Below are positions 1-64,000 of a stretch of DNA of 64,000 nucleotides, piece by piece. The notes under the pieces were generated by a model. The model was given only the letters and a program-made list of their open reading frames with translations. It made no database searches and had not been told where the DNA came from. The translations under genes and the position numbers were made by a program. The stretch's first letter is position 1, and every line of letters begins with the position of its first letter. The DNA comes from Bacteroidales bacterium (lineage in GTDB: Bacteria > Bacteroidota > Bacteroidia > Bacteroidales > JAADJA01): positions 1-64,000 of the forward strand of contig JAGVPB010000068.1 of assembly GCA_020052415.1 (NCBI GenBank). Direction: 5' to 3'.

Positions 1-20
1 AGTCTATTGGAATTGGGGAA

Positions 21-59
21 GGGAAAGGTGCGGGCAGCTTTACCGCCCGCACCTTTCCC
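21..59. terminator. GC-rich 15-bp perfect hairpin, terminator-like
   Basis: The arms at 21-35 and 45-59 are exact reverse complements (GGGAAAGGTGCGGGC and its complement) around a 9-nt loop. The sequence after the stem is C- and T-rich but not a clean T run. It could end transcription coming from beyond the left edge, or be a dispersed palindrome. Confidence 0.45.
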
Positions 60-128
60 CTCCATTCAACACAACCAATCATGTCATTCCGATGGAGTGT
101 AGCGACAGAGGAATCTCATTTACAATAA

Positions 129-168
129 AATAAACTAACTCAGGGAATTTGTTTATGAATTATCCAGG
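129..168. repeat. Dispersed 40-nt repeat, copy 1
   Basis: This 40-nt segment (AATAAACTAACTCAG at its start, AATTATCCAGG at its end) matches 26423-26462 at 38 of 40 positions, with single differences near the middle. Both copies are non-coding. The other copy begins at the stop codon of the M19-like gene. Nothing in it suggests a protein. Confidence 0.8.
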
Positions 169-216
169 TTAAAATTAAATCTTGTGTTCAACTAATTAAT
201 AGAAGTAATTTTTGGC

Positions 217-447
217 GCAAAATGTCTTTTAAGTGAAGCAAAATATCGTTTAAGTAGCGCAAATTGTCTTTTAATCGAAGCAAATTGTAATTGTAGTAAC
301 GCAGAATATTTTCAAAGGGAGACAAATTGTCTTTTATACTGAGAAAATTATATTTTAAGGAAAGCGATATATCTACTGATTGCTGTAATGAATTTTTTAA
401 GGAGAGCATAATATTTTCATAGCTATGCCAAGCAATTCCTTATTGAA
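217..447. repeat. Degenerate tandem repeat with exact 21-nt period (about 11 units)
   Basis: Units start at 217, 238, 259, 280, 301, 322, 343, 364, 385, 406 and 427 without any insertion or deletion. A typical unit reads GCAAATTGTCTTTTAATCGAA; most begin with G and have CAAAwTnT followed by a T run. Sequence drift is large but the period is strict. On the minus strand the units give a heptad-like peptide (LKDNL and LKDIL motifs), which I take as a consequence of the period rather than a gene. Confidence 0.75.
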
Positions 448-491
448 ATAAAATGTTATTTAGCCTTTAAAATTCATAAGATTTATTAAAG

Positions 492-1682
492 CTAAACCTC
501 AAATAAAAAATCATTATACGGATACCGTTCAGTATGTATCCGTTTAACCTCCTCGTAAAGGATACTTTTCAATTCCTCAATGTTTTGCTTTTCAAGCGCA
601 GAAATAAACAGGGTAGGTACTTGTGACCCCGCCATCCAGGTTTTCCGTAGGTCTTCCAGGCTAAGGTTTTCTTTTGTGGATGGCGTCAGGTCGTCTTCTT
701 CTTTTTTAATGTAAGAGTAAGCATCTATTTTATTGAATAAAACAATCGTAGCTTTTCCATTGGCTTTAATGTCGCCAAGGGTTTGCTGAACAATACTGAT
801 CTGTTCCTCAAAGTCGGGATGGGAAATATCAACCACATGAACCAGTAAATCAGCTTCCCGAACCTCATCGAGTGTTGATTTAAACGATTCGACAAGATCA
901 TGAGGCAGCTTTCGGATGAACCCAACTGTATCGGTAATGAGGAAAGGCAGGTTTTTGATCACCATTTTCCGAACTGTTGTGTCGAGGGTCGCAAACAATT
1001 TATTCTCAGCAAATACTTCGGACTTACTTAACAAATTCATAATGGTGGATTTACCAACATTGGTATAACCCACCAATGCCACCTGCACCATTTTGCCACG
1101 ATTTTGTCTTTGCGTGGATTTTTGTTTGTCGATTTTGACGAGCTTTTTCTTGAGCAATGCAATCCTGTCGCGGATGATACGGCGGTCGGTTTCAATTTCC
1201 GTTTCACCGGGACCACGCAATCCGATACCTCCCCGTTGCCGTTCGAGGTGGGTCCACATACCGGTCAGGCGGGGAAGCAAATATTGATATTGTGCAAGCT
1301 CCACCTGTGTTTTAGCGTGGGAGGTCCTGGCCCGGATCGCAAAAATGTCGAGAATAAGATTATTCCTGTCGAGGATTCTGCATTGAAGGGTTTTGTCGAG
1401 ATTCCTCATCTGGGAAGGACTAAGCTCATCATCGAAGATGGCAATGTCTATCTTATTTTCTTCGATGTAATCCCTGATTTCTGCAAGCTTACCAGAACCA
1501 ACAAATGTCCGGGGATCAGGTCTTTCAAGTTTCTGTACAAATCTTTTCACTGCAATTGCGCCGGCTGTATCAACCAGGAATTCAAGTTCATCAAGGTATT
1601 CTTTCAGTCGTTCTTCGTTTTGAGTTTGTGTGATAATGCCGATAAGAACGGCCCTTTCTTTTTTAATCGCAGTTTCTATCAT
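492..1682 (-). CDS. hflX: GTPase HflX
   Basis: HflX is a ribosome-associated GTPase that can split stalled or stress-inactivated 70S ribosomes. The 396 residues match the family's usual length. The N-terminal HflX-specific domain (about 1-195) includes the glycine-rich GGIGLRGPGE motif at 151-160 and is followed by a charged helix. The G domain shows G1 GYTNVGKST (205-213), G3 DTVG (251-254) and G4 NKID (317-320). The gene is monocistronic: downstream is the repeat region, and upstream lies the divergent esterase gene. A TAACTTTG -7 element on the minus strand (1717-1710) lies 28 nt before the ATG. Identification is firm. Confidence 0.95.
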   Translation of the reverse strand: MIETAIKKERAVLIGIITQTQNEERLKEYLDELEFLVDTAGAIAVKRFVQKLERPDPRTFVGSGKLAEIRDYIEENKIDIAIFDDELSPSQMRNLDKTLQCRILDRNNLILDIFAIRARTSHAKTQVELAQYQYLLPRLTGMWTHLERQRGGIGLRGPGETEIETDRRIIRDRIALLKKKLVKIDKQKSTQRQNRGKMVQVALVGYTNVGKSTIMNLLSKSEVFAENKLFATLDTTVRKMVIKNLPFLITDTVGFIRKLPHDLVESFKSTLDEVREADLLVHVVDISHPDFEEQISIVQQTLGDIKANGKATIVLFNKIDAYSYIKKEEDDLTPSTKENLSLEDLRKTWMAGSQVPTLFISALEKQNIEELKSILYEEVKRIHTERYPYNDFLFEV

Positions 1683-1771
1683 TCCCGGTGTTCGATATTA
1701 TATTGACTGCAAAGTTAATACTTTCAGCGGTAGCACTTTTTTGACTAATTTTGAAAAGTAAACAATACAAA

Positions 1772-3208
1772 ATGAAATTGAAATATTACATAGCCGGGTG
1801 CCTCTCTTTTATTTGCTTCCATGCAGGTGCCCAGACCTTTCAGAGTTTCGTTGATGAATTAAATCTGTTGCCGTCCGATCAACGACAATCGGTCGTGGAC
1901 AGTTTTCTGACCGTTAACCCGAATTCACCTTTTACCGAATCAGATACGCTTGCACATTTCTTTTATACCGGAAATGTACAGAGTGTTGGTGTTCCGGGTG
2001 ATGCAACCGGCTGGGATCCGGGTACGGATGTTATGAGCCATATTGATGGAACCAATTTCTGGTATTTTACCGGAATTTATGAAAATGAAGCCCGGCTGGA
2101 TTATAAATATGTAACCAATGGGAGCAACTGGATATTGGATCCCAGGAATCCAAATACAGTCAGCGGAGGATATGGGCCGAATTCCGAACTGGCGATGCCT
2201 GCATATATCCAGCCACCGGAAATAGAATACGATCCAACCTTGCCTCATGGAGTGATATTTGACACTTCTTTTTTCTCTTCCGCTCTTGGGAATTCAAGGC
2301 AAATAAAGGTTTATACCCCACCGGATTACGGACAGGAAACCAAGGAGTATCCGGTAATACTATTTCATGATGGCCCGGATTACCTGGAGTTAGGTGATGC
2401 CAAAAACGTGCTTGATTACCTGATTGGGTATGACCTGATTGATCCGGTTATAGCAGTATTTGTCCCGGCTGTCAACCGAAATGAGGAATATCACGGAAAT
2501 CTTAAAGAAGAATATACTGAGTTTGTTGTAACAGATGTCATGGGATGGGTGGACAGTAAATACACTACGGTCACTGATCCGCATTTCAGGGCAGTTGCCG
2601 GAGCTTCCGATGGCGGCAACATTTCTCTCTGGATTGGTATGAACCGGCCGGAAGTTTTTGGAAGGATTGCAGCCTATTCAAGCAATGTTATTACGGAAAT
2701 TTCAGATGGATTACAAAATGGGCCAATGCTCGATCTTGAATTCTATCTCGATATCGGAACTTATGATATCGGTATTCTTATTCCGTTGGTTCATAATTTA
2801 AAGCAAATTCTTGATGAGCGCGGATATCAATATATTTATCATGAATGGCACGAAGGGCATAGCTGGGGGAACTGGCGGGCACACATTGATAACGCATTAC
2901 AGTTTTTTTTTCCTCACACTAATTCAATTTATGACTTAAACCCTGGATCGGCTATTGGATTAAGTCAGGCTTATCCAAATCCGGCAACGTCAAAGACAAC
3001 AATTACTTTTTCAGGACAGGTTGGGCAAAAGGCTGAATTATTACTGCTTGACGTAACCGGAAGAATAGTGTCTGAGATTTGGTTGGGAAAGCTGGAACAG
3101 GAAACCAGTACAGTCGAAGTTAAGGTAAATCAATTAAAACGGGGATTATATTTTTGCAAATTCACTAATGGTTCGAATATTTTAGTAAGGAAATTGGTTA
3201 TTCAATAA
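1772..3208 (+). CDS. Secreted alpha/beta-hydrolase esterase (esterase D-like) with T9SS sorting domain
   Basis: The start is placed at ATG 1772 (MKLKYY..), 21 nt inside the longest frame, because it begins a signal peptide (cleavage near AGA-Q) and follows a TAATTTTG -7 element at 1746-1753. Residue numbers here count from the TTG at 1751. An E-set/CBM48-like domain spans about 65-155. The esterase D-like hydrolase spans about 165-390, with nucleophile Ser286 in GASDGG and a catalytic His370 in EGHSWGNWR. This resembles ferri-enterochelin or cellulose-degradation-associated esterases. A linker and a T9SS type A domain (YPNPA at 408, ending KLVIQ) suggest export to the cell surface. Substrate unknown. 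Confidence 0.85.
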   Translation: MKLKYYIAGCLSFICFHAGAQTFQSFVDELNLLPSDQRQSVVDSFLTVNPNSPFTESDTLAHFFYTGNVQSVGVPGDATGWDPGTDVMSHIDGTNFWYFTGIYENEARLDYKYVTNGSNWILDPRNPNTVSGGYGPNSELAMPAYIQPPEIEYDPTLPHGVIFDTSFFSSALGNSRQIKVYTPPDYGQETKEYPVILFHDGPDYLELGDAKNVLDYLIGYDLIDPVIAVFVPAVNRNEEYHGNLKEEYTEFVVTDVMGWVDSKYTTVTDPHFRAVAGASDGGNISLWIGMNRPEVFGRIAAYSSNVITEISDGLQNGPMLDLEFYLDIGTYDIGILIPLVHNLKQILDERGYQYIYHEWHEGHSWGNWRAHIDNALQFFFPHTNSIYDLNPGSAIGLSQAYPNPATSKTTITFSGQVGQKAELLLLDVTGRIVSEIWLGKLEQETSTVEVKVNQLKRGLYFCKFTNGSNILVRKLVIQ

Positions 3209-3227
3209 AGCGATTCGACCAGAAATA

Positions 3228-4223
3228 TCAATAGGGTCTGAACCCAATTATTTCCCTCACTAATCTCACGGTAGCCGCTCCGCTTACATGCGCTTTTTCT
3301 TTCCCCATATCCATTACTTTGCGGATATATGTATCATTGGCTTTAAGTTCTTTAATCTTTTCCCGGATGGGAGCTGTAAACAGGATCATGTCTTCAGCCA
3401 ATTGCTTTTTCATGTCGCCGTACCGGATTTCGCATGAATTGTATTTATCATCGAAATACTGAACCGTTTCAGGCTGACTTACAGCTTTCATCAGAGTAAA
3501 AAGGTTTTCAACCGGTTCGGGTTTGGGGGAATTTTTTACAGTCGGTCCGGCATCCGTTACAGCCCGCATCACTTTTTTACGGATGGCTTCGGGTTCATCT
3601 GCGAGGAAGATAGCGCTGTTCTCATCATCCGATTTACTCATTTTTGCCGAACCATCGAGACCGGGAATTTTTACGAGCTCTTCACCAAAATTGTAAGCAA
3701 CCGGTTCCGGAAATATTTCAGCATTATACATCCGGTTAAACCGGCGGGCAAAAGTGCGTGTCATTTCAAGATGTTGTTCCTGGTCTTTTCCAACAGGAAC
3801 CTTATGCGCCCTGTGGATCAGAATATCGGCAGCCATGAGTGTCGGATAGGTTAAAAGACCGGCATTGATATTTTGAGGTTGTTTGCGTGCTTTTTCCTTA
3901 AAAGTTGTGACTCTTTCCAGTTCGCCCATATAGGCATTCATATTCAGCAGGAGGTATAATTCTGCAGTTTCAGGGAGATCGCTCTGAACAAAGATGGTAG
4001 CTATTTCAGGATCCAAGCCGGCTGCAAGATATTCAACCAAAGCCTGTTTAACATTTCCCTGCAGGTTTTGAGGTGTCGGGTGTGTAGTGAGAGAATGATA
4101 GTCGGCAATGAAAAAATAGCAGGTATTTTCATGCTGCATTTTGGTAAAATTTTTCAGTGCACCTAAATAATTTCCCAAATGTAGGTTCCCGGTAGGCCGG
4201 ATGCCACTTAATACAATGTCCAT
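3228..4223 (-). CDS. trpS: Tryptophan--tRNA ligase
   Basis: This is a class I aminoacyl-tRNA synthetase that charges tRNA-Trp in the cytoplasm. The 331-residue length is normal. The HIGH-type signature is HLGNYLGAL near residues 15-23 and the KMSKS loop is at 194-198 (GSAKMSKSDD). The stretch SGIRPTGNLHLG at the N-terminus is characteristic of bacterial TrpRS. It converges with the esterase gene (19-nt gap). No T-box or trp leader is visible upstream. Firm identification. Confidence 0.97.
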   Translation of the reverse strand: MDIVLSGIRPTGNLHLGNYLGALKNFTKMQHENTCYFFIADYHSLTTHPTPQNLQGNVKQALVEYLAAGLDPEIATIFVQSDLPETAELYLLLNMNAYMGELERVTTFKEKARKQPQNINAGLLTYPTLMAADILIHRAHKVPVGKDQEQHLEMTRTFARRFNRMYNAEIFPEPVAYNFGEELVKIPGLDGSAKMSKSDDENSAIFLADEPEAIRKKVMRAVTDAGPTVKNSPKPEPVENLFTLMKAVSQPETVQYFDDKYNSCEIRYGDMKKQLAEDMILFTAPIREKIKELKANDTYIRKVMDMGKEKAHVSGAATVRLVREIIGFRPY

Positions 4224-4305
4224 TTAATCTTCGATTTAAAGTTACTTAGAAAAATTTCAGTCGGCAAATATCCTGATTTAATCTGTAATGAGGTGAAATT
4301 CCCTA

Positions 4306-5856
4306 TCACATTTTAATCTCGTCATTATGTTTATTAAAAAAGTGATATTCAAAAAAATGATATGCTGTATTGGATTTGAGCCGGATCCATCTTTTATATT
4401 TGAAATACCATTTTAAACGCTGTGATTTCAAGCCTTTGGTAAGATATGCAAAAAGATAGGGATGCAGAGCAAGGGTAAGATATTTTTCATTCTGGTCATG
4501 GATCAGGTACCTGAGGTTATTCTCGAGTTCATCAATAAATAAAATGCTGGGCTTGATTTCACCGGAACCATTGCAGGCCGGGCACTTTTCGACGATCTCA
4601 ACATTCATTTCGGGTCGAACCCGCTGGCGGGTGATCTGTACGAGTCCAAATTTGCTGGGAGGAAGGATGGTGTGTTTCGCCCTGTCCTTCGCCATTTCAT
4701 CTTTGAGCTTTTGAAAAAGCTTACGGCGGTTCGAAGCGGACTTCATATCAATGAAATCTATGACAATAATTCCGCCCATATCCCTAAGCCTCAGCTGGCG
4801 GGCAAGTTCAATTGCAGCTTCAAGATTTACTGCGAGGGCATTATCTTCCTGACTGGCTTCCTTGTTAACCCTGTGTCCGCTGTTGATGTCAATGACATGA
4901 AGTGCTTCGGTATGTTCAATGATAAGGTAAATCCCGCTTCTGATCGTGACAATCTTCCCGAAAGAATTCTTTATCTGTTTGTCAATTCCAAAGTTTTCAA
5001 AAATCGGTATCCTGCCTTTATAGAGTTTGACAATGTTTACTTTTTCAGGAGCTATTGATTTGATAAAGTTTTTCGTATCCTCATAAAGAGTCTGGTCATT
5101 GACAATAATATTGTTAAATGTTTCATTCAATAGATCCCTGAGAATAGCAGATGTCCTGTCAATTTCACTTATAATTTTTTGCGGAGGTTTTGCTTTGATC
5201 AGACGCTGGATTAAATTTTCCCATTTTTCAAGCAGATTTTTCAGATCATTATCGAGGTCAGCGACTTTTTTATGCTCGGCGATGGTACGAATGATCACTC
5301 CGAAATTGGCAGGTTTGATACTTTGAATCAGTCGTTTCAGCCGGCTTCTTTCTTCAGCGCTTTTAATTCTTTGTGAAACGGAAATTCTGTTTGAAAATGG
5401 AACAAGGATAAGGTATCTTCCGGCAAATGATAATTCTGATGAAACTCTTGGTCCTTTGGTAGAAATTGGTTCTTTGGCAACCTGAACAAGAATTTGCTGA
5501 CCGGCTGTAAGAACGCCTGTGATCTTTCCGGTTTTTTCAATTTCTTTTTCAATGTGAAATCCGCTGAGAGGTGAATCTTTTATTCTCCCCTGTATCACCA
5601 ATCGTGTAAGTTTATTTAATGATAGCACCTGAGGGCCCAGGTCGAGATAATGAAGGAAAGCATCTTTTTCGTAACCCACATCCACGAATGCTGCATTCAA
5701 TCCCGGCATAATCTTCCTGACTTTGCCAAGATAAATATCTCCTACAGCAAAACCGGTATTGCTCTTCTCTTTATTTAATTCAACAAGGGTCTTATCTTCC
5801 AGCAAAGCTATATCCACTTCTGCAGGACCCGAGTTAATGATTAATTCTTTATTCAC
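4306..5856 (-). CDS. rng: Ribonuclease G/E family endoribonuclease
   Basis: This is a single-strand-specific endoribonuclease of RNA processing and decay. An S1-type RNA-binding domain occupies about 35-125 (GFAVGDIYLGKVRKIMPG). The catalytic DNase-I-like region has the two Mg-binding aspartates in VIDINSGH (Asp323) and VIDFIDM (Asp367), and the zinc-link CPAC is at 425-428. At 516 residues it is RNase G length, without the RNase E scaffold tail. It lies downstream of the HU and mS38-like genes on the same strand, separated by a strong hairpin at 5943-5981 that could attenuate its expression. Confidence 0.95.
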   Translation of the reverse strand: MNKELIINSGPAEVDIALLEDKTLVELNKEKSNTGFAVGDIYLGKVRKIMPGLNAAFVDVGYEKDAFLHYLDLGPQVLSLNKLTRLVIQGRIKDSPLSGFHIEKEIEKTGKITGVLTAGQQILVQVAKEPISTKGPRVSSELSFAGRYLILVPFSNRISVSQRIKSAEERSRLKRLIQSIKPANFGVIIRTIAEHKKVADLDNDLKNLLEKWENLIQRLIKAKPPQKIISEIDRTSAILRDLLNETFNNIIVNDQTLYEDTKNFIKSIAPEKVNIVKLYKGRIPIFENFGIDKQIKNSFGKIVTIRSGIYLIIEHTEALHVIDINSGHRVNKEASQEDNALAVNLEAAIELARQLRLRDMGGIIVIDFIDMKSASNRRKLFQKLKDEMAKDRAKHTILPPSKFGLVQITRQRVRPEMNVEIVEKCPACNGSGEIKPSILFIDELENNLRYLIHDQNEKYLTLALHPYLFAYLTKGLKSQRLKWYFKYKRWIRLKSNTAYHFFEYHFFNKHNDEIKM

Positions 5857-5942
5857 ATTTTAATATCTTTAATTATACACCATTGCAATTAACCAATGAT
5901 GTTCACCGGAGAGAGCCTGGCAAAACCTGAGGGTGGTTAAAA

Positions 5943-5981
5943 TTTTAGAACATAATGCAATCAATGCATTATGTTCTAAAA
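5943..5981 (-). terminator. Perfect 17-bp hairpin between the mS38-like gene and rng
   Basis: Arms 5943-5959 and 5965-5981 are perfectly complementary, with a 5-nt loop. Read on the minus strand the stem is followed by TTTTAA, so it could act as a terminator or attenuator that uncouples rng from the two genes before it. The stem is AT-rich rather than GC-rich, which is atypical for a factor-independent terminator. Confidence 0.5.
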
Positions 5982-6001
5982 CAATGATTTGCCCAATAAA
6001 A

Positions 6002-6091
6002 TTATTTCTTCTTATGTCTGTTCTTCCGTAAGCGTTTTTTCCGCTTATGGGTTGACATTTTATGTCTTTTTCTTTTTTTCCCGCTTGGCAT
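6002..6091 (-). CDS. 29-residue mS38/bS22-like (AURKAIP1/COX24-type) small ribosomal peptide
   Basis: A 90-nt frame too short for ordinary gene calling encodes a 29-residue, extremely basic peptide beginning MPSGKKRKRHKM and ending RKNRHKKK. The central THKRKKRLRKNR motif is the signature of the AURKAIP1/COX24 family, whose mitochondrial member is mS38 and whose bacterial relatives are tiny small-subunit proteins. It starts 20 nt after the HU stop and is probably cotranscribed with HU. What is seen is the peptide and its position; the ribosomal role comes from the family. I am confident it is real because the same motif is typical of Bacteroidota. Confidence 0.85.
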   Translation of the reverse strand: MPSGKKRKRHKMSTHKRKKRLRKNRHKKK

Positions 6092-6111
6092 GATCCATCC
6101 GTGGTTTTAAA

Positions 6112-6396
6112 TTATTTCTTTTTGCTTTTAACTTCGCTGACAAATGATTTGGCAGGCTTAAATGACGGAATATTGTGAGCAGGAATAATAATGGTGGTAT
6201 TTTTCGAAATATTTCTACCGGTTTTTTCAGCTCTTCTCTTGATTACAAAACTTCCAAAGCCTCTCAGGTAAACGTTGTCACCATGAATCATCGAATGCTT
6301 AACTGCATCCATAAATGCTTCAACTGTATGCTGAACAGTAACTTTTTCGATTCCTGTTTTGTTAGCGATGTCTGCTACGATTTCTGCTTTTGTCAT
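6112..6396 (-). CDS. HU/IHF-family DNA-binding protein
   Basis: This is a nucleoid-associated protein that binds and bends DNA as a dimer. The 94 residues cover the full family length. The N-terminal helices begin MTKAEIVADIANKTG. The beta-arm region carries LRGFGSF (45-51), GRNISKN and IPAHNIPSFKP, matching the family pattern GRNPxTGxxxxIPAxxxPxFKPGK, although the usual proline and threonine-glycine of the arm are replaced by ISKN. It is divergent from mutY and heads a likely unit with the mS38-like gene. Whether it is called HU or IHF cannot be settled from sequence alone. Confidence 0.93.
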   Translation of the reverse strand: MTKAEIVADIANKTGIEKVTVQHTVEAFMDAVKHSMIHGDNVYLRGFGSFVIKRRAEKTGRNISKNTTIIIPAHNIPSFKPAKSFVSEVKSKKK

Positions 6397-6445
6397 GATT
6401 TATTTTTTTTAAACATTTGATAATTAATTTCCTAAATCAGGGCTG

Positions 6446-6473
6446 CAAATATATAAATTTTTTCAAATGCCAA
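6446..6473 (-). promoter_or_regulatory. Putative promoter of the HU gene
   Basis: On the minus strand, TTG (6473-6471) is followed after 17 nt by TATATTTG (6453-6446), fitting the Bacteroidota TTG/TAnnTTTG consensus. The distance to the HU ATG is about 50 nt. The region is very AT-rich, so a chance match is possible. Confidence 0.45.
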
Positions 6474-6518
6474 TTAATATATCATTTTTTTTAAGTTTTT
6501 GCTGGTTATTTTTACCAA

Positions 6519-7592
6519 ATGAAATTTTCAGAAATCCTTCTCGGCTGGTACAGCAAAAACAAGCGCGATTTACCCTGGCGGCAAACACGTGACCCTTATA
6601 AAATATGGCTTTCAGAAATAATTATGCAACAAACCCGTGTCGAACAAGGCCTATCTTATTATCTCAAATTTGTAAAGAAATACCCCGAAATTAAATCCCT
6701 GGCAAATGCAAAGGAGGAGGATGTTCTCAGGCTCTGGCAGGGATTGGGTTATTATTCAAGAGCCCGAAACCTCCATAATACCGCTAATTCCATTGTTAAA
6801 GATTTCAACGGGCAATTTCCGGAAACGTATTCTGGGCTGATTAAATTAAAGGGTATTGGTGAATATACTGCTGCAGCAATTGTTTCTCTGGCTTATAACC
6901 AGGTTTATCCCGTTGCTGACGGAAATGTAATTCGGTTTCTGTCGCGTTATTTCGGTATAAAAACACCGGTTAACTCTGAACAGGGTAAGAAGGAGATTTT
7001 AGGATTAGCCGGAAATCTTATTGACACTAAACTTCCCGGTGAATTCAACCAGGCTATAATGGAGTTTGGCGCATTATATTGTAAACCAAAGTATCCTGAC
7101 TGTAAAGATTGTGTTTTCAATTCCGAATGCCTTGCATTTAAGCAAAATTTCATTGATGTTATTCCGGTTAAAATCCGTCGTACCTCAAGGAAAAAGAGGT
7201 ATTTTCATTATTTGGTCATTACCGGTAGAAATAATTCGATCTATCTTAAACAAAGAACGGAGAATGACATCTGGCGAAACCTATACGATTTTCCGCTACT
7301 CGAAAAGGAAACCAAAACAACAACAAACAAATTAATGAAAGAAATTTCAGAGCGATTATTTGTCAATATCAATGAAGTTGATCTGGCTGTTCCGATTGAA
7401 TACAAACATGTCCTGACACACCAGATTATTTTTGCGCGGTTTTATAAAATTGAGATTCCGGAAGCAACACATTTTAATCGAATACCTTCGCTTTTAAAGG
7501 TGAACATGATTCAGGTGGATACAACCGAAATACATAATTATCCTGTTCCACGCCTCATGGAAAAATTTTTGAAAAATATTTATTATTTATAG
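6519..7592 (+). CDS. mutY: Adenine DNA glycosylase MutY
   Basis: MutY removes adenine mispaired with 8-oxoguanine. The 357 residues show catalytic Glu33 in SEIIMQQT, the helix-hairpin-helix LKGIGEYTAAA (110-120), catalytic Asp134 in VADGN, and the [4Fe-4S] ligands Cys188, Cys195, Cys198 and Cys204 in the standard C-x6-C-x2-C-x5-C spacing. The NUDIX-like C-terminal domain that reads the 8-oxoG strand runs from about 225 to the end. It is followed by ssb, gldE and gldD, a gene order typical of Bacteroidota. Confidence 0.96.
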   Translation: MKFSEILLGWYSKNKRDLPWRQTRDPYKIWLSEIIMQQTRVEQGLSYYLKFVKKYPEIKSLANAKEEDVLRLWQGLGYYSRARNLHNTANSIVKDFNGQFPETYSGLIKLKGIGEYTAAAIVSLAYNQVYPVADGNVIRFLSRYFGIKTPVNSEQGKKEILGLAGNLIDTKLPGEFNQAIMEFGALYCKPKYPDCKDCVFNSECLAFKQNFIDVIPVKIRRTSRKKRYFHYLVITGRNNSIYLKQRTENDIWRNLYDFPLLEKETKTTTNKLMKEISERLFVNINEVDLAVPIEYKHVLTHQIIFARFYKIEIPEATHFNRIPSLLKVNMIQVDTTEIHNYPVPRLMEKFLKNIYYL

Positions 7593-7593
7593 A

Positions 7594-7623
7594 TTGTTTT
7601 CAAATAAAAAGTTTTTACATTTG
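7594..7623 (+). promoter_or_regulatory. Promoter of ssb
   Basis: TTG at 7594-7596, a 19-nt spacer and TACATTTG at 7616-7623 form a near-ideal Bacteroidota promoter in the short gap after the mutY stop. The ssb ATG follows 27 nt downstream of the -7 element. This suggests ssb can be transcribed independently of mutY. Confidence 0.65.
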
Positions 7624-7649
7624 TAAAGTAAAACTAAAATCTTAACATT

Positions 7650-8075
7650 ATGGCTGGAATAAACCGTGTAATATTGGTAGGTAATCTGGGGAAAGACCCG
7701 GAAGTAATGACCTTTGAAAGCAATAACAAAAAGGCATCTTTCTCACTTGCAACTACGGAAAGTTATAAAGACAAGAGTGGAAATTGGGTTGAACAAACCG
7801 AATGGCATAACATTGTTCTGTGGGGATACCTTGCAGAGAAAAAGCTTGCAAAGGGCGACCAGGTGTATATCGAAGGCAAAATCAGATCGCGTTCCTGGGA
7901 AGATAAGGATGGCAACAAGAGATATACGACTGAAATCCTGGGAGATAAAGTGCTGAAACTTGGGCGGACCGGTCGCGAAGCAGACACAACGCGTGAAAAC
8001 GGAGCCCAGGTAAGTCCTTCTGTACAGGAAATGCCGCCTGAAATGGAAGCCCCCCAGGATGATCTTCCGTTTTAA
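7650..8075 (+). CDS. ssb: Single-stranded DNA-binding protein
   Basis: SSB coats single-stranded DNA in replication and repair. The OB fold spans about 1-105 (N-terminus MAGINRVILVGNLGKDPE, typical of SSB), followed by a short disordered tail ending in the acidic tip DDLPF that recruits partner proteins. At 141 residues it is short for SSB but normal for Bacteroidota. It sits between mutY and gldE. Confidence 0.97.
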   Translation: MAGINRVILVGNLGKDPEVMTFESNNKKASFSLATTESYKDKSGNWVEQTEWHNIVLWGYLAEKKLAKGDQVYIEGKIRSRSWEDKDGNKRYTTEILGDKVLKLGRTGREADTTRENGAQVSPSVQEMPPEMEAPQDDLPF

Positions 8076-8186
8076 GTCTGTTTAAGCTAAAACTGGCTTA
8101 GGTTGACCGGAACAAACCATGATGAAAAGTTTATTAATTTTGCATCAGTTTAGTTATCTGAGTTTGTTTCACTAATAGTATCTGCT

Positions 8187-9554
8187 TTGGACGTACCCGA
8201 CAGTGACCCTCTTTTATTGCTGGTGAATTTAATTTTATTAAATGTCACCGGCGGTTTTACACCAGGAATATTTATTGCTTTTTTAATAATTATAGCTTTA
8301 TTGCTGTGTTCGGCGCTGATTTCCGGTTCGGAAGTTGCATATTTTTCTCTGCACCCGGCACAACTCAAAGAGATTAAATCGAAACAAACATCTGCCGGCA
8401 GGCTTATTCTTTCACTTCTCGAATCTCCCAAACGCTTACTCGCAACATTACTGATATCCAACAATTTTGTTAATGTGGGCGTGGTGATACTGAGCTCATG
8501 GCTTACATCAAGGTTATTTGATCTGGAAAAACATCCGGTACTCGGTTTTTTGATCCAGGTTGTTGCCATAACCTTTGTCCTCGTTCTTTTCGGAGAAATT
8601 ATTCCCAAAATCTGGGCAAACCATAAACAAATCGCTGTTGCCTCGTTAATGGCCCGCCCTCTGAAATTTTTGAGCAAAATATTCTATCCTTTAAGCTCGA
8701 TGCTAATTATGACTACAAGGGTAGTAGATAAAAAATTAGCCGGTACCAGCTTAAACATTTCAATGAGCGATTTATCGGAGGCCATTGATATTACTTTTGA
8801 CAAGAGCACACCCGCCGAAGAAACCAAAATCCTGAAGAGTATTGTTGAATTTTCCGACATCGAAGTCAGGGAAATCATGAAATCAAGAGTAGATGTTGTA
8901 GCCGTTGAAACGGACATTCCTTTCGGCATGCTGCTCACTGTAGTGGTTGACTCGGGTTATTCCAGAATACCGGCCTATGCCGACACTCTTGACAATATAA
9001 AAGGCACTTTGTATGTAAAAGATTTACTGCCGCACCTCGGCAAAGATGATAAATTCGATTGGAAGGAGCTTCTCCGTCCATCCTTTTTTGTTCCTTTAAA
9101 TAAAAAGATCAACGATCTCCTGAAAGAATTCCAGGAAAAGAAAATCCATCTTGCCATCGTGGTGGATGAATATGGTGGAACGTCCGGTATTGTTACAATG
9201 GAAGATATCATTGAAGAAATTATTGGTGAAATTACCGATGAATTCGATACACCGGAGGATGAGGTCGGTTACCGTAAACTGGATGATACAAGCTATATTT
9301 TTGAAGGTAAAACCAGCATCATTGATTTCTGTAAAGTGATGGATATTGACGACGAGATGTTCGATGAGATCAAAGGTGACTCCGATTCCCTGGCAGGTAT
9401 TATCCTCGAACTTCTTGGTGAAATCCCTGAAAAAGAGACAGAAGTGACCTATAAAAACTTCAGGTTTAAAATCATATCTGTGGATAAAAGAAGAATTAAA
9501 CAGGTTAAAGTAACGCTCCCGGATTCAACTGAAAAACCTGGAGAAGATGAGTAA
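8187..9554 (+). CDS. gldE: Gliding motility-associated protein GldE (CNNM/CorC-type membrane protein)
   Basis: GldE is a membrane protein of the DUF21-CBS-CorC/HlyC family that in Bacteroidota works with GldD and is linked to gliding and T9SS function. The DUF21 membrane domain covers about 25-180, including GSEVAYFSL and FGEIIPK, a CBS pair runs about 225-350 (VVDEYGGTSGIVTMED), and a CorC_HlyC domain ends the protein. The start is TTG 8187: a stop lies at 8151-8153, no ATG lies between it and 8187, and the next in-frame Met is residue 155, inside the membrane domain. A TAATTTTG element at 8135-8142 precedes it. It overlaps the longest gldD frame by 8 nt. Confidence 0.92.
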   Translation: MDVPDSDPLLLLVNLILLNVTGGFTPGIFIAFLIIIALLLCSALISGSEVAYFSLHPAQLKEIKSKQTSAGRLILSLLESPKRLLATLLISNNFVNVGVVILSSWLTSRLFDLEKHPVLGFLIQVVAITFVLVLFGEIIPKIWANHKQIAVASLMARPLKFLSKIFYPLSSMLIMTTRVVDKKLAGTSLNISMSDLSEAIDITFDKSTPAEETKILKSIVEFSDIEVREIMKSRVDVVAVETDIPFGMLLTVVVDSGYSRIPAYADTLDNIKGTLYVKDLLPHLGKDDKFDWKELLRPSFFVPLNKKINDLLKEFQEKKIHLAIVVDEYGGTSGIVTMEDIIEEIIGEITDEFDTPEDEVGYRKLDDTSYIFEGKTSIIDFCKVMDIDDEMFDEIKGDSDSLAGIILELLGEIPEKETEVTYKNFRFKIISVDKRRIKQVKVTLPDSTEKPGEDE

Positions 9555-9610
9555 ACTTTTTGTACAAGACATAAAACGGGATTTTACTATACAATCATCA
9601 AAGGGTAATA

Positions 9611-9679
9611 AAGGGTATAGGGGAAGTAGGGGAAAGACTGACCAACAAGCCCTTATATCCCATATTCCCTCTATTTCCC
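9611..9679. repeat. Imperfect palindromic repeat between gldE and gldD, copy 1
   Basis: The left arm is GGGTATAGGGGAAGTAGGGG and the right arm, about 9650-9679, is its imperfect complement (CCCTTATATCCCATATTCCC and on). A second copy of the same palindrome lies at 13833-13912. The element sits inside the gldE-gldD unit, so it is transcribed and could fold into a long hairpin in the mRNA. Confidence 0.7.
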
Positions 9680-9699
9680 GATGTTCGGAAATTTATTTT

Positions 9700-10281
9700 A
9701 TGAGCAGTATAATGTTGAAAATTTCCGCAATACTGATTCTTCTGGCTTTCTCCTGTACCAATGAATATTACCCCAAACCAACCGGTTATTACCGCATTGA
9801 TCTTCCTGAAAAAAAATATATGGTTTTCGACTCAGCTTTTCCATATACTTTTGAAATTCCGGTTTATTCTGAGGTTACACCCGATACCGACCCGATGGCA
9901 GAGAAATACTGGATCAACATTGAATTTCCGCAGTTCAAAGGGAAACTTCACTTAAGCTACAAAAAAATCAACGGTAACCTGAACGATTATCTTGAAGATA
10001 CCCGGACGATGGTGATGAAGCACATCCCCAAAGCAAGCGCAATTGAAAATACTGTTTATGAAAATCCTGAGAAAAAAGTTTATGGACTGACCTACACCAT
10101 TTCAGGGACAGCCGCTGCATCGCCTTACCAATTCTATCTTACCGACAGCACTAAGAACTTTGTTCGCGGAGCGCTTTATTTCAATACAACTCCTAACAAC
10201 GATTCATTGGCTCCTGTTATTGAATTTTTAAAGGAAGACGTCAATCATCTGATTGAGACATTTGAGTGGAAGAGAATGTGA
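9700..10281 (+). CDS. gldD: Gliding motility lipoprotein GldD
   Basis: GldD is a lipoprotein required for gliding in flavobacteria and generally found next to gldE. The start is taken at ATG 9700 (MSSIMLK..), 153 nt inside the longest frame, because it gives a lipoprotein signal with lipobox LAFSC and the upstream segment is a dispersed palindrome. ATG 9712 is an alternative. The mature sequence starts CTNEYYPKPTGYYRIDLPEKKY, the characteristic GldD opening; 193 residues. It lies directly downstream of gldE. Confidence 0.92.
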   Translation: MSSIMLKISAILILLAFSCTNEYYPKPTGYYRIDLPEKKYMVFDSAFPYTFEIPVYSEVTPDTDPMAEKYWINIEFPQFKGKLHLSYKKINGNLNDYLEDTRTMVMKHIPKASAIENTVYENPEKKVYGLTYTISGTAAASPYQFYLTDSTKNFVRGALYFNTTPNNDSLAPVIEFLKEDVNHLIETFEWKRM

Positions 10282-10304
10282 TTGCTAAATTGCTCTATTG
10301 TTTG

Positions 10305-10322
10305 CCGAAGGCATCCCTTCGG
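10305..10322. terminator. 7-bp tetraloop hairpin after gldD
   Basis: CCGAAGG (10305-10311) pairs with CCTTCGG (10316-10322) around a CATC loop, in the gap between the convergent gldD and propeller genes. A T run (10335-10340) lies 12 nt beyond the stem, so its value as a terminator is uncertain. Confidence 0.4.
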
Positions 10323-10338
10323 GAAAACTGCTGGTTTT

Positions 10339-11562
10339 TTAAAGGATTATAAATTTTTCAGTCAACGTTTCATTTTTGGTTCGGAGAACAAGATAATAAA
10401 TGCCTGCAGGTAAACAGCCTTTGTTCCAGTTTACTTCCAAATCTTTTAAGGGACTGTTATTAAGTTTTATTTCGTCCACTTTTATTCCAAGGTTGTTAAG
10501 AACCTCAATTTTATTGATATTGGATTCTGCAAGGTTAAGTCGGATGAGCATTTCGTCTGTAACCGGATTAGGGGAAATTAAAATGTCATGATTAACAGAA
10601 TTTTCCGTAACTCCGACAAACAAATAGCTATAAACTCCGGTATCCGTGCAAACAAAAGCATAAAATGCATCGATAACAGGCTTGTATTTGATTCTGTTGA
10701 TATGCGTATTTGGCAAATCCTCATTAAAAAAGGTCAGGCCAGCATTTGACAGTCCAGGCTCATACATTGCTATTCCCTGATAACCATAATCAGGATTATT
10801 CCAGCTTACGAACAACTCCCCATCGTAATCATCATAACAAACATCGCTCATATACATCGACCAGAATTCAACTTCCCAGGTATTGCCCAGATCTGTAGAT
10901 TTAAACAGCCCTGAAGAATAAGAATTATCAGGGATCACTCCGAATAGATCTTCACCATAAAATGCCAGCCTGGAAAATTGATAATAAGTTGAACAGGTAT
11001 TCCAGGTAAGTCCGCTGTCATCCGACCAATAAAGGCTGGGCGCTATCATATATGCATGCACTATGACATTGCCTCCATGAAACACCATTTCATCGCAGGG
11101 TTTGCCGGCAAAAAACGAAATCTCTTCCCAGCTTGTCCCATCATCCGATACAAGCAAACCGTTTTCATATCCCACGTAATATTTTCCACCAAAATCATCA
11201 TACCTTATGAATTTTGGCGAGAGGCAATTGACCAGTAAAGTAAATTGCTGGGTTTCGATATCAAAACTGTAAATACCATCCGAACTGAATCCATTCCCTG
11301 TTATTATTACGAGCGTTTCAGGATCAGTAAAAGCTCCCTCATAAACCGGAAGGCTGTCGACTGTGTAAAACTCCCATTCGTAATTTCCAGTAATGAACAA
11401 ATAAAAACCATTGGAAGCACAAATCATTTCACAATCGAAATAATAGGGTCCAAAACAAATGCTGTTGGCGTCGATATATGCTGGTCCATAGTTAAACCAG
11501 CCCTGCGAAAAACTGAAATAGAACTGGAAGATTACAATTGCGATAAGGATAAGTTTTTTCAT
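10339..11562 (-). CDS. Secreted Asp-box (BNR-like) beta-propeller protein with T9SS sorting domain, copy A
   Basis: A signal peptide (1-20, ending FSFSQ) precedes a predicted beta-propeller with Asp-box motifs SDDGTSW (139-145), SDDSGLTW (180-187) and STDLGNTW (222-229). A T9SS type A domain follows (SPNPVTDEML.., ending GIYYLVL and KFIIL). It is a clear paralogue of the next gene upstream (11647-12900), sharing GNGxxSDGIYxFD and NxWEVEFWSxxMS blocks, so the pair arose by tandem duplication. Asp boxes occur in sialidases and in binding propellers; no catalytic residues are evident, so a function is not assigned. Confidence 0.8.
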   Translation of the reverse strand: MKKLILIAIVIFQFYFSFSQGWFNYGPAYIDANSICFGPYYFDCEMICASNGFYLFITGNYEWEFYTVDSLPVYEGAFTDPETLVIITGNGFSSDGIYSFDIETQQFTLLVNCLSPKFIRYDDFGGKYYVGYENGLLVSDDGTSWEEISFFAGKPCDEMVFHGGNVIVHAYMIAPSLYWSDDSGLTWNTCSTYYQFSRLAFYGEDLFGVIPDNSYSSGLFKSTDLGNTWEVEFWSMYMSDVCYDDYDGELFVSWNNPDYGYQGIAMYEPGLSNAGLTFFNEDLPNTHINRIKYKPVIDAFYAFVCTDTGVYSYLFVGVTENSVNHDILISPNPVTDEMLIRLNLAESNINKIEVLNNLGIKVDEIKLNNSPLKDLEVNWNKGCLPAGIYYLVLRTKNETLTEKFIIL

Positions 11563-11646
11563 AACCTCTGTTTTTTGATTTATTAATTAACTGTTATTGA
11601 GACAGTATTTTTAATGACTTCGTTGCTCTTCCGTCCTCATTGTCAG

Positions 11647-12900
11647 TTATCTGACTAATAATATTTTTGTAATTCCGCCCCGGTCAGTTTTTACTCTAAC
11701 GAGGTAAGTACCGGTTTTTAGTTCAGGAGGATTACATTCAAATACATTCCTTGCCGTATTCATTGATAAAACAGTTTTCCACGTAATTTTCCCTTCCGCT
11801 GAAAATATATCTATTGAGCGAATCTGTTCGTTTTCATGAGTTTTAACAATCAGATTTTCCCGTTCACTTAAAGGATTCGGGTAAATTTCCGGTTGGCGCA
11901 CTGTTTCACATACTTCATTTTCCCCCACCATATAATCATTGCACATATACACCCCTGAATCCGTGCAGCAAAAGATGGCGATAGCGCTCATCGCCGGGTT
12001 CATCAGTATTTTATTGATGTGGGTGCTGGTAAGCCCGTTGTTCAGGAAAGTCAGCCCCGGCGGAGGAGCCTGGGGATTATAAATGGCAATGCCCTCATTT
12101 CCTCCGGCCAGCGAATCCCAGCCTACGAAAATAGTTCCCATGGCATCAAATCCAACCGAACTCATATTATCACTCCAGAATTCAACCTCCCAGTTGTTGC
12201 CGAAATCTTCCGATTTATACAAACCGGATGAATTGGAATAACCGGGGAAAATACCATAGAGTTCTCCTGCATTGTTAAATTTCAGGTCGGTGATAAGTGT
12301 GGATGATGCGGCTTCATGCCAGGTTGCACCATAGTCATCAGAACAATGAATATTGATGATATTGCTGACTTCTGAAACAACCAGATGTTCGCCATAAAAA
12401 TCCATCGCCGTGCAAGATTTGCCGTAGAAGTATGGGACTTCAGTCCAGGTTAATCCGTCAATGGATCTGTACAATCCGCCGAACTGGCTTCCGACATGGT
12501 ATTCATCGGTAAACAGGTTGGTTTTCTGATCCAGGACAGGGACGACAAGGATAAAGTTCGGAGTTACAACCCATTCCACCACTTCGAATTGATGGGTTGT
12601 AAGGTCGAAGGTATAAATTCCATCCGACCAGCTTCCGTTTCCCATGACAACAAGGATTTTGTTTCCATCAAGCCATGCGGCTCCGTTTACAGGAAGCCCG
12701 TAAGTATAAAAAGTCCATTGTTCTATGTCTTCTTCCCACAGGTACATTCCTCCGGGGGAGCATATTACGCCTTTCCACGAGCCGACGCCAAAGCAGATAT
12801 TGTTTGCATGGATTGTGTCGGGACAGAAGCTTTGCCAGGTGTATGAACGGCTTATAAAAGGAAAGAAAACGAAGAGAAAAATAATTACCAAGTTTTTCAT
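11647..12900 (-). CDS. Secreted Asp-box (BNR-like) beta-propeller protein with T9SS sorting domain, copy B
   Basis: Paralogue of the gene just downstream. It has a signal peptide (ending near ISRSYTW), propeller blades with Asp boxes SIDGLTW, SDDYGATW and SEDFGNNW, and a T9SS type A domain (YPNPLSERENLIV, ending GTYLVRVKTDRGG). The two genes are 84 nt apart on the same strand and are probably cotranscribed. The blade-level similarity is highest in the middle of the proteins. It is likely surface exposed or released; the ligand is unknown. Confidence 0.8.
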   Translation of the reverse strand: MKNLVIIFLFVFFPFISRSYTWQSFCPDTIHANNICFGVGSWKGVICSPGGMYLWEEDIEQWTFYTYGLPVNGAAWLDGNKILVVMGNGSWSDGIYTFDLTTHQFEVVEWVVTPNFILVVPVLDQKTNLFTDEYHVGSQFGGLYRSIDGLTWTEVPYFYGKSCTAMDFYGEHLVVSEVSNIINIHCSDDYGATWHEAASSTLITDLKFNNAGELYGIFPGYSNSSGLYKSEDFGNNWEVEFWSDNMSSVGFDAMGTIFVGWDSLAGGNEGIAIYNPQAPPPGLTFLNNGLTSTHINKILMNPAMSAIAIFCCTDSGVYMCNDYMVGENEVCETVRQPEIYPNPLSERENLIVKTHENEQIRSIDIFSAEGKITWKTVLSMNTARNVFECNPPELKTGTYLVRVKTDRGGITKILLVR

Positions 12901-12969
12901 CTTGCAGGGTTTTTAAATTGACCCTTAAAAATACAAAAAATATAGATACTATAAATTGATTAAAAAAAA

Positions 12970-13088
12970 ACCACGGAGACACGGAGTGCCCGGAGAAACA
13001 AAGAGAAATGAATGGTAATAAAGAATGAGTACTGAAAATCTATGAAGTCCGCCTCCGTGAACCTCCGTGTTCTCAGTGTCTCTGTGGT
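12970..13088. repeat. Imperfect inverted repeat of the CCACGGAGACACGGAG type
   Basis: The left arm begins ACCACGGAGACACGGAG (12970-12986) and the right arm (13063-13088) reads CTCCGTGTTCTCAGTGTCTC and on to GTGGT, its imperfect complement. Short CACGGAGACACAGAG-like tracts of this kind are, as I recall, widespread in intergenic DNA of environmental bacteria. It fills the gap between the propeller gene and the methyltransferase gene. Confidence 0.7.
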
Positions 13089-13103
13089 AAATAATTACAC
13101 CCT

Positions 13104-13775
13104 TCAGATGGAAATCTCACAAAAGAGTACAGATTCATCAACTTCAGTGATTTCTGCTTTATATCCGAGCTGGATGGCAAGCTTTTGAAATTGTTCGCCG
13201 GTGAAAGTAGTGGCCGTAAATCCGTCTTTGCAAACAATATTCCCGTTGCCGGTCTTATCTTCATCAATCTCACCCAGCAAGCCTTCCCTTGCCTGCATTC
13301 TGAACCATTCAAGACGATCATCCCAGATTTTTGGCGAGTAAGTTGAAAACAGCAGTTTACCACCGGGCTTTGTTACGCGAATGCTTTGTTTGATCAGGGT
13401 TAGTGGTTCAACCTTAAAAGCTGAGATTCCGTTTTGAACGCAGATTACGGTATCGAATATTTTATCAGGAAATTTAAGATTGCCTGCATCCATTTCCATC
13501 AATACGCATTTTTGAACACCATGCAGAAATTGTTTTCCATAAGTGATATTTTCATAGGAAATATCAATCCCGAATACAAGTCCCGCCTTCTGAAGCAGGT
13601 CAGGAACGATTCTCCCGTAACCACAGCCGAGATCGAGTACTTTATCGCCTTCATTCAGACGGCTCAGAACAAAATCCACCTCTGCCTGCATGTATTGCCT
13701 GATGCGTGGCGGGGCTATGTCGTAAACTTTTTTTAACCGAAGCCCGGATAAATTTTCAGTGTAATAATTTCCCAA
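13104..13775 (-). CDS. Class I SAM-dependent methyltransferase
   Basis: The 223-residue protein carries motif I VLDLGCGYGRI (about 47-57), which binds S-adenosylmethionine, followed by GIDIS at the end of strand 2 and the ...DTVICVQNGISAF motif IV region. The last 60 residues contain SGIS/VCKDGFTATTF-like sequence typical of small-molecule methyltransferases of the UbiE/YcgJ kind. No partner gene indicates a substrate. It is flanked by two repeat elements and appears monocistronic. Confidence 0.85.
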   Translation of the reverse strand: MGNYYTENLSGLRLKKVYDIAPPRIRQYMQAEVDFVLSRLNEGDKVLDLGCGYGRIVPDLLQKAGLVFGIDISYENITYGKQFLHGVQKCVLMEMDAGNLKFPDKIFDTVICVQNGISAFKVEPLTLIKQSIRVTKPGGKLLFSTYSPKIWDDRLEWFRMQAREGLLGEIDEDKTGNGNIVCKDGFTATTFTGEQFQKLAIQLGYKAEITEVDESVLFCEISI

Positions 13776-13832
13776 AGGACGAATATAATTAATCAGATAA
13801 AAAATATACAGTGAACATTATAGTGGCTAAAC

Positions 13833-13912
13833 GGTATAGGGTATAGGGGATATAGGGGAAATCCGAATGGAAAAGTCCTTTATATCCCTTATTTCCCCTA
13901 TTTCCATATTTC
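13833..13912. repeat. Imperfect palindromic repeat, copy 2
   Basis: Same family as 9611-9679: left arm GGTATAGGGTATAGGGG and on (13833-13862), right arm CTTTATATCCCTTATTTCCCC and on (13878-13912). Both arms of the two copies align with each other as well as within each copy, which argues for a mobile or amplified palindrome rather than independent hairpins. It sits in the gap between the methyltransferase and GNAT genes. Confidence 0.7.
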
Positions 13913-13938
13913 TCATTTTACCCCCGGATACTGCATAA

Positions 13939-14727
13939 TTAAAGCTTGCCAACTCTTTTCTTAATTACATTTCTCAATTTCTCAACGGATGGTGGAGGGC
14001 CAGTCATGATTTTCTGTCCATCCACGTAAATGGAATCCGAAATCCCCCATTCATTAAAAGTTTCTTTTTTGAAAGTATCAATGATTTCTAATTCGACTTT
14101 ATCCCCGAATTCGGCAGCGGCACGTTTGGTTCGTTCACAAGCCAGGTTCTGAGCCGGGCACCATCCATTGTTCAGACACGTGACTTTCACTTTTCCGCTG
14201 GACTTTCCCGGTTTTTTTTTCGGCTGTATCCATTTAGGCGGAACTGCTTCTTCGGAAAAGGGCTTCCACAATAAAACCTCGGTCAGGAATCCTTTTCTGT
14301 CCACAGGCTTAAAACCTTGTTTTTTGAACCACGAAGCCTTCATCCAGAATGGAAGCACTATTCCCCAGGCTACTATGCCTTTCGAACCCAGATTTCGTAC
14401 ATCTTCTTCAGCGGCTTTCAGCATGGCCTTTCCCATTCCCTGGCCTCTGAAATTGCCTCGCCCCTGTTTGTAGCCATGTACCCAGATGCAACCAATGAAA
14501 TACAAATCCTTACCATCAACCCATGAGTGTTCGATCGGAAAGTATTGAATCATTCCTCCCACAACACCGTTATCATTCATTGCAAGCTTCACCCTAAGCC
14601 CTTTGGCTTTCATTTTTTCGACCCATTTCTCTTTGATATTGCCCGCTTCTTTTATTTCATCAGACCAGTCTTCAAGGCAAAGAAGGTAAGAAGGTTTATG
14701 TTCATCCGTTAAATCAATTATTTGCAT
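13939..14727 (-). CDS. GNAT-family acetyltransferase with C-terminal YoaP-like domain
   Basis: The start ATG 14727 (MQIIDLTDEHK..) is preferred over GTG 14769, which would abut the preceding stop. The N-terminal part (about 1-165) is a GNAT fold with the acetyl-CoA loop RGQGMGKAML. The C-terminal part (about 190-262) contains the cysteine-bearing segment CLNNGWCPAQNLACER and resembles the YoaP-like domain found fused to GNAT enzymes. The substrate is unknown. It follows the small lipoprotein gene, with the two reading frames close enough to be one unit. Confidence 0.8.
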   Translation of the reverse strand: MQIIDLTDEHKPSYLLCLEDWSDEIKEAGNIKEKWVEKMKAKGLRVKLAMNDNGVVGGMIQYFPIEHSWVDGKDLYFIGCIWVHGYKQGRGNFRGQGMGKAMLKAAEEDVRNLGSKGIVAWGIVLPFWMKASWFKKQGFKPVDRKGFLTEVLLWKPFSEEAVPPKWIQPKKKPGKSSGKVKVTCLNNGWCPAQNLACERTKRAAAEFGDKVELEIIDTFKKETFNEWGISDSIYVDGQKIMTGPPPSVEKLRNVIKKRVGKL

Positions 14728-14769
14728 TACCGCAGTTTTTTGATGCTGGACAATTAGAACAATTAACAC

Positions 14770-15249
14770 TTAAAGTTGTTCGCCGATACCTTCATTTCCT
14801 GAATCAAGCACGAATTTCCAGTTACCCAATGCGTCTTTCTTCCAAATACTTATGTAGGTTCCTTTGCTTTCTTCGATAGTTCCATTGGCGCCTTTGGATG
14901 ACGAGTTAAATATTCCATATGTATAACCCAGTTCACCGGACTCTGCAATATCAGCAAATAAGGGTTCCCATGTAAGGATAAAACCGGTATCCGAAAATGT
15001 CCTGAAATTTTCAATGAGCGCATTTTTACCCTTCATTGGCAAATTGTTTTTCCGAAGCATGACCACCTCTTCGGCAGCATATTCAAGGAATGCATATTGC
15101 ATTCCCATTTCTGAAGATAGCTGCGAAAAGGCTTTGTCGGTAGCAATAAGTTCATCTTTTGTTCCAGTCCCGGATTGGCTGGTACAAGCTGTCATTATAA
15201 AACAAATTATGATTGAATAAAGCTTATTATTACAACAGATTCTAAGCAT
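14770..15249 (-). CDS. Small lipoprotein with SnoaL/DUF4440-like domain
   Basis: The start is ATG 15249, giving a lipoprotein signal peptide with lipobox IMTAC; the longer frame to 15366 would bury the signal. The mature 140 residues have the NTF2-like pattern of DUF4440 proteins: a helix with DKAFSQLSSEMG, a strand rich in EEVVMLRKNN, and a C-terminal SKGTYISIWKKDALGNWKF strand pair. Such domains bind or transform small ligands. No catalytic site is asserted. Periplasmic or outer-membrane anchored. Confidence 0.7.
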   Translation of the reverse strand: MLRICCNNKLYSIIICFIMTACTSQSGTGTKDELIATDKAFSQLSSEMGMQYAFLEYAAEEVVMLRKNNLPMKGKNALIENFRTFSDTGFILTWEPLFADIAESGELGYTYGIFNSSSKGANGTIEESKGTYISIWKKDALGNWKFVLDSGNEGIGEQL

Positions 15250-15741
15250 ATATTTTTTTGCATCTAAATTAATTATTATCCCTGAATAATGATTTGTTTT
15301 TCTTTTTAATGGCTGAATAATATTTTGATGTGCGGACATTGTTTTACTGATAATTTTACCTTTCAAATATGATCAAATTAAGCTCCGGTCACCTTGCCCG
15401 TAGGGCATCAATATTCATAGAAACGGATGATGCCTGAAAAGGATTTCCCATAGGGAATCAACATCCTGAAAAGTGAAGTTTTTGTTTATGTCCTACGGAC
15501 AATTTGTAAATGAAACTGTTAAACAAAATAATTCTATTGATATTGAAGCCCTATGGGCTAAAAATTACTAAAGTTCCTAACATCAAACGAAGATAAAAAA
15601 TTATATCAAGTTAAATTTGATAACCTTTATTTTTCAGGATAAATTTTTTTGCAGCACATCAATATAAAATTTAGTCTTTTAAATTACCTTGCAACTTTTT
15701 GTTTTAACAGTATGTCTTTTCGGCACACTAATAAAATTGAT
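15250..15741. other. 492-nt intergenic region with four miniature hairpins
   Basis: No gene is visible between the small lipoprotein gene and the carboxypeptidase gene. The region contains four short palindromes with different arms but the same design, a CCC or CC core on one side and GGG or GG on the other around a 3-nt loop: 15395-15407, 15445-15457, 15490-15500 and 15547-15559. They are listed together as a repeat. Confidence 0.7.
15395..15559. repeat. Array of four mini-hairpins with compensating arm changes
   Basis: TGCCC-GTA-GGGCA (15395-15407), TTCCC-ATA-GGGAA (15445-15457), GTCC-TAC-GGAC (15490-15500) and AGCCC-TAT-GGGCT (15547-15559) each pair perfectly although the outer bases differ. 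The first two are followed by the related ATCAAyAT. The paired changes suggest that the hairpin structure, not the sequence, is maintained. Confidence 0.65.
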
Positions 15742-18102
15742 ATGAAGAGGTTTACAATTTTACTTTCTGCTTTATTTTTCGCAATGACCCTTTTGGCTCA
15801 AACACCAAAATATTCAAAGGTGAAGGTTTATGTCAATGAATTTCAGCTTACAGAGCTTGCCACTGCCGGTATTGACATTACGGAAGGATTTATTAAAAAA
15901 GGAGTTTTCCTTGTTTCCGATTTTTCAGAAGCTGAAATAGAAAAAATTAACAGCCTGAACCTGAATTATGAAATTTTAATTGATGATGTCGTAAAGTATT
16001 ACCAGGAAAGGAACATCGGATTATCGGCAAACGCGGATGATTACAAAGATGCAGGTGATTATGTAGTTCCGGAGAATTTTGAGTTCGGCTCGATGAGCGG
16101 CCATGCCACATATACTGAAATTGCTGCCAACCTCGACAACATGGTCAGTTTATTCCCGAATCTTATCACCGTAAAGGAGTCCATTGGTCAAACCATTGAA
16201 GGCAGGGATATGTGGATGGTAAAAATTTCAGACAACCCTACTGTAAATGAGACTGAACCTGAAGTACTATATACCGCTCTTCATCATGCCCGTGAACCCG
16301 TAGGCGCAATGCAGATGTTGTTTTAATTGTATTACCTCCTTGAAAATTATGATAACGATCCGTTTATACAAACCCTGGTTGATAATACGGAAATGTATTT
16401 TATTCCGGTTGTAAATCCTGACGGGTATGTTTATAACCAGTCCACCAATCCCAATGGAGGAGGCATGTGGCGAAAAAACAGGCGGATAACAGGCACACCA
16501 GGTTGCGATGGAATTGACCTGAACAGAAACTATGGTTATATGTGGGGTTATGATAATTCCGGCTCCTCGCCCGATCCGTGCGATGAAACCTATAGAGGCA
16601 CCGCTGCTTTTTCAGAACCCGAAATTGCAGCAATCAGGGATTTCTGCGAATCGCACGAAATTACCAGCGCCCTGAATTATCATACCTATTCAAATCTTCT
16701 GCTTTATGCCTGGGGCTATATCCCTGATCCCTGCCCTGATGACAATTTATATCACGCTCATGCAACTCTCATGACCCAGGATAATCACTATACTTTTGGC
16801 CCTGGATTCACAACTATTTATGGAACAAACGGCGGTTCGGACGACTGGATGTACGGCGAACAAACAACCAAGGGTAAGATTTTTGCCTACACACCCGAAC
16901 TTGGTGGAGAAGGAGATGGTTTCTGGTGCCCGGTTGACAGGATCATTCCCATTGCACAAGAAAATATGATTCAGAATATTCTTCTTGCTGCCTTTGCAGG
17001 GAGTTATGCTCATGCGGCGGACATCACACCAACCATTACCGGTAATGTTAGTGGTTATCTTGACTTTGATTTAACGAGATACGGCCTGGCAGATGGAGAT
17101 TATACGGTCAGCCTTGAACCCCTCGATAATTGGGTAAGCTCCGTCGGAGATCCGGTTGAATTTACCGGATTGGATATTCTGGAGACTCAAAGCGGTTCGA
17201 TATCATGGACGCTTGATCCGGCAATAGTGAACGGTACACAATTCCGGTTTTTACTTTCGGTGGATAACGGAAGCTACATCATCAGCGATACGCTTAAAAA
17301 AATATACGGAACATCAGTGGTTTTATTTGAAGATGATTGCAATGAAATGACAAACTGGACATCCACAAGCTGGGATTTGACAATGCAGAGCTATCATTCA
17401 GCGCCGAAATCCATTACCGATTCGCCCGACGGAAATTACCAGAATAATGTTACGAGGACAATCACTTTTAACAGCCCGGTTGAACTTTCCAATGCAGTTT
17501 ATGCAGTATTGAATTTCTGGACTAAATGGGAAATTGAAGCAGGCTGGGATTATGTGCAAATTTTTATATCTGATAATAACGGCTCTACCTGGACTCCCTT
17601 AGCCGGGAATTATACCAAGACCGGTAATGAATATCAGGCTGAGGGTGAACCGTTATACGACGGATTCCAAACCACCTGGGTACAGGAAGAAATTGATCTG
17701 TCGGAATATATCGGTACTTCAGTAAAATTTAAATTTGTTTTAACAAGTGACTGGTACACTACGGAAGATGGGTATTATTTTGATGATTTCACAATAACAA
17801 TCATTGAATCGCCGAACACGGGATTTACTGAGCAGGCATCACCTAATGGAATGTTTATTTCTGATCCGGTTCCAAATCCGGCTGATGACATTGTTTCATT
17901 TAATCTTGATATTTCCGATGAAGTACAAGAGGCAAGGTTCATTATTTTCAATGTTTCCGGACAAAAGGTTTATGAATCTGTTTTGACTGCCGGACAAAAT
18001 ATATTATCGGTTCCGGTTGAAGGCCTGCAATCCGGCATTTACTATTACAGGATTGAAGGAGATAAGGTCAGCAGTATTTCAAAAAAATTAATTATTTTAT
18101 AA
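15742..18102 (+). pseudogene. M14 zinc carboxypeptidase with T9SS sorting domain, interrupted by one in-frame TAA
   Basis: One reading frame runs from ATG 15742 (signal peptide ending LLAQ) to 18102 but carries a TAA at 16324-16326 (codon 195). Both sides match the M14 family: HHARE (zinc ligands His182 and Glu185) lies before the stop, and VNPDGY, RKNRR, the third zinc ligand His in LNYHTYS (residue 314) and the catalytic Glu in TPELGG (386) lie after it. A jelly-roll-like module (WDYVQIFISDNNG.. YYFDDFTI) and a T9SS type A domain ending KKLIIL follow. All catalytic residues survive and the frame is otherwise intact, so the lesion is recent, a sequencing error, or read through. A TTG directly after the stop could restart a fragment without signal peptide or HxxE. 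Confidence 0.85.
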
Positions 18103-18123
18103 CTTTTCCTAAATCATTTTTTT

Positions 18124-18155
18124 AAGCCCTGCGGGATATTCCTGCAGGGCTTTTT
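18124..18155 (+). terminator. Factor-independent terminator after the carboxypeptidase gene
   Basis: AAGCCCTGC (18124-18132) pairs with GCAGGGCTT (18144-18152), with extra G-C and G-T pairs inside and a 5-nt loop, followed by TTTTT. The stem, loop and T run are textbook for termination on the plus strand. Confidence 0.85.
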
Positions 18156-18234
18156 GCTGTGATCCATCGGCAGCATTCGTCCGGACACAGCCTTCAGCAG
18201 TTGCCTCCGTGGATTGGCTTGCGAATACATTAGA

Positions 18235-21200
18235 TTATTTCATCACCGTCATCTTTTTCGAATCGCTTACCTGCCCGTTCACTTCGAGACTGTAGAAATA
18301 AATTCCTGCGCTCAAACCTTCTGACGCGAACTCAACAAAGTGAGAACCTTTATCCATTTTATCCTGATTGTATGATTTGATCAGTTTGCCAGTGTAATCA
18401 AATACCTTTATTGTAACTAAAGCCTCTTCATCCAGCTTGTACCAGATTTGAGTTGTTCCGTTGAAAGGATTCGGTACGTTTTGAAGCAGCTTGCCTGATT
18501 TAAGGGTGTTGATGCTGTGTTTCATGGTTTCGCTTAACTGGTCGCCCGGTAGCAGTGAAAGTAAGTAGTCCCTTTTAATTTCGAATTGCTCCACCGAAAC
18601 CGGTTTATGCTCTATTAGGTTGCCGGTGTGGGATGATTTCAACCCTCCGTTTTCCATGAGGAAATAAGTGTATCCCAAATCAATGATTCCAAAAATGGAA
18701 TCTTCCATTGTTTCGGGATTCAGTATCACATCTTCGAACCAGGCAATGGCAGTGGGCCAGTTTTCGAGTTTGATTTCGCAGAAGTTGGCTAAGAATTCGG
18801 CTAGTTTAGCGAGAGAGGAATCACCCTGAATTACACTGTTATTATTGTAATAATCCATTAGGACAGTGTAATTATCGCCGGTATATTCCTCAATTGAATA
18901 CAATTCTTTCATAGCGGCTTTTGCATATTCTGTCTGAGGGTATTCATCTACAATTTGTTCCAATCCTTCTTTTGCTTCGGCAAATTCTTCCGATTCGATG
19001 TTTTCTTGTGCCTCAAAATATAGTGTTTCGGCGCCTGAACCGGATCCGGAGCCACCACCACCACCACCCGGTTCCCATACCGGCAAATAATTATAACATT
19101 GCCAGGGATAGAAATCGTTTTGAGGATCAATATTTACACCCCAATAGTTGTATCTCACATCCAGACTTTCATTTACCTGTCCGGTATAAAAAAGCATTGG
19201 TTCTGTATTATCTTCATCAATTATTGCATTATACTTAAACGGTACGGGGAAACTGCCTTGAGTAGCAAACACTTCATAATTGTCATTGTCCTTTATGTAT
19301 TGGGTTCCATTCCACGAAGTCGCCCCTGCACAGCCCGTCAAACTTACCTGACTATTATCATAAATTAGCAAACCGTCAATGTTATTATAAATTTTATTGC
19401 CTTGATTAACCAAATTTCTACTTGTAAGTGTGGCAAAGGAGTTATAAACAAGCATGCCGGTACCGTTCGATGATATTGTATTGTTAAGCAGTTGGCGCCC
19501 ACCGCCTGTACCACTTTGATACAGTTCAATACCGGTAGTGTTTGAGCTAAACGTACTATGCTGAATGGAAAAGTTAGGATAACTCAATAAATAAACGCCA
19601 AATTCTGCATTAATAAATTGGCATTGGCTGGTAATGGTCACCCATTTACCTGTCAAACCATTAGTAGCCTTAAGAGAAGCACCATCAAAATGACAACCAC
19701 TAACAGTGAGATTACCCAACGAAAATTCAACTCCATCGCCGTCATTAAAATTGCAATTGTTAAGGGTAAGTGAGTTCTGGTTACTTAGCAGGAGACTATG
19801 ATTAAAAATCCCTGAATTTATTGTCATGTTGAGGCCGGAATTATTTATAACCCAATCCATATTGCTGAGCGTAATATTAGCACCAACGCTGATATTACAG
19901 GTTGGTTCGGTATTTATATAACTTTGCTTTGTGTCGTCAATGCATTGAAATAATACATTGCTTCCAATAATTAAATCGCCAAAAGAATTAATGCCTGCGT
20001 TTTCATCCATGAAGTAAAATTCAGTTTCGTTTTCAATCTCAACTTCGGCGGTTTCCTCAATGGTAATATCACCTGTCAGTAGGAAATTGCCATTACCTAC
20101 GGCGTCATAGTAAACAATACCTCTAAGCCCCGTAAGTGTAAGCACATCCGCATCGAAAAGTCCGGTCATTGTATCTTGAGGATGATCCTCTATAGGTGTA
20201 TTTGGATATACATAGTTATGATACCCGTTCCAACTATATGTGTTAAAATTGTCCATATAAGTAAATGCTTCACCGACCTGTACAAAACCATCGTTATTGC
20301 CTGACATTTCATCAGGGTCATAATCCTGAGGATGGATAGGCGTAATGGAATCTGGAGGTGGATAAAAAGTAGGAACTGAGTCAAACGGAAATGTTCCAAT
20401 TGGAAAGCAACCGGCTGTAATCCATGGCTCTATAGGAATTTCAACGTCTGGATAAATACCTTTTAAAGCTGAATAAAAGTAAAAAACGAATTCGCCATAA
20501 ACCTCATAACCCAAGATTGGTTTGCCTCCTGTAATATGACGTTCAAAGTGTGCAGATTCATAATAACTGGATGCCGTGCATATCTGCCGGTTTTTACACT
20601 TGGTATTTGGGTAGGTGATGGTATCAGTAAGGTCGTCTATAAAACCTCCTGAATAACAAACCATCATAGTTATCAGCATTTGTGCACAGTCAATGGGTTC
20701 CAGCCATTTAGCAAGCGTATCGTCATATAATACTTCACCCATTAGATTAATATAAGATCCTTTATTTTCTGGATCGTATGTATTACCATGACAATCAAAA
20801 TGGATAAGTAACTGGTCGTCGTGTTCGAGTATTGGAATTTCAGGGAGAGAGTTGGAAATCCCAGCAAGGTTCATAAATACTAAATGAATGCTATCCCATG
20901 TTGCCTGGTAATCAATGTCATCTGAAGGATAAAAAGGATCATCCAAATCATCATTATGATTTTGCCCGTAACTACCGTTATTGTATCCAAAAAGGACAAA
21001 AATATTCTCCTTTTTATAGCCTTTTAGTAGCAGGGTGTTGTAAATCATTGAAATATCGAACCACTGCCAAACATTTCCATTCCCTATTCCTGTTTGGCCT
21101 ACAAGCACGGCAAATAAATGATCGCTGGGTTCCTCCTGCGGCGCTCCTTCGCCAGTATAATCAGGTAAGGTTATCTGGCCGTTGTAAGGTACAAATGAAA

Positions 21201-21576
21201 TAAGCTCATAAGCGGTTTCCATGTCAACCGGATACATACTTTCGTTTATGATTGTATAATCGCCGTTTTGACCATTTACAAAAACAAAGCGGCAGGGATG
21301 ATGCCACAGGGCAGCATTGTCGTCATCGAGAAAAAACACCCAGTTATCGGAATAGGGGCAACTTACGGTGCGATCATCGAACAAAACAACAGGTTGATGC
21401 TGACTATGTGAACTAAATGCTGCATAAACCCAAACAAGTGAAGTATCAGGTCCTAAAATATTGTCCATAACAAGACCGGTGGCCTGTTGTCTTGTAAACT
21501 GAGAAAATGCAATGCCCGATAGAAGAACTGCAAATACCGTGATTACGGATTTTCGAAAATTCGAATACTTTTTCAT
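18235..21576 (-). CDS. Secreted caspase-like (clan CD) cysteine protease fused to beta-helix, TPR-like and T9SS domains
   Basis: The 1113-residue protein has a signal peptide (ending AFSQ). A caspase-fold domain of about 150-390 follows, with DHLFAVLVG as strand 1, the catalytic His263 in LLIHFDCHGN and the catalytic Cys307 in MMVCYSGGF, the legumain/C13-type arrangement. A right-handed beta-helix (about 500-830) has repeated N-N-x-I/F rungs such as LTLNNCNF and LTVSGCHF. A G/S linker (836-847) leads to an alpha-helical TPR-like segment (EAQENIESEEFAEAKEGLEQIV). The C-terminus is a T9SS type A domain (NVPNPFNGTTQIWYKL). Likely a surface or released protease, or a pseudo-protease acting as an adhesin; substrate unknown. 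It is followed within 17 nt upstream by the FG-GAP gene. Confidence 0.8.
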   Translation of the reverse strand: MKKYSNFRKSVITVFAVLLSGIAFSQFTRQQATGLVMDNILGPDTSLVWVYAAFSSHSQHQPVVLFDDRTVSCPYSDNWVFFLDDDNAALWHHPCRFVFVNGQNGDYTIINESMYPVDMETAYELISFVPYNGQITLPDYTGEGAPQEEPSDHLFAVLVGQTGIGNGNVWQWFDISMIYNTLLLKGYKKENIFVLFGYNNGSYGQNHNDDLDDPFYPSDDIDYQATWDSIHLVFMNLAGISNSLPEIPILEHDDQLLIHFDCHGNTYDPENKGSYINLMGEVLYDDTLAKWLEPIDCAQMLITMMVCYSGGFIDDLTDTITYPNTKCKNRQICTASSYYESAHFERHITGGKPILGYEVYGEFVFYFYSALKGIYPDVEIPIEPWITAGCFPIGTFPFDSVPTFYPPPDSITPIHPQDYDPDEMSGNNDGFVQVGEAFTYMDNFNTYSWNGYHNYVYPNTPIEDHPQDTMTGLFDADVLTLTGLRGIVYYDAVGNGNFLLTGDITIEETAEVEIENETEFYFMDENAGINSFGDLIIGSNVLFQCIDDTKQSYINTEPTCNISVGANITLSNMDWVINNSGLNMTINSGIFNHSLLLSNQNSLTLNNCNFNDGDGVEFSLGNLTVSGCHFDGASLKATNGLTGKWVTITSQCQFINAEFGVYLLSYPNFSIQHSTFSSNTTGIELYQSGTGGGRQLLNNTISSNGTGMLVYNSFATLTSRNLVNQGNKIYNNIDGLLIYDNSQVSLTGCAGATSWNGTQYIKDNDNYEVFATQGSFPVPFKYNAIIDEDNTEPMLFYTGQVNESLDVRYNYWGVNIDPQNDFYPWQCYNYLPVWEPGGGGGGSGSGSGAETLYFEAQENIESEEFAEAKEGLEQIVDEYPQTEYAKAAMKELYSIEEYTGDNYTVLMDYYNNNSVIQGDSSLAKLAEFLANFCEIKLENWPTAIAWFEDVILNPETMEDSIFGIIDLGYTYFLMENGGLKSSHTGNLIEHKPVSVEQFEIKRDYLLSLLPGDQLSETMKHSINTLKSGKLLQNVPNPFNGTTQIWYKLDEEALVTIKVFDYTGKLIKSYNQDKMDKGSHFVEFASEGLSAGIYFYSLEVNGQVSDSKKMTVMK

Positions 21577-21593
21577 GTTCTTTAAATTTTAGA

Positions 21594-23018
21594 TTAATAC
21601 TTTATTATTTTTATACTTTCCAGTACTTTTCCATTGACTTTTAATGAAAGATAGTAAGTTCCGGGCTTGCAGGGATTATGATTATTATGAAGCCCGTCCC
21701 ATTTTATTGAGAAAGAACCTACTTCGCTGGTATTATTGATTAAATTTTTAACCTTTTCACCTGCAAGACTATATATTGAAAGTTCAACTAATGATTTTGT
21801 AACAAAGTTGATGTTGATGTTCGTTTCATTAATAAATGGATTAGGGTAACAATGTAAAGTAGAAGTTTGGAGGTTAGAAGTTGGAGGTTTTACTATGGTG
21901 ATAGGGTCTTCAACAAAATTACCGTTTCCATCATTGAAAAGAATTTTAAGATTTGGTAAATAATCGTTTAAAAGCCGTGTATAAGCGATATCCTGAAACC
22001 CATTACCATCAAAATCTGCAAAATCAAAATGATGAACATAAGCGACAGGATCAATTGCAAGGATGGAGGGTCCTGTAAGTGAGTAATTACCTTCGTTATA
22101 AAAAATATAAAGGCTAATTCCGCTTTCCATTACAATATCAGTCAATGAATCATTATCGATGTCAGCAATGTTCAGGCTTCCCAGGTTAGTTTGAAAATCT
22201 GTATACTCATGAATAATAAATTCCTGGCTTCCTGTATTTTCATAAAAAGTTAATAATGTATAGCCGAATCCTGCATTACCCACAATATCGAGGTCACTGT
22301 CCAGGTCGAAATCAGCTAAAGCAACCTGGTCTTCACCATACCCTATCGGATGATATACAAAACCTGTATCCGTGCTGTAATAAATTTCTACCTCCAGGCT
22401 GGCCAGTACGATATCATCCCTGCCGTCATTGTCCAAATCACCGCATTTCAGGTCAGTAGGATAGTAATCAACATTACTATAAATGGGTTCGCTGAAATTG
22501 CCGGTGCCATCGTTGTATAATATGCCCCAGAATTTGCCGTTATTGGAGGCAATTATAATGTCTGAGTATGAATCTCCGTTAACATCTCCTGTTTCAACAT
22601 AATTGATCCCTTGGTCTGTAAATAAATTGAAATATGAAATATTGTTTTCGTTAAAGTCATAAACTATCGCGAAGTACGCATTTAATGGGTTTAAGCTTAC
22701 ATAATTACCTATGATTTCCGGTAATGGATTTTCATTTAAATTTTTTACTATAACATCAGGTTGGCCTCCGAATAAATAAATGGAGTCCTGTAATTCAAAA
22801 TATCCATGGCCATCATTTAGTAGAATACTAACACCGCTCCATTGATAGATAGAACTATAGTTATGTCCTACCACAATATCAATATCTTCATCGAGGTCAA
22901 GGTCAGCAGCATAAACCGAATAAGCCTGGGTGGGAATTATATATTCGCTTTTGCTGTCGCCGGTAGAAAAGGCGAGCAATAGAAAAACAATATTTAAGAT
23001 TGGTTTTAGAGGTTTCAT
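21594..23018 (-). CDS. Secreted FG-GAP/VCBS repeat protein with T9SS sorting domain
   Basis: A signal peptide (1-20) is followed by at least five calcium-loop repeats of the form DxDxDxxxDI: GDVNGDSYSDII, GDLDNDGRDDIV, ADFDLDSDLDIV, ADIDNDSLTDIV and ADFDGNGFQDIA. Such repeats build a calcium-binding beta-propeller used in adhesion. A short linker and a T9SS type A domain (CYPNPFINET, ending GTYYLSLKVNGK) end the protein. It is transcribed toward the caspase-like gene with an 18-nt gap, so they probably form an operon. The linker before the sorting domain is encoded by a GAAGTTTGGAGGTTAGAAG-like repetitive tract. Confidence 0.82.
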   Translation of the reverse strand: MKPLKPILNIVFLLLAFSTGDSKSEYIIPTQAYSVYAADLDLDEDIDIVVGHNYSSIYQWSGVSILLNDGHGYFELQDSIYLFGGQPDVIVKNLNENPLPEIIGNYVSLNPLNAYFAIVYDFNENNISYFNLFTDQGINYVETGDVNGDSYSDIIIASNNGKFWGILYNDGTGNFSEPIYSNVDYYPTDLKCGDLDNDGRDDIVLASLEVEIYYSTDTGFVYHPIGYGEDQVALADFDLDSDLDIVGNAGFGYTLLTFYENTGSQEFIIHEYTDFQTNLGSLNIADIDNDSLTDIVMESGISLYIFYNEGNYSLTGPSILAIDPVAYVHHFDFADFDGNGFQDIAYTRLLNDYLPNLKILFNDGNGNFVEDPITIVKPPTSNLQTSTLHCYPNPFINETNININFVTKSLVELSIYSLAGEKVKNLINNTSEVGSFSIKWDGLHNNHNPCKPGTYYLSLKVNGKVLESIKIIKY

Positions 23019-23402
23019 ATTTGCCAGCTTTAAATTTTGTAAAATATTTAAATAATGAGGTTGCTAAGGTAAGGAATATAAACAGCCATGTCAATAGTGG
23101 AAAACCACTATTTTTTTTGTATAGTGGTTTTCCACTATATGAAAAGTTTAAATCAAAGGTTACTAATGAGATACAGGCAAGATTTTTCCCTCTCAAGTGA
23201 AAATTATTCAAAGTCGTAAAAAATAAAAGCGTCGTAAAACAGCATAATAGATGAAAATATTTTAACAAAATCGGCTGCCAATGTAATATAGAAAATAATC
23301 ATTTTTGCCAAACTTTCATTGTGCCAGTGCAATTTACTTTTTCAGGAAATACTATTTTTGGCGGTTTCGGGTTTAAGAATTTTATCACAGCAATACAGGT
23401 CA
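23019..23402. other. Intergenic region between divergent genes with a nested palindrome
   Basis: The 384 nt separate the FG-GAP gene (minus) from the M23 peptidase gene (plus). It contains the two-armed palindrome at 23094-23138 and otherwise AT-rich DNA. I found no clear TAnnTTTG promoter with a good -33 partner and no additional gene. Confidence 0.6.
23094..23138. repeat. 18-bp inverted repeat whose arms are themselves palindromes
   Basis: ATAGTGGAAAACCACTAT (23094-23111) and ATAGTGGTTTTCCACTAT (23121-23138) are exact reverse complements of each other, separated by 9 nt that are mostly T. Each arm can also fold alone with a 7-bp stem. This could be an operator for a dimeric regulator, a recombination site or a terminator; it lies 76 nt upstream of the FG-GAP start. 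Confidence 0.75.
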
Positions 23403-24665
23403 ATGTTTAAAAAGGTCACTGGAATTATTTTGCTTTTACTGGCGATTACTGCAATAGTTATCGGGTTCATGCTCATTCAGGATTATTACCTTCCACCCAA
23501 AAAAACCGTTCCTGTTGTCGAAACAACAACCAAAACAGATTATGGAATTGTTATAGATTCCCTGCTGGTCATCAAGGATAAAGTTCGTAAAAATCAATTC
23601 CTTTCGGAGATACTTCTAAGCTACAAAGTGGATTATCAGAAGATTGACTTGCTTGTTAAACGATCAATTTATATTTTCGATTTGCGTAAAATAAAAGCAG
23701 GTAATAATTATACTGTATTATGCACCAACGATTCGATGAACGAAGTTCAATATTTTATTTACGAAAAATCCCCTTCATCATTTGTGGTTTTCGATTTGCG
23801 CGATTCCGTTCATGTGCATACCGGTGAAAAGGAGGTGGAAATTGTAATAAAAAGTACTTCGGGTATTATCAGCAGTTCTCTTTGGAATGCTATGATGGCA
23901 AGCAATACCGATCCCGAGCTTGCAAGCGAATTGTCGGAAATCTTCGCCTGGACAATTGATTTTTTTGGCATTCAGAAAGGGGATTATTATAAAGTGGTTT
24001 ACGAGGAATTATCGGTAGAAGGTAAATCTATTGGAATTGGTAAAATCAGGTCGGCAATTTTCAATAATGAAGGACGTGATTTTTATGCCTTTCATTTTTT
24101 GCAGGACAGTGTACCGGACTATTTTGACGATAAAGGTCAAAGCCTTCGACGAACTTTTTTAAAAGCGCCATTACAGTTCAAGAGGATTAGTTCACATTTT
24201 TCACATAGCCGAATGCATCCGATATTAAAGGTGAGAAGGCCGCACCTTGGGGTGGATTACGCCGCAAATTATGGCACTCCTGTCCAAACGGTCGGAGATG
24301 GCACCATTGTTTTTGCAGGCAAAAGCGGCGCCAGCGGCAACATGGTTAAAGTGAGGCATAACGGGACCTATACCACTGCATATCTACATTTGTCAGGATT
24401 CGGGAGAGGCATAAAACATGGGGTTCATGTGCGTCAGGGCGATGTGATCGGTTATGTCGGCAGCACCGGAAGATCAACCGGACCCCATCTCGATTTCAGA
24501 TTTTATCAGAATGGTGATCCTGTGGATCCGCTCAAGGTTCAGTCGCCTCCTGCAGAACCAGTGAAAAAGACATATATCGCCGAATTTTATAAAATGATAA
24601 AAGAATCAAAAGCAAAACTCGACAGCATACCTCTGCCATCAGGTGAGTTTGAAACACACAGATAA
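23403..24665 (+). CDS. M23-family metallopeptidase (peptidoglycan endopeptidase-like)
   Basis: The start is ATG 23403 (MFKKVTGIILLLL..), 84 nt inside the longest frame, because it begins a signal anchor (about 7-26). An OapA/Csd3-like N-terminal region of about 45-240 precedes the M23 domain (about 265-390). Visible active-site residues are His281 and Asp285 (HLGVD) and His329 (YLHLSG). The usual HxH that supplies the catalytic and third zinc histidines reads HLD (His362, Asp364), so an aspartate replaces the terminal ligand. Periplasmic cell-wall role likely; activity not certain. Confidence 0.85.
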   Translation: MFKKVTGIILLLLAITAIVIGFMLIQDYYLPPKKTVPVVETTTKTDYGIVIDSLLVIKDKVRKNQFLSEILLSYKVDYQKIDLLVKRSIYIFDLRKIKAGNNYTVLCTNDSMNEVQYFIYEKSPSSFVVFDLRDSVHVHTGEKEVEIVIKSTSGIISSSLWNAMMASNTDPELASELSEIFAWTIDFFGIQKGDYYKVVYEELSVEGKSIGIGKIRSAIFNNEGRDFYAFHFLQDSVPDYFDDKGQSLRRTFLKAPLQFKRISSHFSHSRMHPILKVRRPHLGVDYAANYGTPVQTVGDGTIVFAGKSGASGNMVKVRHNGTYTTAYLHLSGFGRGIKHGVHVRQGDVIGYVGSTGRSTGPHLDFRFYQNGDPVDPLKVQSPPAEPVKKTYIAEFYKMIKESKAKLDSIPLPSGEFETHR

Positions 24666-24768
24666 AATCAGCACAGACGATTTTACTCACTTCTTGACTT
24701 TTCAACAAAATGCCGATTCTTTTTGTTTATAGGTCAGTACAAACTTGTCAAAACTAAAAAGTAAACTC

Positions 24769-26424
24769 ATGGCATCTAAATTTGCTGACCTTCATTGTCA
24801 CCCGCACATGCGATCATTCAACTGGCTGTATGATCCAAATACCGATATTGCTGATAGCAAATACCATCCCTGGTGGATCATATTACCTAATTTCAAAAAA
24901 GCTGATCAGGGTGGACGAGCGGCCTCCTATTCGCAAAATGATCTTGCCAAGATTGTAAATGGTAACCTGAAGCTTTCTTTTGCCTCGCTCTATCCTCTTG
25001 AAAAAGGATGGATAAAAGGTTCCAATAAATCACTTGCTGTCTGGTTGTACGACTACTACAAATACAAATGGAAAGCAATCCTAAGCGGTGTGATCAGTAA
25101 TGAGAAAAAGGAAATTTTTGCCGTCAGGGATTTATTGGAATCCATCTATATGAAATTGCCCCTGACGAAGATAAATTTTTTCCAGAGCGAAAATTATGAC
25201 TATTTCAGGGAACTGAATAATGAAAAAAAATTTCTGGCAAAACGAAGCAATGTCCATTCCGAAACCGAATTATACATTCCTTTTCAAAAGCGTTTGTTCG
25301 TAAACAGGAAAAACGTTTCGAACAAACATGCCGACCAGCTCAAAGCTACGGGAACCTACGTTATAGCCCGAAATGGTAAAGAAGTTGAAACGATTATCAA
25401 AGAAGGTAAACACGCGTTTGTATTAACCATTGAAGGAACCAACGTATTTAATTCAGACCGGGATATTTTCACAGTCAGTCAAAATGTATTAGAGGTCAAA
25501 AGATGGAATGAACCAGTCTTTTTTGTCACCTTCTCCCATCATTTTTTCAATTATTTGTGTGGACATGCTCATAGTATTCCTGATCAGGCAGGTGGTATTC
25601 TTGAGCAAGCAGTCGGTATGAATACTGGATTTACAGCCAATGGCAGGGAAATTCTCCGGTTGTTGCTCAGCCTCGATGAAAACCTGAATTATGCTCCTGA
25701 TAAATTTGGAAGGCGAATACTTATAGACGTTAAACACATGAGCGCCAAAGCACGAAAAGAGTATTACCGGGAAATCATAGATCCACTTAAGAAAAGAGGA
25801 GATGTTATTCCTGTCATAGCCAGTCATGTTGCTTATTCAGGGCGAATTTCACTGGATGATCAGATTAAAGATATGGAAAATGAGACGGATAGTTTTTCAT
25901 TCGAACGCTTTGGCCATCACTTCAATGCCTGGAATATCAACCTGTGTGATGAGGATATAATTATGGTATTTAATACAGGAGGACTCATCGGACTTAATTT
26001 CGACCAGCGTGTTTTGGGAATTCCTGTAAGTGAAAAAGACAACAATGACCGTCATATATTTTACTTCTGGCAAAACTTTAAAGCCATGATGAAAGTGGTT
26101 ATTGAATCTCAGGAAATCAGTTTGAAAGACAAAGAAAAAGTAATCAGCCTTTTTAGCCTGGGAACCGATTTTGATGGCTACATTGATCCAATGAATAAAT
26201 ATTCTACCGACCTTGATCTTGAAGTATTTCGCAGTGATCTGATTGCAATTATCCAAAAAGATGAGGAAAAGGAAAAATTCCTGTTTGGAAAGTACACGGT
26301 CGAAAACCTGGTTGACCGGCTCTGTTTCGATAATGCTTATGATTTTGTTGTGAAGAATTTTAAGCAGTTTGATCCAAAAGGGAAAGAGGTTTCAGGTAAT
26401 TTAATTGCAGCAAATGATAGGTAA
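24769..26424 (+). CDS. M19-like (amidohydrolase superfamily) metallohydrolase
   Basis: ATG 24769 (MASKFADLHCHPHMRS) is chosen over TTG 24745 because the HxH metal-binding motif of the amidohydrolase fold stands directly at the start. Further family-like motifs are DVKHMS, VIASHVAYSG and LGTDFDG, in the order seen in membrane dipeptidases (M19). At 551 residues it is much longer than classical renal-dipeptidase homologues (about 320-400), with an insertion of charged residues after the first motif. No signal peptide is visible, so it is probably cytoplasmic. Dipeptidase activity is an inference. Confidence 0.7.
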   Translation: MASKFADLHCHPHMRSFNWLYDPNTDIADSKYHPWWIILPNFKKADQGGRAASYSQNDLAKIVNGNLKLSFASLYPLEKGWIKGSNKSLAVWLYDYYKYKWKAILSGVISNEKKEIFAVRDLLESIYMKLPLTKINFFQSENYDYFRELNNEKKFLAKRSNVHSETELYIPFQKRLFVNRKNVSNKHADQLKATGTYVIARNGKEVETIIKEGKHAFVLTIEGTNVFNSDRDIFTVSQNVLEVKRWNEPVFFVTFSHHFFNYLCGHAHSIPDQAGGILEQAVGMNTGFTANGREILRLLLSLDENLNYAPDKFGRRILIDVKHMSAKARKEYYREIIDPLKKRGDVIPVIASHVAYSGRISLDDQIKDMENETDSFSFERFGHHFNAWNINLCDEDIIMVFNTGGLIGLNFDQRVLGIPVSEKDNNDRHIFYFWQNFKAMMKVVIESQEISLKDKEKVISLFSLGTDFDGYIDPMNKYSTDLDLEVFRSDLIAIIQKDEEKEKFLFGKYTVENLVDRLCFDNAYDFVVKNFKQFDPKGKEVSGNLIAANDR

Positions 26425-26462
26425 TAAACTAACTCAGTGAATTTGTTTATTAATTATCCAGG
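26423..26462. repeat. Dispersed 40-nt repeat, copy 2
   Basis: Matches 129-168 at 38 of 40 positions. It begins inside the stop codon of the M19-like gene and ends about 30 nt before the comF promoter, so it fills most of that gap. Confidence 0.8.
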
Positions 26463-26492
26463 ATAGAAAATTTTCGGATAATAAATATTTTT

Positions 26493-26522
26493 TTGGACAG
26501 GCTGAAATTTTTCCTATTTTTG
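26493..26522 (+). promoter_or_regulatory. Promoter of the ComF-family gene
   Basis: TTG (26493-26495), a 19-nt spacer and TATTTTTG (26515-26522) match the Bacteroidota consensus exactly. The ATG follows only 7 nt after the -7 element, which predicts an almost leaderless mRNA. Confidence 0.65.
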
Positions 26523-26529
26523 AGGGAGT

Positions 26530-27219
26530 ATGAACCTGTTTAACGATTTTATAGCATTATTCTTTCCAAAAACCTGCTATGCTTGCGGCAACAATTTATA
26601 TACCGGCGAAAGAATTATTTGTACTTCATGCCTGATTCATTTACCAAAAACCAATTATCATAAAGATAAGGACAATGCTGTGAGCAGGGTGTTCTGGGGA
26701 AGGGTAAACATTGAATCGGCCACTTCATTGTATTTCTATCGAAAAGGTAGCAAAGTTCAGCATTTGATACATCAGTTCAAATATAAGGGACATCAGGAAA
26801 TCGGAATTTTTCTTGGTGAGCTTTTAGGGCTGGATCTGGCAGGATCAAATGGATTTGATATGATTGACCTGATCATTCCCGTACCCCTTCATGAAAGAAA
26901 AATAAAAAAAAGAGGATTCAACCAGTCGGAAGTATTTGCTAAGGGATTGTCAAATTCCATGAAAAAAGAGCTGGATACAACTTCTGTAGTCCGGTCTGTT
27001 GCAACCGAAACACAGACGAAAAAAAGCCGCTATAAAAGATGGGAAAATGTAAATGAGATATTTCTGCTTAAAAATCCCGAAAAGTTAAAAGGTCAGCACA
27101 TTCTGCTTGTGGATGATGTGATCACTACAGGCGCGACAATGGAAGCCGGTATTCAAACCATTCAGAAGGTTCCCGGAACAAAAGTCAGTGTGGCTTCAAT
27201 AGCATTTGCCCAGCACTAA
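26530..27219 (+). CDS. ComF-family phosphoribosyltransferase-like protein
   Basis: ComF proteins combine a zinc finger with a type I phosphoribosyltransferase domain and are linked to DNA uptake; the biochemical reaction is not established. Cys16, Cys19, Cys31 and Cys34 form the zinc site, RGFNQSE (128-134) is the conserved middle motif, and ILLVDDVITTGAT (191-203) is the PRPP-binding loop. The 229-residue length is typical. No other competence gene is in the window. It ends in a hairpin. Confidence 0.92.
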   Translation: MNLFNDFIALFFPKTCYACGNNLYTGERIICTSCLIHLPKTNYHKDKDNAVSRVFWGRVNIESATSLYFYRKGSKVQHLIHQFKYKGHQEIGIFLGELLGLDLAGSNGFDMIDLIIPVPLHERKIKKRGFNQSEVFAKGLSNSMKKELDTTSVVRSVATETQTKKSRYKRWENVNEIFLLKNPEKLKGQHILLVDDVITTGATMEAGIQTIQKVPGTKVSVASIAFAQH

Positions 27220-27222
27220 AAA

Positions 27223-27247
27223 ACCCGGCAGGACTTTTCCGCCGGGT
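27223..27247 (+). terminator. Hairpin after the ComF-family gene
   Basis: ACCCGGC (27223-27229) pairs with GCCGGGT (27241-27247) directly after the stop codon. The following T content is weak (CAAATTT), so termination is likely but not certain. Confidence 0.6.
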
Positions 27248-27424
27248 CAAATTTACAGAATCATACAGATCATTTATAAATCATTTTTGCCACAGATTTC
27301 ACAAATTAACACCGATTTTAAACTACCTTCGGTAGTCGTGCTAGAAGGCAGGATTGACCAAATTGAATTTAGTCTAATCTGTGATGTCTGTCTCGCCAAA
27401 GGCGAGATGGCAAGCATTTGTTTC
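27248..27424. repeat. Intergenic repeat remnants (CACAGATT type) with two small hairpins
   Basis: The stretch contains GCCACAGATTTCAC and, further on, AATCTGTG in opposite orientation, the form of a dispersed palindrome. It also holds ACTACC-TTC-GGTAGT (27322-27336) and TCTCGCC-AAA-GGCGAGA (27391-27407); the latter 17-mer recurs exactly at 30477-30493. No gene is seen. Confidence 0.6.
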
Positions 27425-27652
27425 TTAACTCTTTGTACCGGCTAAGTATTTACATGTCTTTTTCATCCCATAGAATAAACCCATTGCAATCATGAAGAAT
27501 GAGCCACCATCAAGGGGAGCGCCTCCTCCTACCGGTCCTGCACCTCCTCCCGGGCCTCCTCCCGGATCAGGCGGCGCATCCGCAAAAACATTCGTTATCA
27601 TAAAGAACAGGAACAGTACAATGGGCAAATAAATCATTACTTTTCTTTTCAT
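27425..27652 (-). CDS. Small PID-CTERM-like secreted protein, type 1
   Basis: The 75 residues are a signal peptide (ending VFA) followed at once by DAPPDPGGGPGGGAGPVGGG, then APLDGG, a hydrophobic segment (SFFMIAMGLFYG) and a basic tail (MKKTCKYL). This motif-helix-basic-tail order is that of C-terminal sorting signals; I recall small Bacteroidota proteins with a P-I/L-D-G-G motif being named PID-CTERM. It lies 16 nt downstream of the 780-residue T9SS protein and is probably cotranscribed. The mature part is nearly all Gly and Pro. Function unknown. Confidence 0.7.
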   Translation of the reverse strand: MKRKVMIYLPIVLFLFFMITNVFADAPPDPGGGPGGGAGPVGGGAPLDGGSFFMIAMGLFYGMKKTCKYLAGTKS

Positions 27653-27668
27653 ATCTCAGGTCTTTAAA

Positions 27669-29999
27669 TTAACGGATAAACACTTTCTTATTCAAACTGC
27701 CCATTTCGGTAATCACATTTACGATCAGGTAACCATACTGGCCCTGTAGGCTGATATTCTTAACCGTTTCGCCATTCAGTTGTTCACCAAAGATTTTTTG
27801 TCCGATAAGGTCATAAATAGTGACGCTTCCAGTCAGACTTTCGGCAGAAGTGATATAAACCTCATCCCCGAAAGAATAAACCCTGATGTTGTTTAATGCT
27901 GCATTATTTTCCGGTACAGCCATTTCACCATTAAGATGAATCACAAACCTCGAAGGTTCGTCACCCGGATTAGCAGAGAAGGAATAAGTGAACAATTCAC
28001 CGGTGAGTTCAGTAAATGTATTTTCAACCTTGTCTTCAAGGTAAAGCTTGTCCGTTGGATCGAATCCGCTGAGTTCTTTAACCGAAATTGTATAAAGGGC
28101 ATTTACCCCAACTTCAAGACATAAGGGTATCTCCTGGTACTCTTCTGTTTCAGGGAATGAATTGATGGATAATTCCCTGTTGTCCACACCAAGGGAATAA
28201 AACTGTGGAGCTTCAGGATAGCCCTTCAATTTTAGTGCATCCAACTGGCAGTCAAAATTGACAGATGATTCAGGCTGAATATTCAGGATGATTTCATCAG
28301 AGTAATTATTTCCTGCGACCCTAAGTTTAAGCAAAAGTGAATTTATTGATTCTGACTTTAAAATTTCCTTTGTATTATGAACTCTTGCGCCATTGTTGAC
28401 AGATAAAGTAGCGCTTCCTGCAGCAGAATCACAATGAATGAAGTACCCCTGGTGAGGTGGAATGATGTTATCAACACCAAGTTGACTAATATTAGTAACT
28501 TTATTATATGATCCATAATTACCATAGCCGGGATTTCCATTAAATATGTAAATAGTAGGGTCAATATTTGTTCTTGTCCATCCATTTCCATCGTCTACCT
28601 CCCAATCAATGGCCGAGGGGTAAGGATTACCTGCAAAATTGAAACCATCATTGGCAGAAGGCCCGCCATCTGTATTTGTCACATAGAGTGATTTTGAACC
28701 GGTATTCAGAGAGCCTGTAAATGTTGCTGTTCCAACATTATTAGTCCATAGAGCATAGCCGGTCATAATTGGCAAAAGAGTCGTGTCAGGATCAGTAATA
28801 TATTTCCAAACACTGGTCGGTTCCATCCAATATTTAAGCCACATACCCATGAAGACACCGGCATAAGGATCGTCTACCGGATATGAAACATAATGCCACC
28901 TGTCATCGGTAAGGTAACGCTCAACTGTTGCAGCAACGCCATTGTTTTCAATTAACGAGCCTGTACCGGTAGCATCGGATTCGATAACAAGGCCGGAATT
29001 TCCGGCATTGTTGGTAAAAGTGCCTGAAACCGTAAGGGATTTGAGAGGATTGATGGTAAGTGTTTTGCTGCTGTTAATTGTAAGTGCATTTGCAGTTTGA
29101 TTTCCGGTAATAGTAATGGCATGATCAATCGTTGTAGTATTGGCTGAACTCGTAGGAACCAGCGTTGCATCAATCCAAAAAGAATTATCGTTTGATGATT
29201 CCCAAGTACTGTTGTCGCTCCAGTTACCTGTTGCTTTTGATCGGTAATAATCGGATGCCGCTGAAGCGGTTGTGGCATTGGCAACAACTCCTGCCGAATA
29301 ATAGCTGTAATTTTCGGAATAATACTTATAATCGTATGTAGTAGATGAAGTGAGGCCGGTATTGGTGTAGCTTGTCCCGCTTGAATTATAAACCACTACT
29401 CCACTGCCAATATTATTTCCAACAGAATAAGAAGTTCCCTGTGTAGGTTCTGTCCATGATTCGGTTGATTTTTTGCGAACAATCATCACGTTGTGGTTCT
29501 GGGCATCTTTACTCCATGAAAGGTCAACTTCAGAAGCAGGATTTGTACCGTTTTGAGAAGCGTTTTGAGATGACGGGTTGTTAAGGGCATTAACAGTAAA
29601 TGAAGCTTCGGTGGTATAAAAGTCGGGGTCTTTCCAAGCATGCCAACACTGAATTTTATATTTCACAACAGTACCAACAGACCACGGACCTATTGCACTT
29701 CCTTCATTTGAATACCTGGCATCACTTCCTGAAACAGTTCCCCGACTAAAAGGGTCGTATTGTGTAGTTCCCCAGTCATTTGTTGTAAAAACAAATTGTG
29801 CTCCAAGTCCTGGGTCATCTTGATACCATAACCATATTTCTCCTTCAAACCAATCACCTGCATAAACAATTGGCGGTGATGTACTACCAACCCAGCTATT
29901 ATTAGTTGCTGCTCGCACTTTGTCATTAAACCAACCACCCTCTGCATATGAAAAGTAGGAAATTATAAATGTTAAAATAAAGAGAATTATTTTTTTCAT
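27669..29999 (-). CDS. Large secreted T9SS protein with FN3-like and G8-like regions
   Basis: ATG 29999 (MKKIILFIL..) is preferred to the longest frame at 30011 because GGAGGT lies 4 nt upstream (30004-30009) and the signal peptide ends at SYA. After an N-terminal beta domain, a fibronectin-III-like segment (about 140-240) is followed by a region of short beta repeats (TGNWSDNSTWESS, then LTINSSKTLTINP) similar to G8 or pectin-lyase-type stalks. The C-terminal 450 residues, including GTGSLIENNGVAATVERY and the sorting domain ending KKVFIR, are shared with the 1394-residue protein upstream (GTGSLIENNGVNATVERY). Secreted by T9SS; role unknown. Confidence 0.8.
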   Translation of the reverse strand: MKKIILFILTFIISYFSYAEGGWFNDKVRAATNNSWVGSTSPPIVYAGDWFEGEIWLWYQDDPGLGAQFVFTTNDWGTTQYDPFSRGTVSGSDARYSNEGSAIGPWSVGTVVKYKIQCWHAWKDPDFYTTEASFTVNALNNPSSQNASQNGTNPASEVDLSWSKDAQNHNVMIVRKKSTESWTEPTQGTSYSVGNNIGSGVVVYNSSGTSYTNTGLTSSTTYDYKYYSENYSYYSAGVVANATTASAASDYYRSKATGNWSDNSTWESSNDNSFWIDATLVPTSSANTTTIDHAITITGNQTANALTINSSKTLTINPLKSLTVSGTFTNNAGNSGLVIESDATGTGSLIENNGVAATVERYLTDDRWHYVSYPVDDPYAGVFMGMWLKYWMEPTSVWKYITDPDTTLLPIMTGYALWTNNVGTATFTGSLNTGSKSLYVTNTDGGPSANDGFNFAGNPYPSAIDWEVDDGNGWTRTNIDPTIYIFNGNPGYGNYGSYNKVTNISQLGVDNIIPPHQGYFIHCDSAAGSATLSVNNGARVHNTKEILKSESINSLLLKLRVAGNNYSDEIILNIQPESSVNFDCQLDALKLKGYPEAPQFYSLGVDNRELSINSFPETEEYQEIPLCLEVGVNALYTISVKELSGFDPTDKLYLEDKVENTFTELTGELFTYSFSANPGDEPSRFVIHLNGEMAVPENNAALNNIRVYSFGDEVYITSAESLTGSVTIYDLIGQKIFGEQLNGETVKNISLQGQYGYLIVNVITEMGSLNKKVFIR

Positions 30000-30003
30000 A
30001 ACC

Positions 30004-30009
30004 ACCTCC
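30004..30009 (-). promoter_or_regulatory. Shine-Dalgarno sequence deciding the start of the 780-residue protein
   Basis: On the minus strand GGAGGT is followed by GGTT and the ATG at 29999. Bacteroidota genes usually lack such a motif, so its presence singles out this start. Confidence 0.6.
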
Positions 30010-30047
30010 AAATATTTATTATTTATACGTTAAACCATTCTTAAAAA

Positions 30048-30079
30048 CAAAAATAAAGTAAAATAAATTAATGTTCCAA
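30048..30079 (-). promoter_or_regulatory. Putative promoter of the 27669-29999 unit
   Basis: On the minus strand TTG (30079-30077) is followed after 21 nt by TATTTTTG (30055-30048). It lies just after the terminator at 30130-30163, as expected for a new transcription unit. Confidence 0.5.
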
Positions 30080-30129
30080 CAAAAATTCAATTAAAATCAG
30101 CCTGGATATTCTTCTTGCATTGAATGACT

Positions 30130-30163
30130 AAAAAACCCAATGTTTTCGACACATCGGGTTTTT
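30130..30163 (-). terminator. Terminator between the small type 2 gene and the 780-residue gene
   Basis: AAAAACCC (30131-30138) pairs with GGGTTTTT (30156-30163), with three more inner pairs (ATG with CAT) after one mismatch. Flanking A and T runs let it work in both directions; it follows the 30194-30418 gene on the minus strand. Confidence 0.8.
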
Positions 30164-30193
30164 CATAACTCAGCTAAAACCAGTTGGCCAATT

Positions 30194-30418
30194 TTAAGAT
30201 TTCTTAAATAATGGTATGGATTTTTTTATCCCATAAATCATACCCATTACTACCAGTGTAATAGCGCCGCCGTCAAGCGGTGCGCCACCACCTACCGGTG
30301 TATTACCCCCACCCGGTCCGCCTCCGTTATTCGGATGAGGTGGAACCTGTGCTGTCATTGCTAAAGGTAATGCCAGAAATATACCTGCGATCAATAATAA
30401 TTTTAATGCTTTTTTCAT
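30194..30418 (-). CDS. Small PID-CTERM-like secreted protein, type 2
   Basis: The 74 residues consist of a signal peptide (ending MTAQ), the mature start VPPHPNNGGGPGGGNTPVGG, GAPLDGG, a hydrophobic helix (AITLVVMGMIYG) and the basic tail IKKSIPLFKKS. It is nearly identical in its core to the protein at 35506, and differs from the DAPPDP type at 27425 and 35741. It follows the 1394-residue T9SS protein after 91 nt. The arrangement of motif, helix and basic tail suggests processing by a sorting enzyme. Function unknown. Confidence 0.7.
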   Translation of the reverse strand: MKKALKLLLIAGIFLALPLAMTAQVPPHPNNGGGPGGGNTPVGGGAPLDGGAITLVVMGMIYGIKKSIPLFKKS

Positions 30419-30509
30419 ATCTGTATTTTTTTTGTATTCAACATAATTTTCTTAAACCCAGTCCCCAACTCCCCCTTCTCGCCAAAGGCGAGAGGGCAGG
30501 GGGGGAGGT

Positions 30510-33500
30510 CTATTGAATAAATACTTTTTTCGTTACCACGCTTGCATCTCCTACAACCTCAACCACGTAATAAGCGTTCTTATCCAGGGTAATCCTGGTA
30601 ATAACTTCGCTGATAGAGGCATTTGCAACTTCCTGTCCCATAAGGTTGAACACTCTTACGGTTCCATTGGTATTTGCGGGAGAAGCAACATAAACATCAT
30701 GATTGTTTGAATAGATGTTGATGAGGCTGGCAAAGTTTTCCGGAACGGCCATTGGCGTGAAATGAACTATAAACCTGCTTTCCGGTTCATTCAAACCATA
30801 GTTAAAGGTATAGGATTGCTGTAATAAATCGGTTTTAATTCCCTCAACCAAATCTTCAAGAATCACATTTTGGAACTCGCTGGTCTCAGTAGCGGCAATT
30901 GTAAATATACCGGTAACTTCTGCCTTTACTCCAACCGGAACCAAATTGGTAGCGGGTAATGAGTTTATTGCCATCATACCATTGATATTAGAATAAATAG
31001 CAGGGGCTTCAGGAGTGATACCAAACAATTTACGGGCATCCCATTGTCCATCGAAATCCGGAGAAGCAACTTCAAGAAAACGGATTACGGTTTCATCGGT
31101 ATATCCGTTGCCGCTTACTTCAAGCCTCAGAATATCAGTAACCTCATCTTTAAAGAAAGTTGCTGTGTTGTTTGTCCGTACACTGTTATTCATTGCAAGA
31201 GTTCCTAAAGACTGACCATCAGTAACGCCTACAAAAAATCCCTGGCATGAAGCGATATAACGTGATCCGCCATTAGCTCCGACTCCTCCGACATAAGAAG
31301 CCCAGGTAGTATTGTTTACATGAACATAAGTAGCATTATCAACATTTGTTTTGGTCCAGCCTGAGGCCGCATCCCAGTCAATAGTTGATGGGTATGGATT
31401 TCCAACAAGGTTCCAGCCGGAGTTTCCTCCCGGAGCCGACCGTGTAACATTATTAGCAGAACCAATTGTACCTGTATTTAAGGTACCTACAAATTGATCA
31501 GTTTCAGTTACATTATTCCATAAAGCATACCCTTGCATAACATTAAGAGGGGTAGTTTCAAGAACAATGTCTGTATAGGCATTTGTTGACTCTGTATGGT
31601 TTTGCAGATATAAACCTGTAAACATTGCAGCCGTTGCATTGGAAACAGGAGATGAAATCAGGTGCCATTCACTTCCGGTATAATAACGTTCAACGGTGGC
31701 GTTTACACCATTATTTTCAATAAGAGAGCCGGTTCCTGAAGCGTCGGATTTTATGGTTAAAGAACCATTATTGATGAAGGTACCTGTAACTGTGAGTGAA
31801 CCAGAAGGTCCAATTTCAAGAGTCGAACCTAAGTTCATAGTCAGGTTTGCACAGGTTGCACTTCCGGAGATTACCGGGAAGGGAGCTTTGGCTACATCAG
31901 GGATAGTAGCATCCCTTAAAGAAGATGGTGCTTCATAGTCCCAGTTACCGTTTTCGTTCCAATTATTATTTAAAATACCAGTCCAGTTTGTATAAACCGG
32001 AAGGTTCATTATACCCGGGGTCGGAAAGGCTTCATCATAGGTATTCGTATTTCTTTGGCCACCAGAACCATTAGGTATTCTTTGGCAAGAATGGTTAGCT
32101 CCATTACTTCTGCCATTCTCATTTATTTGTGGTTCTCCAGAATTTAATAAAACTAACAATCCCGGGTCATCTGCTTGTCCATTATCATAAACAAGAGCAT
32201 CTAGTAGATTAGTTGTAGTAACAGCTGTATTGGCAGGAAAGGAACTTGCATCTCCAATATAAAGTGCCACAGCATCCTGTCCATTTTGTAATGAACCATT
32301 AGTGAAAACAAAATCCACATTAGTTACAGCACTGTTTCCTAAGACAAAATATCCATTTGCATCTGTTGAGTAACCATCTAAATCATAGGCTCCATAGGAA
32401 AGGTCATTATTGCCATTGTAAAATACGACAACTAATCCATTTAAGCTAGTATTACCTGTTCCTCCATCATAAAGTTCAACAAATTCTAAAACATCTGTGC
32501 TAGGTGTATCAGAATCAACTTCATTGATGACAATAACAGGTGCATTAACTGTTAATTCCCCAGAAACATTGTTAATACCATCCCAGAAACCACCAGCATA
32601 TCCACCATAAACATAATCAGCTAATCCAAGTTTAAACCGACTGGCGTAATAAATTGTGCCAGTTGATGCAATAGCGTCGCCAATATTAGCCATGTATTCA
32701 TCATAGAGTCCAACATCCACATTAAATATTGCTGGTACCCAATCAGTCCAGGTGGATGGATCTGTATTTGATGTGCTATATCCAATCCATGCAGTAATAT
32801 CGACACCTTGTCCCGCTAAATCGGTAACCCCTGGTTCATACACTTGTGCATAAACTACAAAATCCCCTCCTAATGTTATAATACCATTAGGTGGCCATTG
32901 CAAGTTTGCCCAATCAATTTGTGCAGAAGGAGGATTAACCGTTAATACACCGGAAATATTATTTACTCCATCCCAGAAACCACCACTAAAGCCGCCATAT
33001 TGGAAAGGTGATGTGTTTAGCTGGAAGCGGCTTGCATAATAATAGATTCCGGAAGAAAGTATTTCAAGGCCAAGATCGAGTGAGTACTCGTCATTATTTC
33101 CAACATCACCTAAATATGTAGCTGGTACCCAATCTGACCATGTAGAAGGATCCGTATTAGTGGTACTATATCCAATCCACACGGTAATGCCAGCACCTTG
33201 TCCGGGAGAATCCGTTACTCCGGGTTCCCAACACTGAGCATAAACATTGAAAGTAGTGCCAACGGTAATGTTGCCACTGCCCGGCCATTGCAGGTTTGCC
33301 CAATTTACTAAATCATATTCCATGATTGAAATATTATCCAAGCCCCAGTTTCTATATTTGGTAACCTCATAATTATATTTAAAAGCAATATAAACCATTG
33401 TTCCGCTGATACCGGTCAAATCTACATAACCGGACGATGTCCAAACCTGACTTGCTGCAGGCTGAGTATAAGGTAATTCGGTCCAGGTAGCTGAGCTTGG

Positions 33501-34694
33501 ATTGCCAACACCGAAATAATCCGTAGAATAATATAGTTTTAAATAGTTATTTGCATCATCTGAACCATATTGGTACCAGGTGTCAAAGGTCATAAACTCA
33601 TTGGAGTAATTATTCAAATTGATACCCGGTAAAACTAACCAGTCCTCCTCCGTTTCACCTGAATTATACCCACTCATATAGGCATAACCTCCGCTATTCC
33701 ATATCCAATATTTCGTGGCACCTGAAACACTATAAGGATAACAGTCGCCTAAATCAGCAACAAAAGATTCACTATATGGAAGCACAGTTGAGGCAGGATC
33801 TATAACATTATAACTTTGTTCAGGACTTGTATTGAAGTCGGCATCATCATCAATAGCATAAACTTCATAATAAACGGTGGTTCCGTTAACTTGCGCAGGA
33901 ATATCTGAAATAGTTGTATAAGTATCTCCCGAGCCACCATTTGCCATGGCAATTGTATTTGTGAGTACACCGGTCGCAGTTCCCCAATGCAATTCAACTC
34001 CTGTAATCGTACCATCAGAATCAGTAACATCAGCAGAAACGGAAACGGTCGATGAAGACATAATTGCATCTGCCGGTATTTGGCTAATATTTGAAATGAA
34101 TGGAGCGACATTTCCTCCTAATGAGCTGGTGATACCATATATAACGATATCATTACCTGTACCATCACCTGGTCCACCTGTACCGCCATCAGCTTCTGCC
34201 CACATATAAATCCTGTAAGTTACAGCACTTGCAGAATTTGACTGGGCAAAGGAAAAAGTAAAATTTTGAGTAGAAGTATTGTCGGTTATTGCATATTCAA
34301 CATCAAGATTTGAAGAATATCCGTCAACTGAATTTCGCAAAGCTATTCCTCTAGGTCCAGTTGATGATCTTTGCAATTGAATATAAATTGAGCTTACACT
34401 AAATTGATAACCTGAATTCGGTGTAATTGTAAACTCCATGTAATCATTTCCACTAACCGCATTATCAATTGATGTCAGAGCCCATGAGGTTGCGTTAAAT
34501 CTTCCTCCATTTGCAGCAGCAGTCAAACCAGCACCTCTTGTAATAGTAGAAGATGTTAGATTGGCATCGTTTGTATTTGAAGCAGCTGAAACTTCATTCC
34601 CAGCTAATGCAGAGAACTCAAAAGTTAAAATTTGTCCCCACCCCAAATAACTCACACCAATTGCGAGTAATAAAATGAATAATAATTTTTTCAT
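30510..34694 (-). CDS. Giant secreted T9SS protein with duplicated module and lamin-tail-like domain
   Basis: 1394 residues with a signal peptide (ending GWGQ). Regions in order: an N-terminal beta domain to about 190; an FN3/cadherin-like domain (about 190-300); a jelly-roll choice-of-anchor J-type domain (about 305-465, LPYSESF.. NWGLDNISI); two copies of a module of about 130 residues beginning NWANLQWPGSG and DWANLQWPPNG; a lamin-tail-like domain (INEVDSDTPSTDVLEFVELYDG); beta repeats (GNWDYEAPS.. LEIGPSGSLTVTG); and a C-terminal region shared with 27669-29999, ending in a T9SS domain KKVFIQ. A surface or matrix role is inferred. Confidence 0.8.
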   Translation of the reverse strand: MKKLLFILLLAIGVSYLGWGQILTFEFSALAGNEVSAASNTNDANLTSSTITRGAGLTAAANGGRFNATSWALTSIDNAVSGNDYMEFTITPNSGYQFSVSSIYIQLQRSSTGPRGIALRNSVDGYSSNLDVEYAITDNTSTQNFTFSFAQSNSASAVTYRIYMWAEADGGTGGPGDGTGNDIVIYGITSSLGGNVAPFISNISQIPADAIMSSSTVSVSADVTDSDGTITGVELHWGTATGVLTNTIAMANGGSGDTYTTISDIPAQVNGTTVYYEVYAIDDDADFNTSPEQSYNVIDPASTVLPYSESFVADLGDCYPYSVSGATKYWIWNSGGYAYMSGYNSGETEEDWLVLPGINLNNYSNEFMTFDTWYQYGSDDANNYLKLYYSTDYFGVGNPSSATWTELPYTQPAASQVWTSSGYVDLTGISGTMVYIAFKYNYEVTKYRNWGLDNISIMEYDLVNWANLQWPGSGNITVGTTFNVYAQCWEPGVTDSPGQGAGITVWIGYSTTNTDPSTWSDWVPATYLGDVGNNDEYSLDLGLEILSSGIYYYASRFQLNTSPFQYGGFSGGFWDGVNNISGVLTVNPPSAQIDWANLQWPPNGIITLGGDFVVYAQVYEPGVTDLAGQGVDITAWIGYSTSNTDPSTWTDWVPAIFNVDVGLYDEYMANIGDAIASTGTIYYASRFKLGLADYVYGGYAGGFWDGINNVSGELTVNAPVIVINEVDSDTPSTDVLEFVELYDGGTGNTSLNGLVVVFYNGNNDLSYGAYDLDGYSTDANGYFVLGNSAVTNVDFVFTNGSLQNGQDAVALYIGDASSFPANTAVTTTNLLDALVYDNGQADDPGLLVLLNSGEPQINENGRSNGANHSCQRIPNGSGGQRNTNTYDEAFPTPGIMNLPVYTNWTGILNNNWNENGNWDYEAPSSLRDATIPDVAKAPFPVISGSATCANLTMNLGSTLEIGPSGSLTVTGTFINNGSLTIKSDASGTGSLIENNGVNATVERYYTGSEWHLISSPVSNATAAMFTGLYLQNHTESTNAYTDIVLETTPLNVMQGYALWNNVTETDQFVGTLNTGTIGSANNVTRSAPGGNSGWNLVGNPYPSTIDWDAASGWTKTNVDNATYVHVNNTTWASYVGGVGANGGSRYIASCQGFFVGVTDGQSLGTLAMNNSVRTNNTATFFKDEVTDILRLEVSGNGYTDETVIRFLEVASPDFDGQWDARKLFGITPEAPAIYSNINGMMAINSLPATNLVPVGVKAEVTGIFTIAATETSEFQNVILEDLVEGIKTDLLQQSYTFNYGLNEPESRFIVHFTPMAVPENFASLINIYSNNHDVYVASPANTNGTVRVFNLMGQEVANASISEVITRITLDKNAYYVVEVVGDASVVTKKVFIQ

Positions 34695-34743
34695 GATAGT
34701 AATTTTTAATTGTTTATTTTTTATGAATAATTTTATGAATTAT

Positions 34744-35139
34744 TTAATAAATCGCTGCTTTCTTTAATATTTCCATAATCTTAGGGTCGGTTTTGGCAAA
34801 TTCAATCAGGGCATCTTCCAGCCTGTGGGTGCGGCGTTTGAGCGGTGTAATGGCAGACCGCCTATCCCATAAAACAAAACCCATCAAAACCATCATCATG
34901 CTGAATATCCCAAAACCCCAGTACATAAAAGTTTGCAACTCGCCGAAACGATTGTTTACATCCGATTTGAATTCATCAATCCTGGCGTTGGTTAGTTCCT
35001 GTTGCTTTTGTAAGGATTCAAATTTCTCTTCCATCCTGATCATTCTTTCACGGTCGTCTCTGGTAAACGAATCAGTGTTTTGTCCCCACACCCAACCCGC
35101 GCCAAGTGCGAATAACAAAATAAGTAATGATCTTTTCAT
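34744..35139 (-). CDS. Membrane-anchored coiled-coil protein of the small-protein locus
   Basis: The 131 residues start with a signal peptide (ending VWGQ), then a coiled coil of about 28-70 (RDDRERMIRMEEKFESLQKQ and NARIDEFKSDVNNRF), a transmembrane helix (about 72-92, FMYWGFGIFSMMMVLMGFVLW) and a C-terminal helix with DRRSAITPLKRRTHRLED. No family is asserted. It is 49 nt upstream of the 1394-residue gene and on the same strand, so it is probably part of the same unit. It may scaffold or anchor the products, which is inference. Confidence 0.6.
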   Translation of the reverse strand: MKRSLLILLFALGAGWVWGQNTDSFTRDDRERMIRMEEKFESLQKQQELTNARIDEFKSDVNNRFGELQTFMYWGFGIFSMMMVLMGFVLWDRRSAITPLKRRTHRLEDALIEFAKTDPKIMEILKKAAIY

Positions 35140-35505
35140 GAGGGTAATTTTAAATTATAGTTTAATGATATTTTAAGTATAAATTTGATGCAAAAGAACT
35201 ACTGTTATCGTAACTTTTCATTAAGTAAAAGTTAAATCTCAACCTAAGATTTCAAAAAGGGGAGCTAAATTAAAAAAATTTAAATTTAACAAAGCAGAAA
35301 AAAAGAAAATGTTCATAAATTTATTTTCCAAAGATTTTTTAAAATATTTAATACTCACTTTGATCCCAAAAAAACTAATGCAAACAAGTTGGGAAAAGCA
35401 AATCGAGTAAATCTGTTATTTGGGGGATGTTTTTGTCAGTATCCAAAACTTTACACCCATCGTTTCGTGTAAAGCGTTTAATAGAAAAATCAATAAACAA
35501 TCACA
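35140..35505. other. 366-nt AT-rich intergenic region
   Basis: No gene is visible between the coiled-coil gene and the small gene at 35506. It contains a terminator-like hairpin at 35449-35474 close to the 3' end of the small gene. The remainder is A/T rich, with no promoter matching TTG-N19-TAnnTTTG that I could place with confidence for the coiled-coil gene. Confidence 0.6.
35449..35474 (-). terminator. Hairpin after the 35506 small gene
   Basis: CTTTACAC (35449-35456) pairs with GTGTAAAG (35467-35474). Read on the minus strand it is followed by TTTTGG, so it probably ends the two-gene unit of small proteins. Confidence 0.6.
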
Positions 35506-35730
35506 TTAATCTTCTCTTGAACCGTTAAGTCTCTTCCGCATTGCATAAGCCGCGCTCAAAATAATCATAAGTCCGATTCCACCATCTAACGGTGCGCCAC
35601 CCCCGACAGGAGTATTGCCGCCACCGGGACCACCGCCGCCATTCGGATGAGGCGGAACCTGTGCCTGAAGTGCAAAGGGAATTAAGATCAACCATCCTAA
35701 TAAAATCAATACTTGTATATGTTTTTTCAT
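35506..35730 (-). CDS. Small PID-CTERM-like secreted protein, type 2
   Basis: The 74 residues contain a signal peptide (ending ALQAQ), then VPPHPNGGGGPGGGNTPVGG, GAPLDGG, a hydrophobic helix (IGLMIILSAAYA) and a basic tail (MRKRLNGSRED). The core is almost the same as the 30194 protein. It starts 10 nt after the 35741 gene stop, so they are cotranscribed. Unlike the others its tail ends with acidic residues. Function unknown. Confidence 0.7.
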   Translation of the reverse strand: MKKHIQVLILLGWLILIPFALQAQVPPHPNGGGGPGGGNTPVGGGAPLDGGIGLMIILSAAYAMRKRLNGSRED

Positions 35731-35740
35731 ATTTTAAATA

Positions 35741-35965
35741 TTAGAATTTGCATAGTTTACAAACCTTCTTTATTCCATAGGCGGTTCCCATGCCAAGCAA
35801 TATAACCAATCCACTACCCACAGGAGCACCTCCACCTACCGGTCCTGCGCCACCACCAGGACCTCCGCCCGGATCAGGCGGTGCATCGGCAAATACTTTA
35901 CTTACAAATATTGGAACAAAAAGAAATACAAGGATGACAGAAATAATAGTAACTTTTTTCAGCAT
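35741..35965 (-). CDS. Small PID-CTERM-like secreted protein, type 1
   Basis: The 74 residues have a signal peptide (ending VFA), DAPPDPGGGPGGGAGPVGGG, then APVGSG in place of APLDGG, a hydrophobic helix (LVILLGMGTAYG) and tail IKKVCKLCKF. It is the first gene of a two-gene unit and is preceded by a good promoter. The motif variant without the LDGG residues is the one difference from the type 1 copy at 27425, which is otherwise identical across the Gly/Pro segment. Confidence 0.7.
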   Translation of the reverse strand: MLKKVTIISVILVFLFVPIFVSKVFADAPPDPGGGPGGGAGPVGGGAPVGSGLVILLGMGTAYGIKKVCKLCKF

Positions 35966-36043
35966 ATCTTTGATTTTAAATTTACTTTTCCGTTAAAACC
36001 CTTTGTTTATAACAGAAATACAATAACCTTAAGAAAATTATTG

Positions 36044-36075
36044 CAAAAATAATTACAATAAAAAAGTTTTCCAAA
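36044..36075 (-). promoter_or_regulatory. Promoter of the small-protein unit 35741-35506
   Basis: On the minus strand TTTG (36075-36072) is followed after 20 nt by TATTTTTG (36051-36044), about 80 nt upstream of the ATG at 35965. Both boxes match the consensus. Confidence 0.55.
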
Positions 36076-36185
36076 TATACTGACTTTATCTTAACAAAAA
36101 TTAAAAATTATAAAAATTTTTTTTGAATTAATAAAATTCTCTTTATCGGCAAATGGTAAACCGTTCCATAAATGCCGGAAATTGA

Positions 36186-36193
36186 TACTTTTG
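36186..36193 (+). promoter_or_regulatory. -7 element of the rluB-like gene
   Basis: TACTTTTG stands 46 nt before the ATG at 36240. No exact TTG is found at the -33 position, so only the downstream box is supported. Confidence 0.4.
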
Positions 36194-36239
36194 CAAAAAA
36201 AATCAGTTTCAAAATAATGTGCATTTTCAATAAGAAATA

Positions 36240-37061
36240 ATGAAATATAAAAAAGAATATCCAAAAGAAAAAAACAAAAAGCGGAGGAGTCCACAGCGAT
36301 CTGAGCAAAAAGCCGGTCAAAGTAAAGTTATCGCCGGTGATGTAAAAGAGTCGCTGGTCAGGTTAAATAAATATATTGCAAATGCCGGAATTTGTTCAAG
36401 ACGGGAAGCCGATAAATTAATTATTTCGGGTGTTATTAAGGTAAACGGAAAGGTAATTACCGATCTCGGAGTGAAAATTTCTCCTGATGATAAAGTTCAG
36501 TATGAAGATGAAACCATCAGGTCTGAGAAAAAGTACTATGTTTTACTGAACAAGCCGAAAGGTTATATTACAACAACTGATGATCCTTTCGATAGAAAAA
36601 CAGTCATGTTCCTTGTTCAAAATGCATGTAAGGAACGAATTTATCCCGTGGGCCGGCTCGATCGCGAAACAACCGGTGTTTTACTTTTGACGAATGACGG
36701 TGACCTTGCCAAAAAATTAACCCATCCACGACACCGGGTCACTAAAATTTATCATGTGGTTTTGGATAAAAATTTAAAGGGTCCTGATATGCAAAAAATT
36801 GCCAAAGGTATTGAGCTGGAAGACGGACTGATAAAGATCAATGCCATTTCTTATGCCCAGGGAGCGACAAGTAAAAATGAAATTGGACTGGAAATCCATT
36901 CGGGTAAGAACCGTGTAATCCGCCGTATATTTGAATCTCTTGGTTATCGTGTGGCTAAACTTGACAGGGTAACCTTTGCCGGATTGACCAAGAAAGATAT
37001 TCCCAGAGGGAAATGGAGGTATCTTAATGAAAAAGAAATCGGATTTTTGAAAATGATTTGA
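36240..37061 (+). CDS. rluB: rRNA pseudouridine synthase, RsuA/RluB family
   Basis: The enzyme isomerises uridine in rRNA. A lysine-rich N-terminal tail (1-38) precedes an S4 RNA-binding domain (about 38-95, VRLNKYIANAGICSRREADK). The catalytic domain has Asp141 in GRLDRETTGVLLLTNDG and the C-terminal RVTFAGL region. It belongs to the RsuA/RluB/RluE/RluF group; RluB is the most likely by the S4 domain and length, but the target site cannot be read from sequence. The basic tail is common in Bacteroidota. Confidence 0.88.
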   Translation: MKYKKEYPKEKNKKRRSPQRSEQKAGQSKVIAGDVKESLVRLNKYIANAGICSRREADKLIISGVIKVNGKVITDLGVKISPDDKVQYEDETIRSEKKYYVLLNKPKGYITTTDDPFDRKTVMFLVQNACKERIYPVGRLDRETTGVLLLTNDGDLAKKLTHPRHRVTKIYHVVLDKNLKGPDMQKIAKGIELEDGLIKINAISYAQGATSKNEIGLEIHSGKNRVIRRIFESLGYRVAKLDRVTFAGLTKKDIPRGKWRYLNEKEIGFLKMI

Positions 37062-37109
37062 TTGTAATTTAAAGTCTGTATAAATTGCAAGGATTTACCG
37101 ATTTCGTTT

Positions 37110-37138
37110 TTGGCTTTAATAATAATAAAATATTTTTG
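37110..37138 (+). promoter_or_regulatory. Promoter of the 37172 lipoprotein gene
   Basis: TTG (37110-37112), an 18-nt spacer and TATTTTTG (37131-37138) fit the Bacteroidota consensus. The ATG at 37172 follows 33 nt later, with AGGAGG in between. Confidence 0.6.
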
Positions 37139-37160
37139 CAGAAATTTAAACTTTAAAACA

Positions 37161-37166
37161 AGGAGG
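37161..37166 (+). promoter_or_regulatory. Shine-Dalgarno sequence before the 37172 gene
   Basis: AGGAGG lies 5 nt upstream of the ATG at 37172, an ideal spacing. Such motifs are uncommon in this phylum, so the gene may be unusually dependent on this initiation mode. Confidence 0.55.
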
Positions 37167-37171
37167 AACAA

Positions 37172-37759
37172 ATGATTAGAAATCTTCTGATGGTCATCGT
37201 ACTTGTTGTAACAGCGATGGCTTGTAACAATACTCAAACGAATACCGCCGGTAATGAATCCGGCGAAAATGATACACTGTTAACCCCGATTAACATTACC
37301 GTAGCCGACTATATTGAAAAACCATCTGAATTGGCCGGGAGGGAAGTAATTATAAAAGGCACAGTATCCCATACCTGCAAGCATGGTGGTAAGAGGATGT
37401 TTATTTATGGAGATAATCCTGAAGAAAGCGTTGAGATAAAAGCCGGAGAAAATATTGCAGCCTTTAATGCAGAACTTGAAGGAAGTGATGTTGTAGTAAC
37501 AGGAATGTTTACTGAACTTGTAGTGGATGAAGCCTACCTGAATGAATGGGAAGCTGAGGTAAATCTTGAGTCGGGCGAAGAACATCAGATCCATGACGGA
37601 AATCATACCACAGAAAATCCTGATAGTGTAAAAATGCAAAATCTTGAAAAGATTAACAACTACAGAATTCAAATAGCTGAATCCGGAAAAGATCACCTTT
37701 CATTTTATTCAATAGAATGTAATTCGTTTGAGGTTGTACCTGCGCCTTCGGATAAATAA
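37172..37759 (+). CDS. Lipoprotein with OB-fold-like domain
   Basis: The 195 residues start with a lipoprotein signal peptide and lipobox TAMAC. The mature part contains strands typical of an OB fold (GREVIIKGTVSHTC, MFIYGDNPEESVEIKAG, GSDVVVTGMF) and a His/Cys segment SHTCKHGG that might bind metal. The C-terminal half is charged and helical. It is followed by a terminator. No precise family is asserted; its exposure at the outer or inner membrane is inferred from the lipobox. Confidence 0.7.
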   Translation: MIRNLLMVIVLVVTAMACNNTQTNTAGNESGENDTLLTPINITVADYIEKPSELAGREVIIKGTVSHTCKHGGKRMFIYGDNPEESVEIKAGENIAAFNAELEGSDVVVTGMFTELVVDEAYLNEWEAEVNLESGEEHQIHDGNHTTENPDSVKMQNLEKINNYRIQIAESGKDHLSFYSIECNSFEVVPAPSDK

Positions 37760-37777
37760 TTGATAGATATTGAACAG

Positions 37778-37811
37778 AGGTCAGGTAAATATCCTGGCCT
37801 TTTTTATTTTT
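37778..37811 (+). terminator. Terminator after the 37172 gene
   Basis: AGGTCAGG (37778-37785) pairs with CCTGGCCT (37793-37800), including one G-U pair, with a 7-nt loop and a T-rich tail. The tail itself reads TATTTTTG (37805-37812) and matches a -7 box for the next gene. Confidence 0.8.
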
Positions 37812-37832
37812 GTGCCCTTCAAAATTATAATT

Positions 37833-38390
37833 ATGGAATTTAAATGGAGAAAATGGAACCGGGCGATCCATCGTGACCTTGGATATATTTTCGTTGCAAT
37901 GACAATTATTTATTCTCTTTCAGGGATTGCAGTTAATCATATCAATGACTGGAACCCGAATTATGCAATATCCGTGAGTGAATTTAATGCCGAAATCCCT
38001 AACCAGGCTCAAATGATAGATAAAGAAACAGTAATAAATATGTTAACCGGAATAGGAGAGCAGAATAATTACAAAAAACATTATTTTCCGCGTAATGACC
38101 AATTGAAAGTATTTCTTGACGGTGGCAATGTTGTTGTTGATCTTAATACCGGTTCAGGTTACAAAGAGAAAATAAAACGAAGACCGGTTTTCCATCTGGT
38201 AAATTTTTTACATTATAATCCTGGAAAATGGTTTACACTTTTTTCCGACATTTTTGCCGGTGCTTTAATCGTTTTAGCTTTATCCGGATTGTTTATCCTT
38301 AAAGGGAAAAATGGCATTAAACGTCGCGGTGCAATCCTCACTGCCGTTGGAATAATTATCCCCCTCATTTATATATTAATTTTTTATTAA
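37833..38390 (+). CDS. PepSY-associated transmembrane protein
   Basis: ATG 37833 (MEFKWRKWNRAIHRDLGY..) is chosen over the longer frame because it lies 21 nt after a -7 element and matches the start of the family. Three membrane helices are visible: one near 17-35, one near 137-157, and one at the C-terminus. The conserved sequence WNRAIHRDLGYIFV and FHLVNFLHYNPG is typical of PepSY_TM-type small proteins of Bacteroidota. The family has been associated with iron uptake, but no iron gene is adjacent. Confidence 0.8.
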   Translation: MEFKWRKWNRAIHRDLGYIFVAMTIIYSLSGIAVNHINDWNPNYAISVSEFNAEIPNQAQMIDKETVINMLTGIGEQNNYKKHYFPRNDQLKVFLDGGNVVVDLNTGSGYKEKIKRRPVFHLVNFLHYNPGKWFTLFSDIFAGALIVLALSGLFILKGKNGIKRRGAILTAVGIIIPLIYILIFY

Positions 38391-38602
38391 AACATTTTTT
38401 TATCCCGTTTTTTTTATAACTTGCACCCAAATAAATTATTGGCGGAAGTAACATTTATGACCGATTTTTGTAAAAGATAAAAATGGTTAATATCTGACAA
38501 CGCAGGTTGGAATCGTCATTTAAAGATTTTTAATGAAAAACAGATTCATCATTATGGATCTATTGTTGATTTTCATTAATACCTGAAATATCAGGATTTA
38601 TT
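38391..38602. other. Intergenic region upstream of the hybrid kinase
   Basis: The 212 nt are AT-rich and hold no gene. A TATAACTTGC-like sequence near 38415 resembles a poor -7 box. Nothing else is supported. Confidence 0.4.
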
Positions 38603-41600
38603 ATGTCAATCAAGAACATAGAGGATAAACGTTTAGAGGGTAGTGATCATGATCATGACCAGCTCGAATCAGGCAGGAACTTAAACCGACCGGATAAAAA
38701 GCAGATTATCGGCACGGTTCAGTTCTACGAGGATATCTTACATTCTCTCAATAAATCCTTTATCATTGTTTTCAACAAACTTTTTAAACATATTGAAGTT
38801 TGGGGAAATTCCAACCTTAACGACATATACGGAATTTCGATATTGGATCTGAAGGGTAAAACTATCACCGAATGTTTTCCTGCACCAGCCTGTGAGGAAT
38901 TTAAACTTCAGATTAAAGAAGTATTTAACAGCGGTAAACAGGGATTCATTAAAATCAATGTTCAGTTCCCGAAAGGAAATTTCTGGCTGGAGGTTGCTTT
39001 TTCACCTCTGATTGAATCCGATAAACTTCCATCTGCCGTTATAGGGTACTTTACCGATATTACAGATACTTACAGGATTGAGAAAGAACTGATTTCCACC
39101 AGGGAGAAGTATCGTAATTTAATCGAACTTTCACCCGAAGGCATCCTGACTGCCAATTTAAAAGGTGTAATTACATCTGTAAACCATTCATTGCTTCGCA
39201 TTACAGGTTGTAAAGAAAATACACTTCTTGGTAAAAAAATTACAAGGCTTCCTCAGCTTAAGGTTCAGGATATACCTCGTTTTCAGGAAATCATAGACAA
39301 TATTTGTGAAAGCAGGATTACCCCTTCCTTTGAAATAGAATGGAGTAATAATGAAGGTCAGCCTCTGTGGTGTGAAATACGATCCGGATTTAATCACCGA
39401 AACAATAAAATTATAGGATTCCAACTCATTTTCAACGATATTACAGAGAGAAAATCAATAGAACATGATTTACTGAAAAGTAAGCAAGCCTATAAAGTGA
39501 TCATTGAAAATGCACCCGAAGCTATTTATATCACACAGAAAAATCATATTATATTCTGTAATTCCCGCCTGCTCGAAATGGTAAATTGCAGCATGGATGA
39601 AGTACTTCGTGTTCCTTTTCAGAATTTTATTCATCCTGATGATGTGCCGGTTGTAGAAAAGAAGAAGTCGGAATATATGCTTGGCCGTTCATCTAGGGAA
39701 AAATATGATTTCAGGATAGTTGACAGCAAAGGAATACTCAGATGGATCAGAAATAACACGGTTACCATTGACTGGGATGGTTCGCCTGCGCTTTTATCAT
39801 TTGCAACTGATATTACGGAAAAAAAGTCAGCAAATGACATTGAAAAGGAACACCTCGCAGGTCTGGAATTTCTTTCAGAAAAAATTCTTGAATTTGTTGA
39901 ACTTAAATCCGGATATAATTTATATCGTTTTTTGGGTGAAAAAATTGCTGAAATACAACGGGATTCGCTTACCCTCCTGATTTCTTACAATTCGATTTCA
40001 GGTTATTCGGAATTAGAGCATATTGAGGGACCAGGCGAATTGCGTGAAGTTCTTTTGGAAATAATAAATAATAATCCCCACCAGGTAAACCTGAAACTAA
40101 ACAATAATCTGATCAGGAATCTTTCTTATGGCAAGCTGATAAAGCTGAATGATGGTCTTTTTGAACAGGGGTCAACAATCTTTCCAAAAAATACTTTTGC
40201 TCTGATAAGGCAAAAACTGAATATTGGCGGAATCTATCTGATTGGCCTGAGCTGGGAAAACAATATCTTCGGAAATGCCATTATTTTCCTTCCTGAAAAT
40301 GAAAAACTTGAAAACCAGGAAGCGATTGAAACAATAGTAAAACTGTGTTCATTTGCGCTTCGAAGGAATAAAGTTGAGGATGACCTGAAAAACAGCGAAG
40401 AAAAATTCAGGCGGATATTTGAATCTTACCAGGATGTTTATTACAGGTCTGAAATAGATGGCATAATAACCGAGGTAAGCCCATCCATATTTAAGATCAT
40501 GGGATATCATCATAATGATATTCCGGGCAGGGACCTGGGTGAATTTTTCGTCAATCAAACCCTGATGAAAAATCTTGGAAAGACACTTCTTAAGGAGGGA
40601 TTTATTTCGGACCAGGATATTCAGCTTATTTGTAAAGACGGCAATACAATTGATGCCTCGTTGAATGCACGGATATTAAAAGATGCCAAAGGCACTCCGG
40701 CAGGGTCGGAGGGTGTGATCAGAGATATCAGTGAAAGGAAAAAAGCCGATTCGGATTTTCATAAAACCGAAGAAAAATTCAGGATGCTGGCAGACTTTAC
40801 TTATGACTGGGAATATTGGATTGCACCTGATAATACCATCATTCATATTTCGCCATCATGTGAACGTATTTCAGGATACAGGCCCCGGGATTTCATCTCA
40901 AATCCGGGCTTACTCGAAAAAATCATTCATCCTGATGATCGTCATTTATTCAATTATAATTTTCCAAAACATTCAGACCCTGATAATAATGTAATTAAAT
41001 TCGATTTCAGGATCGTTACCAAAGACAAACAAATAAAGTGGATAAACCATGTTTGCAGAAAAGTTTATGGACATGACGACAAATATTTGGGATTAAGGGC
41101 CAGCAACCGTGATATTACCGATCGCAAAGAGGCTGAACAGGCATTACGCGAAAGTGAAGAAAGATTCCGTACCTTATTTTATAAATCTCCGGATGCAGTT
41201 TTTGTTGAGGATTATGACGGGAATATTCTGGATGCCAATCCTGCAGCTTGTAAACTTCACCAGGTTGATAAAATGGAACTAATCGGTAAAAACGTGATCG
41301 AACTAATCCCCAATTACCAAAAAGATGAAGTGGCCCAGGATTTTTCGAAATGGATCACTGGTGAATACAAGCAGTGTCGCGGTGTATCAAAGAGCGCCAC
41401 CGGATTATGTATCCCGGTCGAAATTCATGCAAGTAAAATCAACTACTCCGGGAAAAATGCCCTGATGTTCATTGTAAGAGACATTACCGTAATTAAAGAA
41501 ACAGAGGATAAACTCAGAGAAGCTAAAGAAAAAGCTGAAGAAGCTGATATGCTGAAATCCGTTTTTCTTGCCAACATGTCGCATGAAATACGAACCCCGA

Positions 41601-42661
41601 TGAATGCCATAATAGGGTTTTCAGAAATCCTATCCGACCAGGATCTTACAAAGAAAGAAAGAACCGAATTCATAAACTATATTACACAGGGCAGCAATAC
41701 CTTGATGAACCTGATTGAGGATATTATTGACATCACTAAAATCGAGGCCGGACAAATCAAGATCAACTTTGCGGAGTGTGATGTCAATACTCTGATGGAT
41801 GAGTTGTATGCCACTTTTCTAAAAATAAAAAACAAAAACGACAAAAAGAAGATCGAGCTTCGTTTAATTAAACCCGTTGTTGAACCTGGATTCACCATCA
41901 GCACCGATCCGGGCAGGATCAGGCAAATACTTTCCAATTTGATCGGTAACGCTCTTAAATTTACAGAGGAAGGTTTTATTGAAATTGGTTTCACAAATCC
42001 GGGTGATAACCAAATAGTTTTTTACGTTAAGGATACCGGGATCGGAATACCAAAAGACAAGCAGGAAATTATTTTTGAGCGCTTCGGCCAGGTAGAAGAC
42101 CCTTCAGGAAAAGAACGTAACGGTACAGGACTTGGGCTGTCAATATCCAGAAAATTGGCGGAGTTGTTGGGAGGTATCCTGGCTGTTGAATCAGAAATAG
42201 GTAAAGGATCTTTATTCTCCCTTACACTGCCTCTTAAAAAAGATCATAAAAAATTAACGGGCAAGGAAAAAACTGCAAGCTATGAATTATCGGATTGGAG
42301 CACTAAAACGTTTCTGATAGCTGAAGATTCCATACTCAACTATACCTATCTTGAGGCGTTGTTTCAAAAAACGAAAGTAAATATATTATGGGCAAAAGAC
42401 GGCCGCGAAGCCATTGATCTTTGCCGTGATAATGAACATATTGACCTGGTTCTGATGGATATAAAAATGCCTGTTTTAAACGGACTCGAAGCTATTGCGG
42501 AAATTAAGAAGTTCAGAAAGCAACTTCCGATCATCGTTCAAACTGCCTATGCCATGCCCGAGGACAGAGAAAAAAGTTTTGCCGCCGGTGGAGATGACCA
42601 TCTTACCAAACCTATAAATGCAGATGAGTTGTTTGCTTCCATCAATAAGTTTTTAAATTGA
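38603..42661 (+). CDS. Multi-PAS hybrid sensor histidine kinase with receiver domain
   Basis: The 1352-residue soluble protein (no transmembrane helix or signal peptide seen) senses unknown signals through about six PAS domains, with a GAF-like region near 415-590. The kinase core follows: the phospho-acceptor His994 in MSHEIRTPMNAIIGF, N-box NLIGNALKFTEEG, and G boxes DTGIGIPKD and GTGLGLSIS. A receiver domain at about 1235-1352 carries Asp1286 in LVLMDIKMP. No response-regulator gene or output domain is adjacent, so the target is unknown. The PAS repeats could bind redox or small ligands. Confidence 0.92.
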   Translation: MSIKNIEDKRLEGSDHDHDQLESGRNLNRPDKKQIIGTVQFYEDILHSLNKSFIIVFNKLFKHIEVWGNSNLNDIYGISILDLKGKTITECFPAPACEEFKLQIKEVFNSGKQGFIKINVQFPKGNFWLEVAFSPLIESDKLPSAVIGYFTDITDTYRIEKELISTREKYRNLIELSPEGILTANLKGVITSVNHSLLRITGCKENTLLGKKITRLPQLKVQDIPRFQEIIDNICESRITPSFEIEWSNNEGQPLWCEIRSGFNHRNNKIIGFQLIFNDITERKSIEHDLLKSKQAYKVIIENAPEAIYITQKNHIIFCNSRLLEMVNCSMDEVLRVPFQNFIHPDDVPVVEKKKSEYMLGRSSREKYDFRIVDSKGILRWIRNNTVTIDWDGSPALLSFATDITEKKSANDIEKEHLAGLEFLSEKILEFVELKSGYNLYRFLGEKIAEIQRDSLTLLISYNSISGYSELEHIEGPGELREVLLEIINNNPHQVNLKLNNNLIRNLSYGKLIKLNDGLFEQGSTIFPKNTFALIRQKLNIGGIYLIGLSWENNIFGNAIIFLPENEKLENQEAIETIVKLCSFALRRNKVEDDLKNSEEKFRRIFESYQDVYYRSEIDGIITEVSPSIFKIMGYHHNDIPGRDLGEFFVNQTLMKNLGKTLLKEGFISDQDIQLICKDGNTIDASLNARILKDAKGTPAGSEGVIRDISERKKADSDFHKTEEKFRMLADFTYDWEYWIAPDNTIIHISPSCERISGYRPRDFISNPGLLEKIIHPDDRHLFNYNFPKHSDPDNNVIKFDFRIVTKDKQIKWINHVCRKVYGHDDKYLGLRASNRDITDRKEAEQALRESEERFRTLFYKSPDAVFVEDYDGNILDANPAACKLHQVDKMELIGKNVIELIPNYQKDEVAQDFSKWITGEYKQCRGVSKSATGLCIPVEIHASKINYSGKNALMFIVRDITVIKETEDKLREAKEKAEEADMLKSVFLANMSHEIRTPMNAIIGFSEILSDQDLTKKERTEFINYITQGSNTLMNLIEDIIDITKIEAGQIKINFAECDVNTLMDELYATFLKIKNKNDKKKIELRLIKPVVEPGFTISTDPGRIRQILSNLIGNALKFTEEGFIEIGFTNPGDNQIVFYVKDTGIGIPKDKQEIIFERFGQVEDPSGKERNGTGLGLSISRKLAELLGGILAVESEIGKGSLFSLTLPLKKDHKKLTGKEKTASYELSDWSTKTFLIAEDSILNYTYLEALFQKTKVNILWAKDGREAIDLCRDNEHIDLVLMDIKMPVLNGLEAIAEIKKFRKQLPIIVQTAYAMPEDREKSFAAGGDDHLTKPINADELFASINKFLN

Positions 42662-42745
42662 TCAGCGATAATCTGCGTTATCTGCGGGAAAAATATGCGA
42701 CTGATTAGTAATAAAAATTTTAACTTTGAGCAAACTTTGATTGTC

Positions 42746-45313
42746 ATGAAAAAGTGCCATTTTCTTTTAATTGTGGTATCTGCTTTCCTTAGTTTATTAG
42801 CATACTTTTCAATAGATTATTTTGCTAAAAGTTCAAATGAAGGAAATCCTGAATTTCCCAACGAATGGTTCTTTATGCAAAGGGCCTATCCGCGAGGTGA
42901 AATTAATTATAATGTTTATTTTCGGTCGGTAAAGACTGCGCAGTCATTAAAACAGGGAATGATAGCAGCAAAGGATACTTCTGTATGGGAACCGGCAGGT
43001 CCGGTAAATATTGGCGGCAGGTTATCAGATGTTGAAATGCATCCCTCGGATTTTGAAACGATTTATGCAGGAGCTGCTTCAGGTGGTGTATATAAATCCA
43101 TTGATGCCGGACAAAACTGGATACCGGTTTTTGATGATGCACTGAGCTTGTCTGTTGGTGACATTGCAATTGCTCCGTCTGATCCGAATATAATATATGT
43201 CGGAACCGGTGAAGCAAATGCCGGCGGAGGATCGCAAACTTATGATGGTGTTGGAATATATAAATCTGTTGATGCTGGCCAAACCTGGCTTTATTGTGGT
43301 TTACCCGGGAGCCGGAATGTGGGAAGAATGGCCGTTCATCCTGCTAATCCGGAAATATTGTATGTGGCTGCAATGGGAAATTTATTTGCTGAAAATCCTG
43401 AAAGGGGAATCTACAAAACATCCGATGGGGGACAAAACTGGGAAAATGTGCTTTATGTTTCTGATTCAACCGGAGGCATTGATATCGTGATCCACCCGAA
43501 CAACCCCGACACCCTTTATGCAGCGATGTGGGAAAGGGTAAGGCGGCCGGATAGAAGGAGTTATGGAGGACTAACTTGCGGAATTTACAGAACCTATAAC
43601 GGTGGCTTAACCTGGGAAGAATTAACAGATGGTTTACCGTCACCAGGTGCTAATATTGGAAGAATTGGAATAGATATAAGCCTGTCAGAGCCGGCAACTT
43701 TATATGCTATATATGCCGACAAAATTGGCTTTTTTGAAGGTTTATATAAATCAACAAATAATGGAAATTCATGGGTTCAGACCAATGACGGAGCCCTCGC
43801 AGATTGTTTTACTTCTTATGGATGGTGGTTTGGCAGAATCAGTGTGGATCCTGTTGATCCCAATATCGCGTATGTCATTGGATTTGATCTGTACAAAACT
43901 TCAAACGGAGGAAACAGCTGGAGCAACATATCATCCTGGGATGTTCACGTTGATCAGCACGAACTGTTTATCCATCCTCAAAACCATAATTTTTTAGTAT
44001 TGGGTAATGATGGCGGATTGTATATTTCGGAAAATGGCGGTGGCGACTGGTCATGGATCAATAACCTGCCGGTTACACAATTCTATACCTGTGAAACCGA
44101 TCAGCAATTCCCTGAACGTCTTTACGGCGGAACCCAGGATAACGGCACCAACAGGACGATGACAGGGAACACCGATGACTGGCAAAACATTTATGGTGGC
44201 GACGGATTTTATGTTTTGGTGGATCCTGAAAATAATAATTATGTGTATGCAGAATACCAGTACGGCAATTTTGCCCGGTCAACCAATGGAGGAGGTTCAT
44301 TCAACACTGCCATGAACGGAATAAGCACTTCGGACCGGAAAAACTGGTGCACACCTGTAGAATTAGATCCCACAAATCCGGAAATTCTTTATTACGGTGC
44401 AAACAGATTATATAAATCCGTTAACAGGGCTGCTTCATGGACGGTAATTAGCACTGACCTTACGAATGGTCCTGGTATCAACTTAACTTACGGAACTATA
44501 ACTGCAATAAGTGTTTCACCTGTGAATCCCGAAATAGTTTATGTGGGAACGGATGACGGCAATGTTTGGGTCAGTGCCGAAAGTGGAACGGGCTGGGAAT
44601 ATCTTTCTGCAAATTTACCTGACCGTTGGGTGACCCGAATAGCGGCTGATCCTCTTTATGAAAATACTGCATATATTACATTTTCAGGATACAGGTGGGA
44701 TGAATATCTTCCTCATATATTCAAAACCACGGATAAAGGACAGAACTGGGAAGACATTTCGGGTAATCTGCCTGAAATGCCGATAAATGATGTGATCATT
44801 GACCCGGAAAATAATTCAAGGCTGTATGTGGCGACCGATGCCGGAGTTTATGTATTGGACAGTCCCAGCCAAAGCTGGAATATGCTGGGTTCTAACCTGC
44901 CAAATGTTCCGGTAAATGACCTGACACTTCATAATGACAGCAGAAAATTAATAGCGGCCACCTTCGGAAGGTCAATGTACACCTATGATCTCTATCAGGA
45001 TACAGTTTCCACTTCCTCTTCATTTCCGGTGAAAAATAATTACAAATTAAATATTGACATTTACCCGAATCCTTTTGCTGAAAAGGTTAACATAGTTGTT
45101 ACAGGTGCGGAAGAACAATTCGGTACTCTGGAAATCTTTAACTTTTCAGGAAAAAAGGTTGCAACACTATTTGTTGGAGTATTCAAATCGGGATGCAGTG
45201 AGTTCTTCTGGGAACCGGTATCTTATGGAGGATTTAGCGAAGGTATTTATATTCTGCATCTTGATACAGGAGATTATCGTCTGTTAAAAAAAATGGTTTT
45301 CAAAAAGAACTAA
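42746..45313 (+). CDS. Large secreted sortilin/BNR-type propeller protein with T9SS sorting domain
   Basis: ATG 42746 (MKKCHFLLIVV..) is preferred to the frame start at 42695 because it begins the signal peptide and follows TAACTTTG at 42721-42728. The 855 residues are rich in Asp boxes: SIDAGQNW, SVDAGQTW, TSDGGQNW, STNNGNSW, SENGGGDW and more. Blades of the form PSDPNIIYVGTGEANAG are typical of photosystem-assembly-like or VPS10/sortilin-like repeats. It ends in a T9SS type A domain (YPNPFAEKVNIVV, KKMVFKKN). Surface binding is likely; enzyme activity is not indicated. Confidence 0.85.
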   Translation: MKKCHFLLIVVSAFLSLLAYFSIDYFAKSSNEGNPEFPNEWFFMQRAYPRGEINYNVYFRSVKTAQSLKQGMIAAKDTSVWEPAGPVNIGGRLSDVEMHPSDFETIYAGAASGGVYKSIDAGQNWIPVFDDALSLSVGDIAIAPSDPNIIYVGTGEANAGGGSQTYDGVGIYKSVDAGQTWLYCGLPGSRNVGRMAVHPANPEILYVAAMGNLFAENPERGIYKTSDGGQNWENVLYVSDSTGGIDIVIHPNNPDTLYAAMWERVRRPDRRSYGGLTCGIYRTYNGGLTWEELTDGLPSPGANIGRIGIDISLSEPATLYAIYADKIGFFEGLYKSTNNGNSWVQTNDGALADCFTSYGWWFGRISVDPVDPNIAYVIGFDLYKTSNGGNSWSNISSWDVHVDQHELFIHPQNHNFLVLGNDGGLYISENGGGDWSWINNLPVTQFYTCETDQQFPERLYGGTQDNGTNRTMTGNTDDWQNIYGGDGFYVLVDPENNNYVYAEYQYGNFARSTNGGGSFNTAMNGISTSDRKNWCTPVELDPTNPEILYYGANRLYKSVNRAASWTVISTDLTNGPGINLTYGTITAISVSPVNPEIVYVGTDDGNVWVSAESGTGWEYLSANLPDRWVTRIAADPLYENTAYITFSGYRWDEYLPHIFKTTDKGQNWEDISGNLPEMPINDVIIDPENNSRLYVATDAGVYVLDSPSQSWNMLGSNLPNVPVNDLTLHNDSRKLIAATFGRSMYTYDLYQDTVSTSSSFPVKNNYKLNIDIYPNPFAEKVNIVVTGAEEQFGTLEIFNFSGKKVATLFVGVFKSGCSEFFWEPVSYGGFSEGIYILHLDTGDYRLLKKMVFKKN

Positions 45314-45624
45314 GTCATTATTTTTTCGGTTTCTCTGAGTTTAAGAAAAAGTCCGTCTTTCTCACAAAAAGGACAGTTATCATGAAAATCTGAAAAAACA
45401 AAACCACACCTGTCGCACTTATAGCTCAGTTCTTTGTACATAAACATTTTCCTTTTGTTCGAGCTGATTAAAAAGGCAAGTCCAATAACAGGGGTCAGTA
45501 AAAAACTAATGATAAAAAGTCTTATTGTCCCAATCTCACGTGTTTTACCAAGCTTTGAAAAAAGATAAACAATATTAACGTAAACAATAAAGGCTATAAA
45601 AAGAAGTAAATATTTAAGTTCCAT
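45310..45624 (-). CDS. Small membrane protein with C-terminal zinc ribbon
   Basis: ATG 45624 (MELKYLLLF..) is chosen because two hydrophobic helices begin there (about 3-24 and 35-53); the 45651 start would prepend an unlikely segment. After a basic stretch, CDRCG and CPFC form a zinc ribbon of about 70-90. Its stop codon overlaps that of the convergent propeller gene, so the two share four bases. No family name is offered. Confidence 0.7.
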   Translation of the reverse strand: MELKYLLLFIAFIVYVNIVYLFSKLGKTREIGTIRLFIISFLLTPVIGLAFLISSNKRKMFMYKELSYKCDRCGFVFSDFHDNCPFCEKDGLFLKLRETEKIMT

Positions 45625-45703
45625 AATATTATCCTTTGAAGTTTGCGTCACTAAGACTTAGAAAGAGGCACAAATTTAATATTTTCATCATGCAAAACAA
45701 TAT

Positions 45704-46828
45704 TTAAAAAAATAAATCTGAAGCAATTCCATCAGCAAATAATTTTCCCTTATCGCTCAGTAAATAGTTTTTTTGTTTTTTATAAACGTCCCCATTCTGA
45801 ATATGTTTTACAACGCGGTTTTGGAAATGCCTTTCAAATTCACTCCCAAATTTCTGTCCGATATAATCATTTTCGGTTCCCCACATGGTTCGGAGCGAAG
45901 TGAGGATATATTCATTATATTTCAGCTCTGGCGATAACAGTTCAATTTGGGATTGAGGATTTAATGACTCCATATCTATAATATATTGGGACAAATTTGG
46001 GATATTCCACTGCCTTGAATTTCCGTTAAATGAATGCGCCGAGGGACCAAGCCCAAGGTACTTTTTTCCTTCCCAGTAACTTCTGTTATGCCTTGAAAAA
46101 TTGGATTCTTTACAGAAATTTGATATTTCATATTGAACATATCCGGCTTCAGCCATCTTCGACATTAATATTTGAAATTGTTCGACAATTCTTTCCTCAC
46201 TTACCGGCTTTTGTTTCTTTTTACTGATCAGTACATGGAGCGCAGTTTTGGGCTCAACAGTCAAAGCATAAGCAGAAAGATGTGAAATGTTCAGGGTAAA
46301 AAATGACTCCAGGTTTTGAATCCATTTATTATTTGTTAAAGTTGGCATTCCATAAATAAGGTCTATGCTGATATTCCGGAACCCTCCTTCCTGAATGCTT
46401 CTAACAGCATCAAGCGCCTCTTTTCCAGAATGGATGCGGTTCAGATATTTAAGGTCTGTATCGAAAAATGATTGAACGCCGATGCTAAACCGGTTGACTG
46501 GTGTTTTTTTTAGAGCCTTTATTTTGTCTTTATTCAAATCATCAGGATTTGCTTCAAGGGTGATTTCAGGTTTGGAATTTAACCTGTGAAATTTTTGAAT
46601 TTCGTTAAAAACCTGACTGATCTCAATTTCTGATAATAAAGACGGAGTGCCGCCCCCAAAATAAATAGTTTCGATTTCTTCACCCTCAAGGTAGTCCTTT
46701 TGTAACCTGATTTCAGTGAGAAGGCTGGTAAGAAATAGATCTTTGTTTTTTACCGAAGCGAGCGAGAAAAAATTACAGTAGTGGCATTTTTGCCTGCAGA
46801 ATGGTATGTGGATATAAATACCTGCCAA
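45704..46828 (-). CDS. hemW: Radical SAM heme chaperone HemW
   Basis: HemW delivers heme and binds a [4Fe-4S] cluster. The N-terminus MAGIYIHIPFC shows the radical-SAM cysteines Cys11, Cys15 and Cys18 in C-x3-C-x2-C, and the GGGTPS motif follows. The remainder resembles HemW rather than HemN: 374 residues, start IYIHIPFC, without the HemN-specific N-terminal extension. The neighbouring genes are not heme genes. Firm family assignment. Confidence 0.93.
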   Translation of the reverse strand: MAGIYIHIPFCRQKCHYCNFFSLASVKNKDLFLTSLLTEIRLQKDYLEGEEIETIYFGGGTPSLLSEIEISQVFNEIQKFHRLNSKPEITLEANPDDLNKDKIKALKKTPVNRFSIGVQSFFDTDLKYLNRIHSGKEALDAVRSIQEGGFRNISIDLIYGMPTLTNNKWIQNLESFFTLNISHLSAYALTVEPKTALHVLISKKKQKPVSEERIVEQFQILMSKMAEAGYVQYEISNFCKESNFSRHNRSYWEGKKYLGLGPSAHSFNGNSRQWNIPNLSQYIIDMESLNPQSQIELLSPELKYNEYILTSLRTMWGTENDYIGQKFGSEFERHFQNRVVKHIQNGDVYKKQKNYLLSDKGKLFADGIASDLFF

Positions 46829-46854
46829 AACATGCTAAAATAAAAGGTAACTTA

Positions 46855-47379
46855 TCAAACCTTATTTTTTGACTCCTTAGTTTGAAAGAAAAAGAACAAA
46901 TAACCACTGAAGATTACTGATGTAATGATTTGAAGGTAAACAGGGGTTGAAAAAAGTCCTGTTCCAATTATACCAAAGCTAATCAACCCGAATTTCATCA
47001 GATAATAGATCACTTTACTGATGATTATTGCAGAAAACATGGATACAAACTTATTCGTAATGTGCTTCGAAATTTCGAAAAACAACCAAACATTCAGAAT
47101 GAGTTCAACCGTCATGATCAGGCCCTTATATATATTCGGATGAGCGGATACAAAAAAAGAAAACATTGGTAATGTCAATGCAAGCAGGTAAGCATTTTGT
47201 TTGCTTGTATGAACCATCGCAAGGACAAGCATGATTCTCATCGGCTCGACCAGATAAACCGGTAAATTAAATAAATGTGAAATTGCCGGGACAAAATAAA
47301 TAAAAGCAAGCGCCAGAAAATCAATTACTATGCTTTTATAGTTTATTCGTGATGTAACAAGGTTCAATTGCGTTGCCAT
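46855..47379 (-). CDS. Polytopic membrane protein, possibly an ECF transporter S-component-like protein
   Basis: ATG 47379 (MATQLNLVTSR..) is taken because the longer frame adds a non-conserved tail and a -7 box TATTTTTG (minus strand, 47409-47402) lies 22 nt upstream. The 174 residues contain five or six hydrophobic helices. The central part VHTSKQNAYLLALTLPMFSFFVSAHP is the most conserved-looking. Size and helix count fit a transporter S component, but I cannot identify a substrate and no ECF ATPase is nearby. Treat as an uncharacterised membrane protein. Confidence 0.55.
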   Translation of the reverse strand: MATQLNLVTSRINYKSIVIDFLALAFIYFVPAISHLFNLPVYLVEPMRIMLVLAMVHTSKQNAYLLALTLPMFSFFVSAHPNIYKGLIMTVELILNVWLFFEISKHITNKFVSMFSAIIISKVIYYLMKFGLISFGIIGTGLFSTPVYLQIITSVIFSGYLFFFFQTKESKNKV

Positions 47380-47507
47380 AATTTTAAAAAATTGATTACA
47401 ACAAAAATAAATAAATTCACGTATCCTGAAATAAATAATTTTGATTGTACTTTTATGGCTCGTAAACACATAAAATTGATGTTAAGTTTCCATTTAAATT
47501 GTGAGGT

Positions 47508-48443
47508 ATGAAAAGACGAGACTTTTTCAAAAGCGGTTTTAGTGCCGGTATTGCTGCATCTTCTGCGATGGTGTTTGGTACTGCCTTTGGCGGGATAGAA
47601 AAACTTTTTGCATTTCCCGGTAATAATCCCGAGTTGCCTTATGACCTTGTAGCTGTAATGAATGGGGAACCCGAGATTATGTTCGATAAAGCGATTGAGA
47701 CACTCGGCGGAATGAAGGCTTTTGTAAAACCCGGGCAAAAGGTGGTTGTAAAGCCGAATATAGGATGGGATGTATCACCTGAACGTGCAGGAAATACAAA
47801 TCCTAAACTTATTAAAAGGATCATCGAGCAGTGTTTGAATGCTGGAGCAAAAGATGTTTATGTATTTGACAATACCTGTGACGAATGGTCCAAGTGCTAC
47901 AAAACCAGTGAAATAGAGGAACAGGCAAAAGCAGCCGGAGCAAAAGTCGTTCCCGGCCATGCCGAAAGCTATTACAGGGAAGTTGAAATTAAAAATGGTA
48001 TCAGCCTGAAAAAAGCAAAGGTGCATGAACTCATACTTGATTCGGATGTATTTATCAATGTTCCGGTATTAAAGCATCACAGCTCGGCTGAGCTTTCAAT
48101 GGCAATGAAAAACATGATGGGCGTTGTTTGGGACAGAATGTATTGGCACCGACATAATTTGCACCAGTGCATTGCTGACTTTGCGACATTCCGTAAGCCT
48201 GACCTCAATGTAATTGATGCCTACCGTGTAATGATGAAAAATGGCCCCCGTGGTGTATCAGTGAATGATGTCGTCCTGTATAAAACGCAAATTCTTTCGG
48301 CAGATATCGTGGCTGTTGATGCTGCGGCTGCAAAGGTATTCGGATCGGAACCTTCAGATATATCCTATATCGTTAAAGCAAGTGAACTTGGAGTCGGAAC
48401 ATATAATCTCGATAACCTGAAGATCAACAGGATTAAGCTTTAA
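47508..48443 (+). CDS. Tat-signal DUF362-domain protein
   Basis: A twin-arginine signal (MKRRDFFKSGF) begins the protein, consistent with export after folding. The DUF362 domain spans the rest, with VVVKPNIGWD (84-93), VFDNTCDEW and INVPVLKHH. DUF362 proteins often occur with ferredoxins. Here the stop codon is 1 nt before the start of a polyferredoxin gene, so the two are almost certainly cotranscribed. Location in the periplasm is inferred. Substrate unknown. Confidence 0.85.
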   Translation: MKRRDFFKSGFSAGIAASSAMVFGTAFGGIEKLFAFPGNNPELPYDLVAVMNGEPEIMFDKAIETLGGMKAFVKPGQKVVVKPNIGWDVSPERAGNTNPKLIKRIIEQCLNAGAKDVYVFDNTCDEWSKCYKTSEIEEQAKAAGAKVVPGHAESYYREVEIKNGISLKKAKVHELILDSDVFINVPVLKHHSSAELSMAMKNMMGVVWDRMYWHRHNLHQCIADFATFRKPDLNVIDAYRVMMKNGPRGVSVNDVVLYKTQILSADIVAVDAAAAKVFGSEPSDISYIVKASELGVGTYNLDNLKINRIKL

Positions 48444-48444
48444 A

Positions 48445-50016
48445 ATGAAGGCATTTATTTTCCTTAAACGGCTGAGGGTCGCCGTTTCACTTGTTTTTCT
48501 GGTTCTGGTTTTTTTTCTTTTTATTGATTTTACCAATTCATTTAGTTCTGCAATTGTTAACGGTATCCTGTTTTTTCAATTTGTCCCTTCATTGATAAAG
48601 TTCATCAACATCACAGGAATAATTGTTTCAGGGTATATTTTCGTTTTAATTCTGACCCTATTATTTGGCAGAGTGTATTGTTCTACATTTTGTCCGCTTG
48701 GAGCCTTCCAGGATGTTTTAAGTTTTTTCTCCAAAAAAATCGGGAAAAAGAAAATGTTCAGATATTCAAAACCCCAACATTTTCTAAGATATTCGATACT
48801 AATTGCCTCAATCTTCCTGCTTGTTTTTGGAAGCATATTATTCGTAAACCTTCTTGACCCTTACAGTTTATTTGGGAAATTCATCTCTGACCTTGTAAGA
48901 CCGGTTTTTTATGGTGTTAACAATCTGCTTGCCTTCGTCCTTGAGCAACTGGAAATTTACACATTATATCCCGTCAAACTAAAAGGTTATAACTGGATTT
49001 CTTTTGGATTTTCAATCTTTATGCTCATCCTGGTCATCCGGCTGACACTTAAAAAGGGCAGGCTATATTGCAATACTGTTTGCCCGGTTGGAACTTTTTT
49101 TGGATTAATTTCCCGGGCTTCAGTTTTTAAAATTGTATTGGATGAAACAACCTGTACGAGTTGCGGTATTTGTGGTTCACAGTGTAAAGCTGAATGTATA
49201 AATACCCAGGATAAAACCGTTGATTTTTCCCGATGCATCGGATGCTTCAATTGTCTTACGGTCTGCCCTGGAAATGGTGTCCTTTTTAAAAGATCCTGGT
49301 TTTCAAAACATCCGGAATTGGAGAAAAAAGAGTTAAATCAGGGCAATGACCGGAGAATGTTTTTAATAAGCTCGGCATCCTTTCTCATAGGTTCTTTGTC
49401 AGTTGCCGGGAATTTATCCGGTCAAACCCTGGCTAAAGGAAAAAAGGAGGTGGTGAAAAAATATGCCGTTACACCTCCCGGTTCACTGAATGCAGATCAT
49501 TTTCATAAAAATTGCACAGCATGTCATTTATGCGTCAGCGCTTGCCCAACCCATGTATTGCAGCCATCTTTGACCGAATATGGGTGGGATGGTTTGTTTC
49601 AGCCGACAATGGATTATAATGCAAGTTTCTGCAACTATGAATGTAAAATTTGCTGTGATATTTGCCCCACCGGAGCAATAATGTCTCTTGCCATTGAACA
49701 CAAAAAGCGGACTCAGTTGGGTAAGGCGATATTTATAAAAGAAAATTGTATTGTCTATACGGATGAAACTGCCTGTGGTGCGTGTTCCGAACATTGTCCA
49801 ACCAAAGCAGTGAATATGGTTTTTTATAAAAGCAAACTCACCATCCCGGAAGTCACTGATAAAATTTGCATTGGTTGCGGGGCCTGTGAATACGCGTGCC
49901 CAACGACACCACTGTCAATTTATGTGGAAGGAAACCCGGTTCATCTTCTTTCGGAAAAGCCAAGGGAAATAAAATCTGTAAAACCGGTCAGTCCTGCAGT
50001 GGATTTCCCGTTTTAA
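48445..50016 (+). CDS. NapH-NapG-like fused membrane polyferredoxin
   Basis: The first half (about 1-285) is NapH/MauN-like: membrane helices, two cysteine motifs of the C-x3-CP type (YCSTFCPLG, YCNTVCPVG) and two [4Fe-4S] sites (CTSCGICGSQC, CIGCFNCLTVCP). The second half begins with an internal twin-arginine-like signal anchor (DRRMFLISSASFL, 302-314) and carries further [4Fe-4S] sets (CTACHLCVSACP, CKICCDICP, CGACSEHCP, CIGCGACEYACP), as in NapG. Electrons probably pass from quinol to a periplasmic partner. The DUF362 protein upstream is a likely partner. Confidence 0.85.
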   Translation: MKAFIFLKRLRVAVSLVFLVLVFFLFIDFTNSFSSAIVNGILFFQFVPSLIKFINITGIIVSGYIFVLILTLLFGRVYCSTFCPLGAFQDVLSFFSKKIGKKKMFRYSKPQHFLRYSILIASIFLLVFGSILFVNLLDPYSLFGKFISDLVRPVFYGVNNLLAFVLEQLEIYTLYPVKLKGYNWISFGFSIFMLILVIRLTLKKGRLYCNTVCPVGTFFGLISRASVFKIVLDETTCTSCGICGSQCKAECINTQDKTVDFSRCIGCFNCLTVCPGNGVLFKRSWFSKHPELEKKELNQGNDRRMFLISSASFLIGSLSVAGNLSGQTLAKGKKEVVKKYAVTPPGSLNADHFHKNCTACHLCVSACPTHVLQPSLTEYGWDGLFQPTMDYNASFCNYECKICCDICPTGAIMSLAIEHKKRTQLGKAIFIKENCIVYTDETACGACSEHCPTKAVNMVFYKSKLTIPEVTDKICIGCGACEYACPTTPLSIYVEGNPVHLLSEKPREIKSVKPVSPAVDFPF

Positions 50017-50067
50017 ATTAAAGATGGTTATTTCGGTTTTATAATTCCAAAGTTAAATTCTTTCAAC

Positions 50068-51573
50068 CTACTTTCTGAGCAGTATTCTGAATGTTGTGCC
50101 TTTATTAACGACTGATGATTTTACGAATATTCTGCCTTTGTGATATTCGTTGATGATCCGTTTGGCAAGCGAAAGGCCGAGTCCCCAGCCTCTTTTTTTG
50201 CTGGTATATCCCGGATTGAAAATGGTTTTGAACCTTGATTTGGGAATGCCTTTACCGTTATCAGCGATATCAATCAGAACCAGATTTTCTTCCTCACGAA
50301 TATCAATATCAATATTTCCCTCACCACCAATGGCATCAATTGCATTTTTGCAAACATTTTCGATCACCCATTCAAAGAGATGAAGATTGATGGGCGCATA
50401 AATCTCCTGTTCAGCGTGTTGCTGAATATTATAGTTAACCTTACGGGAAGCCCTTGATCTGATATAAGCGACACTGTCGTAAACTACTTGTACGATATTT
50501 TCAGGCTTTAACTTAGGTTCGGAACCGATTTTGGAGAACCTGTCGGTAATTTTATTTAACCGGTCAATATCCTGGCTTAATTCAGTAATCGTTTCACTTT
50601 TTATTCCTTCCATTTTCAACAGTTCAATCCATGCGATCATTGAGGACAGGGGAGTTCCAATCTGATGGGCTGTTTCTTTTGCCAGGCCGACCCATACCTG
50701 GTTTTGTTCCGATTTACGTGCTGAACTGAAAAAGATATAGGATATATATAAGAATAAAGCAATTACACCAAGCTGGAAGTATGGAAAATATTTAATTTTT
50801 GTCAATAGAGCGGAATCCTGGTAGAAAATAAATCGTTTACCCTGATCGGCAAGTTCTATCTCGATGGGATCATTATCGGATGCCATGTGTTGCAAGGTTT
50901 TTATGAGATACAAAGAATCACCGGTTTTTTCCTTATCGAGCAAACCATATTCTATTACCCTTGTTCGGGTACTATCGGTAATAATTACAGGAACGGATGC
51001 AGAATTAATCACAACCTCCGAAAAAAAGGAATGAACCAGATCATCTATGATCACCCTTAATTCAGAGAATAATTTTGATTCTTTATAATACAAATAATCG
51101 TGTTTATCCTGATCATAAATTATATTTACGGGAGGATAAACAGTGAATTCCCTAAGTAAATCTTCCCTCAAATATATTACAGAATCCGGATTGAAATCTA
51201 CATTAGTGGTGATTTTTATTCTACCTGTATTATCAGTTAATACGACGGGAACAGTAGTGTTTTCGGAAACAAATTTTATGAAAAAATTGAGAACATCGGA
51301 GTCTTCTATGATTGTCAATATTCTGTAAGCATCGGCAAGGAGTTCAACTCGTTTGCGTTCTTCCTCTTTGATCTGATCGAAGAATTTATCGGTGTAATTC
51401 ACCAGTTCGGCTTTCTGGTAAATGGCATCTGCCCATATTTTAATGTTATTGCGTTCGTCGCGGGCAATTTCCCTTACCAGAACATTCGTGTACCAGAGAG
51501 AAAGGGTTACGATAAGAATAGCAAGAATGAACAATATCCATTTCCAGCGCTTTTTTCGTGAGTAAATATTCAA
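50068..51573 (-). CDS. Membrane sensor histidine kinase
   Basis: Two membrane helices (about 10-30 and 266-283) flank a periplasmic sensing domain of about 235 residues. The phospho-acceptor His303 lies in KETAHQIGTPLSSMI, and the ATPase domain shows NVCKNAIDA, DNGKGIP and GLGLSLAKR. No response regulator is encoded next to it, so it may be an orphan kinase. A TACTTTTG -7 box on the minus strand (51655-51648) lies upstream. Confidence 0.9.
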   Translation of the reverse strand: MNIYSRKKRWKWILFILAILIVTLSLWYTNVLVREIARDERNNIKIWADAIYQKAELVNYTDKFFDQIKEEERKRVELLADAYRILTIIEDSDVLNFFIKFVSENTTVPVVLTDNTGRIKITTNVDFNPDSVIYLREDLLREFTVYPPVNIIYDQDKHDYLYYKESKLFSELRVIIDDLVHSFFSEVVINSASVPVIITDSTRTRVIEYGLLDKEKTGDSLYLIKTLQHMASDNDPIEIELADQGKRFIFYQDSALLTKIKYFPYFQLGVIALFLYISYIFFSSARKSEQNQVWVGLAKETAHQIGTPLSSMIAWIELLKMEGIKSETITELSQDIDRLNKITDRFSKIGSEPKLKPENIVQVVYDSVAYIRSRASRKVNYNIQQHAEQEIYAPINLHLFEWVIENVCKNAIDAIGGEGNIDIDIREEENLVLIDIADNGKGIPKSRFKTIFNPGYTSKKRGWGLGLSLAKRIINEYHKGRIFVKSSVVNKGTTFRILLRK

Positions 51574-51746
51574 TGGTAAAATGAATTAAATTAATCCGGC
51601 AATAATATGAGCCGATGAATCCAAACGATAAATTTATAAGTTCATTGCAAAAGTATGTATTTCAGGGGAAAATTGGTCGCGACATTTTATCGAATGGGAA
51701 GATATGCTCTGTCCGGCAGATAGATTAATAAAATGGGCTGAAAAAC

Positions 51747-51777
51747 TTTCGATAAAGGCGTCATTGAATTAATTTTG
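51747..51777 (+). promoter_or_regulatory. Putative promoter of the DUF2179 gene
   Basis: TTTC (51747-51750) stands where TTTG is expected, 19 nt before TAATTTTG (51770-51777). The ATG at 51802 follows 24 nt later. Confidence 0.45.
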
Positions 51778-51801
51778 CCGAATTAATAAAAGTGTTAAAT
51801 A

Positions 51802-52395
51802 ATGGAACCTGATTTTATTAATTCCGACCTGTTTGCCTGGGTGATCCTTCCACTGCTGATCTTTATTGCGAGGATACTCGATGTTTCTATCGGTACCATG
51901 AGGCTGATATTTGTATCCAAAGGATTAAAATACCTGGCCCCGGTACTTGGATTTTTCGAAGTTACCATCTGGCTGTTGGCCATCGGCCAGATCATGCAGC
52001 ATCTTGATAATGTCATGTGTTATATTGCTTATGGCTGTGGCTTTGCAATGGGGAATTTTCTGGGGATCGTACTTGAGGAAAAAATGTCAATCGGAACTGT
52101 ATTAATCAGGGTAATCCCTCAAAAAGAAACATCACAATTAAGTGCAAACCTCAGAGAAAACGGTTTCGGAGTCACTGAGGTTGATGTGGAAGGAATGAAG
52201 GGGAAAGTGAAAATGATCCTTTCCATTATAAACCGTAAAGACATTAAAGATTATATTGATAAAGTCCACACTTTCAATCCCAAAGCATTTTATACAATAG
52301 AAGATGTGAATGCCGTTAAAGACGGATATATGAAGATTCACCATTCGTTTACGCCTTTTGACCGGATGAGATTTTTAAGAAGAAAGGGGAAGTGA
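51802..52395 (+). CDS. DUF2179/DUF5698 (UPF0316) membrane protein
   Basis: 197 residues: three hydrophobic helices in the first half (about 12-30, 42-63 and 70-90) with the family motifs ARILDVSIGTMRLIFVSKG and YGCGFAMGNFLG, then the DUF2179 domain of about 110-180 (QLSANLRENGFGVTEVDVEG), which in other proteins forms a cyclic-dinucleotide-type binding fold. Role unknown. It has a likely own promoter. Confidence 0.88.
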   Translation: MEPDFINSDLFAWVILPLLIFIARILDVSIGTMRLIFVSKGLKYLAPVLGFFEVTIWLLAIGQIMQHLDNVMCYIAYGCGFAMGNFLGIVLEEKMSIGTVLIRVIPQKETSQLSANLRENGFGVTEVDVEGMKGKVKMILSIINRKDIKDYIDKVHTFNPKAFYTIEDVNAVKDGYMKIHHSFTPFDRMRFLRRKGK

Positions 52396-52400
52396 GGATA

Positions 52401-52450
52401 GAGATATTAGATATTAGAAATGAGATATTAGATGTTAGAAATGAGATATT
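52401..52450. repeat. Short tandem repeat of 21-nt units
   Basis: GAGATATTAGATATTAGAAAT (52401-52421) is followed by the same unit with one change (52422-52442) and a partial third copy. It lies in the gap between convergent genes and is not coding. Confidence 0.75.
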
Positions 52451-52492
52451 TGCAAAGAGGGATTAGATTTTAGAGTTCTTTATTTATCAATT

Positions 52493-54301
52493 TCAGTTAT
52501 TGCCAATCTTATAAATTGTCAGACTTCCTTCTTCAATTGAAAAAGGTACCTTCTCCTTATTCCAGAAATACGCGAATGGCAGTTTTTGAATATCTTCCGT
52601 TTCCCTGATTAATATTCCTGATCTTATCCTTCTCTTATCCCATTGTTCTGCAATTCTATCCAGCGAAAGTTTCTCATATATTTTGGAATTCCGAAGTGTT
52701 GCAATGATAAATCCTTCGAAAGCAGGCTGTGGGCTTGAAACAATAAGATCAAAATAGTAAAGAAAATATGTACCTGTAAGGCTATCGCTTCTTTCTCCCG
52801 GTGCAAAACCAAAATATTCAGCATTGGTAATTCCTTTAGTCGTAATGTTTTTATATTTCAGAACCTGGGTTCTCTTCAAAAAAAACTTTCGTTGCAGCAG
52901 TACAAAACCATTGCGCGAATCATGATCAAGTGAGTCATACAAATTGCTCCAATATGGATTATCCTGAAATTTACCGATTTGAAAATCAGCCACTGTATCA
53001 GGATATGTATTTTCAGTCACAAAAGGTATAATTCCACTAGACCTGAAATTATCATAAATCCAGTGGTCTTCATCGAATATCCCTACAACCGGATAAATAT
53101 CACTGAGTGATGAATTTTTCTCAATATACCGGATATACCGGTCAGGATAGCTTTCCCAGCGATAGGCCGATGCGTAATCTATATTGACTGATGCGATAAA
53201 ATGAATGGGGATCAGCAAAAAAGGTGCTATCGAGTATGCGAATAATCTTTTACCATAAATCCTTCTGAAATGATCAGCCGAAAAACCGGCAGCAATTATC
53301 AGCATCGGATAAAGGTACAGAGTTGCACGTTCCTGCGGATACACGACACCTAAAAGCCAATGAATGAGAAAGATCAATAAAATATTGCCAAATAAAAGAC
53401 AGGAGAATAATTGGTTTGGATTATTCAAATAGCCACGAAGACCTTTGTCCCGGAAATTCAATAGTGAACCGATAGCAATTATGATCATCAAAAATGCAGC
53501 AAAAAGAAAAAGCATCATACTTTTTGTCCTGAACAGGATATTAATCAAAGAAAGCGCTGTTACTCCGACAAAACCACCTTCATTTTTTCCGAGGTAAAGT
53601 TTTCCTATTTTCTGGAGGTATAATGAGTACCAGGTTGCGTAACCGAGGATCAATGCAAAGCATATAATCAGAAATAAAAGCAGCCAGGTTTTTTGTTTTT
53701 TGGTTGTTTTTTGAAAAATAACATTTAAAGTAAGCAGGATAAGGAAAATATATGCGGTTCCAAGAAGCGAAAGATTTGCCCAGACCATGAAAAATGAACA
53801 AAATAAAGCTATAACGAGATGTTTGAATTTATGATCTGTAATATATTGAACCAGATGAAAACAAGCTGCCATCAGAAATCCCATAGAAATACCATAACCA
53901 CGGCACAGGCCGAAAAAATCGAATAGGTGGTGAGTCATCACCAGTGCAAGAAAAACTGTAAATCGAACAAATCGGTAATTAATCAGCTGGGATATTTTAT
54001 AGGAATAATAGAAATAAACCGGAAAGAATAGAAAATTTGGCAACCTAAGCACTGCAGGAGATAAGCCGAAAATCTGATAAAAAATCCGGGCAAGGAAGGA
54101 ATTCAGGATATGATTATTGGCATCAACATAGCCTTCCAATGGCATCACTCTGCCATGCATGATATAAATGAACCATGTATTTATTTCATCGTCGAGGAAA
54201 GGAACATGGATTATCCTTAAGAGCAAGTAGGCCCAAAGGATCAGGAATAGTGACCCTGCCAAAAAGATTTCACGGTTAAATGAAAGCCGGGTAAATTTCA
54301 T
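52493..54301 (-). CDS. GT-C-like polytopic membrane protein
   Basis: The 602 residues contain about ten hydrophobic helices over the first 400 and a soluble C-terminal region. An acidic motif DDEINTW (37-43) sits in the first loop, the position where GT-C glycosyltransferases such as ArnT and the PMT family carry the catalytic D/E. The motif CRGYGISMGF and PQERATLYLYP further resemble dolichol- or undecaprenyl-linked sugar transferases. No neighbour gives a sugar. A glycosyltransferase role is inferred. Confidence 0.6.
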   Translation of the reverse strand: MKFTRLSFNREIFLAGSLFLILWAYLLLRIIHVPFLDDEINTWFIYIMHGRVMPLEGYVDANNHILNSFLARIFYQIFGLSPAVLRLPNFLFFPVYFYYSYKISQLINYRFVRFTVFLALVMTHHLFDFFGLCRGYGISMGFLMAACFHLVQYITDHKFKHLVIALFCSFFMVWANLSLLGTAYIFLILLTLNVIFQKTTKKQKTWLLLFLIICFALILGYATWYSLYLQKIGKLYLGKNEGGFVGVTALSLINILFRTKSMMLFLFAAFLMIIIAIGSLLNFRDKGLRGYLNNPNQLFSCLLFGNILLIFLIHWLLGVVYPQERATLYLYPMLIIAAGFSADHFRRIYGKRLFAYSIAPFLLIPIHFIASVNIDYASAYRWESYPDRYIRYIEKNSSLSDIYPVVGIFDEDHWIYDNFRSSGIIPFVTENTYPDTVADFQIGKFQDNPYWSNLYDSLDHDSRNGFVLLQRKFFLKRTQVLKYKNITTKGITNAEYFGFAPGERSDSLTGTYFLYYFDLIVSSPQPAFEGFIIATLRNSKIYEKLSLDRIAEQWDKRRIRSGILIRETEDIQKLPFAYFWNKEKVPFSIEEGSLTIYKIGNN

Positions 54302-54704
54302 AATAACCTATTTCCTGTTTTGAACAAAAGAAGGTTCTGACAAAAATAGAATAAGATTTTGGTAGTTAAACGAACCGCTTAATAAAAGGAAACTGAAAAA
54401 TTGAATAGTCTGATTTTCTCCTGCCGTACGCTCGCCCAATGTCATTAAGTTAAAAAGAATTTGTAAACTAATGCCGAGTCTGTCTCAAAAGTCTTTTTTG
54501 AGTTACACAGTCATACTGAACCCGTCGAAGTATGATTGATTTTCGGCCCAATACACATTTCGACAGGCTCAATGTGACCCAGGTTCCTGACTTTTGAGAC
54601 AGCCTCTATTTTCCGTAACATTATTTGATATCCAATAATAATAGCAGCCTTTCAGGCTTTATTAATCCCGAATGGATGCTATTATTTTAGAAAATGATTT
54701 GTAA
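54302..54704. other. 403-nt intergenic region holding a MITE-like element
   Basis: No gene is visible. A 131-bp element with 18-bp terminal inverted repeats lies at 54476-54606. A further branched hairpin is formed by AATAATAGCA (54637-54646) and TGCTATTATT (54677-54686) with an inner AGCCT-TTC-AGGCT stem, positioned just downstream of the heavy-metal-domain gene on the minus strand. Confidence 0.7.
54476..54606. mobile_element. 131-bp MITE-like element with 18-bp terminal inverted repeats
   Basis: The left end GAGTCTGTCTCAAAAGTC (54476-54493) and the reverse complement of the right end (54589-54606) differ at one position. Inside is a second, imperfect palindrome (GTCATACTGAACCCGTCGAAG versus CACATTTCGACAGGCTCAATGTG in opposite sense). 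It has no coding capacity and no clear target duplication, so it would have to be moved by a transposase elsewhere. Confidence 0.75.
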
Positions 54705-55811
54705 TTATTTAACCTTTTCCAAATCCATCCCGCATTTGGGGCATTTACTCTCAAAAGATGAAGTAATCTCAGGGTGCATGGGACAGGAGTAATTTCCTAC
54801 AGGAATATTTTCAGCTGAACTTTTCATTGCAAAAAAGCGGAAAGACAAACCAACTGTTGCCTGTAATTCAGTGCCAACCTGTGTTTTCGTCACATATTGA
54901 TAAACCGGAATATCAATGAGTCCATAAACAGTAAATTTTCCCTGTGTAAAATTTAATTGCGGGGTTACAAATACTTTTGTAAATCCGGTTGCATCAACAT
55001 CATAATTGGGATAAGCGTATAAAAGTATATTATTGTTTAGTGTAATTTCATCAGTCCATTCGCGGCGAAGCTGAAGGGTAATCCCGAGCTTTTCGAAAAA
55101 AGTTTTCCCGGCAAACAGCCCAACACTTGAAAAATCGCCCAGCCTTTCTCCCAGCGGATTCCATCCTTTTTTGATATACATGCCGGTAGCAAATATGCGG
55201 AAATTACTTGCGGGGAATCTAACTGCATTGAACATATAAAAAATTATATCCTGGGCGCCGGAGGTAAGTTGAACTGCTTGCGGATTCGTAACATAAAATG
55301 TCTGGCCTGAAAAAGGTTCGATATTCCCAGTAGAATCATTATAACTTCCCAGAGGAATTTTATAGCCTAAGCCAACCGTTATTTCAGCTCCGATTTTATT
55401 TTTCTTTAAATTAAATACCTCATAGCGGGGAAAAATAATTAAATCTCCAATTCCTGATGTATTGTATGTTTTTGAAGGATCATTATTCAAACCTATCTCT
55501 TCCTTAAGGAAAAAATTTCCTGTTTCTATTGACATTGTAAGCTTTTCGGTTACACCATACGCCAGCCTGAAATACTGGTATGAGCTGTGGAAATTGTCGA
55601 AATACTTAAGTGTATCTGGTTTGTCCTCTGTATAAAAATTATTGGTATTGATATACTGGAAGTTTGTATTCAGTTCGATCTGCTTCGATGATAAAACTCC
55701 CTGCGAAGTGCCCCCGGCAATAGGGCTGCCGCTACCACCTGCACAACACTGGGCAAAAGCCTGGTTTGCTAAAAAAACCAAGCTGAAAAGCATTAAAATG
55801 TAAACTTTCAT
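54705..55811 (-). CDS. Outer-membrane beta-barrel-like protein with C-terminal heavy-metal-binding domain
   Basis: ATG 55811 (MKVYILMLFSLVFL..) gives a signal peptide ending AFAQ; the longer frame lacks one. The mature N-terminus has a CC pair (QCCAGGSGSP). The body (about 35-335) is an alternation of aromatic-flanked beta strands typical of outer-membrane barrels. The C-terminal 35 residues carry YSCPMHPEI and CPKCGMDLEKV, the heavy-metal-binding (HMBD) motif known from copper-transporting proteins. The next gene upstream is a secreted thioredoxin-like protein, suggesting a shared metal or redox role. Inference only. Confidence 0.7.
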   Translation of the reverse strand: MKVYILMLFSLVFLANQAFAQCCAGGSGSPIAGGTSQGVLSSKQIELNTNFQYINTNNFYTEDKPDTLKYFDNFHSSYQYFRLAYGVTEKLTMSIETGNFFLKEEIGLNNDPSKTYNTSGIGDLIIFPRYEVFNLKKNKIGAEITVGLGYKIPLGSYNDSTGNIEPFSGQTFYVTNPQAVQLTSGAQDIIFYMFNAVRFPASNFRIFATGMYIKKGWNPLGERLGDFSSVGLFAGKTFFEKLGITLQLRREWTDEITLNNNILLYAYPNYDVDATGFTKVFVTPQLNFTQGKFTVYGLIDIPVYQYVTKTQVGTELQATVGLSFRFFAMKSSAENIPVGNYSCPMHPEITSSFESKCPKCGMDLEKVK

Positions 55812-55905
55812 GAAGATGTCAGTTTTAAATTGACTCCAATCAACCGGATTAATAAATGACAGATTGGTCAATCGGTATTGATTATGAAAATTTTTGCTTT
55901 AAATG

Positions 55906-56676
55906 TCAGTGTACGACGGCAATTTTAATCATTTTGGTTTGAATGCCATCACTGAATTTAATAAAGTAAATCCCGGAATTAAATGAAGCAAAGTTTAGCT
56001 CTATGTTGTGTTCTCCATTAGCAAGATTACCGGAGAATAAACTCTTTATCATTTTGCCATCCGGATTTATCAGATCAATTTTAATATCGGAAGCTTTTTC
56101 AACCTTGCAGGTTAATACGGATGATCCATTCGCCGGATTAGGCAAAAGGGCAAGTGCCTCAGAACTATTTCCGGGTTCTTGTAACCCAGTAGTGGGTAAA
56201 GCAGAGTTGATGGCCTCCTGCAGCAAGGTAGCATTGACCGAATTATTCGAATTATATAATACCTGATGATCCGTCCCAGCCACAACAACGATCTTTGGCA
56301 TCCCAGGTGTTCCATAATCGGTCATACTGATTGCCGAATTTGAAAAAAGAGTTGCATTTACAATGTTATATCCGCTTGCCCAACTGTTCAATGAAACACA
56401 ATTGGTGTTCGCATAATCATCGCATAGGTACATGAAGACAGTGTTCGGGTAGTTTGCCTGGTAGCTTTCAACCACATTATAGGTTGTAAGAGTAGGTCCA
56501 ACACATGATCCGCAAGGCATGACCCAACACAATACAATCACTTTGCCTGCGTCGAGTTCTGCAAAAAGATCATGTGAATTTCCTTTACAATCATTGCATG
56601 TAAAGTTCGTTGCCGGTTGTGAAATACCTGCGAATGCTACGAATGACAGTAAAATTGAGAGAAGTTCTTTTTTCAT
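55906..56676 (-). CDS. Secreted thioredoxin-like protein with T9SS sorting domain
   Basis: ATG 56676 (MKKELLSILL..) gives a signal peptide ending GISQ. The thioredoxin-like domain (about 22-160) holds VMPCGSCVGP, a CxxC active site of the form CGSC, and the cis-proline region TPGMPKIVVV. A linker and a T9SS type A domain (LLPNPANGSSVLTC, ending GIYFIKFSDG) follow. It is likely an exported disulfide or redox protein on the surface. It lies 95 nt upstream of the heavy-metal-domain gene on the same strand. Confidence 0.8.
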   Translation of the reverse strand: MKKELLSILLSFVAFAGISQPATNFTCNDCKGNSHDLFAELDAGKVIVLCWVMPCGSCVGPTLTTYNVVESYQANYPNTVFMYLCDDYANTNCVSLNSWASGYNIVNATLFSNSAISMTDYGTPGMPKIVVVAGTDHQVLYNSNNSVNATLLQEAINSALPTTGLQEPGNSSEALALLPNPANGSSVLTCKVEKASDIKIDLINPDGKMIKSLFSGNLANGEHNIELNFASFNSGIYFIKFSDGIQTKMIKIAVVH

Positions 56677-56695
56677 TTTAATTTGTATTAAAAAG

Positions 56696-56728
56696 CAAAA
56701 ATATAAAATATATATGTAATAATACAAA
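56696..56728 (-). promoter_or_regulatory. Putative promoter of the thioredoxin-like gene
   Basis: On the minus strand TTTG (56728-56725) and TATTTTTG (56703-56696) are separated by 21 nt; the -7 box is 19 nt from the ATG. The region is extremely AT-rich. Confidence 0.45.
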
Positions 56729-56844
56729 TATATAAAATATTTGTTACAGGATTTTAATCCGGACAGGCATGAAGGTATGAATTATTCTAAATATAAAGTT
56801 GATTTTTAATCACCTTTTCAATTGTATGTATTCACCGGTGTAAA

Positions 56845-58779
56845 TCATATCAGCTTCTCAAGATTATTATGAAGCTCTTCCCACAATTTCATTTCTTTTT
56901 CCAAATCCAGTTTCAAATTGTCATATTGTTTTGAGAGATCGAAATAGTTGGTCTCTTTGGTGTAGCTTTTAGGATTGCTGAGGAGTTCATCGAGCTTTTT
57001 CATTTCGGTTTCGATCAGTCCTATCTTTTCCTCTGTCCTGGTAATTTGTGAATTCAGTTTTCTCTGATCTTTTTCCAGCTGTTTTTTCTTTTCCCAAACG
57101 ATCTTATTATCCGACAAACTGATTTCTTTGGCTTTATCTTCTTTTTTGGCGAACTCAAGTTGTTTCAGGTTTTCAAACTTCCGGTGTTCCAGAAAATCAT
57201 AAATATCGCCGATATGTTCTTTTATTTGCTGATCCCGGAATTCATATACTTTGTTTGTCAAACCCTGAAGAAAATCCCGGTCGTGAGAAACAATAATCAG
57301 GGTTCCGTCGAATTGAATCAGGGCATTCTTCAGGATATCTTTCGATTGCATGTCTAGATGATTAGTCGGCTCATCAAGAATTAGAAGGTTGGATGGGGTA
57401 AGAAGCAACTTTGCCAGTGAAAGCCTGGACTTTTCACCACCGGAAAGTACTTTCACCTTTTTATCAATGGTTTCACCGCTGAAAAGGAATGAGCCAAGGA
57501 TGGTCCTGATCCTTTTGCGAATATCTCCAACAGCGATTTCATCTATTGTTTCAAAAACCGTTTTTTCAGGATCGAGGTAGTCACCCTGGTTTTGAGCGAA
57601 ATAGCCCAATTTTATATTATGGCCGTATTTAAGTATTCCTGTATGTTCAAGTTCACCCACGATTACCCGTGAGAGTGTCGTTTTTCCCTCGCCATTTCTA
57701 CCAACAAAGGCCACACGATCACCGTTTATAATCGCAAAACTGAGTTTATTCAGAACTTGTATGTCACCATAGTTTTTTGACAGGTTAATTGCTTCAAGCA
57801 CAACTTTTCCTGAATGTGGTGCAGGCGGAAACCGAAAGTGTATTGCTGATTTATCAATTTCGTCAAACTCGATTTCTTCAATCTTTTCAAGCATTTTAAT
57901 CCTTGACTGAACCTGTTTGGCTTTGGTGCTTTTGTATCTGAATCTTTCAATGAACCTTTCGATCTGAACAATTTGTTTCTGCTGGTTATTATATGCTGCA
58001 AACTGCTGATCGAGCCGTTCTTCACGCATTTTAACATAATCCGAATAGCTTGCTTTGTAATCATAAATTTGTCCGAGAGAAATTTCAACCGTTCTTTTTG
58101 TTACATTATCAAGGAACGCCCTGTCGTGAGAAACCAGTACCACGGCACCCGGATAGCCGTTTAAATATTCTTCCAACCATTGAATGGATTCAATGTCGAG
58201 GTGGTTGGTAGGCTCGTCCAGTAGGATGACATCCGGCTTACTAAGAAGGATTTTGGCCAGTTCAACACGCATTTGCCAGCCGCTGCTGAATTCGGAAACC
58301 GGTCGTTGAAAATCGGTACGCCTGAAACCAAGTCCGGTTAAAACTTTTTCAGTATCTCCTTCCATTGATTGCCCGCCGATAATATGAAATCGCTCGTTGG
58401 CCTCTGTGAGATGATGAATTAAACGATGATATTCCTTTGAGTGATAATCGCTCCGTTCTGAAATTTCTTTTGTAAGATGATGGATTTTTTCTTCAAGTTT
58501 TAATGTTTCGGCAAAAGCAGTCAGGGCTTCATCGAAAATGGATTTACGGCTGTTGGTCTCCATCTCCTGCTGTAAAAATCCGATGGTAGTGTCGGATGGA
58601 ACTACGATTTCTCCTTCCTGTGGCTTCAGGTATCCGATAATGATATTTAACAGGGTCGTTTTCCCTGAACCGTTTTTCCCGACCAATCCAATCCTGTCAC
58701 GGTCGTTAATGAGAAAAGATGCATTGCTGAACAGGTCGGTTCCGGTAAAGTGAATTGACAGATTGTTGATTGAAATCAT
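56845..58779 (-). CDS. ABC-F family ATPase (translation factor)
   Basis: ABC-F proteins act on the ribosome and lack membrane domains. The 644 residues contain two nucleotide-binding domains: Walker A GKNGSGKTT (34-42) with signature FSSGWQM and Walker B VILLDEPTNHLD (184-195), then Walker A GRNGEGKTT (360-368) with signature LSGGEKSRL and LILDEPTNHLD. Both Walker B glutamates are present. A charged linker (about 240-320) and a C-terminal coiled coil (about 550-644) are typical of the Uup/YheS group. The exact subfamily is not settled. AGGAGG lies upstream. Confidence 0.93.
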   Translation of the reverse strand: MISINNLSIHFTGTDLFSNASFLINDRDRIGLVGKNGSGKTTLLNIIIGYLKPQEGEIVVPSDTTIGFLQQEMETNSRKSIFDEALTAFAETLKLEEKIHHLTKEISERSDYHSKEYHRLIHHLTEANERFHIIGGQSMEGDTEKVLTGLGFRRTDFQRPVSEFSSGWQMRVELAKILLSKPDVILLDEPTNHLDIESIQWLEEYLNGYPGAVVLVSHDRAFLDNVTKRTVEISLGQIYDYKASYSDYVKMREERLDQQFAAYNNQQKQIVQIERFIERFRYKSTKAKQVQSRIKMLEKIEEIEFDEIDKSAIHFRFPPAPHSGKVVLEAINLSKNYGDIQVLNKLSFAIINGDRVAFVGRNGEGKTTLSRVIVGELEHTGILKYGHNIKLGYFAQNQGDYLDPEKTVFETIDEIAVGDIRKRIRTILGSFLFSGETIDKKVKVLSGGEKSRLSLAKLLLTPSNLLILDEPTNHLDMQSKDILKNALIQFDGTLIIVSHDRDFLQGLTNKVYEFRDQQIKEHIGDIYDFLEHRKFENLKQLEFAKKEDKAKEISLSDNKIVWEKKKQLEKDQRKLNSQITRTEEKIGLIETEMKKLDELLSNPKSYTKETNYFDLSKQYDNLKLDLEKEMKLWEELHNNLEKLI

Positions 58780-58787
58780 TTATGAAT

Positions 58788-58793
58788 CCTCCT
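58788..58793 (-). promoter_or_regulatory. Shine-Dalgarno sequence and -7 box of the ABC-F gene
   Basis: On the minus strand AGGAGG lies 8 nt before the ATG at 58779, and TACTTTTG (58812-58805) lies further upstream. The motif is rare in this window. Confidence 0.5.
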
Positions 58794-58882
58794 ATAGGCA
58801 GGCGCAAAAGTATGAAAAGTTGTATTGCTGCTGGTTTTCAGCTTTCAACTTTCCGAAAATGATTGATTCCATCAATTCAGGA

Positions 58883-61549
58883 TCATTCAATGATGATCTT
58901 CTTTATAAAAGCGCCAAATTGTGTTTCAAGCCTGAGGAAATAAATTCCGGACAGGTAATGTGACAGATCCAACTCATATTTATCATCCATAATAATTTCA
59001 GTATATGTTGTCAATCCGGAGGCGCCTATTAATTCAAGATTAAGAATTATAGATGGTGAATGTATGAAAAGCCTGTTTCTGACCGGATTCGGGAAGATAT
59101 TTAATTCGCTAACAACTTGTTCCATAACCGAAGTTATCACAACGGTTTCCATATTTGATGGTTCCGACTCGCCGAAATAATAGACAGCCGTGACATAATA
59201 TTCATAGGTTCCGCCAAACTCAACGGTATCGGAATAACTTAGTTCACTGATCAGAACTGAATTTACCTTATTCCCGTTCCTGTACAGGTTATATCCGTCT
59301 GCTAAAGCGCAGCCTGAAGGCATTTGCCAGGAAGTATAAACCAAATTATTGACGATATTATCAATATTAAAGTCAGCGGGTTGTGAATCTGCCGGCCACG
59401 GAATATTCAAAAGGAACAAATCGGAAGGAGGTGATTGCAGTCCTGCATACCAGGCTGCAACATAACATTCATAAGATCCGGGTCCCGCAATTGTACAACA
59501 ATTGTCAGTTGTCACAATATTATAATCATTAATATAAACACTAAAACTGTCAACGATAGATGGATTAGAAACCTGCCAGCACAATTCGGCTATTTCGCAA
59601 TCAATCGTATAGGAAAGATTCGATGGTGGTTCAAGGGTTTCATCAGCAACTGTGAGTGTAACTCCGATAACAGGTGATCCGACATCAGGATAAGTTGTCA
59701 TAAGTATTTGGGCTTCATAAATGCCCGGTATCATTTCTGTAGCATCAAAATTCACAGTCATCACTTCTGATCCGCCGGGCTCAAGGGTTCCTGAAGCAGG
59801 ACTAACGGAAATCCATGTCTGGGCATCGGTCAGTTCAAGGCCCCAAATCCATTCATTCTGGACGAGTCCGCCAAGAGTCCATTTTCCCAAAACCAGGTTT
59901 GGGTAGGTATATAATCCGCCTGCAAAATTGTATAATGTTCCGGAAAGTTTTATAGCAATATCAAGTGTAAATCCCGTTTCAGCGCCTGAAGGTAAAAGCA
60001 TTTGAATGATCTCATTCTTTGAATCTCCTACCTGCGCATATCCCCAGAGAAAAGGGCCGCCAAGAGTTGCACCATCATAAGCGAGACCGTAGTATTCTCC
60101 GCCGGCAGGCCCTACATTAAAACTCCCAAGGTTAGCGCCTGCTTTATCAAATTTTACAACCGGCGTACTCCAGTTATTGGCGTAAAAGACATCATCATTT
60201 TCATTGTAGGCAATGGCACGGCAATCGGTTGGTGCTGTAAAAGAACTGATCAGTAACTGGTTCGCAAAATCCATTTCATAAACCGTTGACAGACCGGCGC
60301 CACCATAAAAATAAGTACCGTCGAAAGCAAGGTCTCTTATAGCTGAGGTACCGGCGATTGCAAAAGTTCCAAGATATGTTCCGTCAATCCCATATTTATA
60401 AAAGCCTGCACCGTTCCATTTCGTGGTATATATGAATTCACCGTCTGTTTCTATACCGGCTTCTCCGCCGCCAACACCTACCGGATATTGAAACTGAAGA
60501 TCCATAAAATCCTTCGGCTTGTCTGATAATATTTGTAAAGATGCCGACCAATCCAGGGGGCCATTGCCGGGATTTTCAATATTTATAATTTTTTCACCTA
60601 TGGAGTCGGGTAATAAAATAATGGATACCGTTGAAGGGCTGATCAAAATCTGTGGCTGAGTCAATGCAAAGTCAGCAGTTGCCAATAAATCTTCAACAAT
60701 TGTTACACTTGAAGAGATGATATTATATCCTGTTTTATTGCAGGTTACTGTATAATCGCCTTCTAGAATATCTTCGATAAGATAGGTACCATCGTTACCG
60801 GTTGAAATTGAATAATTGTACATTCCCGAAACAGTAATTAAAGCTCCTTCTACTGGACCGCCTCCGTTTACTTCACTCACCGATCCTCCGAGGGCTCCAA
60901 AAACAGCTTCACCGATGATTACATTATAATCCTCAGCTTCACCATAAGTATAGGCCTGACAAGGATCTGAACAGGAAGCTGACCAGTTGGTGCGTGCTCT
61001 CATAATGTGCTGACCGCCGGGAGCATTTACAGGAACAGGAACTGAAACAGTATATAATGTTCCACTATTTTGCATAACATAATCCGTCAAAATCTTTTCA
61101 TCAGAGGTCAATTCAAGATCATCGTTATAATCTACCCAAATTGTTGCGTATTGGTTTCCATAACCAGTACTCATTTCAAAATCATAAGTAAGTCCCGGAA
61201 CCAGGAAAGCCGGGCCCAAATCAAAATACTGACTCCAGCCTGTTCCATTCAGGTTTTCACATCCCGAACCAAAATTTTCAATCTCGCCAACTGCAAAATC
61301 AGTAAATCCGTCTCCCTCTGAGCATCCGGTTGAATATTGCGGAGTACATAAATCTAATGTCTGTTTTTCATTTGAATTCATATAAATGTCAGAAATGGAA
61401 ATTTCCGGCCTCTTTTCTTTTTGATCCGTTATTTGTTTGATGGTTAAAGATCTGCTATTATGATTCATCCGGATATTCTGTGCCACCGAACCAATTGACA
61501 TCAGTATGGAATCAATGAAGATGATCAATATTAATATTTTATATTTCAT
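58883..61549 (-). CDS. Giant secreted GEVED/propeller/FN3 protein with T9SS sorting domain, copy A
   Basis: ATG 61549 (MKYKILILIIF..) gives a signal peptide. Domains in order: a GEVED-type domain (about 75-215, ATIWVDYNDD and GEAEDYNVIIGE), a carboxypeptidase-regulatory-like domain (GALITVSG.. DGTYLIEDI), a beta-propeller-like stretch (DGEFIYTTKWNGAGFYKY, AIRDLAFDGTYFYGG), an immunoglobulin-like stretch, FN3 repeats, and a T9SS type A domain (IFPNPVRNRLFI). It is a tandem paralogue of the gene upstream (61702-). Adhesion or polymer-binding likely; no catalytic residues seen. Confidence 0.82.
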   Translation of the reverse strand: MKYKILILIIFIDSILMSIGSVAQNIRMNHNSRSLTIKQITDQKEKRPEISISDIYMNSNEKQTLDLCTPQYSTGCSEGDGFTDFAVGEIENFGSGCENLNGTGWSQYFDLGPAFLVPGLTYDFEMSTGYGNQYATIWVDYNDDLELTSDEKILTDYVMQNSGTLYTVSVPVPVNAPGGQHIMRARTNWSASCSDPCQAYTYGEAEDYNVIIGEAVFGALGGSVSEVNGGGPVEGALITVSGMYNYSISTGNDGTYLIEDILEGDYTVTCNKTGYNIISSSVTIVEDLLATADFALTQPQILISPSTVSIILLPDSIGEKIINIENPGNGPLDWSASLQILSDKPKDFMDLQFQYPVGVGGGEAGIETDGEFIYTTKWNGAGFYKYGIDGTYLGTFAIAGTSAIRDLAFDGTYFYGGAGLSTVYEMDFANQLLISSFTAPTDCRAIAYNENDDVFYANNWSTPVVKFDKAGANLGSFNVGPAGGEYYGLAYDGATLGGPFLWGYAQVGDSKNEIIQMLLPSGAETGFTLDIAIKLSGTLYNFAGGLYTYPNLVLGKWTLGGLVQNEWIWGLELTDAQTWISVSPASGTLEPGGSEVMTVNFDATEMIPGIYEAQILMTTYPDVGSPVIGVTLTVADETLEPPSNLSYTIDCEIAELCWQVSNPSIVDSFSVYINDYNIVTTDNCCTIAGPGSYECYVAAWYAGLQSPPSDLFLLNIPWPADSQPADFNIDNIVNNLVYTSWQMPSGCALADGYNLYRNGNKVNSVLISELSYSDTVEFGGTYEYYVTAVYYFGESEPSNMETVVITSVMEQVVSELNIFPNPVRNRLFIHSPSIILNLELIGASGLTTYTEIIMDDKYELDLSHYLSGIYFLRLETQFGAFIKKIIIE

Positions 61550-61638
61550 TGTGAATAATTTTAAAATCAAAGGGGTAAATTTACAATAAGGTATCGGATT
61601 GAAAAGATAATATTATAGTTTGTGTTGATAAAAAGCAA

Positions 61639-61663
61639 AGAGGCAACCTGTGGGATCGCCTCT
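61639..61663 (-). terminator. Terminator after the last gene
   Basis: AGAGGC (61639-61644) pairs with GCCTCT (61658-61663). Read on the minus strand the stem is followed by TTGCTTTTTA, so it plausibly ends the 61702 gene. Confidence 0.6.
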
Positions 61664-61701
61664 CTGATATTTTCATCCGTCAAATGACGAATCAAATAAT
61701 G

Positions 61702-64000
61702 TTAATTTACAGTGATTTTCCTTAAGATTACACCCTCACCGGTTTCAACCTTAACGAAATAAATACCACATTCATACTGAGCAACATTGATCTCAAACTG
61801 CAAAGCATTAACTTCTTTGTCAAGAATCAACTGGCCCGAGTTGTTATAAACATGAATGTTCTCTATTTCGGATGACGATTTAACAGTGATCTTATCGGAT
61901 GCAGGATTCGGGAAGATTTCAAATCCTTCAGCATTTAATACATCAATTCCCGTAATAAGGACATAAGCCGGAGCAGACGGATCAGATTCACCAAAGTAGT
62001 AAACCGCGGTCACATAATACTCATAGAATCCCGGAACAAGCAACTCATCTACATAATTCAAACCGGTCACCAGTGCAGTATTAATTTGTTCGCTATCTCT
62101 GAAAATATTATAACCGTCAGGAGCGAGACATGCATCAGGAGCCTCCCATGTAAGGGTAACATCATTTTCATTTGGAACATTAGCTGACGCTTCTAAGGCT
62201 ACTGCTTCAAGATCAGCCGGTACAGGAACTGTAATAGTTTCAGTTGCGGTCGGTTGCGATTCCTCACCGGCATAAACGGCAGTTATATAGTAGCCATATT
62301 CAACTTCAGGGTCAACCATTTCATCGGTATATGTCAAGACCGTGGTGTTTCCCAGGAGTACCGCATCGCGGTAAACATTCCAGCTATCCGGTGTTCCGCC
62401 GGAAGGCATTTCCCAGGTCAGAACTACATCGGTGCATTCATAATCAGCGTTCAGGTTGATGGCAGGAATAAGGCCGGCCACATGAAGTTCAACATCTACA
62501 ACAGGTGATCCGACATTCGGATTTGTGCTGAAGTGAATTTCTCCATAATAATAACCCGGCAGTAAATCCATAGCATCGAAATGTAGGGTCATGTCCTCAT
62601 TGGTACCTCCTGCAAGTGTTCCTGAAGTAGGCTCAATGGTCAACCAAACAGGGCCGGATTCGCAAAGCTCGAGTCCCCATATATCAACATTCTGAGATGT
62701 TCCCAGCAAGGTATAGAATCCCGGGACAAGGGCATCAGTGATGGCAAGACCGCCTGCAATACCGGTTCCAACACCTGCAATACTTCCAACATCAACATGA
62801 ACACCGGTTTCAACACCCGAAGGAAGCTGAATCTGTACCAGTTCGTTAAGGGTTGTTCCTGTTTGGGCATAACCCCATAAATACGGCGATCCGGAGCTCA
62901 TATTGTCATAATCAAAACCATAATAATCCATACCAACCGGCCCTACCGGGAAACTACCAAGATTGGCACCTGCTGAGTTAAACTTTGTGATGTCCTCACT
63001 CCAGTTATTGGCATAGAATACATCCTCGTCAGGATTGTAGGCAATAGCTCTCACTGCTACAGGTGCATTGAAAGAACTCACTACAGTCTGAGTGGTGAAA
63101 TCCATTTCAAATACTTGATTTGCAGCTGCTCCGCCATAGAAATAAGTACCATCATAAGCAAGGTCTCTTATAGCACTCGCGCTTCCGCAGGTGAAAGGCC
63201 CGATATATGTACCGTTCAATTCGTATTTATAAAATTCTGCACCATTCCATTTGGTAGTATAGATATAATTACCGTCGCATTCTATCCCTGCTTCACCACC
63301 GCCAATACCAACCGGCCAGTCGAATTGCAGATCAAATAAAGCATCCGAACCACCTTCTCCGATGACAACAACACCTGCACTCCAGTCTAATGGCCCATTA
63401 CCGGGATTACTGATATTTACATAATCATCCATTGCCTGGTTGGGCTCGAGTGTAACAGCAACAGCCAACGGATTAACAACCATCTGCGGCTCGGTTAACT
63501 GGAAGTCCTGTGTGGTTGTTTGGTCTTCAACAATGGTAACTGTCGCAGAAGCCGGATTATAGCCTTCTTTAAAGCAGCTTACATTCCATGTTCCTGTCAG
63601 AACATCTTCAATTAAATAGGTTCCATCAACCAGTGTAACTGTAGAAACAAGTCCACCTACAGTAATATCAGCACCGGCAACAGGACTTCCGGATCCTGCT
63701 TCCGTTACGGTTCCGGTAAGTGTACCATAGGTAAATACCGGATATCCAAACCAGGCCATGACACAGGCAACGGCAATATTAAAACCGGGGCCACCGTTCA
63801 TTCCGGTAATTTCAAATGAGGCTCCAACTGTTTTATAGGTACCGGCATCATAAGCCACCCCGCAATAGTACCCGGCTGAAGTATTTTGCATCACATTAAT
63901 GGCCGGAGGAATAGCTTCAAGGTGGTCAATCCAGTTGTTTTCTCCCGAATAATTCCAGATATTTCCACTCCAGTAGCTTCCAATACCATCCACCTGCGAA
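61702..64000 (-). CDS. Giant secreted propeller/FN3 protein with T9SS sorting domain, copy B (5' end cut by the window)
   Basis: The frame is open to the window end: codons before the GTG at 63993 continue without a stop and no signal peptide is present, so the gene begins beyond 64000. The visible part contains a carboxypeptidase-regulatory-like domain (GSPVAGADITVGG, DGTYLIEDV), a beta-propeller-like region (DGNYIYTTKWNGAEFYKY), FN3 repeats (VTLTWEAPDACLAPDGYNIFRD) and a T9SS type A domain (IFPNPASDKITV, ending LRKITVN). It is the paralogue of 58883-61549, with the two propeller regions almost the same in layout. The N-terminal part (SYWSGNIWNYSGENNW..) resembles a protease C-terminal region. 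Confidence 0.82.
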   Translation of the reverse strand, partial: SQVDGIGSYWSGNIWNYSGENNWIDHLEAIPPAINVMQNTSAGYYCGVAYDAGTYKTVGASFEITGMNGGPGFNIAVACVMAWFGYPVFTYGTLTGTVTEAGSGSPVAGADITVGGLVSTVTLVDGTYLIEDVLTGTWNVSCFKEGYNPASATVTIVEDQTTTQDFQLTEPQMVVNPLAVAVTLEPNQAMDDYVNISNPGNGPLDWSAGVVVIGEGGSDALFDLQFDWPVGIGGGEAGIECDGNYIYTTKWNGAEFYKYELNGTYIGPFTCGSASAIRDLAYDGTYFYGGAAANQVFEMDFTTQTVVSSFNAPVAVRAIAYNPDEDVFYANNWSEDITKFNSAGANLGSFPVGPVGMDYYGFDYDNMSSGSPYLWGYAQTGTTLNELVQIQLPSGVETGVHVDVGSIAGVGTGIAGGLAITDALVPGFYTLLGTSQNVDIWGLELCESGPVWLTIEPTSGTLAGGTNEDMTLHFDAMDLLPGYYYGEIHFSTNPNVGSPVVDVELHVAGLIPAINLNADYECTDVVLTWEMPSGGTPDSWNVYRDAVLLGNTTVLTYTDEMVDPEVEYGYYITAVYAGEESQPTATETITVPVPADLEAVALEASANVPNENDVTLTWEAPDACLAPDGYNIFRDSEQINTALVTGLNYVDELLVPGFYEYYVTAVYYFGESDPSAPAYVLITGIDVLNAEGFEIFPNPASDKITVKSSSEIENIHVYNNSGQLILDKEVNALQFEINVAQYECGIYFVKVETGEGVILRKITVN

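Follow-up and report, generated by a model that had tools for sequence, protein, structure and literature searches.

Genes for small predicted PID-CTERM-type proteins are paired with genes for GNP-module T9SS cargo in Bacteroidota

Genes for proteins of about 70 residues that end in a sorting signal lie directly 3' of genes for T9SS cargo. This pairing is well supported, and the cargo shares an all-beta region that we call the GNP module. We propose that an XrtX-like exosortase acts on the small proteins (minis) and that these are dedicated partners of GNP-module T9SS cargo, with a probability of about 45%. In the best reading, each mini would be the surface partner of GNP cargo, in a role comparable to that of SprF for type B cargo. 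More tentative is the wider proposal of a three-part, phylum-wide system in which an exosortase-made peptide is bound or joined by the GNP module of T9SS-delivered cargo.

The window (the whole 64,000-nucleotide stretch of DNA analyzed) contains all seven minus-strand genes of the layout described in the sequence-only reading, and a small gene does lie behind each giant gene. The features are as follows.

35741..35965, minus strand: mini of type II (mature N terminus DAPPDPGG...), PID-CTERM-like, 74 aa; NF046080 18.2 of 26 bits
35506..35730, minus strand: mini of type I (QVPPHPNGG...PLDGG), PID-CTERM-like, 74 aa; NF046080 22.2 of 26 bits
34744..35139, minus strand: signal peptide/coiled-coil/membrane protein, variable neighbor, 131 aa; homologues in 10 of 99 related genomes
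30510..34694, minus strand: giant 1, T9SS cargo with choice-of-anchor J, lamin-tail-like domain, GNP module and type A-like CTD, 1394 aa
30729..31688, minus strand: GNP module of giant 1, 320 aa; first row of the GNP module alignment
30513..30728, minus strand: T9SS type A-like CTD of giant 1, final 72 aa
30194..30418, minus strand: mini of type I directly 3' of giant 1, 74 aa; gap 91 bp
27669..30011, minus strand: giant 2, T9SS cargo with GNP module and type A/C-like tail, 780 aa from TTG; 776 from ATG at 29999
27425..27652, minus strand: mini, type II-like with PLDGG, directly 3' of giant 2, 75 aa; gap 16 bp
26530..27219, plus strand: ComF-family gene, conserved locus edge
36240..37061, plus strand: S4/pseudouridine synthase gene, second conserved locus edge within the genus

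In relatives, the next genes beside the ComF-family gene encode RNase R, a membrane protein and the exosortase; in the source genome this block lies at ~84 to 92 kb of the contig (C43), outside the window. The split of the locus into three units separated by terminators and promoters was backed only in part. Promoter-like sites occurred at chance level in the scan (30 observed versus 29.0 expected), terminator-like sites were enriched (14 versus 7.6) with none clear-cut between units, and by eye we found imperfect hairpins with T runs after 35506 and 30194. The 131-aa protein lost its presumed place as a fixed member of the set and was rejected as a core part, given its few homologues and the RNase H1-like gene (Cauli_VI/RNase H) that occupies the same slot in most relatives.

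The four minis of 74 to 75 residues consist of a signal peptide, a Gly/Pro peptide, a P-(L/I/V)-(D/G)-(G/S)-G motif, a helix and a basic tail, and the alignments bear out the sorting-signal anatomy (motif, helix, basic tail) that had been assigned to their C termini. The window minis are 35 to 50% identical to the first mini over the full length, with hardly any change among minis in the stretch PP.P..GGGPGGG..PVGGGAP. Codon positions 1, 2 and 3 of the mature peptide differ in 0.12, 0.11 and 0.65 of comparisons, and the source genome has about a dozen mini genes of two types; this pattern and the number of such genes indicate a similarity beyond chance. The ~25-residue mature peptide is, by all appearances, under strong purifying selection. 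Hence, the description of the minis as only a signal plus a linker does not hold, and conservation within the protein is in fact highest in the "linker". Kinship with PID-CTERM proteins, suspected earlier, was recovered with NF046080 (PID-CTERM domain; curated cut-off of 26 bits). Five sister minis of the same genome exceed the cut-off (34.9 to 36.3 bits) and the window minis score below it (18.2 to 22.2 bits), which marks the latter as divergent relatives. Judged by sequence, the minis are PID-CTERM-type exosortase substrates, with cleavage and attachment predicted at the motif. The sequence-only reading had suggested that they could be structural subunits, decoys or chaperones.

When mini genes were gathered solely by similarity to the mini, with neighbors disregarded (n = 58), 57 of them lay directly 3' of a gene with a T9SS tail, compared with 13 of 324 (~4%) in the null. 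The same was true for 24 of 28 minis in a phylum-wide sample. The minis are therefore linked to T9SS cargo, as had been supposed, rather than scattered without relation to it, and the pairing turned out to be phylum-wide instead of a novelty of this locus. Within the source genome, 6 of 14 GNP genes precede a mini, versus none of 150 type A matches. The pairing is not strict, because GNP cargo without a mini occurs in Flavobacterium-like genomes and in five high-scoring tails of the genus, and because solitary minis exist (C50; C54, twice). Some variant minis are missed by the PID model (L246, L248). In the open literature that we searched, no paper deals with the coupling of cargo and mini and none names PID-CTERM or XrtX as such; the coupling may be known to others.

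The giants had been called T9SS proteins, and this assignment survives profile scores below or near the cut-off. The tail of giant 1 reaches 20.7 of 23 bits with TIGR04183 and 9.3 of 27 bits with PF18962, and giant 2 has no type A match with these profiles, yet the predicted tail of giant 1 adopts the type A, Ig-like CTD fold of RgpB, RemA and RemZ. Residues 135 to 206 of the model match 5ag8 (Z 10.1, 1.6 A over 65 residues) and 8gl6 (Z 10.1, 1.9 A over 72 residues). A type C (ChiA) tail was discarded at 19 to 20 of 40 bits.

The GNP module (~320 residues, all-beta) precedes the CTD of its host cargo. It is present in 50 of 51 mini-linked cargo proteins of the similarity-fetched set and in 21 of 21 of the phylum sample, and in none of 14 ordinary type A control proteins (0/8 and 0/6). 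It matches no Pfam or NCBIfam family. Its model is confident (pLDDT 91.8, pTM 0.89); in the structure search, Foldseek yielded nothing with an E value under 0.001 and Z did not exceed 5.6, which by itself does not prove a new fold. Within the genus, pairing seemed to depend on the CTD subclass, but across the phylum ordinary type A tails of the FNP type also occur among the linked CTDs. The presence of the GNP module across linked cargo makes the module, not the CTD subclass, the common factor. Moreover, 43 passenger parts form 15 BLAST components and the tails only one. Such diversity of passengers, with tail, module and mini constant, suggests sorting or anchoring rather than a passenger activity.

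An exosortase-like enzyme, expected elsewhere in the genome, was found by profile matches on the same contig as the minis, about 50 kb away (C43:87369-87986, minus strand). Membership of this predicted enzyme in the exosortase/archaeosortase superfamily is indicated by TIGR04178 (61.8 bits, cut-off 23) and PF09721 (31.5 bits, cut-off 25.7), together with Cys109, Arg150 and His169, which are invariant in 15 homologues. The best family is XrtX (NF046081), at 88.1 bits against a cut-off of 170. Among membrane proteins beside exosortases, one (L237:4556-5095) reaches 39 of 75 bits with NF046082, the XrtX-associated membrane protein, and two (L080:6880-7416 and L091:2495-3595) match no family. Eight members of the genus carry exosortase and minis on one contig within about 20 kb; cargo, mini and exosortase are adjacent in L239 and L240, and mini and exosortase in L236, L237, L238 and L241. 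Across 392 genomes, an exosortase is present in 60 of 60 PID+ and 60 of 332 PID- genomes (p 2e-37), or in 44 of 60 versus 2 of 332 at the XrtX cut-off. Outside the genus, with one genome per family, GNP cargo occurs in 31 of 32 exosortase+ genomes (p 8e-9), and the association persists where no mini was recognized (13 of 14 versus 15 of 47).

How could the three parts work together? Spacing and strand suggest that cargo and mini share a single transcript. Both would be exported by Sec to the periplasm, where type I minis would then start with Gln, in keeping with the Q-rule of Bacteroidota. The C-terminal helix and basic tail would hold the mini in the inner membrane until the exosortase cuts near P-(I/L)-(D/G)-G-G, freeing the C terminus of the ~25-residue Gly/Pro peptide, which might then be joined to an acceptor, plausibly a glycolipid or polysaccharide precursor. 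We infer this cutting and joining from the exosortase/archaeosortase family; the co-occurrence and the catalytic residues are observed. The type A-like CTD, whose fold was computed, would take the cargo over the outer membrane via the T9SS, and the displayed peptide would presumably act as docking site or maturation partner for the GNP module at the surface. Against this explanation, the source exosortase and the window minis score below the XrtX and PID_CTERM cut-offs (88 of 170 and 18 to 22 of 26 bits). Type A cargo already possesses a PorU-dependent anchor, so that a second one is not obviously needed.

The contiguity of the genes could also reflect mere co-regulation. The minis might be matrix peptides that the exosortase joins to exopolysaccharide and that are co-expressed with adhesive cargo in a shared surface layer, with no direct contact. 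Some genomes (L110, L236) have the exosortase within a polysaccharide cluster, in the genus it neighbors a GT2 gene, the PEP-CTERM/EpsH system is tied to exopolysaccharide (PMC1569441), and Flavobacterium johnsoniae biofilm requires XrtF and its neighbor (PMC10936215). However, immediate 3' placement behind a single cargo class is tighter than shared regulation requires, and we consider this scenario unlikely. We consider it equally unlikely that the minis work at the inner membrane, either intact or for a short time, as small factors (chaperone or adaptor) that assemble or target GNP cargo on its way to the T9SS, with the exosortase only removing or recycling them. One mini per cargo gene, the strongly conserved periplasmic peptide and the dependence of type B cargo on a cognate partner encoded directly downstream (PMC12618676) are consistent with such a role, but the C-terminal signal belongs to the type that is sorted and cut, every PID+ genome has an exosortase, and minis can outnumber linked cargo, some being solitary or beside the exosortase instead.

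Tails and minis are multicopy with common ancestry within the genus, and the breaks of two contigs (C31, C90) fall at minis, which points to repeats. Ordinary PID-CTERM genes might thus hitchhike on duplicating T9SS cargo cassettes without a functional tie. This idea, already weakened, is quite improbable, as the association spans families and classes with unrelated passengers, includes the variant minis outside the PID model and holds at the genome level with one genome per family. Least credible is a set of secreted ~25-residue signaling peptides that report on or regulate the neighboring cargo. A small, exported, strongly conserved peptide with about a dozen paralogues of two types per genome would suit it, but near-identical peptides behind many different cargo genes leave no specificity, and the loci have no recurring sensor or regulator gene.

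The pairing supplies candidates for the targets of Bacteroidota exosortases and for the biofilm loss linked to XrtF (PMC10936215), testable in cultured strains. It gives orphan PID-CTERM mini-proteins a likely partner and offers a role that can be tested for an unnamed domain of gliding adhesins. It also suggests that exosortase and T9SS, two sorting systems regarded as separate, may cooperate in Bacteroidota. If true, the three-part system would anchor or mature T9SS cargo in a new way, with the GNP module (that of RemA too) as the receptor for the displayed peptide.

As in PEP-CTERM/exosortase, GlyGly-CTERM/rhombosortase and archaeosortase ArtA, the C-terminal signal of the minis has three parts and the predicted sorting enzyme is embedded in the membrane. 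Those signals mostly terminate large globular proteins, whereas the entire mature product of a mini is a ~25-residue peptide. ArtA requires Cys173, Arg214 and Arg253 (PMC9263693), and Cys, Arg and His are invariant in the exosortase of this system. Our system resembles PID-CTERM/XrtX (NF046080, NF046081, NF046082), names that are already established, in the P-(I/L)-(D/G)-G-G motif, the helix and the basic tail, in the presence of an exosortase whenever a genome is PID+, and perhaps in a membrane protein of the XrtX-associated kind beside some exosortases. It differs in that the window minis and exosortase fall below the curated cut-offs, which suggests a divergent Bacteroidales branch, and in that pairing with T9SS GNP cargo is absent from any family name. 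In the gliding adhesin RemA of F. johnsoniae (residues 1031 to 1350, E 2.5e-43) and its homologue RemZ (E 5.8e-40), a type A CTD follows immediately after the GNP module, but no mini adjoins GNP cargo in the Flavobacterium-like genomes checked; in the RemZ structure, the CTD alone was reported as well resolved (PMC10994853). In SprB/SprF pairs, type B CTD cargo has a PorP/SprF-like shuttle gene directly downstream, with orphans of both kinds (PMC12618676, PMC9143113), and our system likewise combines a cargo class with a dedicated 3' gene and orphan cargo and partners. We rejected type B cargo with an SprF-like partner for this locus. The CTD here resembles type A instead of type B, and the 74-aa partner is no PorP/SprF outer membrane beta-barrel but a predicted exosortase substrate of ~70 aa with one C-terminal helix.

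All seven minus-strand genes that the sequence-only reading had placed in this surface locus were found, including four that encode proteins of 74 to 75 residues, here called minis.

35741-35965 (-), mini
35506-35730 (-), mini
34744-35139 (-), 131-residue coiled-coil protein
30510-34694 (-), giant 1, T9SS cargo of 1,394 residues
30194-30418 (-), mini
27669-30011 (-), giant 2, T9SS cargo of 780 residues
27425-27652 (-), mini
30478-30492 and 27392-27406 (-), perfect hairpin repeat CTCGCCTTTGGCGAG

Promoter-like sites occur at chance level, so the proposed division into three units depends on spacing and on hairpins judged by eye. The repeat CTCGCCTTTGGCGAG, with 2 copies in the whole window versus 0.04 expected, lies right after the mini at 27425 and between giant 1 and the mini at 30194, and may be a small element, either mobile or acting as a terminator. 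In other genomes an RNase H1/Cauli_VI-domain gene fills the coiled-coil slot (L091:16113-16736; likewise G005, G008, G010, G011, and G014).

Minis are linked to T9SS cargo, as had been proposed. A scan of named genomes with the mini profile alone gave 63 loci, most of them labeled as MAGs of Bacteroidales or Bacteroidetes and a few as Chlorobiota, Sphingobacteriia, or uncultured bacterium. A T9SS-tailed gene lies directly upstream on the same strand in 57 of the 58 loci with upstream sequence, within about 130 bp in 50 of them; the background rate for other genes at the same loci is 13/324. In a phylum sample found with the NCBIfam model PID_CTERM (NF046080), such a gene, its tail judged by eye, precedes 24 of 28 minis. 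Some genomes have cargo, mini, and exosortase in one row (L239 and L240). Sequence models give these tails weak scores, but their assignment as T9SS signals is supported by a high-confidence model of the last 72 residues of giant 1, which matches the CTDs of RgpB and RemA (Z 10.1). The pairing is well supported and not strict, with both orphan cargo and solitary minis.

Linked cargo share, besides the tail, a segment of about 320 residues directly ahead of the CTD, the GNP module (motifs WHxISSPV, GNPYPSxIDW, QGFFV, FDxxxDAxK, and LEDxxTG), of which only G-N-P is invariant phylum-wide. The GNP motif is present in 50/51 Bacteroidales and 21/21 phylum mini-linked cargo versus 0/8 and 0/6 type A controls, respectively. 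In the window's own genome a mini follows 6 of 14 GNP genes, against 0 of the 150 top-scoring type A hits. The module matches no Pfam or NCBIfam family; it is confidently predicted to be all-beta, and structure searches with the model gave no clear match. RemA and RemZ of F. johnsoniae both carry it. In relatives, the giant 2 slot holds an endonuclease I-fn3 gene (L091:10141-11286) and an ExeM-like exonuclease with a GNP module (L091:6805-10131). Since ExeM of other organisms is a GlyGly-CTERM (rhombosortase) substrate, this suggests that surface nucleases are recurring clients of C-terminal sorting.

The four window minis align end to end, with PP.P..GGGPGGG..PVGGGAP nearly invariant, and two types recur, with mature starts QxPPHPN (type I) and DxPPDPGG (type II). 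The mature peptide had been read as a mere linker, a view the codon comparison overturns: among 14 type I copies, the fractions of comparisons differing at codon positions 1/2/3 are 0.12/0.11/0.65 in the 25-codon mature part, 0.36/0.25/0.59 in helix and tail, and 0.54/0.34/0.63 in the signal peptide, so the linker, lowest at positions 1 and 2, is the most constrained part. The window minis score 18 to 22 bits against PID_CTERM, below the cutoff of 26, which sister minis among the dozen or so of this genome exceed; Gly-rich composition inflates mini E-values, of which synteny and selection are independent. Contigs C31 and C90 of this genome both terminate in or beside a mini gene; these ends are assembly breaks at repeated cargo-mini cassettes. 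The consecutive numbers of PID_CTERM (NF046080), exosortase X (NF046081), and the XrtX-associated membrane protein (NF046082) indicate that this kind of system has already been curated.

The exosortase-like enzyme sought in this genome is on the window's contig (C43:87369-87986 (-)), the only one over the cutoff; among named families it matches XrtX best (88 bits of 170). Relatives carry a block in the order alanine racemase, GT2 glycosyltransferase, exosortase, membrane protein, RNase R, ComF, mini, giant, mini, giant, mini, mini, and S4 pseudouridine synthase; four of these names (racemase, RNase R, ComF, S4) are presumptive, assigned by reading sequences. This genome splits the block, with ComF to S4 in the window and racemase to RNase R at 84 to 92 kb of C43; in eight genus members exosortase and minis share one contig, about 20 kb or less apart. 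Cys, Arg, and His are invariant across 15 exosortase homologues, comparable to the Cys/Arg/Arg required by archaeosortase ArtA (PMC9263693).

The genomes compared are mostly MAGs. Across 392 phylum genomes, an exosortase is present in 60/60 genomes over the PID-CTERM threshold versus 60/332 others (p = 2e-37), and at the XrtX cutoff in 44/60 versus 2/332 (p = 4e-42). Within the order, leaving out the genus and taking one genome per family, a homologue occurs in 18/21 mini-positive versus 14/61 other genomes (p = 5e-7). With the genus again left out and one genome taken per family, GNP cargo occurs in 31/32 exosortase-positive versus 18/50 other genomes (p = 8e-9), a link also seen where no mini was recognized (13/14 versus 15/47; p = 9e-5). 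Two PID-negative genomes (L246 and L248) have variant minis, with ...DVPISGIEWLLAAGAALGIKRF... and ...GVPIQGLFVLLAAGGLYGYKKL..., after GNP cargo; hence, part of the group escapes the PID model. At L251 and L269 (G046), GNP cargo is followed by proteins of 133 and 144 residues that carry a signal peptide and, at the C-terminus, another type of hydrophobic helix (...EIELGGIPRATPLQNSVLIFMMLAGG...); these possibly form another partner family.

Cargo passengers vary, while GNP module, tail, and mini are constant, which makes sorting, anchoring, or maturation the most likely role of the mini. Family knowledge makes it likely that the exosortase processes the mini; it would convert it into a displayed peptide conjugate, which could serve the GNP module at the cell surface, and we infer that the mini-derived peptide may dock to the module. 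The main alternatives are that the mini is an uncleaved membrane adaptor or a matrix peptide merely coexpressed with the cargo. Among working systems, the closest parallel is type B CTD cargo, whose SprF-like partner gene lies directly downstream and for which orphans are likewise known on both sides (PMC12618676, PMC9143113).
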